Assembly (NCBI GenBank): GCA_017795005.1
Contig: CP051242.1
Coordinates: 3,092,119 to 3,156,118 of the forward strand
DNA from: Balneolaceae bacterium
GTDB lineage: Bacteria; Bacteroidota; Rhodothermia; Balneolales; Balneolaceae
Direction of reading: 5' to 3'
DNA length: 64,000 bases
The notes beneath the pieces are model-generated. The model searched no databases. It was not told where the DNA came from and saw only the letters and a program-made list of their open reading frames with translations. The translations under genes and the position numbers were made by a program. Positions 1 through 64,000 of the stretch are shown here, piece by piece (positions within the stretch are counted from its first letter, which is position 1; each line of letters opens with the position of its first letter).

Positions 1-17
1 GAATTCAGTATTTATCG

Positions 18-635
18 CTAACTGCTTTTTGTGTATTTCTTAATAGTCCCCAAAGAAAAACTTAATCGATGGTGTTCAGTAATTCCGAAAGAGTTTAATG
101 CATTTTTATGATGTGGGGTTGGATAACCCACATTGCTTTCCCAGCCAAATTCAGGAAATTCCTCAGCTAATTCTTTCATCAAATTATCTCTGTATACCTT
201 TGCCAAGATTGAAGCGGCTCCAATACTTAACGACTTATCGTCGCCTTTAGTAACACAAGTATAGGGTATTAATGATGCTGAATATTTATTACCATCGACC
301 AATAAATAATCTGGTTTTGCATTTTCAGTCTCAGCACATTTTTGCATTGCAGCTATTGAGGCCCAAAGAATATTAAGTTTGTCGATTTCCTGAATGCTCC
401 CTTCCTGAACTGTCCAAAACAAAGCTTCTTCTTTTATTATAGCAGCAAGCTCTTCTCTTTCTTTTTCGGGAATAGTTTTACTATCTCTTACTCCATCTAT
501 CCCAGAACCTGGTTTAAGTATAACACCAGCAGCTACTACAGGACCTGCAAGACAACCCCTACCAACTTCATCTAGCCCCATTATTCTGTTAAATCCTTCG
601 CTCCATAACTGGTTTTCATATTTCAATCTGTCCAT
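18..635 (-). CDS. rnhB: Ribonuclease HII
   Basis: Cytoplasmic endonuclease that nicks the RNA strand of RNA-DNA hybrids and starts removal of misincorporated ribonucleotides. The 205-residue length is normal for the family. Seen directly: the DEVGRG motif at residues 22-27, the LLVDG strand with D114, the KGDDKS motif (D132) and SILAKVYRD. D22, E23, D114 and D132 fit the four metal-binding carboxylates of known RNase HII enzymes. The C-terminal GYPTPHH and HHRLSFS segments also match the family. It is transcribed divergently from the VWA gene to its right, sharing an AT-rich 78-bp gap. The stop is TAG and only 17 bases of downstream sequence are visible. Confidence 0.97.
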   Translation of the reverse strand: MDRLKYENQLWSEGFNRIMGLDEVGRGCLAGPVVAAGVILKPGSGIDGVRDSKTIPEKEREELAAIIKEEALFWTVQEGSIQEIDKLNILWASIAAMQKCAETENAKPDYLLVDGNKYSASLIPYTCVTKGDDKSLSIGAASILAKVYRDNLMKELAEEFPEFGWESNVGYPTPHHKNALNSFGITEHHRLSFSLGTIKKYTKSS

Positions 636-713
636 AAAAAAATATAGGACTTCCTTTATTCAGAATGGAACTGTTTAGTTAAAACTTATATTCTTTTATG
701 AAACCAATTTCTT

Positions 714-1826
714 ATGAATTTTAAGTATTTCGAATGGGATGAACGTTATAATTCTTCAAAAGGGAAGAATTCATTCGATACATTATGGGACTTATTCCAG
801 CAGCTACTCACAATTGCAAGTGGTGATGTTCAACAATCAATCCGTTGGCTTACCGAGCTTGATAAGGAATACAAAATTACTGACCAGTTTGATGATGACT
901 ATTCGATTGGTGATTTCATCAATGAGCTAAAAGAACGTGGATATATTGATGATGGAGGTCAGAGTGGTCAACTGGAGATGACGAAAAAAGCGGAGCGAAA
1001 CCTTAGAAAAAAATCTCTGGAAGAAGTCTTTAAGAATCTGGAAAAAGGCGGAGTTGGAGATCATAAGACTCAACATTCAGGAAGAGGCTTAGAACGGCAA
1101 CCCGAAACCAGAAGGTGGAATAAGAATGATGATGTAGGGCAAATTGATAGTGTAAATACTATGCTCAACATGTTAAGACATAGTTCATTGGATAGTTTTG
1201 AGTTACAGGAAGATGACCTTCAAGTCTATGAAACTGATCATTATACCTCTGTAGCCACCGTTTTACTGATAGATCTAAGTCATTCTATGATTCTATATGG
1301 AGAAGACCGAATTACTCCGGCTAAGAAAGTGGCTATGGCACTTTCGGAATTAATAATGAATAATTATGCTAAAGATTCTCTTGATATAGTAGCCTTTGGT
1401 AATGAAGCCTGGCAAATATCTGTCGAAGATCTCCCTTACCTGAAAGTTGGTCCCTATCATACAAATACAAAGCAAGGATTGGAAGTAGCTCGACACATCC
1501 TTCAACGACGTAAATATGCTAATAAACAGATTTTTATGATTACTGATGGGAAACCATCGTGTATGATTGAAAATGGAAGATTGTATAAGAATAGCTTTGG
1601 GCTGGACCGAAAGATTGTAAATAAAGTACTTGACGAAGCAGTAAAGTGCCGAAGAGATAAAATCACGATCACTACTTTTATGATTGCCAGCGATCCATAT
1701 CTACAAAGTTTTGTTCGGGAGATGACTGAAGCAAATAAAGGAAAGGCTTATTTTGCATCTTTGGATGACTTAGGAGGGTATATTTTTGAAGATTACATCC
1801 AGAACAGAAAGAAAAATGTGAGATAA
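714..1826 (+). CDS. VWA-domain protein (CoxE/COG4867-like)
   Basis: A 370-residue cytoplasmic protein with no signal peptide. The C-terminal half is a von Willebrand factor A domain: a MIDAS DxSxS motif appears as DLSHSM near residue 187, and an ITDGKPS strand near 277 supplies the later MIDAS aspartate. The N-terminal half is charged and helical with a basic, low-complexity linker around residues 110-135. VWA proteins of this kind usually work with a MoxR-type AAA+ ATPase in metal-ion insertion or complex remodelling. No ATPase is adjacent here; the only MoxR gene in the window is 47 kb away. The substrate is unknown. A terminator follows immediately. Confidence 0.85.
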   Translation: MNFKYFEWDERYNSSKGKNSFDTLWDLFQQLLTIASGDVQQSIRWLTELDKEYKITDQFDDDYSIGDFINELKERGYIDDGGQSGQLEMTKKAERNLRKKSLEEVFKNLEKGGVGDHKTQHSGRGLERQPETRRWNKNDDVGQIDSVNTMLNMLRHSSLDSFELQEDDLQVYETDHYTSVATVLLIDLSHSMILYGEDRITPAKKVAMALSELIMNNYAKDSLDIVAFGNEAWQISVEDLPYLKVGPYHTNTKQGLEVARHILQRRKYANKQIFMITDGKPSCMIENGRLYKNSFGLDRKIVNKVLDEAVKCRRDKITITTFMIASDPYLQSFVREMTEANKGKAYFASLDDLGGYIFEDYIQNRKKNVR

Positions 1827-1857
1827 AAAAAAGCCCAAACATTATTGAATGGGCTTT
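1825..1857 (-). terminator. Bidirectional rho-independent terminator
   Basis: Stem AAAGCCCA (1830-1837) pairs with TGGGCTTT (1850-1857) around a 12-nt loop. Read on the minus strand it is followed by a run of eight T, so it is strongest for the skp/bamA operon. On the plus strand it also closes the VWA gene but with only a short T tract. Confidence 0.85.
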
Positions 1858-1876
1858 AAAATAGAGTTAAATCTAT

Positions 1877-2458
1877 TTAGAACATTCCAAGTTCATCCAT
1901 TACTGCCTGAGTAATATCATACTTAGATTGAAAGTCATCTGAAGCATAAAGAATAACTAAGTCTCCAGTACTAGTAGTAGTGTTAAGTACATAACCAAGC
2001 CCCATTCTTTCAGCTACCGTATCAATTGCATTACCAATTTGTTCGAGAAGTGGTCCCAACAATTCATTTCTTTTTGCCTGAAGTTCTTGCTCAGCAGTTT
2101 GTTGAGCCTGAAGTAAATCATTTTGAAGTTGTCCCAAACGCTGTTCTTCCTGTGCCTGAGCTTCAGCAGAAATCACCCCAACTTTTTGTTGATAAGCAGT
2201 AACTTCTGCTTGAAAAGCCTGCTCCTTTTGATTTAACTCTTGTTGTTTACGAGCAGTAAAATTCTGTAGCCGTTGTTGCACTGCCTTCATTTCCGGCATA
2301 TTTTGTAGAATAGCTTGCGGGCTAACGTATCCAATCTTTAATTCTTCGCTCTGAGCCTGTGCTATGCCTTGTACTCCAAGAAGAATAAGAGCTGTGATGA
2401 AAAGTGTATTTATTCGTTGTATCATTTTTTTATTCATGTAGTGTTTTTTCAATTTCAT
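1877..2458 (-). CDS. OmpH/Skp-family periplasmic chaperone, copy 3
   Basis: Predicted periplasmic chaperone that holds unfolded outer-membrane proteins on their way to the Bam complex. The 193-residue protein has an N-terminal signal segment (LFITALILLGVQGIAQAQ), then the family's beta strand KIGYVSPQAILQNMPE, a long glutamine-rich coiled coil (about residues 65-135), and a C-terminal strand (LGYVLNTTT). The start codon overlaps the stop of the upstream copy by one base, so translation is probably coupled. It is the last of three tandem copies after bamA and is unusually Q-rich. An internal methionine at residue 8 is an alternative start. Confidence 0.9.
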   Translation of the reverse strand: MKLKKHYMNKKMIQRINTLFITALILLGVQGIAQAQSEELKIGYVSPQAILQNMPEMKAVQQRLQNFTARKQQELNQKEQAFQAEVTAYQQKVGVISAEAQAQEEQRLGQLQNDLLQAQQTAEQELQAKRNELLGPLLEQIGNAIDTVAERMGLGYVLNTTTSTGDLVILYASDDFQSKYDITQAVMDELGMF

Positions 2459-2976
2459 TATTCCGCCTGAAGGATATCAATAACCCGTTGGGTAATATTT
2501 AATCTTCCCTCGCTCGAGTAAAAAATTATTGCGTCCCCGTAAGAGGTTGTTTCATTCAAAACCAGATCCAATTCCATTTCTGTTGCAATTGATTTGATTG
2601 CTTCATCCATTTTATCAAGAATAGGAGACATCATTTGTAGACGCTTTTGCTGAATTTCATTTAGATAGGTTTCCCTTTCTTGTTCAAGTTGATCATTACG
2701 ATCAAGCAATTCCTGCTCTTTAGCTGCACGTGCTTCCGCAGAGAGAACTGCCACACCTTCTTCATAAGTAGCAAGATCCTGCTGCAGTTGGCTGAATTTA
2801 GCACTCAGATCTGCATCTCTCGTTTCTGCGAGCTTTTGAATCTCTTGCTCAATGATGGCTACTTCTTCCAAATTAGCCAACACTTGTCCCGGATTCATAT
2901 AACCGATTTTAATCTGTGCATTGGCAGATAAGCTAACAAAAACAGCCGCTAATACTGCAATGTAATACTTCTTCAT
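2458..2976 (-). CDS. OmpH/Skp-family periplasmic chaperone, copy 2
   Basis: A 172-residue Skp-like protein with a clean signal peptide ending SLSANAQ. Mature sequence begins KIGYMNPGQVLANLEE, the same strand seen in the neighbouring copies, followed by a helical hairpin rich in E, Q and K and a C-terminal LDLVLNETTSYGDAII strand. It probably chaperones outer-membrane proteins for BamA, which is encoded two genes upstream. Copies 2 and 3 share the NETTS/NTTTS-type ending and are more like each other than like copy 1, suggesting a recent duplication. The 46-bp gap to copy 1 holds no clear promoter. Confidence 0.92.
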   Translation of the reverse strand: MKKYYIAVLAAVFVSLSANAQIKIGYMNPGQVLANLEEVAIIEQEIQKLAETRDADLSAKFSQLQQDLATYEEGVAVLSAEARAAKEQELLDRNDQLEQERETYLNEIQQKRLQMMSPILDKMDEAIKSIATEMELDLVLNETTSYGDAIIFYSSEGRLNITQRVIDILQAE

Positions 2977-3022
2977 GTGTTTTCTGGTTTTGCGGAAATT
3001 ACCGCTTATTAGTTTAAATTAC

Positions 3023-3553
3023 TTATTCTACTTCAATTCCGAGTTCTAATAAAATAGCCTCGTTTAAGTTCCATTCTCCACGGGCATATACCATATAAAT
3101 GTCGCCGGAGCGATCGAACACGAAATCAAATCCCTGTTTTTGCGCTACTGTTCGTAACGCTGTAAATATTTGCCTCTGAATTGGCTCCAACAAATCCCTT
3201 TGATTTTGAAAATATTCTCCTTCCGGACCAAACTTCTGATTTAAGAACGTATCCCGAGCCTGTTTCTTTTGTCTTATTTCATTTCTTTTTTGCTCGCGAA
3301 TTTCGTCTGTATATAAAATTTCTTTTGCTTTATAATCTTCTTCTAGTGCTTCTATTTCAGCATCTAATTCATCTAACTCCTGCTGCCACCCATCACTTAA
3401 CAACTGAAGCCTTTGTTCTATCCCATTGTACTCAGGAATTTGTGCAAGAATAACTTCAGATTCGAAATAACCAATTTTTTGATCCTGACTAAAAACCTGT
3501 TGAATAAACAGTGAACTAAATAAAATGGTTGATAGAAAAATTATTTTCTTCAT
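3023..3553 (-). CDS. OmpH/Skp-family periplasmic chaperone, copy 1
   Basis: A 176-residue Skp-like protein. The signal peptide ends FIQQVFSQ and the mature protein starts DQKIGYFESEVILAQIPEY. The middle is a charged coiled coil (residues 50-110) and the end is GFDFVFDRSGDIYMVYARGEWNLNEAIL, a variant of the family's closing strand. Its start codon overlaps the bamA stop by one base, so it is likely translationally coupled to bamA. Of the three copies this one is the most divergent and the best placed to be the original partner of BamA. Confidence 0.92.
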   Translation of the reverse strand: MKKIIFLSTILFSSLFIQQVFSQDQKIGYFESEVILAQIPEYNGIEQRLQLLSDGWQQELDELDAEIEALEEDYKAKEILYTDEIREQKRNEIRQKKQARDTFLNQKFGPEGEYFQNQRDLLEPIQRQIFTALRTVAQKQGFDFVFDRSGDIYMVYARGEWNLNEAILLELGIEVE

Positions 3554-6039
3554 TAAAATGGCGCTCCTATGTTAAATAAGAATTCCCAATTACCAGGTAA
3601 TACACTGGTTCCCTCAACTCCATCTAATCGGTAACCATAGCTTAAATCAACAAGACCAAGTACCGGTAAAAATAAACGCGTTCCAAATCCAACAGATCTC
3701 TTTAAGTTAAATGGATCGAAGTCATTAAATTCAGCATATGAATTACCTGCATCAAAGAAAACGTAAGGAATCAATTGTAATTGTTCTGAACTTACAGCAG
3801 GATATCTAAGCTCCATGGAATATTTGGCATAAATACGTCCCCCAACTTGTCTGCCATCTTCAACAGGGGCAATACTTTCACCTATTCCGCCGGGATAACC
3901 ACGTAAATCTACGTTGTCATATAAAAAACTTTGACGTTGTTGAAGCTGTGTACCACCAACCAGGAACTTTTGAAAATTACTACGTTTATCAGAGGTAAGG
4001 TATCCGATAAAACCATAATCAGCCTGACTGGTTAAAACCAGTTTATCAACAATTGGCACGTGGTGCTGAAAGTTTGTTTTTATCTTATAGAATTCTGAGA
4101 AACCAGGAAGTGGTGGAGCAATTTCTCCGGATAATGTGAATTTTGAACCACTATTAGGAGATATGAAATTGTCCAGTGAATTTCTTTCCAGTATCTGACT
4201 TATCGAAATAAGACTTGAAGTTCCTTCTGCCAGAAAAGAAGCAGAACCAACTACATCATATAACTGATAGCGGAGTACCGATCTTGTAGAAAAATAATCA
4301 TCAGGCCATTTCAATCTTTTTCCAAGAGACACACTCGCAGAGAACAACCTGTTACGCTCGTCAAAACCCCTGTATCGGATAAAGTTGTACGAAAGGTTTA
4401 CTCCAAGTGATGTTGGCTTACCATTTAACCATGGCTCTACAAATCCAAAACTATAACTTTGATATCCCGTTCCGGTTACCTGAACACCTAACGATAGCGT
4501 TTGCCCGTCACCGGAAGGAAACGGAGTAAAATCACCCTCAACAGCCCTCTTTAGAGAAAAGTTATTGAAATTAAGTCTTGCCGATATGATTGCTCCAATA
4601 GTTTGCCCTCCATAGCCACCTGAAAACTCAAAGTTACTTGTACTTTGAGATTCATCCAATACGTAAGTAACATCAACTTCTTTTGTTTGTGGAAATGGAA
4701 TTACATCAGGAGTAATATTCTGAGGATCAAAATATCCAAGAGTACTCAATTCCCGAATTGAACGAACGATAGCATCTCTACTATAAGTGTTACCAGGAAT
4801 AGTTCTGAGTGTCCTTCTTACTACATCATCATGTGTATTTGTATTACCCGTAAAAGATACTCTGCGAATTGTAGCAATTTCATCTTCATATAAATCAAAA
4901 TGGATATCTAAAGAATCTTCCCCAACTTTGGTAATAGTTGGAATAGCCTGGAAGAATAGGTAGCCTATATTCTGATATAAACTGTTTATATCGGTTGAGT
5001 TTTTATTGAAGTTTACATTTTCTTCGTATTTCCCCTCATTAAATACATCCCCTTTTTCAAAGCCAAGAGACTCTGATAACTGCTCGTCTGTATAAACAGT
5101 ATTACCATCCCAGGTTATGTTGCGAATCTTATACTGTGGCCCTTCTTCAATATTTACCCTAACTTTAATACCATTTTTATCCCCGTCATAATCAAACACC
5201 CAAACCGAATCTGATACAATTCTTACATCACTGTATCCATTGTTCCTGTAAAAAGTAAGAACTTTCTCTTTGCCTTCTTCAAAGTCTTCCTCTTTGAATG
5301 TTTTCTTACCGAGAAACTTCCACCAAGCATCTTCCTTAAGAGGTTTTATTTTTTTTCTAAGTTTTCTCTCAGAAAAAGAATCAGCACCTCTAAACTGAAT
5401 ATCTTTTACTTCTAGTTTCTTTCCTCTCTTTACTTCAAATACTAAAATTGATCTGTTTTCTACTTCTGATGGTCTTCTACTGGTTTCTATCTCTGTAAAC
5501 CAAAGTCCTTTTTCTTTATAAAATTTGTCTATAGTTTTTTTAGCCTGGGCGATATTCGCATCCGTAATTGCTGTTCCTGCTAATAATCTGATTTGATCTC
5601 TGAGATCTCTTCGTTCTGATCTCTTAACCCCTTTAATCTCATACTTAAGCATTCTTGGTTGCTCTGTAACTTCAATTACCAAGCTTATTGTGGTAGTTGT
5701 TTTCGAAGCAATAAAGACTTTTACATCAGAAAAAAGCCCTACCCGGTAAAGTCTTTTAATTGCGTCGGGGATGTCATCGCCGGGGAAATTTATGGTAGAC
5801 CCTGGCGAAAGCGAACTGGCGTTTGCAATAAACTGATCTCTTGTGAATTCATTTCCTCGAATTTCAAGATTTGAAATGGTGTATTCCTGAGGAATTTCCA
5901 ACGTGGGATCGGTAATCTGGAAATCCTGTGCTTTTATTTCTTCGAGTAAGATGCCTGATCCAAGTATAAGTAATAAGGTAAGTAAAATTCGTTTCGACAA
6001 AGTGAACACGCTTGATTTAGCCAGTGATAGATTTTTCAT
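3553..6039 (-). CDS. bamA: Outer membrane protein assembly factor BamA
   Basis: Omp85-family pore that folds and inserts beta-barrel proteins into the outer membrane. The 828-residue length is typical. After a signal segment (ILLTLLLILGSGILLEE) come about five POTRA repeats (residues 50-460, e.g. ISNLEIRGNEF, VKDIQFRGADSF, IRNITWDGNTVY, IRRVSFTGNTNT), then a 16-strand barrel. The barrel includes the family's lid-loop motif as DLRGYPGGIG and ends WEFLFNIGAPF, with a terminal aromatic typical of barrel proteins. It overlaps uppS by 4 bp and copy 1 of skp by 1 bp, so this is a tight operon for lipid-carrier synthesis and outer-membrane assembly. Confidence 0.97.
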   Translation of the reverse strand: MKNLSLAKSSVFTLSKRILLTLLLILGSGILLEEIKAQDFQITDPTLEIPQEYTISNLEIRGNEFTRDQFIANASSLSPGSTINFPGDDIPDAIKRLYRVGLFSDVKVFIASKTTTTISLVIEVTEQPRMLKYEIKGVKRSERRDLRDQIRLLAGTAITDANIAQAKKTIDKFYKEKGLWFTEIETSRRPSEVENRSILVFEVKRGKKLEVKDIQFRGADSFSERKLRKKIKPLKEDAWWKFLGKKTFKEEDFEEGKEKVLTFYRNNGYSDVRIVSDSVWVFDYDGDKNGIKVRVNIEEGPQYKIRNITWDGNTVYTDEQLSESLGFEKGDVFNEGKYEENVNFNKNSTDINSLYQNIGYLFFQAIPTITKVGEDSLDIHFDLYEDEIATIRRVSFTGNTNTHDDVVRRTLRTIPGNTYSRDAIVRSIRELSTLGYFDPQNITPDVIPFPQTKEVDVTYVLDESQSTSNFEFSGGYGGQTIGAIISARLNFNNFSLKRAVEGDFTPFPSGDGQTLSLGVQVTGTGYQSYSFGFVEPWLNGKPTSLGVNLSYNFIRYRGFDERNRLFSASVSLGKRLKWPDDYFSTRSVLRYQLYDVVGSASFLAEGTSSLISISQILERNSLDNFISPNSGSKFTLSGEIAPPLPGFSEFYKIKTNFQHHVPIVDKLVLTSQADYGFIGYLTSDKRSNFQKFLVGGTQLQQRQSFLYDNVDLRGYPGGIGESIAPVEDGRQVGGRIYAKYSMELRYPAVSSEQLQLIPYVFFDAGNSYAEFNDFDPFNLKRSVGFGTRLFLPVLGLVDLSYGYRLDGVEGTSVLPGNWEFLFNIGAPF

Positions 6040-6881
6040 TTTTTAAGTAAACGGGAGGAGTCGCCCTTTTCGTCTTTTTTCAATTCAATTTTTCCGAATC
6101 TTCTGTCCCGTTTTTGATAGGATGTGATTGCTTCATAGAGTTCATTACGTCGAAAATCAGGCCAATATTGTTGAGTAATGTATAATTCTGAATATGCGAG
6201 CTGCCAAAGAAGAAAATTACTAATTCTGTACTCACCGCTTGTTCTGATTATTAAATCAGGATCAGGAATATTTGCAGTAGAGAGATGATCACTAATCATT
6301 TGATCATTAATCAATTCAGGGTCCAAACGCCCTTCTTTAACATGATTGGCGATCTTTTTTACAGCCTGAGTGATATCCCATCGCCCGGAATAACTTAAAG
6401 CGAGGCAAAGCTGTAGTCTTGTATTATCTTTGGTAAGCTCAATAGCTTCCTGGAGTTGTTGCTGGCAGTCCTGTGGAAACCGGTCCATCTGGCCAATGGT
6501 AGCTAATTGGATATTATTTTCATGCAGATTATCTGCTTCTTTCCTTAATGAAGAAACAAGAAGTCTCATTAACCCTCTTACTTCTGCAGAAGGTCTGCCC
6601 CAATTCTCGGTTGAGAAAGCGTAAAGAGTGAGGTATTGTACTCCTAATTGTGCACATGCTTCAGTGATATCACGGACCGAATCAACGCCCACTTTATGAC
6701 CATGTAACCGAATACTCCCCTTACTTTTGGCCCAACGTCCATTCCCATCCATTATAATGGCTATATGCTCAGGAATTTCCCCATTTTCTTTAAGCAGAAG
6801 TTGGGTTTCCTTGTCTTTTGCAGTCTGGGTTGTATTTGTAAGCGTAAGCTCTTTCAAAAGGGAATTTTGGCTGATTTTCAA
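6036..6881 (-). CDS. uppS: Polyprenyl (undecaprenyl) diphosphate synthase
   Basis: Cis-prenyltransferase that adds isopentenyl units to farnesyl diphosphate to make the C55 carrier for peptidoglycan and polysaccharide. Visible motifs are IMDGNGRWA (catalytic D45), the YAFSTENWGRP loop, and the C-terminal RTSGEYRISNFLLWQ and ELYIT segments that bind isopentenyl diphosphate. At 281 residues it is about 30 longer than usual because of a polar N-terminal extension before PEHIAIIMDGN; no internal ATG would remove it. It overlaps bamA by 4 bp. The partner recycling enzyme uppP is encoded about 41 kb away in this window. Confidence 0.96.
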   Translation of the reverse strand: MKISQNSLLKELTLTNTTQTAKDKETQLLLKENGEIPEHIAIIMDGNGRWAKSKGSIRLHGHKVGVDSVRDITEACAQLGVQYLTLYAFSTENWGRPSAEVRGLMRLLVSSLRKEADNLHENNIQLATIGQMDRFPQDCQQQLQEAIELTKDNTRLQLCLALSYSGRWDITQAVKKIANHVKEGRLDPELINDQMISDHLSTANIPDPDLIIRTSGEYRISNFLLWQLAYSELYITQQYWPDFRRNELYEAITSYQKRDRRFGKIELKKDEKGDSSRLLKK

Positions 6882-6928
6882 GCTCCCAAAATTAGAGCTT
6901 TATGCTTCCTTAATCAAGGAAATTATGC

Positions 6929-7402
6929 TTATTTCGAAGATAGATTTCTTTTGATATTTATCATTTCAAGTAATGCTAAAGCAGCTTCTCCACCTTTATT
7001 CCCTTTTTCACCGGCACGATCTAAAGCCTGTTTAACATCATCGGTGGTTAATACGCCAAAAGCAACCGGCTTTTGGTACTTTAAATTTAATTCAAGCACT
7101 CCCTGAGTTACTGCATCACATACATATTCAAAGTGAGGGGTTCCTCCTCGTATTACCACTCCCAGTGCAATTACACCTTCTACTTCACTATGCTCAAGGA
7201 TGTGTTGTGCAGAAAGCGGTATTTCAAAGGAACCAGGACATCGAACCACAAGAATCTCTTCCTCTTTTATTCCATTACCTTTAAGAGCATTAAGTGCTCC
7301 ATTCAACATTTTTTCGGTAATACTGGAATTCCATCTTGAAACCACAATTCCGATTTTTGCTCCACTTACTTCTGTTTTTTCGTCAACTATTTCAATACTC
7401 AT
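6929..7402 (-). CDS. ribH: 6,7-dimethyl-8-ribityllumazine synthase
   Basis: Riboflavin pathway enzyme condensing 5-amino-6-ribitylaminouracil with 3,4-dihydroxy-2-butanone 4-phosphate. The 157-residue length fits. Visible family features are IGIVVSRWNSSIT near the N terminus, VVRCPGSFEIPL, and GVVIRGGTPHFEYV, which carries the catalytic histidine in the loop. FGVLTTDD and AGEKGNKGGEAA close the active site. It lies one base after the PHP gene stop and 47 bp before uppS, so it sits within the same minus-strand run. No FMN riboswitch is seen upstream; the other rib genes are not in the window. Confidence 0.96.
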   Translation of the reverse strand: MSIEIVDEKTEVSGAKIGIVVSRWNSSITEKMLNGALNALKGNGIKEEEILVVRCPGSFEIPLSAQHILEHSEVEGVIALGVVIRGGTPHFEYVCDAVTQGVLELNLKYQKPVAFGVLTTDDVKQALDRAGEKGNKGGEAALALLEMINIKRNLSSK

Positions 7403-7403
7403 C

Positions 7404-8258
7404 TTATTTCTTCAATTCTACCACATTCTTTCTTTGATCTGTCATTCGCTTCATCTTCTCAACATGCTTTGAAGCAACACAAACAACTCCAAGATGGCGC
7501 GATGCCATTTCTTTTCCTCCATGATAGTCACTTCCACCCGTAAGTAGCAATGACTGATCTTCTACAATCTTTGTGTACTTCTTTTGTAGTTCAAAATTAT
7601 GACTTGGATGGATACATTCAATCCCATCTATCCCTGCTTCAATAAATTCAATTATTTCTTCTGCAGTATAATGCTTAGCGGGATGAGCCAAAACAGTAGC
7701 TCCTCCTATATTTCTAACAGTTTCTATTACTTCTTTGTAATCAGGATATGAATTATCAATTTCACCAAGCCTTTCTGTACTTAAATACCGAACAAATGCA
7801 TCACTATGATTACGGGCATAACCTTTACTTACCAGTACTTTTGCTACATGAGGCCGACCAATATTTGCGCCGTTTGCCTGCGCCCATACTTCGTCATAGT
7901 CTACTTCGAGGCCATTCTCATTAAGTGTTCCAATTATCCCTTTAATTCTATCTCTCCTTGCAATTCGCTGAGATAACAAAAAATCGGCAAAATATTGTGT
8001 TGTGACATCAAAATAGTATGCAAGAATATGTACTTCCTTATTCTTAAATGAACATGTTATTTCAACACCCGGGATGAGTTCAATTCCAAGTTCATTTGCC
8101 TTATCTATAGCCTGAAAGTATCCTTCAAAACTATCATGATCGGTTATGGATAAAGCTGAAAGCTTTTTTTCATGAGCAATTTCAACCGCTTCTTCAGGAA
8201 GTAATCGTCCATCAGAACATGTTGTATGAATATGAAGATCAGCTTTTAGAAGCATCAA
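7404..8258 (-). CDS. PHP-domain phosphoesterase (RNase AM/YciV-like)
   Basis: A 284-residue cytoplasmic metal-dependent phosphoesterase. The PHP fold is marked by KADLHIHTTCSDG (HxH at residues 9-11), SITDHDSFEGY, GVEITC, GRPHVAK, VLAHPAKH and the C-terminal GGSDYHGG. These supply the trinuclear metal site. Relatives include YciV/RNase AM, which matures 5' ends of RNAs and trims oligoribonucleotides, and phosphoribosyl 1,2-cyclic phosphate hydrolases; the sequence alone does not separate these. It overlaps the S41 peptidase by 4 bp and is followed directly by ribH. The first codons read MML, so either of two adjacent ATGs could be used. Confidence 0.88.
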   Translation of the reverse strand: MMLLKADLHIHTTCSDGRLLPEEAVEIAHEKKLSALSITDHDSFEGYFQAIDKANELGIELIPGVEITCSFKNKEVHILAYYFDVTTQYFADFLLSQRIARRDRIKGIIGTLNENGLEVDYDEVWAQANGANIGRPHVAKVLVSKGYARNHSDAFVRYLSTERLGEIDNSYPDYKEVIETVRNIGGATVLAHPAKHYTAEEIIEFIEAGIDGIECIHPSHNFELQKKYTKIVEDQSLLLTGGSDYHGGKEMASRHLGVVCVASKHVEKMKRMTDQRKNVVELKK

Positions 8259-9895
8259 CTTCTTCCATTCAGAATGCTTGATATCTGGTTAGGATTAGAC
8301 AGTAGGTTGATCGATTCTTCCAATTGTTTGTCAAACCGCAAGGAAGCTTCTCTTTGCTGAGTTTGCCCTTTAAATCTTGAGATCAACTCCAGATATAGCG
8401 TCTTTTTAATTAGCTCTTCGTTTTCAGAAAAGGCTTCAGCTTTTTCATTTTGAATAACAGAACGAATAGATTCTATACTTGCTATTACTTCTTCATTCTG
8501 ATGTTTTGCTTCCAATTCTTCGAGAAGTAATTCAGAATCTGTTTTATAGTCGAAGCCTGTATTAGCTAAAAAAGTTTTGAATTCCTGATAAACTTCATCC
8601 GGAAGTTGCTCGGCATCAAAGGATATATTCTGTGATTCAAACTGTGTCGCAAAGTTAAAATAAGCTCCTTCCTGTACCAACGAAATATCCAGAAGACCCG
8701 GAATTTCAGTTTTCGAAATCACGTCAGGTTCAATACCTCTTCCTTCTTTAACATCCCTGCCATTTCTTGTTTTAAATACTCTGTTCGCAGTCTCCTGTCT
8801 TGATACAGATGCATTCCTTGCTTTGTGGGTATATGCCAATGACTGGATACTACGTCCACTTGGAGTGTAATATCTTGAGATGGTAATCTTCATTGAAGTA
8901 TTGTAAGGCATTGGCTTCACGATTTGAACCAGACCTTTACCAAAACTCGTTTCACCCAATACTACTGCTCGGTCTAAATCCTGTAAAGCGCCAGCAACAA
9001 CTTCTGAAGCACTCGCACTTCCTCCGTTCATTAATACGACTACTGGTTTATTGAACATAACCGGTTCCCTGGTTTCATAAGCCGAATTATATTCCTGTAT
9101 TCTTCCTCTGGTTTCAACAACCGTAATACCGGGTTCAACAAATTTGTCGATAATCGCAACTGCTTCCTGTAAAATACCGCCCGGATTATCTCTTAAGTCC
9201 AGTACTAGACCTTCAAGATTATTTTCAGCTGAAAGCTCTTCAATAGCCGTTCTAATTTCATTGGCTGAATTCACACCAAACTGTGCAAGTCGGATATATC
9301 CGAACTGATTATTATCTCCCAGACGGGTGGTGTGTGATACATTTTTTACTTCTATGCTCGCTCTGGTTAACTCAAAATCTATAGTCTGATCTACTCCAAA
9401 ACGATTGACAGTCAGAATAACGGTAGAGCCAATTTCACCCATAGTCAGATTCTGAACTTCTTCAGGAAGTAATCCTTCCGTTGAAACCCCATCAATGGCT
9501 ACAATTATATCTCCGGCTCTGATTCCCTTTTCATCAGCAGGTCCACCTTCAGTGGGAGCAACAACGACGACATCTCCATCTCTGAATCCTGCATCAATAC
9601 CAATCCCGGCATAATTACTTCTTGAAAGAATTTCAGCTTGCTCGTTCTGTGATTCGTTGTAGAATACAGTGTATGGATCAAGAGTCTCCAGCATTGCTTC
9701 CATACCGTTTCTCATCAGTATTTCCGGATCAACTTCATCCACATATTCAAGAGCTACATTCTCATAGGCCTTACTGAAAATGGAGAAGTTTTTCTTGATA
9801 AGGAAGTATATGTCGGTTACCTGAAAAGCAACGGTACTGATTCCAAGTACAGCTAAAAGAATCAGAAATCCTGTTTTTGAAAAAATCTTCCTCAT
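8255..9895 (-). CDS. S41 carboxy-terminal processing peptidase
   Basis: Periplasmic serine protease of the CtpA/Prc family, which trims peptidoglycan enzymes and envelope proteins. A hydrophobic N-terminal anchor (residues 8-27) precedes a helical segment, a PDZ domain (about 95-190, GIGIDAGFRDGDVVVVAP) and the S41 core. The catalytic serine lies in GGSASASEVVAGAL and the lysine in GETSFGKGLVQ. A C-terminal helical domain of about 170 residues (380-546) is longer than in minimal CtpA. Bacterial relatives often degrade cell-wall hydrolases with LysM lipoprotein adaptors; here a LysM transglycosylase is the direct upstream neighbour, 10 bp away, which makes it a plausible substrate or partner. 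Confidence 0.94.
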   Translation of the reverse strand: MRKIFSKTGFLILLAVLGISTVAFQVTDIYFLIKKNFSIFSKAYENVALEYVDEVDPEILMRNGMEAMLETLDPYTVFYNESQNEQAEILSRSNYAGIGIDAGFRDGDVVVVAPTEGGPADEKGIRAGDIIVAIDGVSTEGLLPEEVQNLTMGEIGSTVILTVNRFGVDQTIDFELTRASIEVKNVSHTTRLGDNNQFGYIRLAQFGVNSANEIRTAIEELSAENNLEGLVLDLRDNPGGILQEAVAIIDKFVEPGITVVETRGRIQEYNSAYETREPVMFNKPVVVLMNGGSASASEVVAGALQDLDRAVVLGETSFGKGLVQIVKPMPYNTSMKITISRYYTPSGRSIQSLAYTHKARNASVSRQETANRVFKTRNGRDVKEGRGIEPDVISKTEIPGLLDISLVQEGAYFNFATQFESQNISFDAEQLPDEVYQEFKTFLANTGFDYKTDSELLLEELEAKHQNEEVIASIESIRSVIQNEKAEAFSENEELIKKTLYLELISRFKGQTQQREASLRFDKQLEESINLLSNPNQISSILNGRS

Positions 9896-9905
9896 ATTAA
9901 GTACT

Positions 9906-11897
9906 CTACTTTATTTTTAAAGACTGGCCGACATAAATTCTTGACCCATCAAGATTATTAAGCCTTCTGATCTGTGAAGTAGAAACTCCAAACGATTCTG
10001 CGATTTCACTTAACGTGTCATTTCTTTTAACAGTGTAGGTAACAGAATCATTGTTTGAAGTTGAAGAAGAAGATCCGCTAAAAATATTCTCTCCTCTTTT
10101 TTGCCGACTCTCTAACTCCTGTTTTTCTCTGTAGGATAATTTATCCACTTTCTCATAGTGTTCCTTTCTGGAATTTGGAATATATACAGTAAGGTTTTGG
10201 CCAACTCTAATAGTATTACCTATTCCATTCCATGTTCTGATATTATAGGCTCTAACATCATACCATTCGGCAATATGTCCTACTGTATCTCCAGTCTTAA
10301 CTTTATAAGTGACTTTAGAGGAATTTGCAGGAACACTTGAGCTTGAACTAGAAGACGCACGTCTGGTTGTGGTACCACTTTGTTGGTTAGTAGGTCTGTT
10401 TGCAGATAATTGAGAAACACTTCCTGCCGGTAAAGGAACCGCCAATACTTGTCCGGGATAAATAATATTCGAAAGATTTTCATTGCTCGCATAAATCCCA
10501 CTCACTGTGGTACCGTATTTTCTGGCTATAAGTCCGATTGACTCTCCACTTCTTACGGTATGCATTGTTATGCTTTGGTTCGCAGTTTCTTTAGGAAGGT
10601 CTTTATAGGCTACTATAAAATCATCTTTTTTTCCTGAAGGAATTTTAAGAGCGTATTTATTACCTGGAGGTGTAGCCCATCTTAACAATTCGGGATTATA
10701 AGCCTTCAATTCATCTGTTGAAATCCCAATAATCTTAGCCATTTCATCCAATGGCATCAATCCATCAACCTCAACTATATCATATGAATAAGGTTCCTGC
10801 CCATAACTTTTCTTAAACCCAAACTCTTCCGGACTCATATTTATCATAGTAGTAGCAATGAAGCCAGGTACATAACCTCTGGTTTCACGAGGTAAATAAG
10901 GGTATGCTGCCCAATAATCTTTAACCCCACCAGCTCTTCTGATAGCACGGTTTAAACCTCTTGGACTAATATTGTAATTTGCCATCGCCAAGTGCCAGTC
11001 ACCCCAAATGTTGTACAAATCTTTCAAATGTCGAGCGGCGGCTCTTGTTGCTTTCTCCGGATCTCTCCGTTCATCAACCCACCAGTTGATTTCCAGTCCA
11101 TACACCCTTCCTGTAGCAGAAATAAACTGCCACATCCCAACAGCGGCTGCCCAGCTTCGAGCGGTAGGGTTCAATCCACTTTCTATATAAGCAAGATAAA
11201 CCAGCTCCGGTGGAAGGCCTTCTTCTGCAAAAATCTTATCCATCATTGGCTTGTAAATTTCCGCACGCTCTCTCCAGGTTTCCATCACTTCCGGTCTTCG
11301 GAGGGTATAGTACACCAAATGACGGTTCACCTGAGCATTCTGAATTAATGGAACATCTGTTTTTAGGATATCTGCATCTTTAGGAAACACAAAGTTTTCA
11401 GAAAGCTGAGTTTCGTCTTCCAGAAAATCCTCCTGAATAGCAAAAATTTCACCCTGAGGCTCATTTTCAGAATCAGTAATTCCATAGAAATTCCGGTATT
11501 CGCCAACTACTACTCGTGATAATTCTGTAAATCTGCGATCTGCTCGTATTTCAGGATAATCATCCAGTAATTCCTGAGAAGCTTCCACCGCATCGTTAAT
11601 ATAGGTTTCAGTTAAAATGGCATCCTGAGCTACCTGTGCATCAAGTGCCATTATGTACATTCGGTATACATCCGATATTCTGGTTATGATATCTTTTTGA
11701 AAATCATCCAGTTCTGCCAGGGTTGGAGTCTCTGTAAGGCCTTCATTATTATCAACTCCCTGCATAGGATTGGCATAAGGCAGCAGCCTGAGAGGCATTT
11801 CCTTAGTTTTGACTGAAGCGGTTGAATCTTGTGCTGTCACCAACATTGTGCCCGTTAGAGAAAGGGCAAAAACAGTACATAGTATCTTCCTGATCAT
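9906..11897 (-). CDS. Membrane-bound lytic murein transglycosylase with three LysM domains (MltD-like)
   Basis: Cleaves peptidoglycan glycan strands to form 1,6-anhydromuropeptides. A signal peptide (ending VTAQ) precedes a 190-residue spacer, then a GH23 lysozyme-like domain: LAYIESGLNPTARS carries the catalytic glutamate, followed by AAVGMWQFI and MANYNISPRGLNRAI. A MltD-type extension follows, then three LysM repeats near residues 440-490, 530-575 and 615-663. The linkers are serine-rich. There is no lipobox cysteine at the signal peptide end, unlike E. coli MltD, so it may be periplasmic rather than a lipoprotein. It stands in front of the S41 protease with a 10-bp gap. Confidence 0.93.
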   Translation of the reverse strand: MIRKILCTVFALSLTGTMLVTAQDSTASVKTKEMPLRLLPYANPMQGVDNNEGLTETPTLAELDDFQKDIITRISDVYRMYIMALDAQVAQDAILTETYINDAVEASQELLDDYPEIRADRRFTELSRVVVGEYRNFYGITDSENEPQGEIFAIQEDFLEDETQLSENFVFPKDADILKTDVPLIQNAQVNRHLVYYTLRRPEVMETWRERAEIYKPMMDKIFAEEGLPPELVYLAYIESGLNPTARSWAAAVGMWQFISATGRVYGLEINWWVDERRDPEKATRAAARHLKDLYNIWGDWHLAMANYNISPRGLNRAIRRAGGVKDYWAAYPYLPRETRGYVPGFIATTMINMSPEEFGFKKSYGQEPYSYDIVEVDGLMPLDEMAKIIGISTDELKAYNPELLRWATPPGNKYALKIPSGKKDDFIVAYKDLPKETANQSITMHTVRSGESIGLIARKYGTTVSGIYASNENLSNIIYPGQVLAVPLPAGSVSQLSANRPTNQQSGTTTRRASSSSSSSVPANSSKVTYKVKTGDTVGHIAEWYDVRAYNIRTWNGIGNTIRVGQNLTVYIPNSRKEHYEKVDKLSYREKQELESRQKRGENIFSGSSSSTSNNDSVTYTVKRNDTLSEIAESFGVSTSQIRRLNNLDGSRIYVGQSLKIK

Positions 11898-12022
11898 ATA
11901 TTTCTGTAGATTTAAATTCGGTTAAAGGTAATAATTATCAGTCTTAATTAGGAATAGAACTGTCTGAACGAATATGCAACGTGCATATCACAAAAAAAGC
12001 ATTTAGAAATCTTAAAACAGAC

Positions 12023-13735
12023 TTAGTTTGTTAATTTATGTTCTTTCCTGGATGCCTTTTCCTGTCCGGTCCACTGCTGAACAATAGGCCAGCGTCTTCC
12101 TGCTCCAAAAGCTTTTGCTGAAACTTTTAAACCTGGAGCTGCCTGATAGCGCTTGTGTTCATTCCTGTCAACAAGACGAAGTACTCGGTCTAATGTTTCT
12201 TCATTAATGCCCGTGGCGATCATTTCCTCTCTTGATAACTGATCTTCCAGATAATATTTCAAAATGGTATCTAAAGTTCCGTAATCCGGTAAAGAATCTG
12301 AATCTTTTTGATCCGGACGTAGTTCTGCACTCGGTTCTTTAGTAATAATAGATTCAGGAATGATTTCCTTTTGATAGTATTCTTCATTCAACCAACGGCA
12401 CATTGCAAATACTTCTGTTTTATAAAGGTCAGATATGACTCCTAATCCACCAGCCATATCTCCGTAGAGCGTGCAATAACCAACAGCTGTTTCTGATTTA
12501 TTTCCGGTATTCAACAGCATGTGACCAAACTTGTTTGAAATGGCCATTAATAAATCCCCACGTGTTCGGCTCTGCAGATTCTCTTCGGCTACATTGAATT
12601 TAGTATCTTTGAAAAGTGGCTTTAGTTGTTCCTGATAAGAATCAAAGACCGGTTTTATTGGAATTTCCAATAACTCAACTCCAAGGTTATCAGCTAGTTC
12701 TACTGAATCACTCACGCTTCCTTCACTTGAAAACTCTGATGGCATCGTAACCGCCAATACATTTTCAGCTCCAACTGCCTCTGCTGCTATTACACAAACC
12801 AATGCAGAATCAATACCACCACTTAAACCTAATATTACTTTATTTCCCAGCTTTGATTTTCTGAGATAGTCTCTCACACCAAGAACCAAGGCTTCAAACA
12901 TAGTTTTCAGTTGATTGGGAACGGTACGTTGGATATCAGCATATTTTCCGGCATCCAGTGTTTGAGATTGTGAATCATATTCCACATCCACAAAGGTGGA
13001 TTTGAATCGCTCATCTCTGGTTACTATAAAACCGGTTTGATCCAATGCCAGAGAATCTCCATCAAAAATGAGTTCTGTATTGGCTCCCACCTGATTTACA
13101 TAAAACAACGGTAAACCTAATTCAAGAGCATGTTTCTGAAGCATTCCGACTCGCGATACCGGTTTATTCTTGGAATATGGTGAAGCCGAAATATTGATGA
13201 TAGCTTTAGCTCCTTTTTTGGCAAGAATTTCAGCCGGGTTTACCGAATAGGTGTGGTATTGAATCTCATTATCATTGAACCAGATATCTTCACAAACAGT
13301 AACCCCAAATGGAATGTTGTTGATGATAACGGGCTCAAATTCATTTCCCGGTTCAAAATATCTTAAATCATCGAACACATCATAGGTAGGAAGTAAAGCC
13401 TTATGAACCCGTGTGATTTCTTTTCCAAGTTGAGCAATAATAGCAGAATTGAAACACACCCTTCCAACTCCCTTGTGATTATCTGTAATCGAACCGAAAA
13501 TCACGGTAGTTTCTCCGGTAGCTTCAATTACTTCCCGATTCACCTGATAACACATTTCACGGAATACCTTTCTCTCAATTAAATCCATCGGTGGATAGCC
13601 AGACACAATCAATTCCGGCAATATTAACAGATCCACCCCATCCGCTTCAGCTTTTTCTATAGCATTCAGAATGAGTTGCTGATTCCCGGAAAGGTCTCCA
13701 ATAGTCGGGTTAAGTTGTTCGAGACGGATATTCAT
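12023..13735 (-). CDS. nadE: Glutamine-dependent NAD+ synthetase
   Basis: Last step of NAD synthesis: amidates nicotinate adenine dinucleotide using ammonia from glutamine. The N-terminal nitrilase-like glutaminase domain shows LPELIVSGYPPMDL (Glu), HKALLPTYDVFDDLRYF (Lys) and GVTVCEDIWF (Cys). The C-terminal synthetase domain has the ATP-binding P-loop LGLSGGIDSALV and NTGNKSE. I place the start at the ATG giving MNIRLEQLNPTIGDL, because that is where the conserved domain begins; the longer frame to 13780 would add an implausible 15-residue leader. Gene length is then 570 codons. It starts the long minus-strand run and is preceded by a repeat-filled gap. Confidence 0.96.
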   Translation of the reverse strand: MNIRLEQLNPTIGDLSGNQQLILNAIEKAEADGVDLLILPELIVSGYPPMDLIERKVFREMCYQVNREVIEATGETTVIFGSITDNHKGVGRVCFNSAIIAQLGKEITRVHKALLPTYDVFDDLRYFEPGNEFEPVIINNIPFGVTVCEDIWFNDNEIQYHTYSVNPAEILAKKGAKAIINISASPYSKNKPVSRVGMLQKHALELGLPLFYVNQVGANTELIFDGDSLALDQTGFIVTRDERFKSTFVDVEYDSQSQTLDAGKYADIQRTVPNQLKTMFEALVLGVRDYLRKSKLGNKVILGLSGGIDSALVCVIAAEAVGAENVLAVTMPSEFSSEGSVSDSVELADNLGVELLEIPIKPVFDSYQEQLKPLFKDTKFNVAEENLQSRTRGDLLMAISNKFGHMLLNTGNKSETAVGYCTLYGDMAGGLGVISDLYKTEVFAMCRWLNEEYYQKEIIPESIITKEPSAELRPDQKDSDSLPDYGTLDTILKYYLEDQLSREEMIATGINEETLDRVLRLVDRNEHKRYQAAPGLKVSAKAFGAGRRWPIVQQWTGQEKASRKEHKLTN

Positions 13736-14117
13736 AAATGAAAGATAAGAAAGATCAGGAAGGAAGGCACTGAGGCACAAAGTTTTTAGAGTTTATTTCT
13801 TGGGTTTTTGCTCGAATCCTGAAAAGAAGAGTGTCTCCCCTCGGGGCCTGCCTGCCGGCAAAGGCTGGGGGAGACAGAAATCAAACTTGTTTGATTTCAG
13901 AGGGAGGACGGTGAGGGCTTAGGAAATTCGAAGCATGTCCATTCCTCTCCCTGATCAGTACGCATGCGTATTGATCTGTCCCTCCCCAAGGAGGGACAGA
14001 AAGTCATTCCCGCGTAGGCGGGAATCCAGAGTTCATCAAAAGCTTTTATCCCAATCCAGATCCCTGCCCTGCCTTTGCCGCAGGCAGGCTTCGCAGGGAT
14101 GACTGAAAATTGCTTAA
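13736..14117. repeat. Intergenic cluster of palindromic repeat units
   Basis: A 382-bp gap with no gene but at least five hairpin-forming units, more GC-rich than its surroundings. Units: GTCTCCCC (13833-13840) with GGGGAGAC (13868-13875); AAATCAAAC/GTTTGATTT (13878-13897, 2-nt loop); CTGTCCCTCC/GGAGGGACAG (13976-13999); ATTCCCGC/GCGGGAAT (14006-14025); and a nested pair ATCCCTGC/GCAGGGAT (14060-14100) enclosing CCTGCC/GGCAGG. A TACGCATGCGTA palindrome lies near 13958-13970. The ATTCCCGC-type unit resembles dispersed intergenic repeats common in many bacterial genomes. The nested pair lies just past the nuclease gene stop and could also stop its transcript. Confidence 0.75.
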
Positions 14118-16685
14118 TTACTTCAACAGAACCATCTTTTTGGTTAGAACTTGCCCTCCTGCTACTAACCGGTAAATGTACACACCGCTTGCAAGAGAAG
14201 AGGCATCGAAATTGATGGTTTTTTCGCCAGCGGTTTGTCTGCCCTGAACCAATGTGGACACTTTTCTTCCCATCAGGTCAAATACTTCTAACGAAACATT
14301 GGTGGTTTGATCCAGAGAATATGAAATGGTAGTTGTCGGATTAAATGGATTCGGATAGTTTTGATTCAACTGAATATGGTTCACTGTTGAAAGAGCCTCA
14401 TCTTCATTTGAAGTGATAATTCCCCATCTAAAACGAACCCAAACCGGATAGTGATCGGATGTCTGACTTAAATAACTTCCGATATAGGAAGGATTCTCAA
14501 CCCTCTCAGTACCTTCAAAATATTCATCCATCAATTCAGAAGTAATGGTGATGTGATCAATCATTGAAAAACCACTGTAAGAGGTAAACCCACGTTCTTC
14601 CAAGGTTTTTGTAAGAATGGTGTATTCTGAATCGTCATCGAAATTTTTATAGGGAGAATCTTGTCCACCTACTGATGAAGCTAAAATCTCATCGTTGTAA
14701 TCACCTATTACAATTACGTTACTTTCCGCTTCATTTTGGTCTAAGTAATTCTTTAAAGTAATAGAGGCATCTCTTCTTCGAACATAATCTTCCTGTTCAC
14801 CCAATGCTTTTGCATGAATATTATAGGCTTTGATATCACGGATTTCCTGATCAAACACAGCCTGAAAACTAAGTTCTAGAGGATACCTTCCATTTGCCCA
14901 GTCATAACTCACCTGCCCCAGTGTTAATAAGCCGGAACTCACAACATTTATCGTACTGGTTTTATATAAATACGCGGTTTTCTGAGTTTGAGAAAAGCTA
15001 GCCAGGATTCCGTCATATGCATCTAAGGAATCTATTAGTCGATTGAACATGGTTGCATTTGATATTTCCTGCAGAGCAAATAAGTCAGCGTCGATGCTAT
15101 CAATAACGGTAATTACATTATTCAATTGGATTTCATCATCTTCGGGACCATTACTTGCTGAACCAAACCATTCAATATTCCAGGTAACGATATCCAGTGT
15201 TTCATCTTTAGAAATATCTTCACCGGGAATTTCATTGGTTACAGCATCAATGTCGTTCAGATCACGCGGCTGAATTTGATAGGTTCCCCTGAAATTACTT
15301 ACCACCCCGACAATTGTCGTAACTCCTGTCGGCGCAGTTGAACCCACTATATCTGTAAAACTGCTTATTCTAAGTTCACCAACTCCGGTTTGATCACTAA
15401 CCTGGTAGTTTGTATTGCCTTGTAAGGCACCGGTATGATCAATTTCTACATTGAGCGCCACTAGCTGACCTTCGAAATTCCCGGTATTCATTGCACTCAC
15501 TGAGATTGCAATTGGCTCTAAAGGAGTCTCATTGGATTTAAATTCAAACTGAGGACTATCCCCCACGATTTGTTTTAACTCATTAAAACTACCGAGTTCC
15601 CCGGTCAAGTATATAGAATCACCTCGACTTACATTAGAGAAGAAACCAGCTGTATTATCTCTCATTTCGCTATAATACCAGGCAATCCCGCCGGTTTCAT
15701 CCTGAAAATACATCGGGCCTTCAAATTCTTCGGCAACCGTTACAATACCCGCTATACTCACGACTTCACCTTCTGTTAACTCTCTTGCAGTAGAAATCGG
15801 AATGATTCCATCTGCATCCACTGCATCACCTTGTACGCTTAGTGTAAAATCTGAATGATTGGTCGCGTTACTACCAATTTTTAAGCCTTGAATATTTAGG
15901 TATTGACCTTGTTGTTCCGGAGAAAAAGTAAGAGTAAGCTCGGTACTTTCGTTAAACCCAAGAGAAGAATCCTGCAAAGCCGAAATAGAGAAGGGATATC
16001 CTACTACAACAGAATCAATTTCAAGCAGATTACTTCCCGAGTTTCGGATTTCAATAGTTTTTGAGCTTTCATTTCCTGTTAATGTGGTAGGAAAAGAAAT
16101 TGTCATTTGATGCTCTAAACTTTCTTCATCAACAAAAACATTAATGGTAGCATCTTCTTGGGGAGCAATATAATCTGTAATTCTGATATCATCGATATTC
16201 ATTCTGTCGGTTCCTGAAGACTGAATGAATTTGAATCGAATGTTCCCATCTACCTGAACCGGAATGGTATATTCGGTAAGTTCGAAAGGAGCAGGTATTT
16301 CATCCCCTATATTTTGCCACGAGCTTCCTCCATCAATAGAATACTGAACCTGAAGTGCAGCTTCCTCAGCTTGATTTCCATAATGTGCTAAATAAAAAGA
16401 AACTTCATCAGCTCCATTCGGCTTATCAAACTGCATATAGATATTACCGGTTTTGCCATCTCTACGGTCCATTCGAACACTTTGGTCCCCATTAAACTTA
16501 TCATTGGATAAATCCCCAAGTAAGGCATCGTCCAAAAACCAGTCACCAGTGGATAATGAAACGGTTGCTCCTGAATACCCAGCTTTGCTTCCATCTTCAA
16601 AATCCTCGAAAAGCTGAGCGTGGGTTAAAGTAGTAGAAATAAAAAAAGTGAGAAGTAGTGCGAACAGGGTACGGCTCAGTTGCAT
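14118..16685 (-). CDS. Secreted endonuclease/exonuclease/phosphatase-family nuclease with C-terminal sorting domain
   Basis: An 855-residue extracellular protein. Order: signal peptide (ending LTHAQ), a jelly-roll-like segment (residues 25-170, FEDFEDGSKAGYSGA and DDIRITDY), a choice-of-anchor D/ASPM-like Ig domain (about 190-285), an OB-fold region (295-480, GEVVSIAGIVTVAEEF), an EEP catalytic domain (about 496-755, DIVTWNIEWFG, FALQEIS, VIGDYNDE, SDHYPVWVRF) and an NYPNPFNPTTTISY-type sorting domain (773-855). The EEP residues fit a metal-dependent phosphodiesterase, and this layout resembles secreted ExeM/NucH-type DNases. Likely role: degrading extracellular DNA or RNA. The sorting domain predicts type IX secretion. 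It is divergent from the giant nucleotidase, with a broken cupin gene between. Confidence 0.88.
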   Translation of the reverse strand: MQLSRTLFALLLTFFISTTLTHAQLFEDFEDGSKAGYSGATVSLSTGDWFLDDALLGDLSNDKFNGDQSVRMDRRDGKTGNIYMQFDKPNGADEVSFYLAHYGNQAEEAALQVQYSIDGGSSWQNIGDEIPAPFELTEYTIPVQVDGNIRFKFIQSSGTDRMNIDDIRITDYIAPQEDATINVFVDEESLEHQMTISFPTTLTGNESSKTIEIRNSGSNLLEIDSVVVGYPFSISALQDSSLGFNESTELTLTFSPEQQGQYLNIQGLKIGSNATNHSDFTLSVQGDAVDADGIIPISTARELTEGEVVSIAGIVTVAEEFEGPMYFQDETGGIAWYYSEMRDNTAGFFSNVSRGDSIYLTGELGSFNELKQIVGDSPQFEFKSNETPLEPIAISVSAMNTGNFEGQLVALNVEIDHTGALQGNTNYQVSDQTGVGELRISSFTDIVGSTAPTGVTTIVGVVSNFRGTYQIQPRDLNDIDAVTNEIPGEDISKDETLDIVTWNIEWFGSASNGPEDDEIQLNNVITVIDSIDADLFALQEISNATMFNRLIDSLDAYDGILASFSQTQKTAYLYKTSTINVVSSGLLTLGQVSYDWANGRYPLELSFQAVFDQEIRDIKAYNIHAKALGEQEDYVRRRDASITLKNYLDQNEAESNVIVIGDYNDEILASSVGGQDSPYKNFDDDSEYTILTKTLEERGFTSYSGFSMIDHITITSELMDEYFEGTERVENPSYIGSYLSQTSDHYPVWVRFRWGIITSNEDEALSTVNHIQLNQNYPNPFNPTTTISYSLDQTTNVSLEVFDLMGRKVSTLVQGRQTAGEKTINFDASSLASGVYIYRLVAGGQVLTKKMVLLK

Positions 16686-16753
16686 AAGGAAAACCTAAAT
16701 TTAAATTGAATCCTTAAGATAAGGATCACATGTTAACAGATCATAACTTCTTT

Positions 16754-17221
16754 TTAATCTTCTTTAAGCTCCGGAAGCTCAACACCTTTGTTATCCCATT
16801 TCATCACAAAAAACCGAAGTGTTTTATCCCCTGTATTTGTTATCCCATGCAAATCCCAGGGTTTAGAGTACATCATGTCTCCTGCCTTTGCTTTTGATTC
16901 CACTCCATTAATACTCCAGGTACCTTCTCCTTCTATCACATATAAAAATTCTTCCGCCGTATGTTGATGTGGTGGATGAATCTCCATGCCGGGTTTAATT
17001 TCAGCAACCGCAGTTAGCGTGTTTGTAGTCCCGTAAGTAGATACAGAAGCTTCATCAGTATAAATAATAATGTTCCCCCAATCTTCTGTTAGAGTAGTAG
17101 CTCTGTCTTTACTGATTATCTTGGTATCAAGATCAGAATAGAATTCCCGACCTTACCAACCCATCCAGGCCGAAAAGAACATGAGTAACAGTGTACCTAT
17201 TATATTGAGTGAGTTTTTCAT
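16754..17221 (-). pseudogene. Secreted cupin gene interrupted by an in-frame TAA
   Basis: A single reading frame of 155 codons that encodes a signal peptide (starting MKNSLNIIGTLLL at 17221), then a TAA at 17153-17155 (codon 23), then an uninterrupted cupin fold to 16754. The cupin shows HPPHQHTAEEFLYVIEGEG (metal-binding HxH and E) and the second motif with WDLHGI. The frame is unbroken on both sides of the stop, so the change is one codon, for example CAA to TAA after Trp22. Only the 77-residue 3' part from an internal ATG at 16987 could be translated as a cytoplasmic fragment; it lacks the export signal and the first strands. Either a recent pseudogene or a sequencing error. Function of the intact cupin is unknown. 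Confidence 0.75.
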
Positions 17222-17356
17222 GGATTCAGTTTTTGTTATTGATTATTCGCCGAGAATATTAGAAAATTTGAGCTTTGATATTTTTTTATTTGACTCTTCC
17301 CTTACGTAATAGCCTGATGTAGGGAAATAATACAGCTTCTTTGTCCTTATAATATC

Positions 17357-17447
17357 TTAACGAAAAATTAACCTTTAATTTATTCATAAACATACACTTA
17401 ATAGTCCTTTAATTTATTCATAACCGTGGAGTAACGATTAGATAAAG
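17357..17447 (+). promoter_or_regulatory. 11-bp-phased TAA array, candidate response-regulator binding region
   Basis: Upstream of the giant nucleotidase, five units of the form NTAANN start at 17398, 17409, 17420, 17431 and 17442 (TTAATA, TTAATT, ATAACC, GTAACG, ATAAAG), each exactly 11 bp from the next. Two more pairs also show 11-bp spacing: TTAACG/TTAACC at 17357 and 17368, and TAA at 17376 and 17387. An 18-bp direct repeat, CCTTTAATTTATTCATAA, occurs at 17372 and 17406. Eleven-bp phasing is the geometry of PhoB/PhoP boxes. A weak -7-like element TAAAGTTG overlaps the last unit. Binding is inferred, not shown. Confidence 0.5.
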
Positions 17448-17498
17448 TTGGGTTCGCATTCTGGGTTTTCACTAACCCTTAATTAATAAACCTAACTA

Positions 17499-20400
17499 AT
17501 GAAGAAACAAGCTAACATTTCTCTTCTTTTAGCACTTTTTGTGCTCTCATCGGTTGGTGTATTTGCTCAGGAAGTTTCTCTGGAACTTATCGGCGAATAT
17601 CATACCGGACTTTTTGATGCAGGCGCTGCTGAAATTTCAGCATATGATCCTGCTTCTAAACAATTATTCTTTACCAACGCAGAAGACAACTCCATTGTCG
17701 TTCTTAATCTTAGTGACCCGGAAAACCCCACCGAAGTTACTACGATTGATATGAGTATTTATGGAGATGGGGTAAACAGCGTAGCAATTTATAATGGATT
17801 GGTTGCAGTTGCGGTTCAAGCAGACCCAAAAACTGATCCGGGATCAGTTGTATTTTTCAAAGCAGCTGATGCCTCGCATATTAGTACGGCTACGGCTGGT
17901 GCTTTACCTGATATGGTTACCTTTACTAATGATGGCTCCAAGGTTATTGTAGCCAATGAAGGTGAACCAAATGATGATTATGATGTAGACCCGGCAGGTA
18001 CAATCTCCATTCTTGATGTTTCAGGATTTGATGTTTCTACAGGAACGGGTACAGCTGTTGTTACTACAGCGGATTTCACATCATTCGATGGACAAGAAGC
18101 TACACTTAGAAGCGAAGGCATTCGAATTTTTGGTCCAGGTGCAAGTGCTTCACAGGATTTCGAACCAGAATACATTACGATTTCTTCTGATGATGCCACC
18201 GCTTTTGTATCTCTCCAGGAAAATAATGCCCTGGCAATTGTTGACATCGCTTCCGCTACGGTAACCGATGTAATCGCGTTAGGGTTTAAAGATCATTCTC
18301 AATCTGGAAACGAACTGGATGTCAGCAATGATGATGATGCTATTAATATTACGAACTGGCCGGTTTGGGGGATGTATCAACCAGATGCAATTTCTTCTTT
18401 CAACATGGAAGGAATCGAGTACATTGTTACTGCTAACGAGGGTGATTCCCGAGATTATGATGGTTTTTCAGAAGAAGCACGTATTCGTGACCTTCGCCTG
18501 AATCCTTCTATTTTTACTGACGCTGACATTCAGGACAATGAAAACCTTGGTCGCCTCAATATTACTACTACTTTAGGAATTAACTCTGATTCCACCTTTT
18601 TATATACCGAGCTGGAAGGTGATCAGGAAGTTCCGGAAGTAGATTCTGATGCAGAAGGTGAAGGTGAGTTCTATTTCAGTGCAACCAACGATACTCTTTA
18701 TTTCCTTTTTTACATCGAGGGATTGGATTTTGGCGAACTTGCTGGAGGAGATTCTGTTACCGCAGGCACTCAGGATGATGTAACCGGAATGCATTTTCAT
18801 ATTGGAGAAAGTGGAGCCAACGGCGGAGTAGTATTTAACATCGGAACCGATGCTGATACGGAATTCGAATTGATTGACAGTACTGCTGCTTGGGTTTCCG
18901 GCTTTTGGGTTCAAGGCGAAGGATCAGGTTCTGATCTCTCCGACTTTGCAACCGCTTTTAATTCTGCCGGATTTGAAGAAGAAGTAAATGTGTATGTAAA
19001 CGTCCACACCGTTGCAAATCCAAGTGGTGAAATCCGTGGACAGCTTTATGGCGATCCAATGTACGATGCTCTTTATTCTTATGGCGCTCGTTCGTTCTCC
19101 ATCTGGAATGGTTCTACCGGAGCCCTTGTCTGGGATAGTGGCAGTGAATTTGAAAACATTCTTTCTGTTATCGAATCAGATAACTTCAACTCCACAAATT
19201 CCGAAAACGATTCCTTTGATAACCGTTCGGATGACAAAGGTCCTGAACCAGAAGCGGTAACTGTTGTTCAATTAACAGGAAAAAATTACGCTCTTATCGG
19301 GCTCGAAAGAATTGGTGGAATCATGGTGTATGATATTTCTGATCCTACCAGTCCTGAATTTGTTTCTTACGACAATGTTCGAAACTTTGATGAACTCGAT
19401 TTCAATGAAGATGTAATCGAAGGATTGGATGACCTTGCTGACGTCGCAGGAATCGCAGCAATTATGGAATCCACTGTGGCTTCAGGACCTGAAGGAATTA
19501 GTTTCCTTATGCAGGGTGCCAGCCCGGTTGGAGCTCCTTTGGCAGTGGTGAGCAATGAGGTAACAGGTTCTATCACCATTCATGAGATTGAGTTTGAATC
19601 TGAAGCTGCTCCTCTTTTCTTCTCTGAATACGCGGAAGGAAGCAGCCAAAACAAATATCTCGAAATCTATAATCCAACCGATGAAGATATAGATTTAACA
19701 GAGTATGCTTTCCCTAATATGAATAATGGTCTTTCTGGAAGTAACCAAAACAACGTTGCGGGAGAATTTGATTTCTGGAATTCATTCCCGGATGGTTCCA
19801 TCATCGAAGCAGGTAGTGTATTTATCATCGCTGATGGAGATGCTGATGCCTATATCACAGACAGAGCAGATTTGATACATGAATTCCTAAGTAATGGTGA
19901 CGATGCTTATGCTCTGGTTTACGGAACTGAAGATAACTATGAAATCCTGGACATTATCGGCGACTTGTTTGTTGATCCCGGTTCTGGATGGGAAGTTGCT
20001 GGTGTAGCAAACGGAACTCAAAATCATACCCTGGTTCGTAAATCTACTGTAGAAGAAGGAAACCCCACTCCACTTGGTTCTTTTGGTACATCAACAGAAG
20101 ATTCTGAATGGGAAGTTCTGGATATTGATGAATGGTCAAGTCTTGGTTTCCGTGGAATACCACAGCCGTTTACTCTTACAGTACTTCATAACAACGATGG
20201 AGAATCTCAGCTTATAAATGCTGGTGATGGCCTTGAAGATTATGGTGGAATAGCACGATTCAAAACACTTGCTGATCAACTAAAACAAGAAGCGGCTGAT
20301 TCAGGAAATGTATATGTGATGGTTTCTTCAGGAGATAACTTCTTGCCGGGACCTGAGTTCAACGCCAGTCTGGATTTAGGCACCTATTTTGATGCCCGTG

Positions 20401-22727
20401 GCATCGGATTAATTGGATATGATGCACTTGCTATGGGTAATCATGATTTTGATGCCGGACCGGTTATTTATTCAGAATTCATTTCTGATACGGAAGGAAA
20501 TGAGCCTCCTTTCTTAAGTGCTAACCTTGATTTTTCTAATCAACCGGACTTATTAGCACTAGAACAAGAAGTAAGAGTTGCTGCCAGTACTATTATAAAT
20601 GTAGGACAAGATGTAAAGGTCGGTATTATCGGTGCGACAACCGAAAATCTTGGTTTTATATCAAGTCCAGGTACAGTAATAGTGAATGATGTACTTCCTG
20701 CAGTTCAGGCTGAAGTAGCTGCACTTCAAGCTGAAAATGTACGTGCTATTATTCTTATAAGTCACTTACAAGGAATTGAAGAAGACTCGGTATTAGCAAC
20801 TCAGCTTTCCGGCGTTGACATCATGATAGCTGGTGGTGGAGATGAGCTACTTGCTAATGATGGAGACCTTCTTATCCCTGGTGATGAAGAAGAAGTTCGA
20901 TCCGCTTATCCGATGGTTGTAAAAGACGCCGACAACAACGATGTGCCCGTAGTTACCGGAAAAGGGAACTACACGTATTTAGGTAGATTAAATGTTGAAT
21001 TTGATGCAACAGGAAATGTACTCGCCTTTAACGGTGGTCCGGTGCGTGTGGCTGATGCTTCACTTCCAGGTGGTGTTGAAGAAAATCAACAAATGCTTGA
21101 TGAAGTAGTTACTCCTGTAGAAGAGTATGTAGAAGGATTATCACAGACAAAAGTTGCTACAACTGAGGTTCATCTGTTTGGTGCCCGAAATGATATCCGT
21201 TCATTTGAGACGAATATGGGTAACCTGATTACAGATGGATATCTGGCGGTAACGTTAGATCAGGCTGAGAACTTTGGACTCGAACTCGATCCATCCCGTC
21301 TTGTAGCAATTGCTAATGGTGGTGGAATCAGAGACGAAATCCGTCCTGGTTCAATTAATGCACGTCAAACCTTTGATGTACTTCCATTCGGTAATATTCT
21401 GGCCGTTCTTGAAGATGTTTCCCCTGAACTCCTTCTGGAAATAATGGAAAATGCTGTTTCCAGAATTGATCCTGCTACCGGAGAGCGGGCAGGTGATGGA
21501 ACAGGTCGTTTTGCCCAGATTGCTGGTTTCTCGATTGAATTCGATCCATCACAACAAGCCATTGTATACAATGATGACGAAGGTCAAACGATTGCCACAC
21601 AAGGTGAGCGAGTTCAAACTATAATTCTGAATGATGGTACTCCAATTGTTCTTGACGGTGAAGTTGTTGCAGAAGCACCAAGTGTTGATTTAGTGACAGC
21701 GGATTTCACAGCAAGAGGTGGTGATCAGTATCCATTCAGAGGTAAGGAATTCACTACTATCGGAATAACGTATCAACAATCACTTCAAATTTACCTGGAA
21801 GATTATCTGGGCGGAGTTGTATTTGCAAGCCGTTATCCGGCAAGTGGAGAAGGTAGAATTATTGACCTTATTAACTCTATTCCAAACGAAGCTCCGGAAA
21901 TCAATCTACCGGTTGAGATGAGTTTCCTTGAAGACGGTTCTCTTGTTTTTGATATGGCACAGGTTGTTTCAGATGAAGATGATGTATTATCAAGCCTATC
22001 TGTTATGATCAACAGTGAATCCGTTAGCGGGTCTACTGACGGATCAATACTTACCTTTACCGCTCCGGCTAACTTCTATGGTCAGGAATGGGTTCGGGTT
22101 ACCGTAATGGATGAAGCCGGTGCAGCTGCTTCTGATTCTGTTATTGTTACTGTTGTTCCTGTAAATGATCCACCTGTTGCTAACTTCACTATAGAGCAGG
22201 ATGGCTTCGAAAATGGAGACAATGTTATCACTCTAACTGATGAGTCGAATGACGCCAATGATCCAAATGGATTCATTGTCTCCTACTTCTGGGATTTTGG
22301 AGACGGAACTAGCAGTACTCTTCAAAACCCAAAGCATACATATCAAACGACTAATGAATTCGAAGTGAGTCTTACTGTAACTGATAATGAAGGCGCTACA
22401 GCTACATTAAAAGAAACAGTAAATGTAACCCTGGTTACAGCTTCAGAAACTGAAGGGAAACCAACAGAGTTTGCTCTTGAGCAAAACTATCCAAACCCAT
22501 TCAACCCGACTACCAACATTAATTATTCAGTACCACAAGCTTCTAAGGTGAATATTGAGGTCTATAACTTAATGGGGCAAAGGGTTGCAGTATTGGTAAA
22601 TGAAGTTAAAGCAGCTGGTAATTATACCGTCACATTTGATGCTTCCTCGGTATCAAGTGGAGTATATATCTACCGAATTCAGGCTGAAAACTTTATCAGT
22701 ACTAAACGAATGACATTGATTAAATAA
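17499..22727 (+). CDS. Giant secreted choice-of-anchor I / CHRD / lamin-tail / 5'-nucleotidase / PKD protein
   Basis: A 1742-residue extracellular protein. After a signal peptide (ending GVFAQ) comes a choice-of-anchor I beta-propeller (about 25-700) that contains an inserted CHRD domain (about 368-520, ELEGDQEVPE to GEIRGQLYGDP). Then a lamin-tail domain (704-830), a UshA-type metallophosphatase (890-1200; VLHNNDGESQ, SSGDNFLPG, MGNHDFDAGP, ILISHLQG), a 5'-nucleotidase C-terminal domain (1215-1440; NMGNLITDGY, IANGGGIRDEI), a cadherin-like segment, a PKD domain (1556-1645, FWDFGDGTSS) and an NYPNPFNPTT sorting domain (1660-1742). Likely role: releasing phosphate from nucleotides outside the cell. 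One metal-ligand variation is visible, with HNND where many family members have HTND. Confidence 0.88.
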   Translation: MKKQANISLLLALFVLSSVGVFAQEVSLELIGEYHTGLFDAGAAEISAYDPASKQLFFTNAEDNSIVVLNLSDPENPTEVTTIDMSIYGDGVNSVAIYNGLVAVAVQADPKTDPGSVVFFKAADASHISTATAGALPDMVTFTNDGSKVIVANEGEPNDDYDVDPAGTISILDVSGFDVSTGTGTAVVTTADFTSFDGQEATLRSEGIRIFGPGASASQDFEPEYITISSDDATAFVSLQENNALAIVDIASATVTDVIALGFKDHSQSGNELDVSNDDDAINITNWPVWGMYQPDAISSFNMEGIEYIVTANEGDSRDYDGFSEEARIRDLRLNPSIFTDADIQDNENLGRLNITTTLGINSDSTFLYTELEGDQEVPEVDSDAEGEGEFYFSATNDTLYFLFYIEGLDFGELAGGDSVTAGTQDDVTGMHFHIGESGANGGVVFNIGTDADTEFELIDSTAAWVSGFWVQGEGSGSDLSDFATAFNSAGFEEEVNVYVNVHTVANPSGEIRGQLYGDPMYDALYSYGARSFSIWNGSTGALVWDSGSEFENILSVIESDNFNSTNSENDSFDNRSDDKGPEPEAVTVVQLTGKNYALIGLERIGGIMVYDISDPTSPEFVSYDNVRNFDELDFNEDVIEGLDDLADVAGIAAIMESTVASGPEGISFLMQGASPVGAPLAVVSNEVTGSITIHEIEFESEAAPLFFSEYAEGSSQNKYLEIYNPTDEDIDLTEYAFPNMNNGLSGSNQNNVAGEFDFWNSFPDGSIIEAGSVFIIADGDADAYITDRADLIHEFLSNGDDAYALVYGTEDNYEILDIIGDLFVDPGSGWEVAGVANGTQNHTLVRKSTVEEGNPTPLGSFGTSTEDSEWEVLDIDEWSSLGFRGIPQPFTLTVLHNNDGESQLINAGDGLEDYGGIARFKTLADQLKQEAADSGNVYVMVSSGDNFLPGPEFNASLDLGTYFDARGIGLIGYDALAMGNHDFDAGPVIYSEFISDTEGNEPPFLSANLDFSNQPDLLALEQEVRVAASTIINVGQDVKVGIIGATTENLGFISSPGTVIVNDVLPAVQAEVAALQAENVRAIILISHLQGIEEDSVLATQLSGVDIMIAGGGDELLANDGDLLIPGDEEEVRSAYPMVVKDADNNDVPVVTGKGNYTYLGRLNVEFDATGNVLAFNGGPVRVADASLPGGVEENQQMLDEVVTPVEEYVEGLSQTKVATTEVHLFGARNDIRSFETNMGNLITDGYLAVTLDQAENFGLELDPSRLVAIANGGGIRDEIRPGSINARQTFDVLPFGNILAVLEDVSPELLLEIMENAVSRIDPATGERAGDGTGRFAQIAGFSIEFDPSQQAIVYNDDEGQTIATQGERVQTIILNDGTPIVLDGEVVAEAPSVDLVTADFTARGGDQYPFRGKEFTTIGITYQQSLQIYLEDYLGGVVFASRYPASGEGRIIDLINSIPNEAPEINLPVEMSFLEDGSLVFDMAQVVSDEDDVLSSLSVMINSESVSGSTDGSILTFTAPANFYGQEWVRVTVMDEAGAAASDSVIVTVVPVNDPPVANFTIEQDGFENGDNVITLTDESNDANDPNGFIVSYFWDFGDGTSSTLQNPKHTYQTTNEFEVSLTVTDNEGATATLKETVNVTLVTASETEGKPTEFALEQNYPNPFNPTTNINYSVPQASKVNIEVYNLMGQRVAVLVNEVKAAGNYTVTFDASSVSSGVYIYRIQAENFISTKRMTLIK

Positions 22728-22785
22728 TCAATAGAAGAGTTCTGCTGAAACAAGTAAGCAGAAATGTAGCTCTGTTTCATGTTTG

Positions 22786-22818
22786 TCCCACACATCGAAA
22801 GGTGTGTGGGATTTTTTT
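22786..22818 (+). terminator. Rho-independent terminator of the nucleotidase gene
   Basis: Perfect 9-bp stem TCCCACACA (22786-22794) with TGTGTGGGA (22803-22811), 8-nt loop, then seven T. It lies 58 bp past the stop codon and excludes the longer TTG-initiated frame of the next gene as a real start. Confidence 0.93.
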
Positions 22819-22842
22819 GTCTATGTTTTCCTACCTTCTGCT

Positions 22843-23274
22843 ATGAAACATCTCATTCCCCTTCTCTTTTTAGTCCTACTTAGTTGCTCTGTTCCTGAGG
22901 ATAAAACCAGTACTGTAATCCCGGAATTTTTAACTGGAGATTTTGAAGACGATTATGGAATCACCTACTCCATTTCAGACTCAGTATTCATGATGGAAGA
23001 GCATACCAAAATTCATATCCGAAACTGGAATCTCGATGAACAGTTTTTTGTGGGGCAAAATGATTCTTCAAATATTTATGATCCTTTGCTGTATTCCCGA
23101 ATAGACTGGATGCCGTTTGAAGATATGGGTGAATTTAAGTGGGGCTTTTGTATGAGTGGCTATAATGAAGTTTCTTTAGACTCCGCTCGATCAATTCAAA
23201 CGGCAGATCGGGATAACCCGAAAAGCGGATGCAACGGATACCCTTTTTCGAGAATGAAAAGAATTACTAATTAA
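22843..23274 (+). CDS. Small lipoprotein of unknown function
   Basis: A 143-residue protein. I chose the ATG giving MKHLIPLLFLVLLSCSVPED, a textbook lipoprotein signal with LLSC lipobox; an upstream TTG would place the start inside a terminator hairpin. The mature part is acidic, rich in aromatics (WNLDEQFF, IDWMPFEDMGEFKWGF) and has two further cysteines (FCMSGY, SGCNGY) that may form a disulfide. I do not recognise the family. It starts 24 bp after the nucleotidase terminator and lies 7 bp before the propeller gene, so those two are probably co-transcribed. Confidence 0.75.
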   Translation: MKHLIPLLFLVLLSCSVPEDKTSTVIPEFLTGDFEDDYGITYSISDSVFMMEEHTKIHIRNWNLDEQFFVGQNDSSNIYDPLLYSRIDWMPFEDMGEFKWGFCMSGYNEVSLDSARSIQTADRDNPKSGCNGYPFSRMKRITN

Positions 23275-23281
23275 CAGAATT

Positions 23282-24142
23282 ATGAAATATCTAAACATAC
23301 TACTCGCACTTTTTCTTGTTATTGAAGTTCAGGCACAATCAAATCCTGAGGTGTATCTGGGAGATTTCTCATTAACCGATGAAGGTTTCGAAATTTCAAA
23401 TCTTATAAATATCTCGAATAATCCTGGCTATGATAATCAACCTTCTTTTGTGCCAAATATGTCAGCGGTTCTTTTTTCTTCTCAAAGAGGAGAATCCACA
23501 GATATCAAAATGTATGATTATGAACTTAACAGCACCGTTTGGCTTACTGAAAGCGAAGGAGGCAAGTACTCTCCTACCACTATGCCTGATGAAGATTTCT
23601 TTTCGGCAATCTGGTTGAAACCTGATGGAGAGCAACTACTCTGGAAATTCCCTTTTACTGAAGGAGAACCTTCTGTTTTAGTTCCGGATGAAGTTATCGG
23701 ATATCATTCCTGGTTTGATGATCATACCCTATACACCTTTGTTCTGGGAGATACTTTTACTTTTGTTGAATTTGATCTGGAAAATGATCGACGTACCGTA
23801 ATTGCTACAAATCCTGGTCGGTCTATTCACAAAGTACCCGAAACTAATGAGGTTAGTTTTATAGACAAAAATGAACCTACTCAGTGGTTAGTTAAGACGT
23901 ATGATCCTGATTCAAAACGAATGACCACTCTGACACGAACTCCTGACGGTTCTGAAGACATGTTCTGGATTAACTCTGGTTCTTTTTTAATTGGGACTAA
24001 TAACGGACTAATGTTGTGGAAAGAAGGTCATGGATACACTGCACCTGTTCCCATTTTCGATTCTAATGGAGTTATATCCAGAATCTCTCTTAGTTCTGAT
24101 CGTACTAAAATCGCAATTGTATTTGCTGAATCAGAGGAATAA
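23282..24142 (+). CDS. Secreted TolB/PD40-like beta-propeller protein
   Basis: A 286-residue protein with a signal peptide ending IEVQAQ. The rest consists of repeated beta blades of the PD40/WD40-like type: YDNQPSFVPNMSAVLFSSQRGESTDIKMYDY is the classic first blade, and later blades carry similar DG and SSDRTKIAIVF endings. Such proteins bind partners rather than catalyse. It is co-directional with the small lipoprotein 7 bp upstream and is closed by a palindromic terminator. Its partner and role are unknown. No lipobox or sorting domain, so periplasmic location is likely. Confidence 0.8.
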   Translation: MKYLNILLALFLVIEVQAQSNPEVYLGDFSLTDEGFEISNLINISNNPGYDNQPSFVPNMSAVLFSSQRGESTDIKMYDYELNSTVWLTESEGGKYSPTTMPDEDFFSAIWLKPDGEQLLWKFPFTEGEPSVLVPDEVIGYHSWFDDHTLYTFVLGDTFTFVEFDLENDRRTVIATNPGRSIHKVPETNEVSFIDKNEPTQWLVKTYDPDSKRMTTLTRTPDGSEDMFWINSGSFLIGTNNGLMLWKEGHGYTAPVPIFDSNGVISRISLSSDRTKIAIVFAESEE

Positions 24143-24144
24143 AA

Positions 24145-24170
24145 AAAGCCTCAATTGAGGCTTTCTTTTT
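24145..24170 (+). terminator. Bidirectional terminator between convergent genes
   Basis: Perfect palindrome AAAGCCTCAATTGAGGCTTT (24145-24164) followed by CTTTTT on the plus strand and by a T run on the minus strand. It ends both the propeller gene and, overlapping its stop codon, folE2. Confidence 0.88.
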
Positions 24171-25068
24171 ATCTAAGTCCGTTTGGCAGACCTTTTGAAA
24201 TTCTACTTACAGCGTCATGACTGTGCAAACTTTCTAAATGAGCACAACGCACAACAAAGTCTCTGACACTATTATAAGAATCGAGTTCTTCATAGAGTAA
24301 TCGGGCGGCATCTTCCACAAATTTCTGATAAGCTCCATTAAGTTCTGCAAAAGCTTGCTCATCTTCTCTTTTAACCATTACCTGAGTTTCTGTTTTAAGA
24401 GCAGTTCTGCAAATCTGAACCAAGTCTTCCACAAAGAACTCATCAACTAAAGCCACAGTTACTTCAGCTTCACTTCTTTGACTATGGGGAATAGCGGCAA
24501 CTCCCCGATCCTCACGAGCATGTTCTGCTAATTCATAAGAGCAAGGACAAGCACTGCTGTACACAAATTTAAGGTGCATGTGTTTATGGAAGCGATCGTA
24601 ATTGTCTAAATGACCTTCTAACGAAACATCGTAATACTGATACCCTTCCATCCCAGAACGAAGGCTTTCCATAATCATTGGATAGGAAAAGCTTAGCCTT
24701 AGGAACGCTTCCTGTGATTCCAGGTCTTCCTTGTATGCTTTTAAAACTTCCTCCAGCATATCTAGAGAGAAGACGCGATCCTTGAACTTGTAGAATGTCC
24801 GCATAATGCGGCTCATGTTGATCCCTTTTTTGTTGGCATCCAGACTAACATATCCATCTACGGAAACTTCAAGTGTGATAGGTTTACCATCTCTTTTTTT
24901 CAGTTGTAGTGGTAATTTGAAATTCGAGATCCCAACTTGCTGTATGGGAACATTTGCACCTTCAATTAACGATGCTGGACCGTTTTGAAGGTCAGGAAGT
25001 GATTCTTTGTATTCGGGAGTAATAGTAAAAGTAGGGTCGTAGAACCTACGGGTTTGGTTAGAAATCAT
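24169..25068 (-). CDS. folE2: GTP cyclohydrolase FolE2
   Basis: Converts GTP to 7,8-dihydroneopterin triphosphate, the first step of folate, queuosine and biopterin synthesis. This is the FolE2 type (COG1469), not FolE. Family segments seen include QVGISNFKLPLQL near the N terminus, GINMSRIMRTF, HMHLKFVYSSACPCS with the conserved cysteine, the IPHSQRS loop and CAHLESLHSHDAV near the end. I chose the ATG that yields MISNQTRRFYDP (299 residues); the longer frame to 25146 would overlap the upstream pterin synthase by 53 bp. The 25-bp gap supports an operon with that gene. Confidence 0.93.
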   Translation of the reverse strand: MISNQTRRFYDPTFTITPEYKESLPDLQNGPASLIEGANVPIQQVGISNFKLPLQLKKRDGKPITLEVSVDGYVSLDANKKGINMSRIMRTFYKFKDRVFSLDMLEEVLKAYKEDLESQEAFLRLSFSYPMIMESLRSGMEGYQYYDVSLEGHLDNYDRFHKHMHLKFVYSSACPCSYELAEHAREDRGVAAIPHSQRSEAEVTVALVDEFFVEDLVQICRTALKTETQVMVKREDEQAFAELNGAYQKFVEDAARLLYEELDSYNSVRDFVVRCAHLESLHSHDAVSRISKGLPNGLR

Positions 25069-25093
25069 AACGGAGAAATCAGTATTAAATAAT

Positions 25094-25528
25094 TTATTTA
25101 GTCCATCGATATGGACAATATTCAGCAACGTTTCGTTCGGTCTCAAAAAGCTTCACCGAGTATAGAACGCTTCCTTTGGATGCGGATTGCTCCACATCTT
25201 GCTTTAATTGCTCATAAAAAACTTTAACTAAATTCTCTGAGGTAGGAATGATGCCCTCTAAAAAAGGAACATCTAAATTTAGATTTCTATGATCACAAGG
25301 ATCCGTGATTCTCTCTTTGATAATTTTTTTCAGCTTACCCAAGTCGATTACATATCCCGTTTCCTGATCGGGTTCACCGGCTACCGTTACTTCAATAATA
25401 TAGTTATGACCGTGCCAGTTGGGATAGTTGCATTTTCCATAGGTTTCCTGATTCCATTCTTCTGATTTAGATGGATTATTCAATCTATGGGCTGCGTTAA
25501 AATGGGTACGGCGGGTTACGAATATCAA
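25094..25528 (-). CDS. 6-pyruvoyltetrahydropterin synthase, PTPS-II type
   Basis: A 144-residue T-fold enzyme. Zinc ligands are H14 (NAAHRL), H39 and H41 (WHGHNY). The catalytic cysteine C33 sits in GKCNYPNWHGH, a CxxxxxHGH spacing. Bacterial QueD has the shorter CxxxHGH spacing, whereas mammalian 6-pyruvoyltetrahydropterin synthase has CxxxxxHGH. The acid-base residues in CDHRNLN and LFETERN also match the mammalian form, as does VTVAGEPDQETGYVIDL. So it more likely makes 6-pyruvoyltetrahydropterin from the FolE2 product than queuosine precursor, though dual activity is possible. It is the first gene of a two-gene operon with folE2. Confidence 0.85.
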   Translation of the reverse strand: MIFVTRRTHFNAAHRLNNPSKSEEWNQETYGKCNYPNWHGHNYIIEVTVAGEPDQETGYVIDLGKLKKIIKERITDPCDHRNLNLDVPFLEGIIPTSENLVKVFYEQLKQDVEQSASKGSVLYSVKLFETERNVAEYCPYRWTK

Positions 25529-25600
25529 AGTAGTATGTCTTTATTAGAATCGTTAAAACCGAAAGAACAGAACTTCGGTTCCAAAATCCAGAGGATTATA

Positions 25601-25636
25601 AAAATAAAAAGGAGCCCCGGTTCCCCGGAGTTCCTT
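25601..25636 (-). terminator. Terminator of the TonB receptor/lipoprotein operon
   Basis: On the minus strand the stem AAAGGA-A-CTCCGG pairs with CCGGGG-C-TCCTTT across a GGAA loop, with one A/C mismatch and a G-U pair, then a T-rich tail. It lies about 65 bp past the lipoprotein stop. Confidence 0.75.
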
Positions 25637-25702
25637 TGTGATCAGCACACCTCACAATGAAGTGAGACGTTTCTTGAGTAGAAAGCTACTTCTAATTTTT
25701 AT

Positions 25703-26998
25703 TTAATCGTTCCAACGAACCCAATTACCAGTAGCCCAATTTGTAGTTCCAAAGGCTCCTACAAATGTAGCGCTGGTGTTAAAAAATCCATCATTTGGGG
25801 GAGTAGCGCCTGTAACAGTTACAGTTGGACGGAAATCATAAGTTGCTGCATTGGTATATAATGGATCCTGATCCATAGTAACTGCTCCGAAGTCAGTTGA
25901 ATCGGCAACATTAGCAAAACCACCATTATTCCATACTATAGTATTTCCAATAGTTAGGCTTTGTCCAAAATTAGAACGAGTATCGTCTTCGATTTTAAAA
26001 CTTAAATCATCGAAATCTGAGATGATGAAGTTTTCAAGTTCACCTTCAAACTCTTCTCTTAAACGCATTCCATAATTCTTGTCTTCTGCATCTTTAGTTG
26101 ACCCATCTTGAGTTAATCCAACCATAGTCACATTGTAAAGAGTTGGAGAAGTTGCACTACCAGAACCAAGAGTTTTACGACCATCTGACTCAAAACCATT
26201 ATCAGCGCCTGCAGTTTGAACAGCTAACCAATACTGACCCTTTCCATTCCATCCTTCATCCATATCGAAAGAGTCATCATCATTAAATGCAGAGATAAGG
26301 TATTTTGCATTTACCGCTCCACCGAACCATTCGAATCCATCATCGGTACATTTATATACCTGAATATATTCAAGAGTAGTTCCGCTACCTACCGAGTACA
26401 TACTTAACCCGTTAAGCTCTGAACCTTCTACGAATGAAAAACCAACATATTCAATTCGTACATACTTAAGGATTCCGCTGTCATCCGCATTGTTTGTACC
26501 TCCATACTGGATCGCATCTGGAAGTCCTTCAACTTCACCTTTTCCTCCTTCAATGTTGTTTACGCCTTCACCCGCAAGCACTATTCCTCCCCAGTCACCT
26601 GGTTGTTTTGTTGACCTCGCGGAGGTAAACACGATGGGATTATTAGCTGTCCCTTCAGCAACCAATCTACCACTTGCTCTTGGTGTGTCAAAGTTTTCAG
26701 GGTCAGCCGGAAGAGTAATAATAGCTCCTACATCATCAATGTTATTATTGTGATAAGTGAAGCCTACGGTTACACCTGCTTCAATTATAAGTGTAACTCC
26801 AGGTAGTACATAATACTGCCCGGTAAGTGTTTGGTCTTCATCCCAGATAGTGTCTTCATCAATAAGAGTACCTGGTAAAGAGGCATATATTTCGGGAACT
26901 TCACCTTCATCACCTCCACCTGTGCTGTTATCGCATGAGGTAAATACAAATGTGAACGCAAGTGCGAATAGTGATAAGAGTTTAAGATTAGATTTCAT
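25703..26998 (-). CDS. Surface lipoprotein with parallel beta-helix, partner of the TonB receptor
   Basis: A 431-residue lipoprotein: signal peptide ending FTSC followed by a DNSTGGGDEGE linker. A flexible acidic linker after the cysteine is typical of surface-exposed lipoproteins in this phylum. The body is a right-handed beta-helix: LPGVTLIIEAGVTVGF, GRLVAEGTANNPIVFTS, GILKYVRIEYVGFSF, TLEYIQVYKCTDDGFEWFGG and further coils. It lies 24 bp after the TonB receptor in the same operon, taking the place that SusD-like lipoproteins occupy in SusCD pairs, although it is not SusD-like. Likely a substrate-capturing partner of that receptor. The ligand is unknown. Confidence 0.8.
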   Translation of the reverse strand: MKSNLKLLSLFALAFTFVFTSCDNSTGGGDEGEVPEIYASLPGTLIDEDTIWDEDQTLTGQYYVLPGVTLIIEAGVTVGFTYHNNNIDDVGAIITLPADPENFDTPRASGRLVAEGTANNPIVFTSARSTKQPGDWGGIVLAGEGVNNIEGGKGEVEGLPDAIQYGGTNNADDSGILKYVRIEYVGFSFVEGSELNGLSMYSVGSGTTLEYIQVYKCTDDGFEWFGGAVNAKYLISAFNDDDSFDMDEGWNGKGQYWLAVQTAGADNGFESDGRKTLGSGSATSPTLYNVTMVGLTQDGSTKDAEDKNYGMRLREEFEGELENFIISDFDDLSFKIEDDTRSNFGQSLTIGNTIVWNNGGFANVADSTDFGAVTMDQDPLYTNAATYDFRPTVTVTGATPPNDGFFNTSATFVGAFGTTNWATGNWVRWND

Positions 26999-27022
26999 TG
27001 TTTTCGTTGGTTTATTTTGTGT

Positions 27023-29719
27023 TTAGTTAAATGAAAAATTGAAGCTCACCGAAAAGGCGGTGCCGATCTCGTATTGGTTTGTTATTACATCACCTTGTTT
27101 GTAGGTAATGTTATCATTTAAAATATTATCGATACTCGCACTAACAGATGCTTTGCCGAAATTTTTTGTGAAGCTTACATCAAGCTTGTTGAAAGGTTGT
27201 TCGAATTCATCATCAGGTTGCTCATTATTTCCAACCGCTGAAATTCGTTTCCCAAATGTGTTGAAGGAAAGTGTTGCCTCTGCATCAATTTTAGGAAGGA
27301 GATAAAATGCATTTGCATTAAATGTATAAGGAGATTGCCCAAACATCGCCCTTTCTGCATTTGCCTGACGCCCTACGGAAGCTCCATCTGCGTAATTAAC
27401 TTCTGAAATTATGTAAGAAAGATTAGAACTTAATTTAAGTTGATTAGTGATGTTCTTTCTGCCTTCAAGCTCGATTCCATAAAGCTGTGCCTCGTCTACA
27501 TTATCATAGCGAACCTCGTTATTTTGAGTAATTCGATAAAATAGTTCAATGGGATTTTCAAATTTCTTGTAGAACGCACTAACCGCAAATAGTTCGCCTG
27601 TATTCGGGTAGGTTTCCCATCTTAAGTCGTAATTAAAAATACGGGTTCTTTCCAGATTCGGGTTTCCATAGACAGTTCGTCCACCAACAAAATCCTGAAA
27701 ATTGAAATTTGAAAGCTCACGGAATTCCGGTCTTGCTAAAGTTATAGAGAAAGCTCCTCTAAGATTCGTTTCATTCGTTGGGCGGAAAGTAAGATTGAAT
27801 GCAGGAAGGATATCTAATTCGTCAATCAGTACATCCCCATCGATAAACTGAGCTGAATTTTCTGCTCTAACCCCAGTAACAATATTCCACCTATCGGTTG
27901 GTGACCAATTAAATGAAAAATATCCGGCAGTAAGTTCTTGTTCTCCATTATAAGAATCCCTTGAGCTAGAACTTTCAATAAGATCTAAGTTACCTGCGAT
28001 AATATTTTCTGAAGTAAAAATTTCTTCAGGAGATAGTGATTTATCTTCATTAGGGAAGTTATTTCCTAAGTCTTGGTAAACTAGTTTGTAGGACTCAAAC
28101 GAACGGTCTTTATATAGCCCAAATGCTCCAATTTTAACATTTAACTCATCAAATGGCTTCAGCTCGTAATCAAATCCACCAGAGTAATTATTGTCATTTT
28201 GGAAAGAAAAGAAGTGAGTGTTTCCTCTAAAAGGAAAAATTACTTCCAAATCATTTTCATCCGTTCTTACATACTGTGTTGTTCTACGATCAGGTAAATC
28301 TCTTACAGCTTTAGAATAAGTTAGATTTGCTTCCAGTTTAGATGAAAGAAAGTTGCTGAAATAAGTCTCGAAATTTAAAGAAGAAGAAAAAATTGCTCTT
28401 CTATCAAATTCTAAAACTGTCTGCCTGTTATCATTTCCAAAGTTATAATAACTACCTTCGATTTCAGAAAACTTATTACTGGATGAATTTGAGTACAAAT
28501 TCTTTAACCCAACTTTAGTAACAGCAGTTGGTTTCACAAACACATTTAACATAGTGCTCAAACTAGTCGATTCTGTCCCTGTATTTCGTATGTAATCAGA
28601 TCCTAGTAATGTTGTATTCGTGCTTTCATTGTAGTTATTTATATATCGTAGAGTCTCATTAACCTGAGCCTCTGTAGCATACTTATAGCTAACATTTGAA
28701 ACGACACCTATAGGCATTTTATCCTCATTAAACTGAGAACTAAAGCTTGCACTTATTTTCTGACTAGGTAAAGAAGTGATATTTTTAGATCCCCACGAAG
28801 AGTTTAAATCGCTTACAATGGATGCAGCTTCCGCGTCCGATGTAATATCACTGTCTTTAACGTCTGAGGGTAAACTCCTGAATCCATCATCAAAACCAAG
28901 GTAATCTGTACTACCGCCTGAATAACCCAAATAGTTATTGAATGTGGATATAGAATTAATTTCGGTAGAATACGAGATTGATAAATTTTTTGAATCCGGA
29001 AATTCCTTAGTGATAATTTTAACGGAACCTCCTGAAAATTCCCCAAATTGATCAGGAGTGAAAGTTTTTTGAACTAAGATATTATCAACAATCCCACTTG
29101 ATAAAATATCAACAGGGGCTTCTTTTTTGTTTGGGTTCGTAGAAGGTACTGGTGCTCCATTAAGCTGTACGTTACTATACCTGTTACCAAGACCTCTTAC
29201 ATAAACATCTTTTCCACCTACTACAGAAACACCTGAAACTCTTTTCATTGCAGAGCCAACGTTCCCATCACCTGTCTTGGAAATCTCTTCAGATGAAATT
29301 CCATCTTGTACGGGTACCGATTTTTTCTGAGCAGCCAATAAGCCTGCTTCTCCGCTTTGCACTGCTTCAGCGGTAACAACGATTTCATCGAGAAATTCCG
29401 ATTCTGGTTGCATAGCAACATCTAGTCGAACTACTTCACCTTCTTCTACTACTAAATCAGTAATTAATTGAGTAGAGTAAGAAAGATAGCTCACTTTAAT
29501 GTTGTAGGTTCCTGCTGCAACTCTTCTAATGGTATAGTTTCCATCAATATCGGTTGCTGTACCTTGAATGGTACCTTCTATTACTACGTTCACACCGATC
29601 AGAGTTTCTCCGGTTTCGGCATCAACTACGGTTCCAACTATTCTACCTTCCTGCGCAAATAATTGAGATGAGATAAAAAGCGCAACTATTAAGAATAGTC
29701 CTTTTTTGAATGTATTCAC
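27023..29719 (-). CDS. TonB-dependent outer-membrane receptor
   Basis: An 898-residue receptor that imports a ligand across the outer membrane using TonB energy. A signal peptide ending QLFAQ is followed by a carboxypeptidase-regulatory-like beta-sandwich (residues 25-105, GTVVDAETGETLIGVNV), a plug domain (115-240; VSGVSVVGGKDVYVRGLGNRYSNVQLNG, then FSGGSVKIITKEFP) and a 22-strand barrel ending FSVSFNFSFN with a terminal aromatic-rich strand. The VRGLG plug is of the type paired with beta-helix lipoproteins. Its promoter region carries a five-unit, 11-bp-phased array that suggests control by an OmpR/PhoB-type regulator. The ligand is not evident. Confidence 0.93.
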   Translation of the reverse strand: MNTFKKGLFLIVALFISSQLFAQEGRIVGTVVDAETGETLIGVNVVIEGTIQGTATDIDGNYTIRRVAAGTYNIKVSYLSYSTQLITDLVVEEGEVVRLDVAMQPESEFLDEIVVTAEAVQSGEAGLLAAQKKSVPVQDGISSEEISKTGDGNVGSAMKRVSGVSVVGGKDVYVRGLGNRYSNVQLNGAPVPSTNPNKKEAPVDILSSGIVDNILVQKTFTPDQFGEFSGGSVKIITKEFPDSKNLSISYSTEINSISTFNNYLGYSGGSTDYLGFDDGFRSLPSDVKDSDITSDAEAASIVSDLNSSWGSKNITSLPSQKISASFSSQFNEDKMPIGVVSNVSYKYATEAQVNETLRYINNYNESTNTTLLGSDYIRNTGTESTSLSTMLNVFVKPTAVTKVGLKNLYSNSSSNKFSEIEGSYYNFGNDNRQTVLEFDRRAIFSSSLNFETYFSNFLSSKLEANLTYSKAVRDLPDRRTTQYVRTDENDLEVIFPFRGNTHFFSFQNDNNYSGGFDYELKPFDELNVKIGAFGLYKDRSFESYKLVYQDLGNNFPNEDKSLSPEEIFTSENIIAGNLDLIESSSSRDSYNGEQELTAGYFSFNWSPTDRWNIVTGVRAENSAQFIDGDVLIDELDILPAFNLTFRPTNETNLRGAFSITLARPEFRELSNFNFQDFVGGRTVYGNPNLERTRIFNYDLRWETYPNTGELFAVSAFYKKFENPIELFYRITQNNEVRYDNVDEAQLYGIELEGRKNITNQLKLSSNLSYIISEVNYADGASVGRQANAERAMFGQSPYTFNANAFYLLPKIDAEATLSFNTFGKRISAVGNNEQPDDEFEQPFNKLDVSFTKNFGKASVSASIDNILNDNITYKQGDVITNQYEIGTAFSVSFNFSFN

Positions 29720-29765
29720 GAGTGTGCTGATTTATTTATTTTGTTCGCGTTTATTCATTGCGACA

Positions 29766-29843
29766 CAAAATTACCACACACTCTTTGCGGTACTGTTACC
29801 TTGGGTTTATCCTTTTGTTATCGGTAGATTATCTAAATGTTAA
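29766..29843 (-). promoter_or_regulatory. TonB-receptor promoter with five 11-bp-phased activator units
   Basis: Reading on the minus strand, units TTAACA, ATAATC, ATAACA, ATAAAC and GTAACA lie at 29843-29838, 29832-29827, 29821-29816, 29810-29805 and 29799-29794. Each carries TAA at positions 2-4 and each is exactly 11 bp from the next. Twenty bases after the last unit is TAATTTTG (29773-29766), a perfect TAnnTTTG -7 element. The last unit therefore replaces the -33 element, as Pho boxes replace the -35 element in activated promoters. The TTAACA core matches the known Bacillus PhoP box. A leader of about 40 nt results. Confidence 0.65.
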
Positions 29844-29851
29844 CCAGAAGA

Positions 29852-31939
29852 CTACTCTTTTTCGGTTCCTTCGGTTTCTTGTTCTTCAGTAGCTGATTCC
29901 GCTTCAACTTCTACATTTTCAGAAACAGTTTTCTCGGATTCATTTTCAGATACTTCTTCTTCCTGAGAATATTCCGCTTCCTTTTTTTCTCCGTTTGTAA
30001 AAGCCTGATAGGTTGTCTCTTTATCAAATGGTCTTTTACCGATCAACTTTTCCAGATCAGCCTGGAATAGAATCTCTTTCTCTAATAATTCTTTTGCAAG
30101 GATTTCAAGCTCAGCTTTCTTCTCTCTTAATAATTCCAGAGTACGCTGATACGCTTCGTCAATGATCTTTTTAACTTCTTCATCAATAATGGTTGCCGTA
30201 GCATCAGAATAAGGCTTATTAAAGGTATAGTCGTTTTGTTTTGAATCATAAAAGGAAACATTTCCAATTTTATCATTCATACCATACACCGTAACTATGC
30301 TATAGGCCATCTTGGTTATGCGTTCAAGGTCACTTAAGGCTCCGGTTGAAATCTTTCCGAAAATAATCTCTTCGGCAGCCCTTCCGCCAAGGGTCATACA
30401 CATCTGATCCATCAACTGCTCAGTTTGATGTAAGAACTGTTCTTTCGGTAAATATTGAGCGTATCCTAATGCTGCAAGTCCTCGAGGAACTATTGATACT
30501 TTTACCAATGGATCAGCATGCTCCAAAAACCAACCTGCAACAGCATGGCCTGCCTCATGATAGGCAACGATCTTTTTCTCTTCGGGAGAAATAATTTTAT
30601 TCTTCTTCTCCAGTCCGCCAATTACACGGTCAATGGCATTCTGGAAATCTTCCATGTCCACTGACTTCTTGTTATTTCGAGCTGCAATTAAAGCAGCTTC
30701 GTTACATACATTGGCAATTTCTGCACCGGCAAAGCCAGGAGTTTGAGCAGACAACTTCTTAGGATCTACTTCCTTATGAAGTTTAAGAGGCTTAAGATGC
30801 ACTTTAAAGATCTGTTCTCTTCCGTTAATATCCGGTTTATCAATACTTATTTGTCGATCAAATCTTCCCGGGCGAAGAAGTGCATTATCTAATACATCCG
30901 GTCGGTTTGTTGCAGCAAGTATAATTACACCCGAATCTGTTGCAAAACCGTCCATTTCCACTAAAAGGGAATTCAGAGTATTTTCACGCTCATCATTTGA
31001 TCCAGGCATTTGTCCTTTCCCTCTGGAACGACCAATGGCATCAATCTCATCAATAAATACAATACAAGGTGCTTTCTCTTTCGCAGTTTTAAAAAGATCA
31101 CGTACACGTGCAGCTCCAACTCCAACAAACATTTCAACAAAGTCGGATCCTGATAAAGAGAAGAAAGGTACACCGGCTTCACCTGCTACCGCTTTAGCTA
31201 GAAGTGTTTTACCTGTTCCCGGGGAACCAACCAATAATGCACCTTTAGGAATTTTACCACCCAGCTTTGTGAATTTACCCGGGCTCTTTAAAAAGTCTAC
31301 AATTTCTTTTACTTCTTCTTTTGCTTCCTCAAGTCCGGCAACATCTTTAAAAGTGATTTTGGTATCTGTTTGCTGATCATACAGGGCAGCTTTGTTTTTA
31401 CCAATGTTCAGAACCTGTTGACCTGGATTCATTCTTCTGAAAATGAATACCCAGAACCCAACAGCCAGCGCAATCATGATGATCCACATGAATACACCGC
31501 TAAACCACTCTTCTTCAATCCTGACTTCATATTCTACGTTATTCTCATCAAGAATAGGACGTATTTCATCGCCAGGTAGCATAGTAGTTACAAATGCTCT
31601 GTACTCTTCGGAATTACCTGAAGCTAAATTTAACGGATTATCATCCTGTACCGGTCTTTGAATGATTCCGTCTGAAATGGCTTTATCATTGTACTTACCA
31701 TAAATATTTATGCCGTTCTTAATGATAATTTCTTCAACATAGCCTCCCTTAACATCATCCAGAAATTTACTGTACTTAATATCATTTCCTCCCTCTGGAT
31801 TGAGGAACATTATCTGAACAAAAATGAGAAGTAAAATAATTACAAGAAACCCCCAAGTAGGAAACTTAGGATTTCCACCTTTAGCATTACCCAGAGGTGG
31901 CTTAATCTGTTTTTTTGGAGTGGGCTTTTTATCGGCCAT
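29852..31939 (-). CDS. ftsH: ATP-dependent zinc metalloprotease FtsH
   Basis: Membrane-anchored AAA+ protease for quality control of membrane proteins and regulators. Two transmembrane segments (about residues 27-47 and 145-167) flank a periplasmic domain. The AAA module has Walker A GSPGTGKT near 241 and Walker [12 protein letters not shown]; the pore loop is FVEMFVG. The zinc site HEAGH lies near residue 462. The 695-residue protein ends with a 55-residue acidic tail rich in E, S and T that is not part of the core. It lies about 100 bp downstream of thiL and has its own sigma-54-type promoter in that gap. Confidence 0.97.
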
Positions 31940-32013
31940 TAATACTTATTCTTAAAATTTTTTCAATATAGCGAATAACATTCTTTTCTCTAGCTCGCTC
32001 TTTAACATGTTTT

Positions 32014-32030
32014 TGGCAAAAAACGTGCCA
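32014..32030 (-). promoter_or_regulatory. Sigma-54 (RpoN) promoter of ftsH
   Basis: The minus strand reads TGGCACG-TTTT-TTGCC. This matches the -24/-12 consensus TGGCACG-N4-TTGC at every specified base, with GG and GC 12 bp apart. The predicted start near 32004 gives a leader of about 65 nt before the ftsH ATG. The site lies in the intergenic gap after thiL. Confidence 0.75.
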
Positions 32031-32039
32031 CTAAATTCT

Positions 32040-33068
32040 CTATGACAAATCATCAAAACTCAGCACATCACCTTCAGCAGTTTGCATGTTCAGACCTTCG
32101 TCTTTTGGAGTCATCCTACCTATAACAGCAAAGTCTTTAAAATGTTCTATAAACTGTTCTACTTGTTTTTCACTTAACGTAAATAACAATTCCAGATCTT
32201 CTCCTCCAAATAAAGCGTATTTATCTACATCCTCCTCCATTTCGTCTGCTACATGCCTCGTTTCGATAGCAACCGGTAATGCAGCCTGATAAAGATAGGC
32301 TCCTAATCCTGAAGCATTACAAATCTCTGTAACTTCATTAATTACCCCCTGAGTCAAATCTATCATTGAAGTAGGAATTATTTTCTGATTGGACAGTGCT
32401 TCAATTAAATCCTTCCTGGCTTCCGGCATAAGCTGGCGCTGTACAACGAACTTATAATCCTCTAAGTCGGGTTGGATTGCGTCATCACCATGCTGTTCCC
32501 AGAATTTTTTCTCCCTCATCAGAATTCGTAGTCCTGCAATAGCAGCACCAACATCACCTGTTACACAAATTGCATCTCCAATATTTGCTCCATTTCGGTA
32601 CGTAATAGTATCCTCTGAGGCTTTTCCATATACACTTACTGAAATAACAGCATTATTATGGTTTCCGGTAAGATCTCCTCCTACTAATTCAACATTGTAC
32701 TTTTTACAGGCATTATCTATTCCTATATACAAATCCTTGACCATCTGAACCGATAATCTATTTGGAAGTGCAAGGTTGACCAAAATAGAGATTGGTATTC
32801 CATTCATTGCATAAACATCACTTACACTTGCAGATACTATTTTATAGCCGAAATGTGTAAATGGAGTATAAGTAGGATCAAAATCAACTCCCTCAACAAA
32901 GGTATCACTACTTAGCAAGGTAATAGATCCATCTTTCTCTTTTAAAGCTGCAGAATCATCACCAATTCCTTTGACGGTACCTTCATTTGTTAAACCAGTA
33001 AACTCTGATAACTCCCTTAGAAGTCCTTTTCTACCTATACTTTGTATCGTAATAAATTCTTCAGACAT
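32040..33068 (-). CDS. thiL: Thiamine-monophosphate kinase
   Basis: Phosphorylates thiamine monophosphate to the active cofactor thiamine diphosphate. The 342 residues follow the AIR-synthase fold: GIGDDSAAL near the N terminus, LLSSDTFVEGVDF, SVSDVYAMNG, ELVGGDLTG and ICVTGDVGAAIAGL. The usual MIDISDGL motif is here SMIDLTQGVINEV, a divergent version that keeps the first aspartate. A C-terminal FGGEDLELLFT completes the fold. It stands alone between the exbD terminator and ftsH; no other thi genes are present. No TPP riboswitch is visible in the 67 bp upstream. Confidence 0.94.
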   Translation of the reverse strand: MSEEFITIQSIGRKGLLRELSEFTGLTNEGTVKGIGDDSAALKEKDGSITLLSSDTFVEGVDFDPTYTPFTHFGYKIVSASVSDVYAMNGIPISILVNLALPNRLSVQMVKDLYIGIDNACKKYNVELVGGDLTGNHNNAVISVSVYGKASEDTITYRNGANIGDAICVTGDVGAAIAGLRILMREKKFWEQHGDDAIQPDLEDYKFVVQRQLMPEARKDLIEALSNQKIIPTSMIDLTQGVINEVTEICNASGLGAYLYQAALPVAIETRHVADEMEEDVDKYALFGGEDLELLFTLSEKQVEQFIEHFKDFAVIGRMTPKDEGLNMQTAEGDVLSFDDLS

Positions 33069-33080
33069 ATTTCTTAAATA

Positions 33081-33114
33081 AAAAAAACCAGCACATAAAA
33101 TATGCGCTGGTTTT
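33081..33114 (-). terminator. Terminator of the exbB-exbD operon
   Basis: On the minus strand AAAACCAGCGCATA pairs with TATGTGCTGGTTTT (one G-U pair) around a 3-nt loop, followed by a T run. On the plus strand the same pair would be an A/C mismatch, so the hairpin is better for the minus transcript. It separates exbD from thiL, 22 bp past the exbD stop. Confidence 0.88.
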
Positions 33115-33135
33115 AAGGTTCTTTAAACCGGGTAG

Positions 33136-33582
33136 TTAATCTTCGCGCTTAGTAGAATAATTAATTCTGAATGTACCAGCTTGCTGTAGTTCTTTTTGAA
33201 CATCTGTAAGCAAACCAAATTCTGAATTCTGATCAACACGAAGTGATACAATTAACCTTGGTTCTTCAATTAACTTATCATACATGATATTTCTGATTGC
33301 TCCGATGTCATCAACAATAGAATCGTCAATTTGAACTTTATCTTCACCAAGTTGATTACCTGGAAGACGCTCAGGTCCCATGTAGATATATGATACTAAC
33401 CGCTTTTCCTCGATTTTTTCGATGTTATTCGCTTTGGTTAAATCCAGTTTAACTTTAAGAGTAACTTCACGAAGAACCGTGGTAACCATAAAGAAGAACA
33501 ACAACATAAATACCACATCAGGCATTGCTGAAGTTGGTACTTCCTGCTTAGTTCCGGCTTGTTTCTTTTTAAATTGAGACAT
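33136..33582 (-). CDS. ExbD/TolR-family biopolymer transporter, second copy
   Basis: Proton-channel partner of ExbB that powers TonB-dependent import. The 148-residue protein has a short cytoplasmic N terminus, one membrane helix (PDVVFMLLFFFMVTTVL, residues 22-38) with the essential aspartate, and a periplasmic domain. It lies 2 bp after the first exbD. The helix begins SAMPDVVF, where the first copy has SMADIAF, so the two are distinct subtypes; Bacteroidota operons often encode two. The periplasmic part ends RINYSTKRED. Confidence 0.92.
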   Translation of the reverse strand: MSQFKKKQAGTKQEVPTSAMPDVVFMLLFFFMVTTVLREVTLKVKLDLTKANNIEKIEEKRLVSYIYMGPERLPGNQLGEDKVQIDDSIVDDIGAIRNIMYDKLIEEPRLIVSLRVDQNSEFGLLTDVQKELQQAGTFRINYSTKRED

Positions 33583-33584
33583 AA

Positions 33585-34127
33585 TTAGTTATCCGGTTCA
33601 GCGATTGAAATTTTCTTTGGGTACATATCCTTGATTTGCTCCTGCTGAGGGCTGTTTTCCGCTAAACGTGCATATTCTACACCGTAGTTAGCACGAGATG
33701 CAGCATCTCTTAAATCTTTGTAAGCAGACATTACCTCATCTAACATATCTATATAAATGTTATAAGGAGTCTCTCTTTGAGTTTTAAGAGAAACAATAGC
33801 AGCATCAGGTGAAATCGATAACTCTTCGCTATTGTTTGGATTATCAATGAATTCGATAAGTTTATCCTTTACGTCATTGATAGAAACAGGCTGCTCGTCC
33901 ATAAGAATCAAGCCTTGAGCATTCACAAGAATGTTCATAAGGTTTCTTTCCCGAATCGGCGGCGGCTCAACTTCCGGATCTAATGGCGGAGGAAGTACCA
34001 TACCGATACCTGTATCCACATTAATAGTGGTGGTTACAAGAAAGAAAATGAGAAGAAGGAAAGCAATATCAGCCATAGAAGACCCATTTATTTCAGCTCC
34101 TTCTCTTTCACGTTTCTTTAGTAGCAT
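33585..34127 (-). CDS. ExbD/TolR-family biopolymer transporter, first copy
   Basis: A 180-residue ExbD relative. The N-terminal KKREREGAEINGSS segment precedes a membrane helix with the proton-carrying aspartate (MADIAFLLLIFFLVTT). The periplasmic domain contains a proline-rich stretch (VLPPPLDPEVEPPPI) just after the membrane, longer than usual, then an ExbD fold (NILVNAQGLILMDEQPVSINDVKDKL). It probably assembles with ExbB and the second ExbD. The gene lies 12 bp after a small three-helix membrane protein and 2 bp before the second exbD. Confidence 0.92.
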   Translation of the reverse strand: MLLKKREREGAEINGSSMADIAFLLLIFFLVTTTINVDTGIGMVLPPPLDPEVEPPPIRERNLMNILVNAQGLILMDEQPVSINDVKDKLIEFIDNPNNSEELSISPDAAIVSLKTQRETPYNIYIDMLDEVMSAYKDLRDAASRANYGVEYARLAENSPQQEQIKDMYPKKISIAEPDN

Positions 34128-34139
34128 AATTATGCTCCT

Positions 34140-34421
34140 TTAAAATTTAAATGTGCTACGAAGACCGGTAATAACAACACCAAGCACCATGATTCCCATC
34201 ATTACTGCCATAGTTAAGACACCAGCGGTAGCTAAAGGCAACTCACTTCCCTGTACTGCGAAATACGAAATCCCAAATACAACGAAAGGAGTAGCCATTA
34301 TCAAAATTCTCTTTGGATCCTGTTTGCCTTGGGTAGCACCTTTAATACCTGAAATAATCATGGTAAGAATGCCAAGCCCAATAAGACCAAACGTTCCAAT
34401 AACGGCGATTTGAACAATCAT
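34140..34421 (-). CDS. Small three-helix membrane protein in the exb operon
   Basis: A 93-residue very hydrophobic protein with three predicted transmembrane helices (about residues 4-25, 43-60 and 65-88) joined by a KGATQGKQDPKR loop, which is positively charged and so probably cytoplasmic. I do not recognise a named family. Its place between exbB and exbD, 24 and 12 bp from its neighbours, suggests an accessory subunit or assembly factor of the ExbBD motor. It is not an ExbB fragment: no ExbB motifs are present. Confidence 0.75.
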   Translation of the reverse strand: MIVQIAVIGTFGLIGLGILTMIISGIKGATQGKQDPKRILIMATPFVVFGISYFAVQGSELPLATAGVLTMAVMMGIMVLGVVITGLRSTFKF

Positions 34422-34445
34422 ATTATCTCCTGTTTAGATTATTGA

Positions 34446-35180
34446 TTATTCGTCAGAATCATCTGTTGCTTCTTCAACAACTGGAACTAGTGGCTTTCCT
34501 TCTTGCAATAAAAGGATTGAATCAATTAGAGTGATTGAACTCTCTTCCATTTCAGCGATGAGACGGTCAATTTTAGATACACAATAATTGTATCCGATCT
34601 GCAGGATAATACCTGCAATAAGACCACCTGCTGTTGTAAGAAGGGCTGTTTTAATACCACCCGCAACAATACTTGGAGAAATATCAGCAGCAGCTTCAAT
34701 ATCATCGAATGCAGCAATCATACCTACTACTGTTCCAAGGAATCCGAATAGCGGTGCAATCGCGATAAACAATGAAAGCCAAACAAGTCCTCTCTCCAGG
34801 AAGCTCATTTCGATTGATCCATAAGCAGCAATTGCTTTTTCAGCAGCGTCAATACCTTCATGTGAACGCATTAAGCCAGCTTGAAATACGGAAGCTACAG
34901 GTCCGCGGGTTTGAGCACAAAGTTGCTCAGCAGCTTCAACACCACCATCTTGTAGTGCTTGTTGTACATCTACAATAAATTTTCGTGTATTGATATCTGC
35001 TAGGTTAAGTGTAATAATTCTTTCAAGGAAAATTGCCAGTCCCAAGATCAACGTGATTAATACAGGCCACATCCAGCCTCCATCATTACCTTCGTTGAAT
35101 TTTTCAACGACTACGTTAAAGAAGCCATCTGATGCTGGGGCTTGTAAAAGAAATAGAGCAATCGACGATGTCATGTTCAC
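34446..35180 (-). CDS. ExbB/TolQ/MotA-family proton channel protein
   Basis: A 244-residue inner-membrane protein that forms the proton-conducting pentamer driving TonB. Three membrane helices are visible: residues 36-58 (WMWPVLITLILGLAIFLERII), about 133-155 (WLSLFIAIAPLFGFLGTVVGMIAAF, the family signature) and 173-197 (TALLTTAGGLIAGIILQIGYNY). It heads a four-gene operon, exbB, small membrane protein, exbD, exbD. No tonB gene is in the operon. A promoter with TTTG-N20-TATCCTTT is visible upstream. The C-terminal tail is acidic. Confidence 0.94.
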   Translation of the reverse strand: MNMTSSIALFLLQAPASDGFFNVVVEKFNEGNDGGWMWPVLITLILGLAIFLERIITLNLADINTRKFIVDVQQALQDGGVEAAEQLCAQTRGPVASVFQAGLMRSHEGIDAAEKAIAAYGSIEMSFLERGLVWLSLFIAIAPLFGFLGTVVGMIAAFDDIEAAADISPSIVAGGIKTALLTTAGGLIAGIILQIGYNYCVSKIDRLIAEMEESSITLIDSILLLQEGKPLVPVVEEATDDSDE

Positions 35181-35220
35181 TCCGATTATTTTTAATTGTT
35201 AGTGTCTAAGATTAGTGAAG

Positions 35221-35289
35221 CGAAAGGATAGGTCATTTTGAAATAAATGTCAAAGCTGGAAAATGCCAAAAAGTTAACTTTTAGTTAAC
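35221..35289 (-). promoter_or_regulatory. Promoter of the exb operon with paired GTTAAC boxes
   Basis: On the minus strand TTTG (35254-35251) and TATCCTTT (35230-35223) are 20 bp apart, an acceptable Bacteroidota promoter. Two AGTTAAC boxes at 35272 and 35283 (plus-strand numbering) lie 11 bp apart and 18-38 bp upstream of the -33 element. The boxes lie inside a larger inverted repeat, AAAATGCC/GGCATTTT, which may instead be a weak terminator for the preceding gene. Confidence 0.45.
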
Positions 35290-35342
35290 ATAAAAGGCAT
35301 TTTACTTACTTCTCAGAATCCTTTCAAACACGCCTCTTATTG

Positions 35343-38300
35343 TTAAAAAACGGCACTTACAACCAATTTAAGGGTATGTATATCCGGTCGATCTTTAACA
35401 GTTCTACCATCATAATTAAAACTGACACGAATTAGTTCACTAGCTCGGTATGAGCCCGTGAATGACCAAATTAGATTTGTTCCCAGCCCGGTACCATCTG
35501 TAAGCTCAAATGTTCCTAGTGTTGTAGAATTACCTTCGACTTTGGCATTGCGAAGCTCAAGCCTTCCATTGGCCTGAAGCTTTCTCCATAAGAAAGCTCT
35601 GTGTGAATTTGTAACCTTTAAGATTTGAGCTTTTACTGATTCATCGGGCTGTCGATCAATCTTTGATGCATAGGATACAGAGAAAGAAGTCTGCCATGAA
35701 CGGTTTATAGTAGTTTCAATAGCCGGAGTAATTGTGGAGGAACGGATATCAAAATTTCTACTTGAAAGCTGATCGCTTTCAGCTTTATTGATTCCGGTCA
35801 TGAAATCAGTTGATAACCGGGTTCTTTCTGCAACCTGATAGGAACTGTTTATATACCATAGAGTAGAAAATAATTCCTGGGATTCGGTACTTCTCTGGTT
35901 CAAACTCGTACTTTGATTATATCCTACCCTTACATCCCCCTTTTGAATAGTTGGAAATATATCCAGTTCTTTTTCCCAGATTAGTCTACCCTGAACAGTT
36001 GTAGAATCGTTTCGAAAAGTATCCAGCTTTAACAAATATACATCGCTGAGTTCCTGTGTGGTAGAGTTCTCAGAAACATCAATTCTGGAGCGGAGTAATA
36101 TATTCGAAAGTATCCCCGTCAATTTCGACTTCTCCCCCAAAAACCTAAGAGGTGTCAGCTCATTTCTGAATCTTGCTCTTAAATCTATTACTGGAAATAA
36201 TTCATCAGTAGGTAAATATTGCCGAACATAAATCCCCTCATTCGGACTTAATTCTGGAAAAAATTCATCAATTTGTTGTACACCATCTTCATTGGAATCA
36301 ATCCAGACATATTGTCCCAACTCTGAGCCAACTTCAATATATGCTTCCTGAACAAGTGCACGGCGTTCTGTGTTTGCTTCGTAAAAAAGCTGACCGTTTA
36401 AAAAATCTGATTCCGTTTCGTAGTCAGTGACAGACCTGATAAGTAACCCTCTACGGTTTACTCTTCCTTCTTCTTCAAATGCTTGAGTAAAATCTTTTGA
36501 CCGAATTGATAGCTTGTTCTGTGTTCCTATATAATCGTTAGGACGATAATTAACTGAAACTCGCTGTTCAATAGCAGTAGATTGATGCTGTAATTCATCA
36601 TCTAATACTCTGTTTTCTGATCGATATACTACATTGGCATCTACATCTAATACAGAAGAAGTAAATCTAAGTCCGGGACCGATTTCATAAAAAGAAAAGG
36701 ATGAATTGAGTAATGAATCCGTTTGAAGTGATTTTTCTTTTCTTTTCTCCTGCTCAAATCCAACATAGGGAATCCACCTTCCTAATAATTCTTTACCAAA
36801 TGAGCCCTTTTGACGAAACCAATTACCTTGTTGATTAAGAACTTCATCTTCAGACCGAACCCAATCCTGGGTGTAATTAATATTAAAAGTGTTTTCAGAA
36901 CTCTGAAGTTGAGCTCCTTGCCTGTATCCCTGAAAATCACTTCGATTAATAAATCCATACTCTCCTTTTAGAGTTGTATTTTCAAAGGGCTGGATTTGTA
37001 AACTTGCTTCATTTATAGATTCTTGTGTTTGAATATCTCTGCTGATATTCCATCTACGATTAAACTCAACTTCTTTGGTGCGTTCAAAATATTCGAATCT
37101 TTCGCCCGAATACCTTCTCTGTAGAGATGCAGAAATTTTTCCGATACCTGATTCAGCTTCATTAATTCTAAAACCTGAGATATATGAAAAGTCATTATTA
37201 TCACCATCATCCAGATTTGAAAATCTGTTCTGATCAAAACTACTTGCCGCCCATTCTCCATAAAGTTCAACTTTGTCAGACAAACTGAAGCTTGAAGTCA
37301 ATGCAACCATCTGTTGTTGCTCGGGCGCCGGTAATCTTCTGAAAGGTTCATAGTCACCCAGTCCGGGACCCACCCATTCATAGAGTAACCCGTTTACAGA
37401 ACTTCCTGTTCTCCGATAACTCCCCGTTCCGTCCTCAACTTTTGAAAAACGAACGATGTAAATTGATTGTGAAAACCCAGGAATATTTTTAAAGATTTCG
37501 TAATTCTCCCCTCCAACAGTCGTATCAACCTTAGCATATCGGATATTGTTATCGTCTTCGCCATTAGCCACTCGCTCCCCGGATACAACAGCTTCATCAA
37601 GATTATCACCTACCTCCCTTAACATAGCAATATCACTTTCAGTTAAGCTTTGTTGTGATAGTAGCTCGTCTCCATCTGCCTGACGAATGACTGATGCCCC
37701 AAACTTAAACCTGCCTTCAAATAATTCCTCTTTTGCTTCAGCGGCAATGAGTGTTCGGTTAAAGTTTTGATCCACATACTCATATTCAATCAGGATTCTG
37801 GTCTCATCTTTAATCAGAAGGTTATTTGTGAAGTGCACTTCACCCAAGCCATAGTCGATGATATAATCATTTTCTTCCCCCCGACTCATCCTTTGACCAT
37901 TTATGAATACTCTTTCTGTGCCGGCAAGAATAATTACAAATTCCTCCCCATCTCTTCCGGTTAAACGATATGGCCCCTGAACACCATCCTGTCCTTCAAA
38001 TGAGACAGACTTAAAGGTACCCCGAACTACAGATAAAGCAGCATTTAAATCTCCATATTGTGTCGTAGTATATCCAGCAGCTCCTTGCAATCTTCTGTTT
38101 AATCTGGCAAAAGTGCTTTGCTCAAAACTCACATCCACATCTCCCATTTCAATAGTTGTGCTATTGGATTGTAACTGAATAAACACCCGATCAAACTCAC
38201 GAATATTTTGAGTAGTTCCATCGGGTTGAAATGGTATGCTTTTGTCAGTCAGGGATGCATTTATTGAAACGTCATCTGTTAGTTGCCCGAAAAGTTCGAA

Positions 38301-38819
38301 TTGCAATCCACTTTCCAGTGCAAAATCCTGATTCGTTCCCACGATAATACCTCTGCTAAGGCTCCCTCGCTGATTCAGATCAGAGTCATCAAAAGTGTTT
38401 TGAGAAGATGATTGAATCAACTCCTTACTTAGTGAATCATTTTCTAAATCATAAAAAGAAGAATCCAATGAGCGTATTTCTCTGTTTTGATAAGTACGCT
38501 GAATAGCTAAAGGATAAGCTTCGTATTCTATTCTGACTAAGTTCACTTCATTAAAACTATTCCGAAACTCAGAATTTATAGCCCATTCCCCGATTAACTC
38601 ATCAAATTGCCAGAAAGAGTCACTGATTAATGAATCATTTAGATACACCTCGATGGATTCAGGAAGAATCCAATCTCCAATTTTATAACTCGAATCAGCA
38701 TAGAAAGGACTTATAACAAGTTCAGACCTAATTGTAGTCTGGGCATCAGAATCTTTTATTTGGAACAGCGAGATACCTGCCAGAGTAATCAAAAAAATAA
38801 GAATCTGATTCTTTCTCAC
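35343..38819 (-). CDS. Very large outer-membrane beta-barrel protein of unknown function
   Basis: A 1158-residue protein with a signal peptide (SDSDAQ-like end near residue 27). The N-terminal 120 residues form a compact beta domain, followed by a conserved segment near 150-250 (LNQRGSLSRGIIVGTNQDFALESG, ASLTDKSIPFQPDGTTQ, then a FIQLQSN strand), and from there to the end alternating amphipathic strands ending HTLKLVVSAVF with a terminal phenylalanine, as in outer-membrane barrels. I do not recognise a named family. It is not BamA- or TonB-receptor-like: no POTRA or plug motifs. It stands as a single gene. No partner is obvious. Confidence 0.7.
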   Translation of the reverse strand: MRKNQILIFLITLAGISLFQIKDSDAQTTIRSELVISPFYADSSYKIGDWILPESIEVYLNDSLISDSFWQFDELIGEWAINSEFRNSFNEVNLVRIEYEAYPLAIQRTYQNREIRSLDSSFYDLENDSLSKELIQSSSQNTFDDSDLNQRGSLSRGIIVGTNQDFALESGLQFELFGQLTDDVSINASLTDKSIPFQPDGTTQNIREFDRVFIQLQSNSTTIEMGDVDVSFEQSTFARLNRRLQGAAGYTTTQYGDLNAALSVVRGTFKSVSFEGQDGVQGPYRLTGRDGEEFVIILAGTERVFINGQRMSRGEENDYIIDYGLGEVHFTNNLLIKDETRILIEYEYVDQNFNRTLIAAEAKEELFEGRFKFGASVIRQADGDELLSQQSLTESDIAMLREVGDNLDEAVVSGERVANGEDDNNIRYAKVDTTVGGENYEIFKNIPGFSQSIYIVRFSKVEDGTGSYRRTGSSVNGLLYEWVGPGLGDYEPFRRLPAPEQQQMVALTSSFSLSDKVELYGEWAASSFDQNRFSNLDDGDNNDFSYISGFRINEAESGIGKISASLQRRYSGERFEYFERTKEVEFNRRWNISRDIQTQESINEASLQIQPFENTTLKGEYGFINRSDFQGYRQGAQLQSSENTFNINYTQDWVRSEDEVLNQQGNWFRQKGSFGKELLGRWIPYVGFEQEKRKEKSLQTDSLLNSSFSFYEIGPGLRFTSSVLDVDANVVYRSENRVLDDELQHQSTAIEQRVSVNYRPNDYIGTQNKLSIRSKDFTQAFEEEGRVNRRGLLIRSVTDYETESDFLNGQLFYEANTERRALVQEAYIEVGSELGQYVWIDSNEDGVQQIDEFFPELSPNEGIYVRQYLPTDELFPVIDLRARFRNELTPLRFLGEKSKLTGILSNILLRSRIDVSENSTTQELSDVYLLKLDTFRNDSTTVQGRLIWEKELDIFPTIQKGDVRVGYNQSTSLNQRSTESQELFSTLWYINSSYQVAERTRLSTDFMTGINKAESDQLSSRNFDIRSSTITPAIETTINRSWQTSFSVSYASKIDRQPDESVKAQILKVTNSHRAFLWRKLQANGRLELRNAKVEGNSTTLGTFELTDGTGLGTNLIWSFTGSYRASELIRVSFNYDGRTVKDRPDIHTLKLVVSAVF

Positions 38820-38865
38820 CGTTACTGTTATGCTGATGGTTTGGAGTAATGCTCAAAGCACAAGA

Positions 38866-38988
38866 GTCATTGCGAAGGTTGAAGCGTAGCCAACCTGAAG
38901 CAATCCCATGAACAAAGCCCAAAGTAAAAGATTGCTTCGTCGAAATACATCCGACAAGAAATTACTTTCTTAATCTCCTCGCAATGAC
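38866..38988. repeat. Nested palindromic intergenic repeat
   Basis: A 123-bp element. The outer arms are GTCATTGCGA (38866-38875) and TCGCAATGAC (38979-38988); the inner arms are GAAGCAATC (38897-38905) and GATTGCTTC (38930-38938). The sequence resembles a repeat family (GTCATTGCGAG with GAAGCAATC) found between genes in many unrelated bacteria. It fills most of the 205-bp gap between dsbD and the giant barrel gene. There is no coding potential. Confidence 0.75.
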
Positions 38989-39024
38989 AACTTTTATCTT
39001 TAAACAGTAACGGTATTCGATAGG

Positions 39025-40935
39025 CTATTTTTGATTGAATGCATTAATCCCTTTATCCAGAAAAGAAACGAATTTTTCTGAGTTAACGTATCCGAGCTCC
39101 TGAGCTATTACCCTTTCTCCGGAAGGATCAAGTATTACGTAGGTTGGAAGAGCAACATTCCCGGTAAGTTTGAATTGTAATTGTTGATTTTCCTGTGCAT
39201 CAGAACCGCCATCGGTATATAATTTCACCAATTTCATTTGGTCGAATCGTTCACGCACTTCTTCTAAAGGAAATACATTTGATTCCATAGCACGACAATT
39301 CGTACAGGTATAACCAGTAAAATCTATGAATACAGGTATCCCTTCCGTTTCTGCTTCATCCAGCGCTGCACGATAATCTTCGGTCCACCCATCATCCGCT
39401 GTTGCTGAACCGGAACCTCCACCCATAGCAGCGATAGTTCCAACCACACTTACATCGGTTTGCATTTTAGGGGGGAGCCATGAATCCCAGATTCCAAGTG
39501 AAGCTCCCATCAAACCTGGCATTAAATAAAAGCTGAATAAGAAAAAAGGAAGAGCGAGTAATAGTCTACCCGTAGTTACAAATTCGGGCTTTTTTTCATG
39601 CTTCAGTACAAATACTCCAAGTACATATAACCCTGCAACTAGGAAAATGGCGATCCATGCCGCAATTGCAAATGGGCGACTTACCAATCCCCAACCTAAA
39701 ACTAGATCAACGTTGGATATAAATTTAATTGCAGCCGCCAATTCAATGAAGCCAAGCAATACTTTAACCACATTCATCCAAGAACCACTTTTAGGTAGTG
39801 ATTCCAGCCATTGAGGAAACATAGCGAAAAGAATAAAAGGACTGGCGAAGGCTGCCGAGAATCCAATCATCCCAATAATAGGATAAAACCATTCTCCTCC
39901 GGCTGTGGCAGCAAAAACTGCTCCAACAAATGGCGCTGTACATGAGAAAGAAACCGCACTAATAGTCATTGCCATGAATAAAATCCCAAATATTCCTGAA
40001 CTTTCATTGCTCTTTTTATTCAGAAAATTGGTTAGTTGATGCGGAAGTTGGAGCTCATACATTCCCAATAAACTAAGAGCGAAAGCAATCAATACAAGTG
40101 CAATCATCGCATTTACAAATGGATTAGAGGCAAAGTTCTGCGCTCCCGAAACTCCAACAACAGCTGCTAAAATCACTCCAATTAGAGTGAATGTGATAAT
40201 TATAGCTAATCCAAAAAATAAAGCCTGCCCCACTCCTTTACTTTCTCCATTCTGCTTAGAGAAATAAGAAACAGTAAGAGGGATCATAGGAAATACACAT
40301 GGGGTTAATAAAGCTGCGAATCCAGCTAAAAGAGCTATCCAGATAAAAGAAAAAATACCATTTTTGGCTAAGTCATAAGAACCCGTCTCCGAAACTTCTT
40401 CAGAGGAATCTTCAATACCTCCAATAGCTGCTTCAAATGGAGTGTCAGAAATACCTACAACTTCTACTGCTGCAATAATGGATTTACTTTTGGGTGGTAA
40501 ACAGACCCTATCATCACAAACCTGATAATACACTTCTATGTCCAGGTTTTGCCTGCCTGATAGCTCGGTTTTAACCGCAACAGGGATATTGAAACTGGCA
40601 AAAGAACTATGCCAACCCAGTTCTGCCTCAAAATTAGGGTCAAACTCAATATCAGCTTCTGATTCAGTTACTTCTCCTGCCAGGACAAAATTTGCAGATT
40701 TAGCTGAAAACTCAGTTGGGAAGGGTCCCGCATCCGGATCGTTTAATACTGAGTAAAGATGCCAGTCCCCTTCTATTGATGCGTCAATAGAAATGGTAAA
40801 TACTTCCCCACCCTGAACTTGTTCAGGAGCATCAGTAACCGTGAATTTTACAGGGTCGGGAGCTTGCCCGTAAACAAAAAGTGGGAGTAACACCAAAGTG
40901 ATAACTCCCACTATAATTTTTTGAAATAATTTCAT
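39025..40935 (-). CDS. dsbD: Protein-disulfide reductase DsbD
   Basis: Carries electrons from cytoplasmic thioredoxin across the membrane to periplasmic thiol proteins. I chose the ATG giving MKLFQKIIVGVITLVLLP, a clear signal peptide; the longer frame adds 16 non-hydrophobic residues. Three modules are visible: an N-terminal domain with CDDRVCLPP; a central eight-helix transporter (LTPCVFPMIPLTVSYFSK and FSCTAPFVGAVF, each with the redox cysteine); and a C-terminal thioredoxin domain with CTNC near residue 545. A repeated direct-plus-inverted element lies upstream. Members of this family also supply cytochrome c maturation. Confidence 0.93.
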   Translation of the reverse strand: MKLFQKIIVGVITLVLLPLFVYGQAPDPVKFTVTDAPEQVQGGEVFTISIDASIEGDWHLYSVLNDPDAGPFPTEFSAKSANFVLAGEVTESEADIEFDPNFEAELGWHSSFASFNIPVAVKTELSGRQNLDIEVYYQVCDDRVCLPPKSKSIIAAVEVVGISDTPFEAAIGGIEDSSEEVSETGSYDLAKNGIFSFIWIALLAGFAALLTPCVFPMIPLTVSYFSKQNGESKGVGQALFFGLAIIITFTLIGVILAAVVGVSGAQNFASNPFVNAMIALVLIAFALSLLGMYELQLPHQLTNFLNKKSNESSGIFGILFMAMTISAVSFSCTAPFVGAVFAATAGGEWFYPIIGMIGFSAAFASPFILFAMFPQWLESLPKSGSWMNVVKVLLGFIELAAAIKFISNVDLVLGWGLVSRPFAIAAWIAIFLVAGLYVLGVFVLKHEKKPEFVTTGRLLLALPFFLFSFYLMPGLMGASLGIWDSWLPPKMQTDVSVVGTIAAMGGGSGSATADDGWTEDYRAALDEAETEGIPVFIDFTGYTCTNCRAMESNVFPLEEVRERFDQMKLVKLYTDGGSDAQENQQLQFKLTGNVALPTYVILDPSGERVIAQELGYVNSEKFVSFLDKGINAFNQK

Positions 40936-40988
40936 CTGTAATCGATTCTTCATTAATACTTTAAATGAATGATAAATCAACATTCCGG

Positions 40989-41029
40989 AACATCAAACTT
41001 ACAGAGATAACATTTCTGTAACATCAAAC
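40989..41029. promoter_or_regulatory. Direct and inverted repeat upstream of dsbD
   Basis: AACATCAAAC occurs at 40989-40998 and 41020-41029. Between them an inverted repeat TTACAGA (40999-41005) and TCTGTAA (41015-41021) is centred on 9 bp. The arrangement looks like an operator for a dimeric regulator. A weak TTTG-N19-TATCATTC promoter overlaps on the dsbD strand. No T tract follows, so a terminator of the rplI operon is unlikely. Confidence 0.4.
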
Positions 41030-41069
41030 GCTCCACGGGTTAGAATTAATCTGAACCGATTATTCAGAA

Positions 41070-41516
41070 TTATTCCGCTTTTACTACCCAGATCTTAATT
41101 GTTGGCTTTAAGTCACCAAGAAGATTAATGGTAGCAGTGTACTCGCCTAATGTTTTTACATCTTCATTAATCGTAATATTTCTACGATCAATCAAAATTT
41201 CTTTTTCTTCTAGCGCTTCAGCAACCTGTACATTAGTAACAGTTCCGTGAATTTTATCGTCTTCACCAGTTGTTACTGGAATTGTTACAGAAGTAGCTTC
41301 TAATAATCGAGCCATATCTTTTGCTTCCTGAACGGTAAGTTCTGCTTTAAGAGCAGCTCTTTTCTGCATTAGCTCAACTTCAGCGATGGCTCCTTTGGTT
41401 GCAAGTACAGCTTTAGCTTGAGGAATCAGGTAATTGCGACCGTAACCGTCTTTAACATCTACAAGCTCACCCGCTTGTCCTAATTTTTCTACGTCTTTTT
41501 TTAAAATTACTTTCAT
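41070..41516 (-). CDS. rplI: 50S ribosomal protein L9
   Basis: Large-subunit protein binding 23S rRNA near the L1 stalk. The 148 residues match the family: the N-terminal domain MKVILKKDVEKLGQAGELVDVKDGYGRNYLIPQ (with the invariant GYGRNYL) is joined by a long helix to a C-terminal domain with EDDKIHGTVTN. It is the last of three genes rpsF-rpsR-rplI and lies 17 bp after rpsR. No operon member is missing except the ssb or priB gene that often lies between rpsF and rpsR in other phyla. Confidence 0.98.
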   Translation of the reverse strand: MKVILKKDVEKLGQAGELVDVKDGYGRNYLIPQAKAVLATKGAIAEVELMQKRAALKAELTVQEAKDMARLLEATSVTIPVTTGEDDKIHGTVTNVQVAEALEEKEILIDRRNITINEDVKTLGEYTATINLLGDLKPTIKIWVVKAE

Positions 41517-41533
41517 TGTCTCAATTTCCTTTT

Positions 41534-41785
41534 TTATCGAAGGTTCTCAGCTACGTAAGGCATTAGGGCCAAAAAACGTGCTCTTTTAATTGCAGTGGTA
41601 AGTTGACGCTGATGTTTTGCGCTTGTACCAGTAACACGACGTGGAAGAATTTTTCCCTGGTCGTTAGTAAATCGTTGCAGCGTTTCAGTGTCTTTATAAT
41701 CGATGTATTCTACTCCTGCTTTGGTAAACTTGCACTGCTTTACCTTACGAATACTTTTCTTTGGGTGCGATGGATTCTTAATCAT
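41534..41785 (-). CDS. rpsR: 30S ribosomal protein S18
   Basis: Small-subunit protein that binds 16S rRNA together with S6. The 83-residue sequence has the family signature [43 protein letters not shown], with the basic C-terminal helix. It lies 26 bp after rpsF, so the two partners are made together. There are no unusual features; the N terminus lacks the zinc-binding cysteine cluster, the common C- form having one cysteine (KQCKF). Confidence 0.98.
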
Positions 41786-41811
41786 AATAGAATTTCTTTA
41801 ATGTGATGAAT

Positions 41812-42198
41812 TTATGCGTCTGCTTCTTCAGCTTCTTCTTCCTCTTCTACAGCGAAGATATTTGGAACTGAATTGGTTTTAACCAATTCTCTGTGACGAA
41901 GCATTTTTGCGTCATATTTAAGAGTCAGGTATCGTAAGTAATTGTCTTCAATACGCATGAATCGTTCGATTACAGCAATGGCTTCAGCTGGTGCAGCGAA
42001 GTATGCATTTACATAGTAGCCGTTACCTTTTTTGTCGATTTCGTAGGCAAACTTGCGCAGACCCCACTCTTCAACTTCATCGATTTCGCCACCGTTATCA
42101 GTGATTAGCTTATTGATTGTTTCAACAGCGGCTTTAAATTGATCCTCTTCTAAAACAGGATTTATGATATACGTTAATTCGTAAAAACTTTTGGTCAT
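41812..42198 (-). CDS. rpsF: 30S ribosomal protein S6
   Basis: Small-subunit protein pairing with S18. The 128-residue chain starts FYELTYIINPVLEEDQF and has GLRKFAYEIDKKGNGYYVNAYFAAPAEAIAVIERFMRIEDNYLRYLTLK. The C-terminal tail is acidic (EEEEEAEEADA), which is longer than in E. coli unmodified S6 but mimics its glutamylated tail. It heads the operon. The upstream region has a TATATTTG promoter element and two stem-loops, possibly an S6-S18 autoregulatory leader. Confidence 0.98.
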   Translation of the reverse strand: MTKSFYELTYIINPVLEEDQFKAAVETINKLITDNGGEIDEVEEWGLRKFAYEIDKKGNGYYVNAYFAAPAEAIAVIERFMRIEDNYLRYLTLKYDAKMLRHRELVKTNSVPNIFAVEEEEEAEEADA

Positions 42199-42220
42199 AG
42201 TAATATGTGTTTTCTATGGA

Positions 42221-42284
42221 TGTTTTCGTGTTTGAAAACAGTCATTCGTGCACTTTGCCCGAACAACAGAAGACGACAAATATA
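42221..42284 (-). promoter_or_regulatory. rpsF operon promoter and leader hairpin
   Basis: On the minus strand TATATTTG (42284-42277) matches TAnnTTTG; no clear -33 element is visible at the usual spacing. The transcript leader of about 70 nt forms a perfect 7-bp hairpin, TGTTTTC/GAAAACA (42240-42234 with 42227-42221), and a weaker GTTCG/CGAAT stem just upstream. These may serve the S6-S18 autoregulation known in several phyla; the diagnostic CCG motif is not clear here. Confidence 0.4.
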
Positions 42285-42342
42285 AGGGATTTTACAGCTT
42301 ATTGCTATAGTTTTGATTGAGAACTTTTCAATCCATTTAAGT

Positions 42343-42642
42343 TCAGGCAATTGATTCAATCGCCATGGCAAGGTTTACATCTTTCTCAGTCACTTTATTT
42401 CCTGCATCATGTGTTTGCAGACCTATAGATACAGAGTTGTACACATTAAATAGATTTGGATGATGACCCATTATTTCTGCCTCTAAACCAACTCTTACTA
42501 TAAATGCCAGCGCCTCTTTAAAATCACTGAACTCAAATTTTTTCCAAAGCTTATCATCTTCATGTTTCCATCCAGATAATTCTTTCAGTGCTTTTTCAAT
42601 CTGTTGTTGCTCTAATGGTTCCATATTTCTCCTTTTTTGCAT
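42343..42642 (-). CDS. phhB: Pterin-4a-carbinolamine dehydratase
   Basis: Recycles the 4a-hydroxytetrahydrobiopterin produced by aromatic amino-acid hydroxylases. The 99-residue length is normal for the family. The signature AEIMGHHPNLFNVYNSVSIGL, with the His pair, then a later THDAGN histidine and the DVNLA aspartate, fits the known catalytic triad pattern. Two starts are possible; the ATG six codons downstream (MEPLEQQQ) may be used. A similar protein can also serve as a molybdenum-cofactor-related or HNF1-cofactor homologue. Combined with folE2 and the PTPS-II gene it supports tetrahydropterin metabolism. Confidence 0.92.
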   Translation of the reverse strand: MQKRRNMEPLEQQQIEKALKELSGWKHEDDKLWKKFEFSDFKEALAFIVRVGLEAEIMGHHPNLFNVYNSVSIGLQTHDAGNKVTEKDVNLAMAIESIA

Positions 42643-42763
42643 AGACCAACATGTAGTCTTTTTTTATCATTCGATTTGATCTTTACAATCTTTTAACACG
42701 CTTTTTTAAGAATCATCAAATTCAATTTTTTGAAACGAGATTACTTCTATTATTTTCCCTCTG

Positions 42764-44236
42764 ATGATTAACAATAATGACTACCCTAATTTAATGAATG
42801 TGAGAGCCTTTTTTCCGAAAATGAAATTTCTGGCTGCACCTTTTTTTGTTCTCTTGCTCTCACAACTTGCGACTGCTGCAGAGTCAGGTGGATCACATGG
42901 GATTGATGGAAGTGGATTAAGTTTACTTTGGGCGCTTCCTTTTGCAGGTATTCTATTGTCTATAGCCATTTTTCCATTAGTTGCCGAACACTGGTGGCAT
43001 CACAATTTTGGGAAAGTATCAGCAGCATGGGGTTTATTATTGGTTATTCCACTTATTATCACATTCGGTTTTGAAGCAGCCCTGTACGAAGTTCTTCATG
43101 CGTATTTACTCGAGTACATTCCATTTATTGTATTGTTGCTGGCTCTTTTTACCGTATCTGGTGGTATCAGAATAAAAGGATATTTAAAAGGTACCCCTGA
43201 GGTAAATACAGGAATACTTTTAATTGGAACTATACTTGCCAGTTGGATGGGTACCACCGGTGCTGCGATGTTGTTAATCCGACCAATATTACGCGCGAAT
43301 GAGTGGCGAAGTACAAAAAAGCATATAGTCATCTTTTTCATTTTTCTGGTTGCTAACGTTGGTGGATCATTAACTCCACTTGGAGACCCTCCATTATTCC
43401 TTGGATTTTTACAAGGTGTTGATTTCTTCTGGACTACTACCAATTTGTTCTGGGAAATGACTTTCGTTTCAGTAATCCTTCTTATTCTGTATTACTTCTG
43501 GGACAGACATCTTTATAATAAAGAAACAAATACAGCTCCAACTGATGATGGCTCTGAACCTCTGGGGATTGAAGGAAGTCAAAACCTGATTCTTATTTTA
43601 GCTGTTGTAGGTGCCGTTCTTTTCTCAGGACTTGTACATTTGGGTGAAATAACGATTCATCACGTTCATGTTAATGTCGAAAATCTTGTACGCGACGGAG
43701 TTTTACTTCTTATCACATGGATTAGTTGGAAAATAACATCCAAAGCAAGCAGAGCTGCTAATGGTTTTAACTGGTTTCCTATTCAGGAAGTAGCCAAATT
43801 ATTTGCAGGGATTTTCATCACTATAATTGCACCAATTGCCATGCTTAAAGCTGCGAATGAAGGTGAAGGTGCCCTTCAGTTTGTTAATAATGCTGTATTT
43901 GATGCCTCAGGAGAACCTATAAATTATATGTTCTTCTGGATTACCGGTCTTTTATCTGCCTTTCTTGATAATGCACCAACGTATCTGGTTTTCTTTAATG
44001 CAGCAGGTGGAGATGCTCAAATACTCATGGCTGAAATGAATCAAACGTTGATTGCGATTTCCTCAGGGGCCGTATTCTTTGGCGCCCTCTCATATATTGG
44101 AAATGCACCGAATTTTATGGTTAAATCTATTGCCGAACAAAATGGGGTAAAAATGCCTAGCTTTGGAGCTTATTTATTATGGTCTTTCGGAATCTTGGTT
44201 CCGATATACTTACTCGTTACTTTCCTCTTTATTTAA
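42764..44236 (+). CDS. NhaD-like sodium:proton antiporter (CitMHS_2 family)
   Basis: A 490-residue inner-membrane protein with about 12 predicted helices. It has an N-terminal signal-like helix, then LWALPFAGILLSIAIFPLV, MGTTGAAMLLIRPIL, and the conserved VGGSLTPLGDPPLFLGFLQG loop typical of NhaD/CitM transporters; a matching second-half motif is FLDNAPTYLVFFN. Proteins of this family are annotated as sodium:proton antiporters or putative citrate transporters, and the sequence does not decide between them. NhaD members suit halophilic organisms. An internal ATG at residue 20 (MKFLAAPFF) would also provide a signal-like start. The next gene starts 15 bp later. Confidence 0.85.
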   Translation: MINNNDYPNLMNVRAFFPKMKFLAAPFFVLLLSQLATAAESGGSHGIDGSGLSLLWALPFAGILLSIAIFPLVAEHWWHHNFGKVSAAWGLLLVIPLIITFGFEAALYEVLHAYLLEYIPFIVLLLALFTVSGGIRIKGYLKGTPEVNTGILLIGTILASWMGTTGAAMLLIRPILRANEWRSTKKHIVIFFIFLVANVGGSLTPLGDPPLFLGFLQGVDFFWTTTNLFWEMTFVSVILLILYYFWDRHLYNKETNTAPTDDGSEPLGIEGSQNLILILAVVGAVLFSGLVHLGEITIHHVHVNVENLVRDGVLLLITWISWKITSKASRAANGFNWFPIQEVAKLFAGIFITIIAPIAMLKAANEGEGALQFVNNAVFDASGEPINYMFFWITGLLSAFLDNAPTYLVFFNAAGGDAQILMAEMNQTLIAISSGAVFFGALSYIGNAPNFMVKSIAEQNGVKMPSFGAYLLWSFGILVPIYLLVTFLFI

Positions 44237-44250
44237 ATAACCACCAGCTT

Positions 44251-45399
44251 TTGAAAAAGAGAATACTCATCCTTCTCTTATTTATTTGTGTATTTGGAGC
44301 CAGTTCAACAGCCCAGTCAACACAGGAATCAGATTCTCTGGAAATAGCTTTTCTTCCTGCTATAGCATTCAACAGCGATCTTGGATTTATTGGAGGGGGT
44401 ATAGTCAATCTCTACAATTACAAAAATGATATTCGCCCATTCTATTCCTTTATGAGTATCGCAGGTATTTTTTCGACAAAGGGTCTTGCGTCTTTTGAAC
44501 TGGCCTTGGATAAACCCTATGCATTCGGAACTAATATGAGGCTCACCAGCAGTATTTATGTTTCAAAATTTTTGCAAGCAACCTATTATGGTATCGCCAA
44601 CTATCAAAAAATAGAAGAAGACCCTCCTACAGATAATCCTGATTACTACTTATTTCAATCCTTCTCAACAGGTCTTAATACGACTTTCCGAATTCCGGCA
44701 TTGATAAACTCTAAAAATCAAAGACTGGATGTATTAGCTATACTCAACTTTGATTATGAAACTCCTTGGGACAATGGAAATCAAAGGCTTTTAACTATCG
44801 AACAACCAACTGGTTATTCAGGCGGAAGAACTTTTATGCTTGGATCAGGCATTATTTGGGAGGCCAGAGATAGTGAGTTTAATCCAACAAAAGGAAGTTA
44901 TCTTGAAACATCTATCGAATTAGGTAACAAACTTTGGGGAAGCACTTTTAACAACATTGTATTAAAACATGAGATGTTTCATTACTTCACGTTTAATTTT
45001 ATAAAAGACATCACACTGGCAAATCGCTTTTACACCAAGCATACATCTGGCGAAACGCCTTATTGGAAACTAGCTTATGCAGGTGATGAAGAAACTTTCA
45101 GGGGATACCCTTCTAAACGGTTTTTAGATGATAACGTTGCTATTCTGAATACTGAGTTAAGAACGTGGTTGGTTGAGATTCCTTCTGCTGACATGCGATT
45201 TGGAGGAAACCTTTTTTTTGATGTCGGGAGAACTTTTGCAAATGGAAGCACATTCGAAACTATTACCAGCGATTTAAAATATACCTTCGGCTTCGCAACA
45301 ACTGCATCATTTTTCACACCCGATTTTATAATCCGGTCAGATATAGGGTTTTCAGAAGAAGGAATGGGAGTTTATATCACAACAGGGTATATGTTTTAA
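44251..45399 (+). CDS. Omp85/BamA-type surface antigen barrel without POTRA domains
   Basis: A 382-residue outer-membrane protein. I chose the TTG codon at 44251, which gives a clean signal peptide (KKRILILLLFICVFGASSTAQ); the longer frame overlaps the antiporter gene by 58 bp. The mature protein is a 16-strand-type barrel with no POTRA repeats. It has the Omp85 features: a RGYPSKRFLDDNVAILNTELR segment near the end and a terminal ...YITTGYMF. Similar POTRA-less barrels occur in Bacteroidota. It follows the antiporter gene by 15 bp, suggesting co-expression, and converges on the TPR lipoprotein gene 20 bp away. Confidence 0.8.
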   Translation: MKKRILILLLFICVFGASSTAQSTQESDSLEIAFLPAIAFNSDLGFIGGGIVNLYNYKNDIRPFYSFMSIAGIFSTKGLASFELALDKPYAFGTNMRLTSSIYVSKFLQATYYGIANYQKIEEDPPTDNPDYYLFQSFSTGLNTTFRIPALINSKNQRLDVLAILNFDYETPWDNGNQRLLTIEQPTGYSGGRTFMLGSGIIWEARDSEFNPTKGSYLETSIELGNKLWGSTFNNIVLKHEMFHYFTFNFIKDITLANRFYTKHTSGETPYWKLAYAGDEETFRGYPSKRFLDDNVAILNTELRTWLVEIPSADMRFGGNLFFDVGRTFANGSTFETITSDLKYTFGFATTASFFTPDFIIRSDIGFSEEGMGVYITTGYMF

Positions 45400-45418
45400 A
45401 CTCCCTCTTTCCTGTTTT

Positions 45419-46591
45419 TTACTGATTCTCTGTAGAACTCAATAATCCCTTATTTCTGTAAATAATGTCTTTCGACTTTTCCTTTAATAAATCAGCCGCA
45501 TCCAAAAGCATTATTTCGGTAGGAGGAAATTCGACCATTCCTACTCCTATTATTTCTTTCGAGTCTTCCGAAAGAGCTCTTTCATCTCCGGAATAAGTCC
45601 CTGAAAAGTGTTCAAAAAGAGTAGTTACAGCTATATTTTCAGTTTTCACTAATTGATCTGTGCGAAGATCAAGATAGTCAATTGATCCCGCCACTGTCCC
45701 TTCTTTCCACTGTCTTGTCTGAGTAATTTCTGCAGTTACAGTAACCATATTTGGTTCACGGATATCGTTTCCAAGAGAATCTTTTTTAACGTTTCCTCTT
45801 TCATCCAAAACATACTTCATTCCATCTTGTATCTCTACCGACTCGCTATATGTTTCCCTATCAATCCGTTCCGCTGAAACAGCAATCTCTTTTATATCCA
45901 GAATAATAAAATAGTCGTATTCGATATCCTCGTCTTCATGCACACTGTATCGAATCCATTGGCTATTAAGGTCGGCCAGAGCAATTTTCCGAAGTTCTTC
46001 ATCAAATCTTTCAGGAAGTAACACCTCAGAGTTATTCTCTATCACATACAGGACCTGATTTGTTCCCAGAAATAAAGCTTCCTGGATTTTTGCATCTACC
46101 TTTTTATAATCTGTGTAAAACGATCGAACTCTTTCAAACTCATAGTAGGCCATTCTTGCACTTTCTCTGTCTCCTCTTGCCAAATAATCAAGCCCATTCT
46201 GATATGACACCTCTGCAGCTTGTTCTTTTGATGCAATTAGCTCGTCATCATAATTTACTATCTCAAACTGATTAAGGAGCTGAGAGGGAAGTGTTTTAAC
46301 CCTATCCTGTCTTCTGGCTAATCTTTGATACAGGTTATAAATTTCTAAATAATTATCGGATCTGTCTTCTTTTTCAAGGAAAGCTATCTGATCAAGGTCA
46401 AACCCGTTTGCTTTCGAATAAGCCTCTTTTAGCACATAAAGCTCTTTATCATTGCTTGGCTTTTTTCTGAGTTTTTTAACCGATTTTTCAATGGCCTTAT
46501 CATATTGACCTCTTTGAAGTAGTTTCTCTGAAGACGCACAACCTGTTAATAAAGTGGTCGATAAAATGAGTATACAAAGATTACGAATCAT
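45419..46591 (-). CDS. TPR-containing lipoprotein
   Basis: A 390-residue lipoprotein. The ATG giving MIRNLCILILSTTLLTGC was chosen because it yields a standard signal peptide with LTGC lipobox; the longer frame adds seven residues. The body begins with TPR-like helical repeats (LLQRGQYDKAIEKSVKKLRKKPSNDKELYVL, then LDYLARGDRESARMAYYEFERV) and continues as a beta-rich region with YDYFIILDIKEIAVSAE. I do not know its partner. It is transcribed convergently with the barrel gene. No neighbouring genes suggest an assembly complex. Confidence 0.8.
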   Translation of the reverse strand: MIRNLCILILSTTLLTGCASSEKLLQRGQYDKAIEKSVKKLRKKPSNDKELYVLKEAYSKANGFDLDQIAFLEKEDRSDNYLEIYNLYQRLARRQDRVKTLPSQLLNQFEIVNYDDELIASKEQAAEVSYQNGLDYLARGDRESARMAYYEFERVRSFYTDYKKVDAKIQEALFLGTNQVLYVIENNSEVLLPERFDEELRKIALADLNSQWIRYSVHEDEDIEYDYFIILDIKEIAVSAERIDRETYSESVEIQDGMKYVLDERGNVKKDSLGNDIREPNMVTVTAEITQTRQWKEGTVAGSIDYLDLRTDQLVKTENIAVTTLFEHFSGTYSGDERALSEDSKEIIGVGMVEFPPTEIMLLDAADLLKEKSKDIIYRNKGLLSSTENQ

Positions 46592-46676
46592 CACTGGATA
46601 GTTAGTTACCATTTGGCTTAAAGTAATAATCAGATGGAAAAAAATATATTTTTCGAGCTATTGAGAGAAGTTTGAA

Positions 46677-47270
46677 TCAATCGTTACAATTATTGTGCAG
46701 CTTCCACATTTCATGATCGTGTCCTTCAGGTACTTCTTTACAAGGATCTTTGATCAAATCATACCCTCTCAATTTGTTGTACTGGTCTATTTGTTCTGTT
46801 GTAAGTATTTCTGCTGCTTTTAAATGAGCACTTAGATGAACAAAAGTAAGTTCTCCACGAATTAACCCGATTTCTTTAGTCAAAGCCTGTAATTCACTTC
46901 GATTAATGGTACCCTCGGCAAATGCATTATTCAATTTCTTTTCTTTTTGAATCAACTGCTCACCAAATTTAATAGCCTGCTTCTGCATCTCCCCAAAAAT
47001 GACCTCTATTTGTTTTACTTGTTCATCAGACAAGCTAATCTCAGATTTCATGTCCAGAATATGTGAAGGTCCTGGAACCCCATTTAATTCTGCTGCTTTT
47101 GCAAGTCCCCACCCTTGGCCTGCTTTAAGCTGAACAATATCATTATCAGAAAGACTTTTAATTTCCCGATGCTCCTGACCAACATATTCAGAAGTATGTT
47201 CCTGATGTTGTGCTGCAAGAGAGCCAATCATTAATAAGGATAAGGCAAAAATTAGTAGTACACTTTTCAT
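46677..47270 (-). CDS. Spy/CpxP-like LTxxQ periplasmic protein
   Basis: A 197-residue protein with a signal peptide ending SLAAQ. The core is helical, with two LTxxQ-like motifs: LSDEQVKQIEVIFGEMQKQA and LTTEQIDQYNKLRGYD. E. coli Spy and CpxP, with the same motifs, are stress-induced ATP-independent chaperones. This one is histidine-rich near both ends (QHQEHTSEYVGQEH and GHDHEMWKLHNN) and could bind metal. It lies 12 bp after uppP, so it shares that gene's transcript. Its role next to a lipid-carrier phosphatase is not known. Confidence 0.85.
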   Translation of the reverse strand: MKSVLLIFALSLLMIGSLAAQHQEHTSEYVGQEHREIKSLSDNDIVQLKAGQGWGLAKAAELNGVPGPSHILDMKSEISLSDEQVKQIEVIFGEMQKQAIKFGEQLIQKEKKLNNAFAEGTINRSELQALTKEIGLIRGELTFVHLSAHLKAAEILTTEQIDQYNKLRGYDLIKDPCKEVPEGHDHEMWKLHNNCND

Positions 47271-47282
47271 TTGGTCTCCGGT

Positions 47283-48089
47283 TTAAATCAAAAAATAAGC
47301 CAGCCCTACTGCTCCAACTAGCCAGCAGTAGTACGCAAAGTAATGAAATCCTTTTTTCTTAAGGATGATGATTAGATACTTTAATGCATAGTATCCCGAA
47401 ATGAATGAAGTCAGGAATCCTACAACTAAACTCATTACCTGTGCATCGCTTACTCCAATCTCTAGCATCTCTTTTATTTGGAGAAGCATTGCACCTGCAA
47501 TTACTGGTATCACCATTAAAAAGGAAAAATTTGCAGCATCTTCTCTCTTTATTCCCAGATAAAGAGCAGTAGAAATTGTTGAACCTGAACGGCTGATTCC
47601 CGGTATCATAGCAAACGCCTGAGCAATACCAATTAAAAAGCTTTTTCCAAGGGTTACTTGTCCTTCCGGGTCTTTTGCAAACTTTGTCATGAACAAAATA
47701 AAGCCTGTCACTATCAACATTCCACACACCAAAACAGGGGTCATGAAAATGTCTTCTACATAATCTTTTAATGTAAATCCTACAATAAAAGCGGGAATCA
47801 TACTCACCAGAATGAAAAGAATAATTTTAACCTGTGGGTCATCCTTCTTTTGTGATGGCGCTCCCAGAAAACTAAAACCGGCTTTAAATAGATCTGCTAA
47901 CTCCTTTTTGTAATAAATCACAATACTGCATAAGGTCCCGAAATGGACTACAACTTCGAATGTAATTCCTACTTCAGTATCAGCACCAAGAAAAAAACGA
48001 CCAAGAGCCAAATGCCCGGAACTACTGATTGGTAAGAATTCAGTTAAGCCCTGAATAAGTCCCAGTAAAAAAGATTGTAAAATGTCCAT
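47283..48089 (-). CDS. uppP: Undecaprenyl-diphosphate phosphatase
   Basis: Removes a phosphate from undecaprenyl diphosphate so the carrier can be reused; also gives bacitracin resistance. The 268-residue protein has 7-8 membrane helices. Key motifs are GLTEFLPISSSGHLALG near the N terminus and GISRSGSTISTALYLGI near 160, holding the catalytic serines, arginine and glutamates. Length and motifs match BacA/UppP. It is the first gene of a two-gene operon with an LTxxQ protein. UppS in this window makes the same carrier. Confidence 0.95.
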   Translation of the reverse strand: MDILQSFLLGLIQGLTEFLPISSSGHLALGRFFLGADTEVGITFEVVVHFGTLCSIVIYYKKELADLFKAGFSFLGAPSQKKDDPQVKIILFILVSMIPAFIVGFTLKDYVEDIFMTPVLVCGMLIVTGFILFMTKFAKDPEGQVTLGKSFLIGIAQAFAMIPGISRSGSTISTALYLGIKREDAANFSFLMVIPVIAGAMLLQIKEMLEIGVSDAQVMSLVVGFLTSFISGYYALKYLIIILKKKGFHYFAYYCWLVGAVGLAYFLI

Positions 48090-48180
48090 GTGTTAAACTG
48101 CCAAGTATTATATTTTATGTCTCTGGAAAGAGTGAGAAATTACGTATATCACATTCAAATAATAACATTGATTTTAGAAA

Positions 48181-49182
48181 ATGACGGAACAAGCAATAGA
48201 CATGAACGCGCTGGCAGAAAAAATTGAAAAACACAGCGCATTTATTGAGGACATCAGAACAGAATTAAACAAAGTTATTATTGGTCAGACCTATATGATC
48301 GACCGTTTATTGGTAGGACTTCTAACCAATGGACATGTTTTACTTGAAGGGGTACCCGGATTAGCCAAGACATTAACGGTCTCTTCTCTCGCTAAAGTTA
48401 TCAGTACAAACTTTCAGCGTATACAGTTTACCCCAGACCTTCTGCCTGCAGATTTGATTGGAACATTAATTTATAATCAAAAAGAGGGAGACTTCTTTGT
48501 AAAGAAAGGCCCCATCTTTGCAAATATCATTCTGGCAGATGAGATAAACCGTTCTCCTGCCAAAGTTCAAAGTGCACTACTTGAAGCAATGCAGGAAAAA
48601 CAGGTAACCATTGGCGAAGAAACGTTTAAATTAGATGAACCTTTCTTAGTACTAGCTACCCAAAACCCTGTTGAGCAAGAGGGAACATACCCTCTACCTG
48701 AAGCACAGGTTGACCGTTTTATGTTGAAACTTAATATTGATTATCCAACTGAAACGGAAGAGTTGGAGATCATGAGAAGAATGGCAAAAACCGGTGCAAA
48801 AACAGAATTAAGTCCTGTAGTAAAACCTGAAACTATTTTAGAAGCTCGTAAAGTAGTGAACGAAATTTATATGGACGAAAAAGTAGAAAAATATATAGTC
48901 GATTTAGTGTTCGCCACTCGTAAACCTAAAAATTATGGATTAGATGATCTTGTTGATTTAATTGGTTTTGGAGGATCTCCTCGTGCAACCATCAATCTGA
49001 ATTTAGCGGCACGAGCACAAGCTTTTATGGAACACCGAGCCTATGTTACTCCTGAAGATGTTCGCACTATTGCAATGGATGTTTTACGACATAGAATTAT
49101 TCCAACTTTTGAAGCGGAAGCTGAAGATATTTCTTCAGAAGATATTGTAGAAAAAATCATGTCGAACGTTCAGGTTCCATAG
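48181..49182 (+). CDS. MoxR-family AAA+ ATPase
   Basis: A 333-residue cytoplasmic ATPase that helps assemble or activate VWA-domain and metal-containing proteins. Motifs: Walker A GVPGLAKT, Walker B ILADEINR with sensor ALLEAMQEKQVT, and ATQNPVEQEGTYPLPEAQVDRF, all family signatures. The C-terminal lid domain has RHRIIPTF. MoxR genes usually stand before DUF58 and VWA genes. Here the only downstream gene is an 82-residue unknown protein, so its partner is not adjacent. The lone VWA protein near the left end of this window is a candidate, but separated by 47 kb. Confidence 0.93.
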   Translation: MTEQAIDMNALAEKIEKHSAFIEDIRTELNKVIIGQTYMIDRLLVGLLTNGHVLLEGVPGLAKTLTVSSLAKVISTNFQRIQFTPDLLPADLIGTLIYNQKEGDFFVKKGPIFANIILADEINRSPAKVQSALLEAMQEKQVTIGEETFKLDEPFLVLATQNPVEQEGTYPLPEAQVDRFMLKLNIDYPTETEELEIMRRMAKTGAKTELSPVVKPETILEARKVVNEIYMDEKVEKYIVDLVFATRKPKNYGLDDLVDLIGFGGSPRATINLNLAARAQAFMEHRAYVTPEDVRTIAMDVLRHRIIPTFEAEAEDISSEDIVEKIMSNVQVP

Positions 49183-49260
49183 ACTTTTTTTCTAATTGCA
49201 TTTCATAGTAAAAATTTCATTAATTATACTCTGGTCGGTATCAATTAAGTCTATAAAATT

Positions 49261-49509
49261 ATGAAGATAAAAATGGTTCCTCGGGATGAAATCTCGAGTT
49301 CCAGAAAAAAGAGTTCTAAATACGCTCCCTTACAGGATGCGCTGGAAAAATTAAAGTCAGGTGGAGATGCAATTCAAGTGAAGTACAATAATGAGAAAGA
49401 ATTGAGCTCAGCCCGGAATGTTGTCTATGCTTTTAACCGGGAAACTAACAAGAAAGTAAAGAGCAGAAAAGATTCCGTAAATAAGACGGTATTTTTTTAT
49501 TTGAAGTAA
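49261..49509 (+). CDS. Small basic protein of unknown function
   Basis: An 82-residue protein rich in lysine and serine (SSRKKSSK, NKKVKSRKD). Predicted helix around residues 20-35 (LQDALEKLKSG) and a beta-rich end (NKTVFFYLK). No signal peptide, no recognised family. It follows the MoxR gene by 78 bp on the same strand and is closed by a terminator 5 bp past its stop. Basic, AT-rich genes of this size sometimes encode nucleic-acid-binding proteins; that is only a guess. Confidence 0.6.
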   Translation: MKIKMVPRDEISSSRKKSSKYAPLQDALEKLKSGGDAIQVKYNNEKELSSARNVVYAFNRETNKKVKSRKDSVNKTVFFYLK

Positions 49510-49511
49510 AT

Positions 49512-49544
49512 AAAAAAGCCCCACACTTTTCAGCATGGGGCTTT
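49512..49544 (-). terminator. Bidirectional terminator after rpsA and the small basic gene
   Basis: AAAGCCCCA (49515-49523) pairs with TGGGGCTTT (49536-49544) around a 12-nt loop. The minus strand is followed by six T (for rpsA). The plus strand has only a short T run (for the MoxR transcript). Confidence 0.88.
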
Positions 49545-49566
49545 AATTCATTTAGAAAAGTAGTTC

Positions 49567-51615
49567 TTACTCTTCTTCGTCAGAAGCTTCTTCTTCTTTC
49601 TTAGCTTCAGCTTTTTTAGCTGATTTTTTTGAAGCTTCCGCTGCAGCGGCTTTTTCTTCCGCTTCCATTTTTTCTTTCAAAGCACCAAGACCTGACATCT
49701 CACCTAAGGTAGGTGCGCCGGTTTCAACACTTGCCGCTTTGTCTGATTTCTTTTTAACCGTTTTGGCTTTCTTCTGATCCGAATCAAGCTGACTTAAATC
49801 AATTGATTTACCGGCTTCATCGAATTTGAAGATGAATGCCTCCACTTCCTGTCCTTCTTTGAACTCAGGCTCAACTGCCTTAGTCAGGTTCAGGAATGCT
49901 TCAACACCAAGAGGTAATTTAACGAAAGCACCTCGATCGGTTACTTTTACAACTTCACCTTTAACTTCGGTACCTGGAGTATACTCACGAGCATATTGTT
50001 CCCAAGGATTCTCAAGAACCTGCTTGTGGCCTAGTGTGATTCGACGGTTGTCGAAGTCCACACCTAAAATAACCACATCAATTTCCTGATCTTTGGAAAC
50101 TACTTCGTTTGGATGCTCTACTTTGTCTTCCCAGCTAAGGTCAGATACGTGGATCAATCCATCGATACCCGGCTCAAGCTCAACAAATACACCAAAGTTG
50201 GTCAGGTTGCGAACAATACCTTTGTGCTTAGATCCGATAGGGAATCTTTCTAGGATATCAGCCCAGGGATCTTTAGTAAGTTGTTTAACACCAAGAGAGA
50301 TTTTCTTCTCATCTTCATTGATGTTCAATACAATACATTCTACCACATCGTCTTTCTCAACTAACTGAGAAGGATGCTTGATGTGCTGGGTCCAGCTCAT
50401 TTCAGAAATGTGAATCAGACCTTCAACACCTTTTTCAAGCTCAATGAATGCACCGTAGTCAGCAATCGAAACAACTCGGCCCTGAACTTTCATACCTTCA
50501 GGGTATTTTTCCTGAATACTTTCCCACGGATGCGGTTGAAGTTGTTTCAATCCAAGAGATACACGCTTGCTGCGCTCATCAAAATCGATAACAGCAACGT
50601 TCAGACGCTGATCAAGCTGAACGATTTCGTTTGGATTGTCAACACGTCCCCATGAAAGGTCAGTGATATGAAGAAGTCCGTCAACACCACCAAGGTCAAT
50701 GAATACACCGAAATCAGTAATATTTTTAACAGCACCTTCAAGTACCTGACCGGATTCAATAGTGTCAAGGATTTGCTCTCTTTGCTCTTCAAGATCAGAC
50801 TCAATAAGGGCACGGTGAGAAACAACCACATTTTCAGCAGCCATGTTCAGTTTAACAACTGCAAATTCCATGGTTTTATTAACGTAGGCGTCGAAGTCAC
50901 GAACCGGACGAACATCAATTTGTGAACCTGGTAAGAATGCATCGATACCAAACAGGTCAACAACCATTCCACCTTTAATTCTACGCTTGATAAGTCCTTC
51001 AACCACTTCCTGAGTTTCGTGAGCAGCTTCAATTTTTTCCCATGCCTGAAGAATGTCCGCTTTTCTTCTTGAAAGAATTAGCTGTCCTTCTTTGTCTTCC
51101 ACACGATCAAGGAATACATCCACTTCATCGCCAGGACCCATGTTTTCAAGGATAGAAGAAGAAAACTCATTTACCGCAATAATACCTTCAGATTTGAATC
51201 CGATATCAATTACAACGTATTTCTCATCAATAGAAACAACACGTCCGGTTACAATTTCTTTTTCTTCAATTTCATTAAGGGTATTCTCGTACATACCCAT
51301 AAGCTCATTGTATTCATCCGCAGTATACTCATCAGATGGGCTTGCAAGTTGATCGAAGGTATATACTTCACCTTCAACTTCTCCGCTGAATACATGAGTT
51401 AGTGTTTCTTCAGTAGCTGCTTCTTCATTAACAGCTTCTTCAGTTTCTTCGGCTACAGTCTCTTCTTCTTTTGCTTCTGTAGTCTCTTCAGGAGTTTCGG
51501 ATTCTTCAGTTTCAGCAACCTCGGCTTCAACAGTTTCTTCAGTAATTTCTTCAACAACTTCTTGTGTTGCTACTTCTTCCTGTTCGGTTTGGTCTTTTTT
51601 TACGTCTTCTGACAT
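49567..51615 (-). CDS. rpsA: 30S ribosomal protein S1
   Basis: RNA-binding protein that docks mRNAs on the ribosome. Six S1 (OB-fold) repeats are visible, at about residues 98-165, 180-250, 262-335, 350-420, 435-510 and 525-590; repeats 3-6 show the usual GVFIDLGGVDGLLHIT and GAFIELEKGVEGLIHISE patterns. At 682 residues it is longer than the 557 of E. coli. The extra length is a 75-residue acidic E/T/V-rich N-terminal extension and a 90-residue K/A/E-rich C-terminal tail. Bacteria lacking Shine-Dalgarno sequences are expected to rely more on S1. It lies 68 bp downstream of cmk, the usual neighbour. Confidence 0.96.
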   Translation of the reverse strand: MSEDVKKDQTEQEEVATQEVVEEITEETVEAEVAETEESETPEETTEAKEEETVAEETEEAVNEEAATEETLTHVFSGEVEGEVYTFDQLASPSDEYTADEYNELMGMYENTLNEIEEKEIVTGRVVSIDEKYVVIDIGFKSEGIIAVNEFSSSILENMGPGDEVDVFLDRVEDKEGQLILSRRKADILQAWEKIEAAHETQEVVEGLIKRRIKGGMVVDLFGIDAFLPGSQIDVRPVRDFDAYVNKTMEFAVVKLNMAAENVVVSHRALIESDLEEQREQILDTIESGQVLEGAVKNITDFGVFIDLGGVDGLLHITDLSWGRVDNPNEIVQLDQRLNVAVIDFDERSKRVSLGLKQLQPHPWESIQEKYPEGMKVQGRVVSIADYGAFIELEKGVEGLIHISEMSWTQHIKHPSQLVEKDDVVECIVLNINEDEKKISLGVKQLTKDPWADILERFPIGSKHKGIVRNLTNFGVFVELEPGIDGLIHVSDLSWEDKVEHPNEVVSKDQEIDVVILGVDFDNRRITLGHKQVLENPWEQYAREYTPGTEVKGEVVKVTDRGAFVKLPLGVEAFLNLTKAVEPEFKEGQEVEAFIFKFDEAGKSIDLSQLDSDQKKAKTVKKKSDKAASVETGAPTLGEMSGLGALKEKMEAEEKAAAAEASKKSAKKAEAKKEEEASDEEE

Positions 51616-51683
51616 TATAAATATGTGTTAAAAGTTATACCTCATAACCGGCTTTCGATTATGGGATAAGGTTAATGTTTCAG

Positions 51684-52340
51684 TTATGAAGTAATCAGAG
51701 GTTTAATCTGATCACAAATAATTGACACCTGCTCTTCAAAACTTAGAGCGGAAGTATCAATTTCGATGGCATCATCCGCTTTTTTTAGCGGATCAGCACT
51801 TCTGGATGAATCGATCTCATCACGATCGGCAATATTTGCCATTACTTCTTCTAAACTTGTGTCATCTCCTTTTTTTTGGAGTTCAGCAAGTCTTCGTTCA
51901 GCTCGTGTTTTTATATCAGCAACCATAAAAAATTTAAGAGCCGCATTTGGAAATACTGCAGTTCCTAAATCTCTTCCATCAGCAATGTAAATGCCTTCTT
52001 CAACTACTTTGTGCATAAGGGCATTTACTTGAGCTCTGACTTCAGGCATCGCTGCAACTTCACTAACATGTTGAGAAACCTGCATAGTACGTATATCATT
52101 GGATACATCTGTATCATTTAAAAGCACACTAAACTTTTTCTCTTGGAAGTGAAATGAGATCTTTTTTTCTTTCAGGAGTTCAAAGAACAGTTCTTTATTC
52201 TTTTCTGCCTTAAGGTAAATCAGGGTAGCCACACGATATAAAGCTCCTGAATCCAAAAATTGGATTTCTAATTGCTCGGCAACAGCACGAGCTGTAGAAC
52301 TTTTTCCCGATCCGGCGGGCCCATCAATTACCACTATCAT
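51684..52340 (-). CDS. cmk: Cytidylate kinase
   Basis: Phosphorylates CMP and dCMP with ATP. The 218-residue protein has the P-loop DGPAGSGKSSTARAVA at residues 5-20, the YIADGRDLGTAVFP motif with the substrate-binding residues, and RAERRLAELQKKG plus RDEIDSSR in the lid. It is transcribed with rpsA 68 bp downstream, a conserved cmk-rpsA pair. It lies opposite rpsT, with a 128-bp divergent promoter region. Confidence 0.97.
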   Translation of the reverse strand: MIVVIDGPAGSGKSSTARAVAEQLEIQFLDSGALYRVATLIYLKAEKNKELFFELLKEKKISFHFQEKKFSVLLNDTDVSNDIRTMQVSQHVSEVAAMPEVRAQVNALMHKVVEEGIYIADGRDLGTAVFPNAALKFFMVADIKTRAERRLAELQKKGDDTSLEEVMANIADRDEIDSSRSADPLKKADDAIEIDTSALSFEEQVSIICDQIKPLITS

Positions 52341-52387
52341 AACAGAACAGCTAAATTAAACTTATTCCTTTAATTATTCAATCATTT

Positions 52388-52419
52388 CTTGTATTAGATT
52401 TACGGAAGTCTTAATTTTG
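52388..52419 (+). promoter_or_regulatory. Promoter of rpsT-gpmI
   Basis: CTTG at 52388-52391 is 20 bp from TAATTTTG at 52412-52419. This fits the Bacteroidota primary sigma pattern TTTG-N20-TAnnTTTG with one mismatch. Predicted start near 52426, about 43 nt before rpsT. Confidence 0.6.
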
Positions 52420-52468
52420 AAGTCTTCGAAAAAATTTGGCAAAACGAACAATCGACTGTTAAAAATTC

Positions 52469-52720
52469 ATGGCACGTAATAAATCCGCAATAAAGCGTAC
52501 ACGTCAGAACATTAAGAGAAATGAGCACAACAAAAACAGACGCTCAAAAATGAGAACATTAGTAAAAAAAGTGTTCGCAACTTCTGACAAAGCTCAAGCT
52601 GAAACTGCTTTAAAAGAAGCTACTTCTTTTATCGACAGAATGAGTGTAAAGGGTGTGGTACATAAAAATACCGCAGCCAGAAAAAAAGCTCAGCTTACCA
52701 AGTACGTCAATAATTTATAA
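52469..52720 (+). CDS. rpsT: 30S ribosomal protein S20
   Basis: Small-subunit protein binding 16S rRNA early in assembly. The 83 residues are rich in K and R: ARNKSAIKRTRQNIKRNEHNKNRRSKMRTLVKKV, then VHKNTAARKKAQLTKYVN. Length and composition match the family. It is 10 bp upstream of gpmI and probably shares its transcript. Confidence 0.97.
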   Translation: MARNKSAIKRTRQNIKRNEHNKNRRSKMRTLVKKVFATSDKAQAETALKEATSFIDRMSVKGVVHKNTAARKKAQLTKYVNNL

Positions 52721-52730
52721 TTAAGGCATT

Positions 52731-54254
52731 ATGTCCGAACCTGTATCTAAAGCTCTTCTTGTAATTTTAGATGGGTTCGGAATTGCTACTGACCCTTCCG
52801 TTAGTGCGATAGATCTCGCGCAAAAACCATTTTATGATTCTTTAGTAGAATCTTGCCCACATACTTACCTATTAGCAAGTGGTGAAGAAGTTGGTCTTCC
52901 TGATGGCCAATTTGGTAATTCTGAAGTGGGACACCTTAATATTGGTGCCGGCAGAATTGTATGGCAGGCACTTTCGAAAATAAATAAGGATATCCGGGAA
53001 GGTGGCTTCTTTCAAAATGAAGAATTACTTAAAGGAATAGAGCAAGCAAAAAAGACGGGCAGAATCCATTTAATGGGACTTTTCTCAGAAGGCGGAGTGC
53101 ATAGTGATAACCAACATCTTTTTTCACTCTTAAAGCTTTGTAAAGATCACGGTATAAAAAATGTGTTTGTTCATGCATTTACCGATGGACGTGATACAGC
53201 GCCACAATCTGGAAAATCTTACGCTCAGGATTTCAATAAAAAAGCAGAAGAAATTGGAGTTGGGAAAATAGCTTCTATTATAGGACGCTATTATGCCATG
53301 GACAGAGATAATCGGTGGGAACGAGTTCAGCTTGCGTATGACCTTTTGGTTAATGGGAAAGGTGAAAAGTTCGAATCTGCGGAGGAAGCCTTTGACTCTA
53401 GTTATGCGAACAATGTAACCGATGAATTTATTAAACCGGTTCTTCTGGATGACACGAATGAATCCCGAATCGGAAAAGATGACGCTGTTATTTTTTACAA
53501 TATCCGTGGAGACCGGGCCAGAGAGATTTCAAGAGCTCTTAACGAAAAAGACTTCAATGAATTTGAAGTAAAAAAAGATCTGAATCTCACCTACATCACC
53601 TTTACTTCTTATGATGCTACTTTTGAGTATGCTCATGTTGCGTATCCTGCACAGGAATTATCCAATACCCTTGGTGAATGGGTTAGCAAAAAAGGACTCA
53701 AACAGTTCCGAATTGCTGAAACAGAGAAGTACCCTCATGTTACCTACTTCTTTAATGGTGGTGAAGAAACCCCAAATGAAGGTGAAGAAAGATTGGTTAT
53801 TCCAAGCCCAAAGGTAGCAACCTACGATCTTCAACCGGAAATGAGTGCTCCCGCAGTTGGAGATGCACTGGTTGAAAGACTTGCATCAGAAAAATTCCAC
53901 TTAGTTATACTTAACTTTGCGAATACCGACATGGTTGGACATACCGGCGACATGGATGCTGCAATTGCCGCAGTTGAAGCTGTAGATTTTCAACTGAAAA
54001 GAGTAATTGAGACAGCCACTGAACACGGGTATTCTTCTCTCATTATTGCTGATCATGGTAATTCTGATCAAATGGTCAAGGAAGATGGAAGTCCACATAC
54101 GGCACACACTACGGCTCCTGTCCCGGCGATTATTGTAAACCATTCCGATGAAATAGAAATGCATCCCGGCATCCTTGCGGATGTTGCTCCAACTCTTCTA
54201 AAGCTAATGGGATTGGATCGACCTGAAGAAATGACAGGTACTCCTCTTTTTTAA
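52731..54254 (+). CDS. gpmI: 2,3-bisphosphoglycerate-independent phosphoglycerate mutase
   Basis: Interconverts 3- and 2-phosphoglycerate in glycolysis. The 507-residue length is standard. The phosphatase-like domain starts KALLVILDGFGI; the catalytic serine lies near residue 63 in FGNSEVGHLNIGAGR. The middle has AFTDGRDTAPQSG and GRYYAMDRDNRW; the late metal-binding histidines and aspartates occur in NTDMVGHTGDMDAA and ADHGNSDQM. It is 10 bp after rpsT and has no sign of damage. Confidence 0.97.
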   Translation: MSEPVSKALLVILDGFGIATDPSVSAIDLAQKPFYDSLVESCPHTYLLASGEEVGLPDGQFGNSEVGHLNIGAGRIVWQALSKINKDIREGGFFQNEELLKGIEQAKKTGRIHLMGLFSEGGVHSDNQHLFSLLKLCKDHGIKNVFVHAFTDGRDTAPQSGKSYAQDFNKKAEEIGVGKIASIIGRYYAMDRDNRWERVQLAYDLLVNGKGEKFESAEEAFDSSYANNVTDEFIKPVLLDDTNESRIGKDDAVIFYNIRGDRAREISRALNEKDFNEFEVKKDLNLTYITFTSYDATFEYAHVAYPAQELSNTLGEWVSKKGLKQFRIAETEKYPHVTYFFNGGEETPNEGEERLVIPSPKVATYDLQPEMSAPAVGDALVERLASEKFHLVILNFANTDMVGHTGDMDAAIAAVEAVDFQLKRVIETATEHGYSSLIIADHGNSDQMVKEDGSPHTAHTTAPVPAIIVNHSDEIEMHPGILADVAPTLLKLMGLDRPEEMTGTPLF

Positions 54255-54273
54255 TGTTTATCTGCCCTTTTAG

Positions 54274-54305
54274 TTTGCATTTACATTAGTGCTCTGCTAC
54301 ATTCG
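54274..54305 (+). promoter_or_regulatory. Primary-type promoter of clpC
   Basis: TTTG (54274-54277) and TACATTCG (54298-54305) are 20 bp apart. The -7 element differs from TAnnTTTG at one base. Predicted start near 54312. A separate sigma-54 motif lies 26 bp downstream. Confidence 0.55.
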
Positions 54306-54330
54306 AGATTGAATGAACTAAATATGTGTT

Positions 54331-54346
54331 TGGCTCGTTTTTTGCC
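54331..54346 (+). promoter_or_regulatory. Sigma-54 (RpoN) promoter of clpC
   Basis: TGGCTCG-TTTT-TTGCC matches the consensus TGGCACG-N4-TTGC at all but one base, with GG and GC 12 bp apart. Predicted start near 54357, giving a 33-nt leader before the clpC ATG. The motif is almost identical to the ftsH site. Confidence 0.65.
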
Positions 54347-54389
54347 CTAGAAGAATTGAATTTTCATACTATTTAAAAGGACTTATCAC

Positions 54390-56984
54390 ATGGAGGGTAA
54401 TTTTTCAAGTAAAGTTCGTGACGTTATCCAGTTTAGCAGAGAAGAAGCTTTGCGATTGGGACACGACTATATTGGAACAGAACATTTAATATTAGGTATT
54501 GTTCGATTAGGAGACGGCGTTGCAGTTAGAATTTTAAAGAATCTTGATTGCGATCTTTTCAAATTAAAAAAGACCATTGAAGATACCGTAAGAGGAACCG
54601 GAGGTTCAGTAACTGTTGGCAATATTCCATTAACCAAACAAGCTGAGAAAGTACTTAGAATCACTTATCTGGAAGCTAAACTTTATAAAAGTGATACTAT
54701 TGGTACAGAGCATCTTCTTTTGTCACTCTTGCGCGACGATGAGAATATCGCTGCCCAGATTTTACAACAATTCAGTGTCTCCTACGACGCAGTTCGTGAA
54801 GAACTTGACTTAATTATATCAGGAAAATCACGTGAAGAATTTGATGATGCTACTTCAATAACAGCAAGTACTCCTTCTTCTTCTAAAGGATCGTCAGGAA
54901 CAGGAAGTACGAGAGAAAAAAGAATGGATAAATCTAAAACTCCAGTGCTCGACAATTTCGGGCGCGATCTTACTCAAATGGCTGAAGAAGGAAAATTAGA
55001 TCCTATCATCGGTCGGGATAAAGAAATTGAACGTGTGGCTCAGGTATTGAGTCGTCGGAAGAAAAATAATCCGGTGTTAATAGGTGAACCTGGTGTGGGT
55101 AAAACTGCTATTGCTGAAGGACTTGCTGCCAGAATTGTTCAACGAAAAGTCTCCAGAGTACTTTATGATAAACGAGTAATTGCACTTGATCTTGCTGCTT
55201 TAGTTGCCGGTACTAAATATCGCGGTCAGTTTGAAGAACGGATGAAAGCCGTAATGACTGAGCTCGAAAAAACAGATAACGTAATTCTGTTTATTGATGA
55301 GCTTCACACCATAGTTGGTGCTGGTGGAGCAAGTGGATCACTGGACGCTTCGAATATGTTAAAACCTGCTCTTGCCCGTGGAGACATTCAAGCGATTGGT
55401 GCAACTACCTTAAATGAATACCGACAGTTCATCGAAAAAGATGGAGCTCTTGAACGACGTTTTCAGAAAATCATGGTAGATCCTACTACTCCTGAAGAAA
55501 CCATTGAGATTCTGAACCAGATTAAAGGAAAGTACGAAAAGCATCACAGCGTTCGATATACCGAAGAAGCAATTGAGAGCTGTGTAAAACTTACTGATCG
55601 CTATGTAACCGACCATTTCCTCCCGGATAAAGCTATTGATGCTCTGGATGAGGCCGGTGCACGAGTTCACTTGGCGAATATTACTGTTCCTAAACATATT
55701 ATTGAGCTTGAAGACGAAATCGAAACTACGAGTATTGAGAAAAACTCGATGGTTAAAAAACAGCGTTTCGAAGAAGCTGCCCGTCTACGTGATAAAGAAA
55801 AGCGACTTATTGAAGACTTAGAAGTTGCGCAACGTGAATGGGAAAAAGAATCTGAGAGCATCGTTTTTGACGTAGTTGAAGAAGATGTAGCTTCTGTAAT
55901 CGCTATGATGAGCGGCGTCCCGGTAAATAAAATAAGCCAGAATGAAGGTGCTAAGCTTCTTAAAATGAAGGAAAGCCTTTCCGGTAAAGTTATTGGTCAG
56001 GACGAAGCTATTGTCAAGCTTACTAAAGCAATACAACGAACCCGTGCCGGACTTAAAGATCCGTCAAGACCAATTGGTTCTTTTATCTTCCTAGGCCCAA
56101 CCGGGGTTGGTAAAACAGAAATGGCAAAAGTACTTGCCAAGTATTTATTCGATAAGGATGATACTCTTATCCGGATAGATATGAGTGAGTATATGGAGAA
56201 ATTTTCTGTTTCCCGATTAATCGGAGCTCCTCCTGGTTATGTAGGTTATGAAGAAGGCGGAGTGCTTACTGAAAAAGTAAGACGTAAACCTTACAGTGTC
56301 GTTCTTCTGGATGAAATTGAAAAAGCTCATCCTGATGTTTTCAATATTTTACTACAGGTTCTGGATGATGGAATCTTAACTGATAGCCTTGGCCGTCGTG
56401 TTGACTTCAGAAATACAATTATTATCATGACATCAAATATTGGTGCTCGTGATATCAGAAACCTTGGTAAAGGGATTGGATTTGGTGGACCGGATGAAAC
56501 TGCATTCGATTATGCGAAAATGAAGACCACCATTCAGGACGCCTTGAAAAAAGTTTTCAACCCGGAATTCCTGAATCGTATTGATGATGTAATAACTTTC
56601 AAACCACTCGAGAAAGAAGATATCTTCCAAATCATTGATATTTTAAGTGAAGAACTTTTCTCAAGAATTGAAGAAGTTGGCTTCAATATTGAAATCACTA
56701 AAGGTGCGAAAGATTTCATTGCTGATCGTGGATTTGATCAAAAATATGGGGCGAGACCACTTAAGAGAGCGATTCAAAAATATATTGAAGATCCTCTTGC
56801 TGAAGAACTTCTGGAGCATAAAAAAGAAACCGGCTCTTCTATCAAGATTAAAATGAATAAATCTCGTGATGATCTTGAATTTGAATGGACAAAACCTGAT
56901 CCAAAGAAGACCAAAGAAAAGAAAGCCTCTGATGCTGAATCCGAAGAATCTAAGGATGAATCAGAAGAAGCGAAGCAAGCGTAA
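54390..56984 (+). CDS. clpC: ATP-dependent Clp protease ATPase subunit ClpC
   Basis: Unfoldase that feeds substrates to ClpP. The 864-residue protein has two Clp N-terminal repeats ([32 protein letters not shown] and [19 protein letters not shown]), AAA domain 1 with Walker A GEPGVGKT near 231, a UVR motif ([16 protein letters not shown], about 453-470) that marks ClpC against ClpA or ClpB, and AAA domain 2 with Walker A GPTGVGKT near 569. A highly charged C-terminal tail of about 40 residues follows. A ClpP-binding LGF-type loop is plausible near GIGFGG but not definite. ClpC usually acts with adaptor proteins. Both a primary and a sigma-54 promoter are visible. Confidence 0.96.
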
Positions 56985-56985
56985 G

Positions 56986-57023
56986 GAACGTTGAACTTAG
57001 AACGTTCAACATTGAATGTTGAA
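56986..57023. repeat. Adjacent palindromes past clpC
   Basis: GAACGTT/AACGTTC (56986-56992 with 57001-57007) and TTCAACATT/AATGTTGAA (57005-57023, one-base centre) overlap by three bases. They lie between the clpC stop and its terminator and may form alternative hairpins. Their role is unclear. Confidence 0.5.
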
Positions 57024-57025
57024 GT

Positions 57026-57057
57026 AAAAAGCCCGACTCAATAAGTTGGGCTTTTTT
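57026..57057 (+). terminator. Terminator between clpC and the propeller gene
   Basis: AAAAAGCCCGAC (57026-57037) pairs with GTTGGGCTTTTT (57045-57056) with one G-U pair, followed by T. It works for the convergent gene on the other strand as well. Confidence 0.9.
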
Positions 57058-57065
57058 ATTTTGGA

Positions 57066-58037
57066 TTAAAAGCTAGCTCTCAAGTTCAAATCTTTATCCA
57101 ATCCGGAAATTTTATATCTCCCGCTTCCAGTTCTTGTCATTCTTATTTGATCTTTAACCATAAGGCTTCCACTAAAACCTTCCCGGGCAATTTTTCTTGC
57201 TGATACGTTAATTGCATGGAGTTCAACATCGGAAATGGAACTTCCTTCACTTCCTGTTAATCCTACTATCATTTTATCTAAAGGATCATATCCTGCAAAT
57301 ACTACTGTTGTATTTCTGAAACTGGTACTACCAACTCTTTCCCCTGAACGAACTTCATAAGCGGCCGCTCTTCCTCCTGAATAGATAGTAATGAATAATC
57401 CATTTTCTGAAAAGCTTACTCCTTTAACAGGCTGATCAAAAGATATCGTATTAAGAGAATTTCCGAATTTATCGGTTAACTCAATTTCATCATCTGTTCC
57501 GGATTTTGTAGAAACAAAGGCAATAAATTCTCCATTTGAAGAAACTTCAACTACTGAAAGCGCACGGTCTGTACTATAAAAAATATCGCTTGGAGTATTT
57601 CCTGTTGTAATTATTTTTGCTCTTGATCCGGTTAGACCATTCATCACCACTTTAGGATTGAATAATACAATTGTTTTTCCTGAGACGTCCATAGCTAATT
57701 CCGAGATAGCCTCCCCTCCTTCACTCTGGGTACTGTTTGAAATTGAACGTTTAACCCTTCCGAAAGAATCATACACAAGAAAGTTTGCAATATTTTCACG
57801 AACAATGAATGATCCGTCGGGTAAAACAAATGCTTTCAAAGAGGGATCACTAGGCGGGGGATTATAGGAGCTGTTGAGCAATTCCAATCCACCTTCTTCT
57901 GAAACGACCACATTTGCACTACCAATATTCGCAGATAGATACTTAGTGTTTGAAGCTGTTGATGAGACAGTAAGTGATTGCGCTACTAAAGGAGCTGAAA
58001 TTAGTACAATAATTATTAAAATCGATGTTCGCTTCAT
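57066..58037 (-). CDS. Secreted beta-propeller-like protein of unknown function
   Basis: A 323-residue protein. I chose the ATG giving MKRTSILIIIVLISAPLVAQ, a clear signal peptide, rather than the frame to 58067 that adds ten residues. The rest is built of beta strands in a WD40/YVTN-like repeat: LKAFVLPDGSFIVRENIANFLVYDSFGRVKRS, AVYEVRSGERVGSTSFR and related blades. There is no lipobox, sorting domain or enzyme motif. It stands convergent to clpC and divergent from the epimerase gene. Function unknown. Confidence 0.72.
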   Translation of the reverse strand: MKRTSILIIIVLISAPLVAQSLTVSSTASNTKYLSANIGSANVVVSEEGGLELLNSSYNPPPSDPSLKAFVLPDGSFIVRENIANFLVYDSFGRVKRSISNSTQSEGGEAISELAMDVSGKTIVLFNPKVVMNGLTGSRAKIITTGNTPSDIFYSTDRALSVVEVSSNGEFIAFVSTKSGTDDEIELTDKFGNSLNTISFDQPVKGVSFSENGLFITIYSGGRAAAYEVRSGERVGSTSFRNTTVVFAGYDPLDKMIVGLTGSEGSSISDVELHAINVSARKIAREGFSGSLMVKDQIRMTRTGSGRYKISGLDKDLNLRASF

Positions 58038-58108
58038 AATGAGTATTCCCTTAAATTTTGTATTCAAAGAAAGGAATTTTTAGATAAAAGTGCTTCTTCT
58101 AAAATCGT

Positions 58109-58116
58109 TATCTTTG
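58109..58116 (+). promoter_or_regulatory. Candidate -7 element for the epimerase/glycosyltransferase operon
   Basis: TATCTTTG matches TAnnTTTG exactly, 41 bp before the epimerase ATG. No TTTG is visible at the usual 20-bp distance, so confidence is low. Confidence 0.35.
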
Positions 58117-58157
58117 AACGTATTTATCATCTCAAATTGGAAGAGCGGAATTTTTTT

Positions 58158-59201
58158 ATGAATTATCATCTTATTACAGGAGGCTGCGGATTTGTTGGCC
58201 GGAACTTTGTTAAACGTATTTACAGAACAACGAGTGATACGATTCTATTCATTGATGATCTTTCAGTTGGAACTCATCCCTCAACTTGGCTTCCAGAGGG
58301 TACTCCTTCCAGAGAAGAAAATGGATTAACTTATTTTGGTGAAGATGAAAGAATGATTTTTATCCAAAATGATATTCGTCTGGTTTTTGAGGGCTTGATC
58401 GAAAACCCGGAATATTTCAAAGCTAATTATGAGCTTGATATCCCTACATTCAAAGATGTTTTTCATTTTGCAGCTATTGTAGGTGGTCGTGCCACTATTG
58501 ATGGTGACCCCATGAAAGTAGCTCTTGATTTAGCTATTGATGCGCTTTTCTTCCGATGGATTTGTCTTTCAAAACCGGAAAGAGCACTTTATCCTAGTTC
58601 CAGTGCTGCTTACCCCGTTGATCTGCAAACAGAATCTGATGCCATTGCATTAAGCGAAAGTGATATTGATTTCACTCGGATGGGACAGCCCGATATGACC
58701 TATGGCTGGTCTAAATTAACCGGAGAATATTTGGCCTCTATCGCTGCCGAGTATTATGGAGTATCGGTTACGTGTATCCGTCCTTTTTCTGGGTATGGTG
58801 AAGATCAGGATTTAAGTTATCCCGTTCCGGCAATCGCACGACGTGCTGCACTTAAGGAAAACCCATTTGAAGTTTGGGGAAGTGGAAAACAAGGAAGAGA
58901 TTTCGTTCATATCGAAGATGTAATAGATTGCACCTTACTCGCAATGGATCATATAAAAGATGGTTCTGCAATAAATATTGGTAGCGGAAAACTGACATCA
59001 TTCCTTGATTTAATTCAGGTTTTTACATCCTTTGCCGGGTACACTCCGGATATCAAACCACTACTTGATAAACCGGTGGGTGTACATTCTCGCTACGCTA
59101 ATATGGATTATGTGAATAATAAACTGGGTTGGAAGCCTAAACTCTCACTTGAGGATGGAATGCGCCGGGTATATGATGTAGCTGTAAAAAAATACACTTA
59201 A
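58158..59201 (+). CDS. NAD-dependent sugar epimerase/dehydratase
   Basis: A 347-residue extended short-chain dehydrogenase/reductase that acts on nucleotide sugars. The start at ATG 58158 gives MNYHLITGGCGFVGRNF, so the GGxGFxG dinucleotide-binding motif begins where expected. Other family motifs are HFAAIVGG, YPSSSAAYP (catalytic serine), YGWSKLTGEYLA (YxxxK) and RDFVHIEDV. The natural sugar substrate cannot be told from sequence. It is followed one base later by a glycosyltransferase, so both probably make surface polysaccharide. Confidence 0.9.
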   Translation: MNYHLITGGCGFVGRNFVKRIYRTTSDTILFIDDLSVGTHPSTWLPEGTPSREENGLTYFGEDERMIFIQNDIRLVFEGLIENPEYFKANYELDIPTFKDVFHFAAIVGGRATIDGDPMKVALDLAIDALFFRWICLSKPERALYPSSSAAYPVDLQTESDAIALSESDIDFTRMGQPDMTYGWSKLTGEYLASIAAEYYGVSVTCIRPFSGYGEDQDLSYPVPAIARRAALKENPFEVWGSGKQGRDFVHIEDVIDCTLLAMDHIKDGSAINIGSGKLTSFLDLIQVFTSFAGYTPDIKPLLDKPVGVHSRYANMDYVNNKLGWKPKLSLEDGMRRVYDVAVKKYT

Positions 59202-59202
59202 G

Positions 59203-60471
59203 ATGCCCAAAATAGTCTGTTTCGGTCCGGGTCCAAAGTTTAAGGGAGGCATCTCAAACTACAATACTTCATTAGCAAAAACGCTGGATAAGAATCCTGA
59301 GAATGAAGTACACATCGTCTCGTGGACAAACCAATATCCGTCCATTATTCCTCGTGAGTTCGTTGATAAATCCAGTCAATCTGATTTCTTGGAGGGAACC
59401 AGAATACAGGTTAAGTACATTACTAATTACAATAACCCGTTAAGCTGGCGTCAAACTGCCCGGTATATAAAATCGTTGAATCCGGATAAAGTAATTTTTC
59501 AGTGGGCCATTTCTATTCAAGGACTTCCTATGGGTTCTATTGCTAACTGGCTGAAGAAATATTCTACTGCTGAAATTATTTTTGATCTTCACTTTGTGGT
59601 TCAGAAGGAAGGAAGTACTATTGATGAGCGATTCACAAAGCTTGGAATCAAACATGCTGATACTTATATCGCTCATGCATACAAAACAGTGGATGAACTT
59701 AAAGCAATTTATCCAAACCGTTCATTTTCAGTAAATGAGGATGGAACCCGTTCTGATACTGATTCCACAACTGTAATTAAGCTTTTTCACCCGGTTTACG
59801 ATCTTTATCAGCCCGATCCTAGCTTTGATATTAATGGCTTCAAAAAAGAACTAGGGCTAAAAGAAAATGTATTTCTTTACTTTGGATTCATTCGGAAATA
59901 CAAAGGACTACACAATGCGATAAAGGCCTTTAAAAAAGTTGCAGAAAAGCGAGACGATGTCTCTTTCCTGATTTGTGGGGAAGAATTCTGGGCAACTCTG
60001 GATACTTCAAAACTTTCTACTAAAATTAAGCGCGGATTATTTGGTATCGCTCAAAAACTGTTACTGAAAAATAAGGAAAGCGAGCAGGATTATCGCCCGC
60101 TTAAACTTGTTCAGGAATTTGGATTAGAAGATAGCATCATAGTTAAAAATGAATTTATCCCTAATGAAGATGTTCATAAGTATTTTCAAGTTGCCGATTG
60201 TAGCATCTTATACTATCTGACTGCCACCCCATCAGGTGTAGAGTCGCTTACATATAACTTTGAACTCCCAATCCTTGCCACCAGAGTTGGTCATTTTCCT
60301 GAAACCATTAAAGATGGATTTAACGGATACCTTGCTGAATCAGAAGATATTGATTCAATGGCGGAGCAAATGATTCGATTCCTTGATTATCCTCTTCCTC
60401 GAGAAAATGTACGGGAATCTGCCTCTGAAATGAGTTGGGATAATTATGTTTCAGCAATACTAAATGACTAA
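59203..60471 (+). CDS. Family 4 glycosyltransferase
   Basis: A 422-residue GT-B enzyme that transfers an activated sugar. It shows an N-terminal glycine-rich acceptor loop (FGPGPKFKGGISNYNTSLAK), a C-terminal donor domain with LYFGFIRKYKGLHNAIKAFKKV and the nucleotide-sugar-binding SGVESLTYNFELPILATRVG stretch, close to the family's ExxxxxxxE motif. No membrane helix. It follows the epimerase gene by one base in a two-gene operon. The sugar and acceptor are unknown. Confidence 0.88.
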   Translation: MPKIVCFGPGPKFKGGISNYNTSLAKTLDKNPENEVHIVSWTNQYPSIIPREFVDKSSQSDFLEGTRIQVKYITNYNNPLSWRQTARYIKSLNPDKVIFQWAISIQGLPMGSIANWLKKYSTAEIIFDLHFVVQKEGSTIDERFTKLGIKHADTYIAHAYKTVDELKAIYPNRSFSVNEDGTRSDTDSTTVIKLFHPVYDLYQPDPSFDINGFKKELGLKENVFLYFGFIRKYKGLHNAIKAFKKVAEKRDDVSFLICGEEFWATLDTSKLSTKIKRGLFGIAQKLLLKNKESEQDYRPLKLVQEFGLEDSIIVKNEFIPNEDVHKYFQVADCSILYYLTATPSGVESLTYNFELPILATRVGHFPETIKDGFNGYLAESEDIDSMAEQMIRFLDYPLPRENVRESASEMSWDNYVSAILND

Positions 60472-60512
60472 CAGAATCATTGAACAATTCTGAAGATTTT
60501 TATGAAATTCTG

Positions 60513-60544
60513 TTGGTAACGAAAGGAAGAAACCCTTATCTTAC
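60513..60544 (+). promoter_or_regulatory. Promoter of the tRNA cluster
   Basis: TTGG (60513-60516) and TATCTTAC (60537-60544) are 20 bp apart, matching the spacing seen before rpsT, clpC and exbB. Predicted start is about 8 nt before the tRNA-Pro gene. Confidence 0.5.
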
Positions 60545-60558
60545 TCGTCTTTCGAAAA

Positions 60559-60632
60559 CGGGGAGTGGCGCAGCCCGGTAGCGCATTCGCTTTGGGAGCG
60601 AAGGGTCGCAGGTTCAAATCCTGTCTCCCCGA
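60559..60632 (+). tRNA. tRNA-Pro (anticodon TGG)
   Basis: A 74-nt cloverleaf. Acceptor CGGGGAG pairs with CTCCCCG, anticodon stem CGC.GCG encloses TGG, and T arm GCAGG-TTCAAAT-CCTGT is standard. Discriminator A. CCA is not encoded. Confidence 0.97.
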
Positions 60633-60724
60633 CTTTACGAAAAATTCAAAATACAAATCACAAATTACAAGTAATTGAAATTTGTTTGTTTTTTGAATGT
60701 TGTTATTTGAAATTTTCAGTATGA

Positions 60725-60798
60725 GCGCCCATAGCTCAACTGGATAGAGCAATTGCCTTCTAAGCAATAGGTTTCAGGTTCGAGTCCTGATGGGCGTA
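60725..60798 (+). tRNA. tRNA-Arg (anticodon TCT)
   Basis: A 74-nt cloverleaf. Acceptor GCGCCCA pairs with TGGGCGT with a G-U first pair, stem ATTGC/GCAAT encloses TCT, T arm TCAGG-TTCGAGT-CCTGA. Discriminator A. CCA is not encoded. Confidence 0.96.
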
Positions 60799-60811
60799 CT
60801 TATACTTAAAA

Positions 60812-60882
60812 GGCGACATGGCCGAGTGGCTAGGCAGAGGTCTGCAAAACCTCGTACGGCGGTTCGAATCCGCCTGTCGCCT
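60812..60882 (+). tRNA. tRNA-Cys (anticodon GCA)
   Basis: A 71-nt cloverleaf. Acceptor GGCGACA pairs with TGTCGCC, stem GAGGT/ACCTC encloses GCA, T arm GGCGG-TTCGAAT-CCGCC. Discriminator T as expected for tRNA-Cys. Confidence 0.97.
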
Positions 60883-60915
60883 CCATAAGGTTATATTTGA
60901 CATATTGATTTTAAT

Positions 60916-60988
60916 GCCGCGTTCGTCTAGGGGTCCAGGACGCCGCCCTTTCACGGCGGTAGCACGGGTTCAAATCCCGTACGCGGTA
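60916..60988 (+). tRNA. tRNA-Glu (anticodon TTC), copy 1
   Basis: A 73-nt cloverleaf. Acceptor GCCGCGT pairs with ACGCGGT, stem CCGCC/GGCGG encloses TTC, T arm ACGGG-TTCAAAT-CCCGT. Identical in sequence to copy 2. CCA is not encoded. Confidence 0.97.
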
Positions 60989-61004
60989 CTTTGTTTAGCG
61001 GAAC

Positions 61005-61115
61005 ATGCAACCAGGTATTATTTACTTTATTGCCATAGTATTTATCATTTGTACATTTGGATATTGGTTTCTAATAACCAAAACGAATGAGCATTATGAT
61101 GATGATTCTGACTAA
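61005..61115 (+). CDS. 36-residue single-helix membrane microprotein between tRNA genes
   Basis: An ATG-to-TAA frame of 36 codons in the gap between tRNA-Glu copy 1 and tRNA-His. Residues 4-25 form one uninterrupted hydrophobic helix (GIIYFIAIVFIICTFGYWFL) followed by a polar tail with a DDDSD end. It starts 17 bp after the tRNA end and stops 13 bp before tRNA-His. The codon use and the helix-plus-acidic-tail pattern suggest a real small membrane protein, but homology cannot be tested here. Chance open frames of 36 codons do occur. Confidence 0.5.
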   Translation: MQPGIIYFIAIVFIICTFGYWFLITKTNEHYDDDSD

Positions 61116-61127
61116 ACAATTATTCAC

Positions 61128-61202
61128 GGAGCCTGTAGCTCAGTCGGTTAGAGCGCTAGTTTGTGGCACTAGAGGTCGTGGGTTCGATTCCCATCAGGCT
61201 CC
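61128..61202 (+). tRNA. tRNA-His (anticodon GTG)
   Basis: A 75-nt cloverleaf counting the encoded G at position -1 (61128), which pairs with C73 (61202). Acceptor GAGCCTG pairs with CAGGCTC, stem CTAGT/ACTAG encloses GTG. The extra G-1 is the identity element of tRNA-His. Confidence 0.97.
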
Positions 61203-61226
61203 CATTTATTGATTTTAGATTTTAAC

Positions 61227-61299
61227 GCCGCGTTCGTCTAGGGGTCCAGGACGCCGCCCTTTCACGGCGGTAGCACGGGTTCAAATCCCGTACGCGGTA
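61227..61299 (+). tRNA. tRNA-Glu (anticodon TTC), copy 2
   Basis: Identical in all 73 bases to copy 1, 311 bp upstream. The bases immediately upstream (GATTTTA and nearby) are also similar, suggesting duplication with part of the leader. CCA is not encoded. Confidence 0.97.
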
Positions 61300-61303
61300 C
61301 ATG

Positions 61304-61337
61304 AAAAAGCCAAATCTGTTCAGATTTGGCTTTTTTT
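61304..61337 (+). terminator. Terminator of the tRNA cluster
   Basis: Perfect 15-bp stem AAAAAGCCAAATCTG/CAGATTTGGCTTTTT with a 2-nt loop, followed by further T. It closes the tRNA transcript and may also work for the minus-strand TPR gene. Confidence 0.93.
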
Positions 61338-61390
61338 ATACTCTTTTTTTGGGTTACTTGATTTATATAAAAAGCACTTGATAGCAGTTG

Positions 61391-62224
61391 TTAGCTATGC
61401 TTCTCCAATATATCCAATGCTTTTTCTTTATAAAATTCGGGACTGTAGGCTTTATCACCTCCCAGATCCAGTAAGTAGCGAAATCTTTCTAAGGCTTTTT
61501 CCTTTTCTCCAGATTCCAAATATGCCATTCCTAACCAATAATGGTGAACAGGAATATTACTTATAGCAATTGCTTGATTAAAATAATCAATCGATTGTTC
61601 AAAAGATCCTTCCGGAGATGTATTAAAAGTCAGTTTCGCCAGGCTACGGATAAACCAGTTCAATTTAGAAACCTCATAATGCCATCTTCCTAAAATGTGC
61701 AGCGCATCATGGTTTGAAGGATTTAATTCTACTGCTTTTTCCGCATATATACGTACGCTATCTGCCAGTTCTGCCTTTCCCCTTAATCCAGCAACAGTAA
61801 TTCTTGCTCCATAGGCTACCGCTAAAGTTTCGAAATTCCTGTGATATAATGAGTCTTCTTTTAACGCCAGTTTTGCCCAATCCAGAGACTCAATTATGAG
61901 TTGTTTTCTATCTATATTAATTGAGTTACCATAACCCCCATATTGAGTATCCGTCAACTCAATAATTCTTAGAGATAACCTTCGGGTTAACGGACTATTA
62001 TTTTCACAGGTCTCTCGGTTTTCTCTTAACCATTCAATCTCTTCTAATGGACCTATCTGATTCTTTACACTATCTGATGCTAACAAATTTTTCTGAACAC
62101 ATAGTGTATAATCGGAGTACGGATTAATTTTCAAAGAATCTTGCACAGTTTGTGCGTCAATATTTGGGCTAAGGATAAAGCTGTTTAATACTAAAAAGGA
62201 GGTAATTACTTTCCGGAATATCAT
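61391..62224 (-). CDS. Secreted TPR protein
   Basis: A 277-residue protein. The ATG giving MIFRKVITSFLVLNSFIL provides a signal peptide ending NIDAQ; the frame to 62269 adds 15 polar residues. The C-terminal two thirds consist of TPR-like helical hairpins: residues with AEKAVELNPSNHDALHILGRWHYE, FEQSIDYFNQAIAISNIPVHHYWLGMAYLESGEKEKALERFRYLLDLGG. It likely binds partner proteins in the periplasm. Nothing in the neighbourhood identifies a partner. Confidence 0.8.
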   Translation of the reverse strand: MIFRKVITSFLVLNSFILSPNIDAQTVQDSLKINPYSDYTLCVQKNLLASDSVKNQIGPLEEIEWLRENRETCENNSPLTRRLSLRIIELTDTQYGGYGNSINIDRKQLIIESLDWAKLALKEDSLYHRNFETLAVAYGARITVAGLRGKAELADSVRIYAEKAVELNPSNHDALHILGRWHYEVSKLNWFIRSLAKLTFNTSPEGSFEQSIDYFNQAIAISNIPVHHYWLGMAYLESGEKEKALERFRYLLDLGGDKAYSPEFYKEKALDILEKHS

Positions 62225-62329
62225 TCTATTTAAATGGTTTTCTATTATGCACAACTCAAAATGATGCATTATAGTCTATCAAAGTATTAAAAAGATTTCA
62301 TAGTCTATTTCAATTGCAGAAATCCCTCT

Positions 62330-63280
62330 CTAAAGCTCATCTTTCAATGATGGCTTCTGGTGCTCAACATGATTCTTATTAATCAATTCGCCAAGCAAAC
62401 CTGTGGAAAAGAACTGGACACCCAATACCATCATAAGTATTCCTAAAAAAAGTAATGGGCGGTTGCCAATTCCCATATCTAAGACTAATCGAAGAAAGGC
62501 CATATATATATTAATTACACCACCAATAAAAAGTAAAAGCACGCCAATGCTACCAAAAAAATGCATCGGCTTTTGGAGATAACGTTGAACAAAAAGAATG
62601 GTAACTAAATCCAGAAATCCATTAATAAAACGCGAAAGTCCAAATTTGGTATTTCCATATTTACGCGGATGATGTTTTACAACCTTCTCAGTGATTTTAT
62701 TAAACCCGGCGCGCTTTGCAAGCATCGGCACATATCGGTGGAGTTCACCATATAAATAAATATTCTTTACAACATCACTTTTATACGCTTTAAGACCACA
62801 ATTGAAATCATGGAGTTTAATTCCGGCTGAAATTCTTGTTACAAAATTGAAAAATTTTGATGGTACCGTTTTAGAAATTGGGTCATGACGTTCTTTTTTC
62901 CAGCCACTAACCAAATCATACCCATCTTTCAACATCTGCACCATTTCCGGAACTTCATTTGGGTCATCCTGCAAGTCAGCGTCCATAGTTACAATAAACT
63001 CTCCTTGCGCTTTTTCAAAGCCCGCCTGAAGTGCTGTACTTTTACCATAGTTATTCCTGAAAGAAATCCCTTTAATATGATCACCTTTTTCTTCCAGGCT
63101 TTTAATAACAGTCCAGGAAGAGTCAGTTGATCCGTCATCCACAAAAATTACTTCGTAAGTAAATGCACCTTTTAATGATGATTCTATCGCTTTCTCAAGT
63201 TCCGGTAACGATTCTTCCTCATTATATAATGGAATAACAATGCTTATATCAACCGGATATTTTTTTTCCTCAACTGCCAA
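62330..63280 (-). CDS. Family 2 glycosyltransferase, polyprenyl-phosphate type
   Basis: A 316-residue membrane enzyme of the DPM1/GtrB/ArnC group, which moves a sugar from a nucleotide carrier to a polyprenyl phosphate. The GT-A domain has IVIPLYNEEESLPEL, FVDDGSTDSSW, and the metal-binding MDADLQDDPNEVPEMV. The C-terminal 90 residues hold two membrane helices (about 232-255 and 268-295). The MVSGWKKER-like stretch and HDFNCGLKAYK are family features. It probably prepares lipid-linked sugars for glycan or lipid modification. Confidence 0.93.
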   Translation of the reverse strand: MAVEEKKYPVDISIVIPLYNEEESLPELEKAIESSLKGAFTYEVIFVDDGSTDSSWTVIKSLEEKGDHIKGISFRNNYGKSTALQAGFEKAQGEFIVTMDADLQDDPNEVPEMVQMLKDGYDLVSGWKKERHDPISKTVPSKFFNFVTRISAGIKLHDFNCGLKAYKSDVVKNIYLYGELHRYVPMLAKRAGFNKITEKVVKHHPRKYGNTKFGLSRFINGFLDLVTILFVQRYLQKPMHFFGSIGVLLLFIGGVINIYMAFLRLVLDMGIGNRPLLFLGILMMVLGVQFFSTGLLGELINKNHVEHQKPSLKDEL

Positions 63281-63326
63281 AATGGATTCTTTTAAAATAG
63301 GTTAGAAATGATTTTCTTAACTGAAC

Positions 63327-63334
63327 TAAATTTG
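63327..63334 (+). promoter_or_regulatory. Candidate -7 element of the MerR gene
   Basis: TAAATTTG matches TAnnTTTG and lies 27 bp before the ATG. No clear -33 element, so evidence is limited. Confidence 0.35.
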
Positions 63335-63360
63335 ATGATAAAATACACTTTCTGGAAGCT

Positions 63361-63687
63361 ATGAAAAAATTGTATTACTCAATGGGGGAAGTAACCAAAC
63401 TAACGGGACTTGCTCCTCATGTACTACGGAACTGGGAAAAAACATATACTCAACTCAACCCAAAAAAGAATAGCGCCGGAAACAGAGCATACAAAGAAGA
63501 AGAAGTAAACCTGATTTTTAAAATCAAAGAATTGCTGGAAGACAAAAAATATACCAGTGAGGGAGTCCGTAAAGTTTTGAGCGGGCAATCTGAAGTATCC
63601 GAACCGAATGCTGATTTATCGGCTGACCTAAAAAAAGATCTTACTGAGATGAAAATTTTTTTGAACGACCTGCTCGAGAAGCTTTGA
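63361..63687 (+). CDS. MerR-family transcriptional regulator
   Basis: A 108-residue DNA-binding protein. The N terminus is a MerR winged helix (YYSMGEVTKLTGLAPHVLRNWEKTY, then NRAYKEEEVNLIFKIKELL). A second helical segment with EGVRKVLSGQ follows; a short acidic coiled coil (residues 75-108) probably dimerises. There is no cysteine-rich effector loop, so it is not a metal sensor. Bacteroidota MerR proteins of this size are often paired with heme, cytochrome or carotenoid genes. It converges on the CtaA-like gene, whose stop codon begins on the next base. Confidence 0.9.
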   Translation: MKKLYYSMGEVTKLTGLAPHVLRNWEKTYTQLNPKKNSAGNRAYKEEEVNLIFKIKELLEDKKYTSEGVRKVLSGQSEVSEPNADLSADLKKDLTEMKIFLNDLLEKL

Positions 63688-64000
63688 TTACTCCGTTCTC
63701 ATTCTCATCAAAAGAAGTAACAAAAACTGTGCACAAACCATAAGCGCAACCCCTACCAAGTGTACAACCTGAAATGCGGGAGGCATTCCGAAATATTCCA
63801 GAATCACACCTGCAGCTATTTGTCCGATTATTAAACCTGCATTTAAATACGAGAGCTTAGAAACAATTCCATCAACTTTAAACTTTCGGATTAGATATAT
63901 CAGATAAGCACCTGCAATTACTACTAGCCACGAAAAGCTCCTATGAATCAGGAAAACACTTCCTGATTGCTCTACCCAGTTACCTCGCTCTGATACTAAT
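63688..64000 (-). CDS. ctaA: COX15/CtaA-family heme A synthase, C-terminal part
   Basis: A reading frame of 104 codons that runs off the right edge, so only the C-terminal part is present. The frame ends TAA at 63690-63688. It contains three hydrophobic segments and the family's conserved histidines: LIHRSFSWLVVIAGAYL, LIIGQIAAGVILEYFG and FQVVHLVGVALMVCAQF. These match the second half of CtaA, which converts heme O to heme A for cytochrome aa3 oxidase. The upstream start is outside the window. Confidence 0.75.
   Translation of the reverse strand, partial: LVSERGNWVEQSGSVFLIHRSFSWLVVIAGAYLIYLIRKFKVDGIVSKLSYLNAGLIIGQIAAGVILEYFGMPPAFQVVHLVGVALMVCAQFLLLLLMRMRTE

Follow-up and report, generated by a model that had tools for sequence, protein, structure and literature searches.

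We analyzed a 64,000-nucleotide window of a Balneolaceae genome that consists of a single contig of 3.75 Mb and is 99.5% complete. On its minus strand, ftsH is followed by the genes for a TonB-dependent receptor and a lipoprotein (Table 1). The receptor comprises CarboxypepD_reg, plug, and barrel domains; its match to NCBIfam TIGR01782 lies below the cut-off, and its score against the SusC/RagA model is far below (62 bits, with a cut-off of 368). The initial annotation had described its partner as a beta-helix lipoprotein that is not SusD-like, and prediction bears this out. Namely, the protein lacks the SusD Pfam family, its AlphaFold2 model (pLDDT 80.6, pTM 0.84) points to a right-handed beta-helix, and nearly all top PDB structure matches of that model are right-handed beta-helix proteins, although none reaches an E value of 0.001. 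A sequence search of the PDB with the lipoprotein profile returned nothing significant. A scan of named genomes yielded more than 550 relatives of the lipoprotein in Bacteroidota and also in Myxococcus, Acidobacteria, and Gemmatimonadetes; a receptor adjoins the relative in most of the 80 that were kept. The family thus has hundreds of members across phyla, yet no Pfam model. As a proxy for ElpS/Fjoh_0546, we used the Flavobacterium pectinovorum lipoprotein encoded beside phoB/phoR (locus L158), which is 31% identical to the window's protein. Judged by sequence through this proxy, the pair is of the known ElpS/CC0171 type (FI/FII in Flavobacterium), not SusCD.

Table 1. Features of the receptor locus, the second array, and the candidate regulator genes (window positions unless a locus is named)
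Feature	Position	Strand	Basis
T9SS-sorted choice-of-anchor I / CHRD / LTD / 5'-nucleotidase protein	17499..22727	+	downstream of second array
Second five-unit 11-bp array	17399..17445	+	shuffles, box model, orthologue phase
ElpS/FI-FII-type lipoprotein	25703..26998	-	predicted right-handed beta-helix, no Pfam family
TonB-dependent receptor, CC0171/Fjoh_0545-like	27023..29719	-	Pfam PF13715, PF07715, PF00593
Right outer arm CAGCACACTC	29720..29729	-	adjoins GTG start codon
Right inner arm CGCGAACAAAA	29739..29749	-	within 5' leader
Left inner arm TTTTGTGTCGC	29760..29770	-	overlaps -7 element
Left outer arm GTGTGTGG	29774..29781	-	upstream of predicted transcription start
Whole candidate Pho-box promoter	29765..29843	-	six 11-bp half-sites and -7 element
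-7 element TAATTTTG (TAnnTTTG, sigma-ABfr type)	29766..29773	-	position and consensus from PMC7366714
Candidate dimer site 3: GTAACAGTACC (strong) + GCAAAGAGTGT (degenerate sixth unit)	29778..29799	-	alternation
Candidate dimer site 2: ATAACAAAAGG (strong) + ATAAACCCAAG (weak)	29800..29821	-	alternation
Candidate dimer site 1: TTAACATTTAG (strong) + ATAATCTACCG (weak)	29822..29843	-	11-bp phase, 22-bp alternation over 23 orthologues
ftsH, co-directional upstream gene	29852..31939	-	array neighbor in most relatives examined
PhoB / PhoR candidates	L088 1045-1722 and 1719-2807		PhoB models are the regulator's best match, below curated cut-offs

The region between ftsH and the receptor gene holds a phased array that starts 8 bp past the ftsH stop codon. 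From 29843 to 29765, the minus strand reads, in order, TTAACATTTAG ATAATCTACCG ATAACAAAAGG ATAAACCCAAG GTAACAGTACC GCAAAGAGTGT GTGG TAATTTTG. Rereading this strand reproduced what had been noted before: five TAA-centered units (TTAACA, ATAATC, ATAACA, ATAAAC, and GTAACA) are spaced at exactly 11-11-11-11 bp, and 20 bp separate GTAACA from TAATTTTG. Two features had been overlooked, a sixth, degenerate unit in the same phase (GCAAAG at 29788-29783) and an alternation of strong and weak units with a period of 22 bp. The candidate -7 element follows the TAnnTTTG consensus reported for sigma-ABfr (PMC7366714), the last half-site lies about 9 bp from it, and its usual upstream companion, a -33 TTTG, cannot be seen at the expected distance. 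This layout is consistent with an array that replaces the -33 element. The -7 string TANNTTTG occurs at chance level within the window (66 found, 69 expected).

Two copies of the five-unit TAA pattern lie in the window, one in the receptor promoter and one in the second array, against an expectation of 0.00 (0 of 100 dinucleotide shuffles). Genome-wide, the four-unit pattern gives 5 matches and its reversed control 7. Bare TAA counts across the genome were dropped as proof because reversed controls are equally frequent, and since such phasing does not discriminate, conservation was used as the test. The evidence for the array is its position and its conservation.

The receptor search covered 59 genomes from the same genus, family, and order, of which the best 30 places were read. 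The initial annotation had held that orthologous promoters without the 11-bp spacing would speak against its reading. This check did not refute it: four to seven TAA units at exactly 11 bp occur upstream of 19 of the 30 receptor genes, the one in the window among them. The other 11 upstream regions hold fewer than four units, and among them at least two genomes have an array before the lipoprotein gene instead. The phase of the array and its distance to the -7 element are retained down to about 35% receptor identity, while the intervening DNA has been rewritten. In an ungapped alignment of 25 boxes, the distance to a TAnnTTTG-like element is equal within about 1 bp in most, and the sixth unit, usually GCAAAG, extends the phase. 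Over 23 orthologues, TAACA occurs in 50 of 69 odd-numbered units and in 3 of 69 even-numbered ones, an alternation whose nominal p value is inflated because the species are related. The natural reading would be three tandem 22-bp dimer sites, or four in the two species with longer arrays.

The same array precedes genes of phosphate metabolism. An unguided five-unit search of these genomes revealed, in two relatives, six-unit arrays immediately upstream of pstSCAB-phoU (the genes that follow are pstS, pstC, pstA, pstB, and phoU), and the register of dimer site 3 to the -7 element equals that of the pst box in the relative locus L044. A sequence-only box model, built from 25 boxes of which two are these pst boxes, was run on the same genomes. 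Besides receptors, it picked out pst operons in three more genomes as preceded by a box. Other boxes stand in front of an OprP-type porin gene next to pst and, in three genomes, in front of PlcP-type metallophosphoesterases, two of them with a glycosyltransferase confirmed as the next gene (the PlcP-Agt arrangement). In the window genome, the model finds only two convincing sites: the receptor promoter, with an E value of 6e-18 that is circular because this box was part of the training set, and the array at 17399, which lay outside the training set and reaches 1e-5 over the whole genome. The functions encoded by pst, OprP, and plcP-agt are established in phosphate starvation, and PlcP and a glycosyltransferase are phosphate regulated in Flavobacterium johnsoniae (PMC8115612).

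The pattern extends to distant relatives. Counted over 66 promoters of distant receptor genes, pairs of TAAC number 44, 10, 23, and 29 at 11, 22, 33, and 44 bp, against at most 5 at any other distance, and the opposite-strand control is low. At least four of six phased TAA units occur in 26 of 64 distant promoters, compared with 0.55% of shuffles. In Flavobacterium, the array sits between divergent phoB-phoR and the receptor-lipoprotein pair; at F. johnsoniae Fjoh_0543-0546, which has this arrangement, both the receptor and the FII lipoprotein respond to phosphate depletion with strong induction (PMC8115612). Because the array precedes pst and plcP operons and phosphate-responsive loci of the phoBR type, we read it as a PhoB-type Pho box. 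The phosphate-type regulon proposed in the initial annotation is strongly supported by the arrays before pstSCAB-phoU, plcP-agt, OprP beside pst, and receptors adjoining phoB/phoR.

Very probably, then, the array is a Pho box that PhoB fills at low phosphate, which would lead to transcription of the receptor and lipoprotein genes. Each 22-bp site would take one head-to-tail PhoB dimer on two half-sites of the form nTAACAnW, repeated at 11 bp, with the upstream half strong and the downstream half weak. A PhoB-like regulator and a PhoR/PnpS-like kinase are encoded at about 342 kb, beside a ruvA gene named from its sequence by eye. The name PhoB is not certain for this candidate because its scores fall below the curated cut-offs (235 of 296 bits and 220 of 270). 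This pair is the probable source of the phosphorylated PhoB that would occupy the array under phosphate limitation. The last dimer would end just upstream of TAATTTTG, where a -33 element would otherwise stand, and would recruit sigma-ABfr RNA polymerase for transcription of the receptor and surface lipoprotein genes. Since candidate PhoB sites are conserved before the same pair across a large bacterial group, the pair likely belongs to the response to scarce phosphorus and may serve phosphorus acquisition. The predicted beta-helix would fit polymer binding as well as anything else; that the pair imports a phosphorus-containing ligand, as suggested initially, is a guess. As a counterpoint, the Caulobacter cc0171 receptor is reported to be constitutive and elpS induced (PMC2996285).

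Alternatively, the array could be bound by another OmpR-family response regulator that uses 11-bp half-sites and responds to a signal other than phosphate. Direct repeats of 10-11 bp are frequent among the sites of OmpR-family regulators, and the window genome encodes at least six members of the family. The match of the half-site to TTTAACA, the core of the Riemerella PhoP DAP-seq motif (PMC9603813), speaks for the Pho box but also fits this alternative, as no phosphate role is reported for that regulator. Yet the same array recurs before pstSCAB-phoU, plcP-agt, OprP beside pst, and phoBR-adjacent receptors, which makes this scenario improbable. Even less credible is a purely structural role of the phased units, as intrinsically curved or UP-element-like DNA without a specific regulator: they are AT-rich, spaced near the helical repeat, and placed upstream of a -7 element, but they are strand-specific TAAC(A) rather than A-tracts, as the low opposite-strand control indicates, they alternate in strength at 22 bp, and the arrays are confined to Pho-type genes. 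Chance phasing in AT-rich DNA, which would accord with the genome-wide four-unit counts, is contradicted by the window shuffles and already refuted by conservation, as position and register are repeated before the orthologous gene in about 20 genomes.

In the window genome, no family match was found to PstS (PBP_like_2), PhoU, PHO4/Pit, or the Na/Pi cotransporter, with positive controls, and PhoU is likewise absent from both congeners and several other array-bearing genomes. This counts against the Pho-box reading, since without PstS and PhoU phosphate sensing cannot take the Escherichia coli route. Missing pstS and pstACB were noted earlier in Gracilimonas (PMC4642740), and plant-associated Bacteroidetes without PstSABC are also described in the literature. 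What is new is that a candidate Pho box is retained in a near-complete genome in which none of these four components is detectable. Its persistence in genomes without Pst and PhoU bears on how phosphate is sensed there and, in the window genome, also on how phosphate crosses the inner membrane.

The second array, unmentioned in the initial annotation, precedes the gene for the T9SS-sorted 5'-nucleotidase protein, an association that is new. Upstream of the 61%-identical orthologue in a congener (G002), four units are still in phase and the intervening sequence has changed. Close to this array, a T9SS-sorted exonuclease/endonuclease/phosphatase-like protein is encoded at 14118-16685 on the minus strand; in another genome (G008, L085), its orthologue is a near neighbor of the receptor pair. 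The region is possibly a neighborhood for scavenging extracellular nucleic acids.

In receptor orthologues linked to ftsH, nested complementary arms extend from the sixth unit up to the start codon (29720-29781 on the minus strand of the window), and the motif ATCAGCACA in the right outer arm, by the GTG start codon, is common to most of them. RNAalifold, run on leaders aligned with MAFFT, gave no structure, with the loops misaligned; z-scores for each sequence and a swap test took its place. The mean folding z-score of the dyad is -2.5 over 25 boxes, compared with -0.6 for genes of the same loci, 14% of which also reach -2. Native pairs of left arm and right region have a mean stability of -14.8 kcal/mol, which weakens to -10.4 kcal/mol when the right regions come from other species, and none of 20,000 permutations was as good as the native pairing. 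By these measures the dyad covaries between orthologues, and it is new. Distant Bacteroidota loci gave no dyad signal and no dependence on the orientation of the upstream gene. The dyad was rejected as an ftsH terminator: the window has a terminator-like stem at 29792-29772, but judged by eye it is not kept in relatives, L007 and L016 among them.

With the left arms present, the start region is predicted, in 15 of 15 orthologues, to be less accessible than in an RNA that starts past the -7 element or in one with a shuffled upstream part. On this ground we infer a possible guard against read-through translation. Somewhat doubtfully, we suggest a translational gate in which RNA reading through from ftsH pairs the left arms with the leader and hides the start codon; only RNA from the PhoB promoter, lacking these arms, would then be freely translated. 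In F. johnsoniae, leader structure tunes initiation in such SD-less bacteria (PMC6847099). In favor of the gate, the two pst boxes, which have divergent upstream genes, lack the dyad. Two observations speak against it: a comparable pair can be seen by eye at the 17399 promoter (GTTGGGTT at 17447-17454 with AACCTAAC at 17489-17496; GTTAGGTT in the orthologue), where the upstream genes diverge as well, and distant loci show no relation to the direction of the upstream gene. The dyad may otherwise be a shared repressor operator, but its stems vary in sequence from lineage to lineage and are not the same in the two promoters.

Elsewhere in the window, a strong predicted hairpin near 33068-33130, upstream of the gene at 32040-33068 (minus strand), has z-scores of about -4 to -5.7 in several orthologues; it could represent a terminator or an element of the leader. 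Among the relatives, G005 has lost the receptor and kept the array and dyad after ftsH (L069 7190-7236), followed by an ArsR-ArsM arsenic pair, and G007 (L067 8361-8791) has kept the array and a 121-aa remnant of the receptor. In one sub-lineage, genes of the size of ArsM-like methyltransferases (about 300 aa) recur downstream beside the receptor locus (L066, L067, and L078), and in L066 a transporter of the bile-acid-symporter family is also found downstream. There may be a link between the handling of phosphate and that of arsenic.

Our literature search found no phosphate box described for Bacteroidota and related bacteria, for which the present model offers a concrete, searchable one. Through cis-regulatory evidence, it further connects scarcity of phosphorus with a widespread lipoprotein family that lacks a Pfam model. 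The gene pair is of a known kind; what is new is the grammar of the promoter, its retention where Pst/PhoU are absent, and the dyad.

The Bacillus PhoP box is an 11-bp repeat of TTAACA, and the E. coli Pho box has the core CTGTCAT. The candidate box described here shares with both the 11-bp direct half-sites, the 22-bp dimer period, occurrence before pst genes, and a position in place of the -35/-33 element. It differs from the E. coli box in its TAACA core and from both in its three to four tandem dimers of conserved strong/weak order; moreover, it faces a sigma-ABfr -7 element about 9 bp downstream, whereas the E. coli and Bacillus boxes face a sigma-70 -10 element at about 10 bp. The gene pair resembles PUSIV of F. 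johnsoniae (TBDT Fjoh_0545 and lipoprotein FII Fjoh_0546, beside phoBR; PMC8115612), in which a receptor is likewise followed by a pectin-lyase-fold lipoprotein; the PUSIV-equivalent pairs of other Flavobacterium species also carry the phased TAAC array. In contrast to PUSIV, the pair lies behind ftsH, far from phoBR. An example of the family described earlier is Caulobacter ElpS (CC0170) with CC0171, again a lipoprotein paired with a TonB-dependent receptor and linked to phosphate starvation, a type whose co-occurrence in many genomes has been reported (PMC2996285, PMC11208175). There, the T2SS secretes ElpS as its substrate, and independent regulation is reported for elpS and cc0171, whereas here one array precedes both genes. 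With SusCD/PusCD systems, some of which are induced at low phosphate, the pair shares a CarboxypepD_reg-plug-barrel receptor and a surface lipoprotein; it differs in that the partner is SusD-like in those systems and a predicted beta-helix here.
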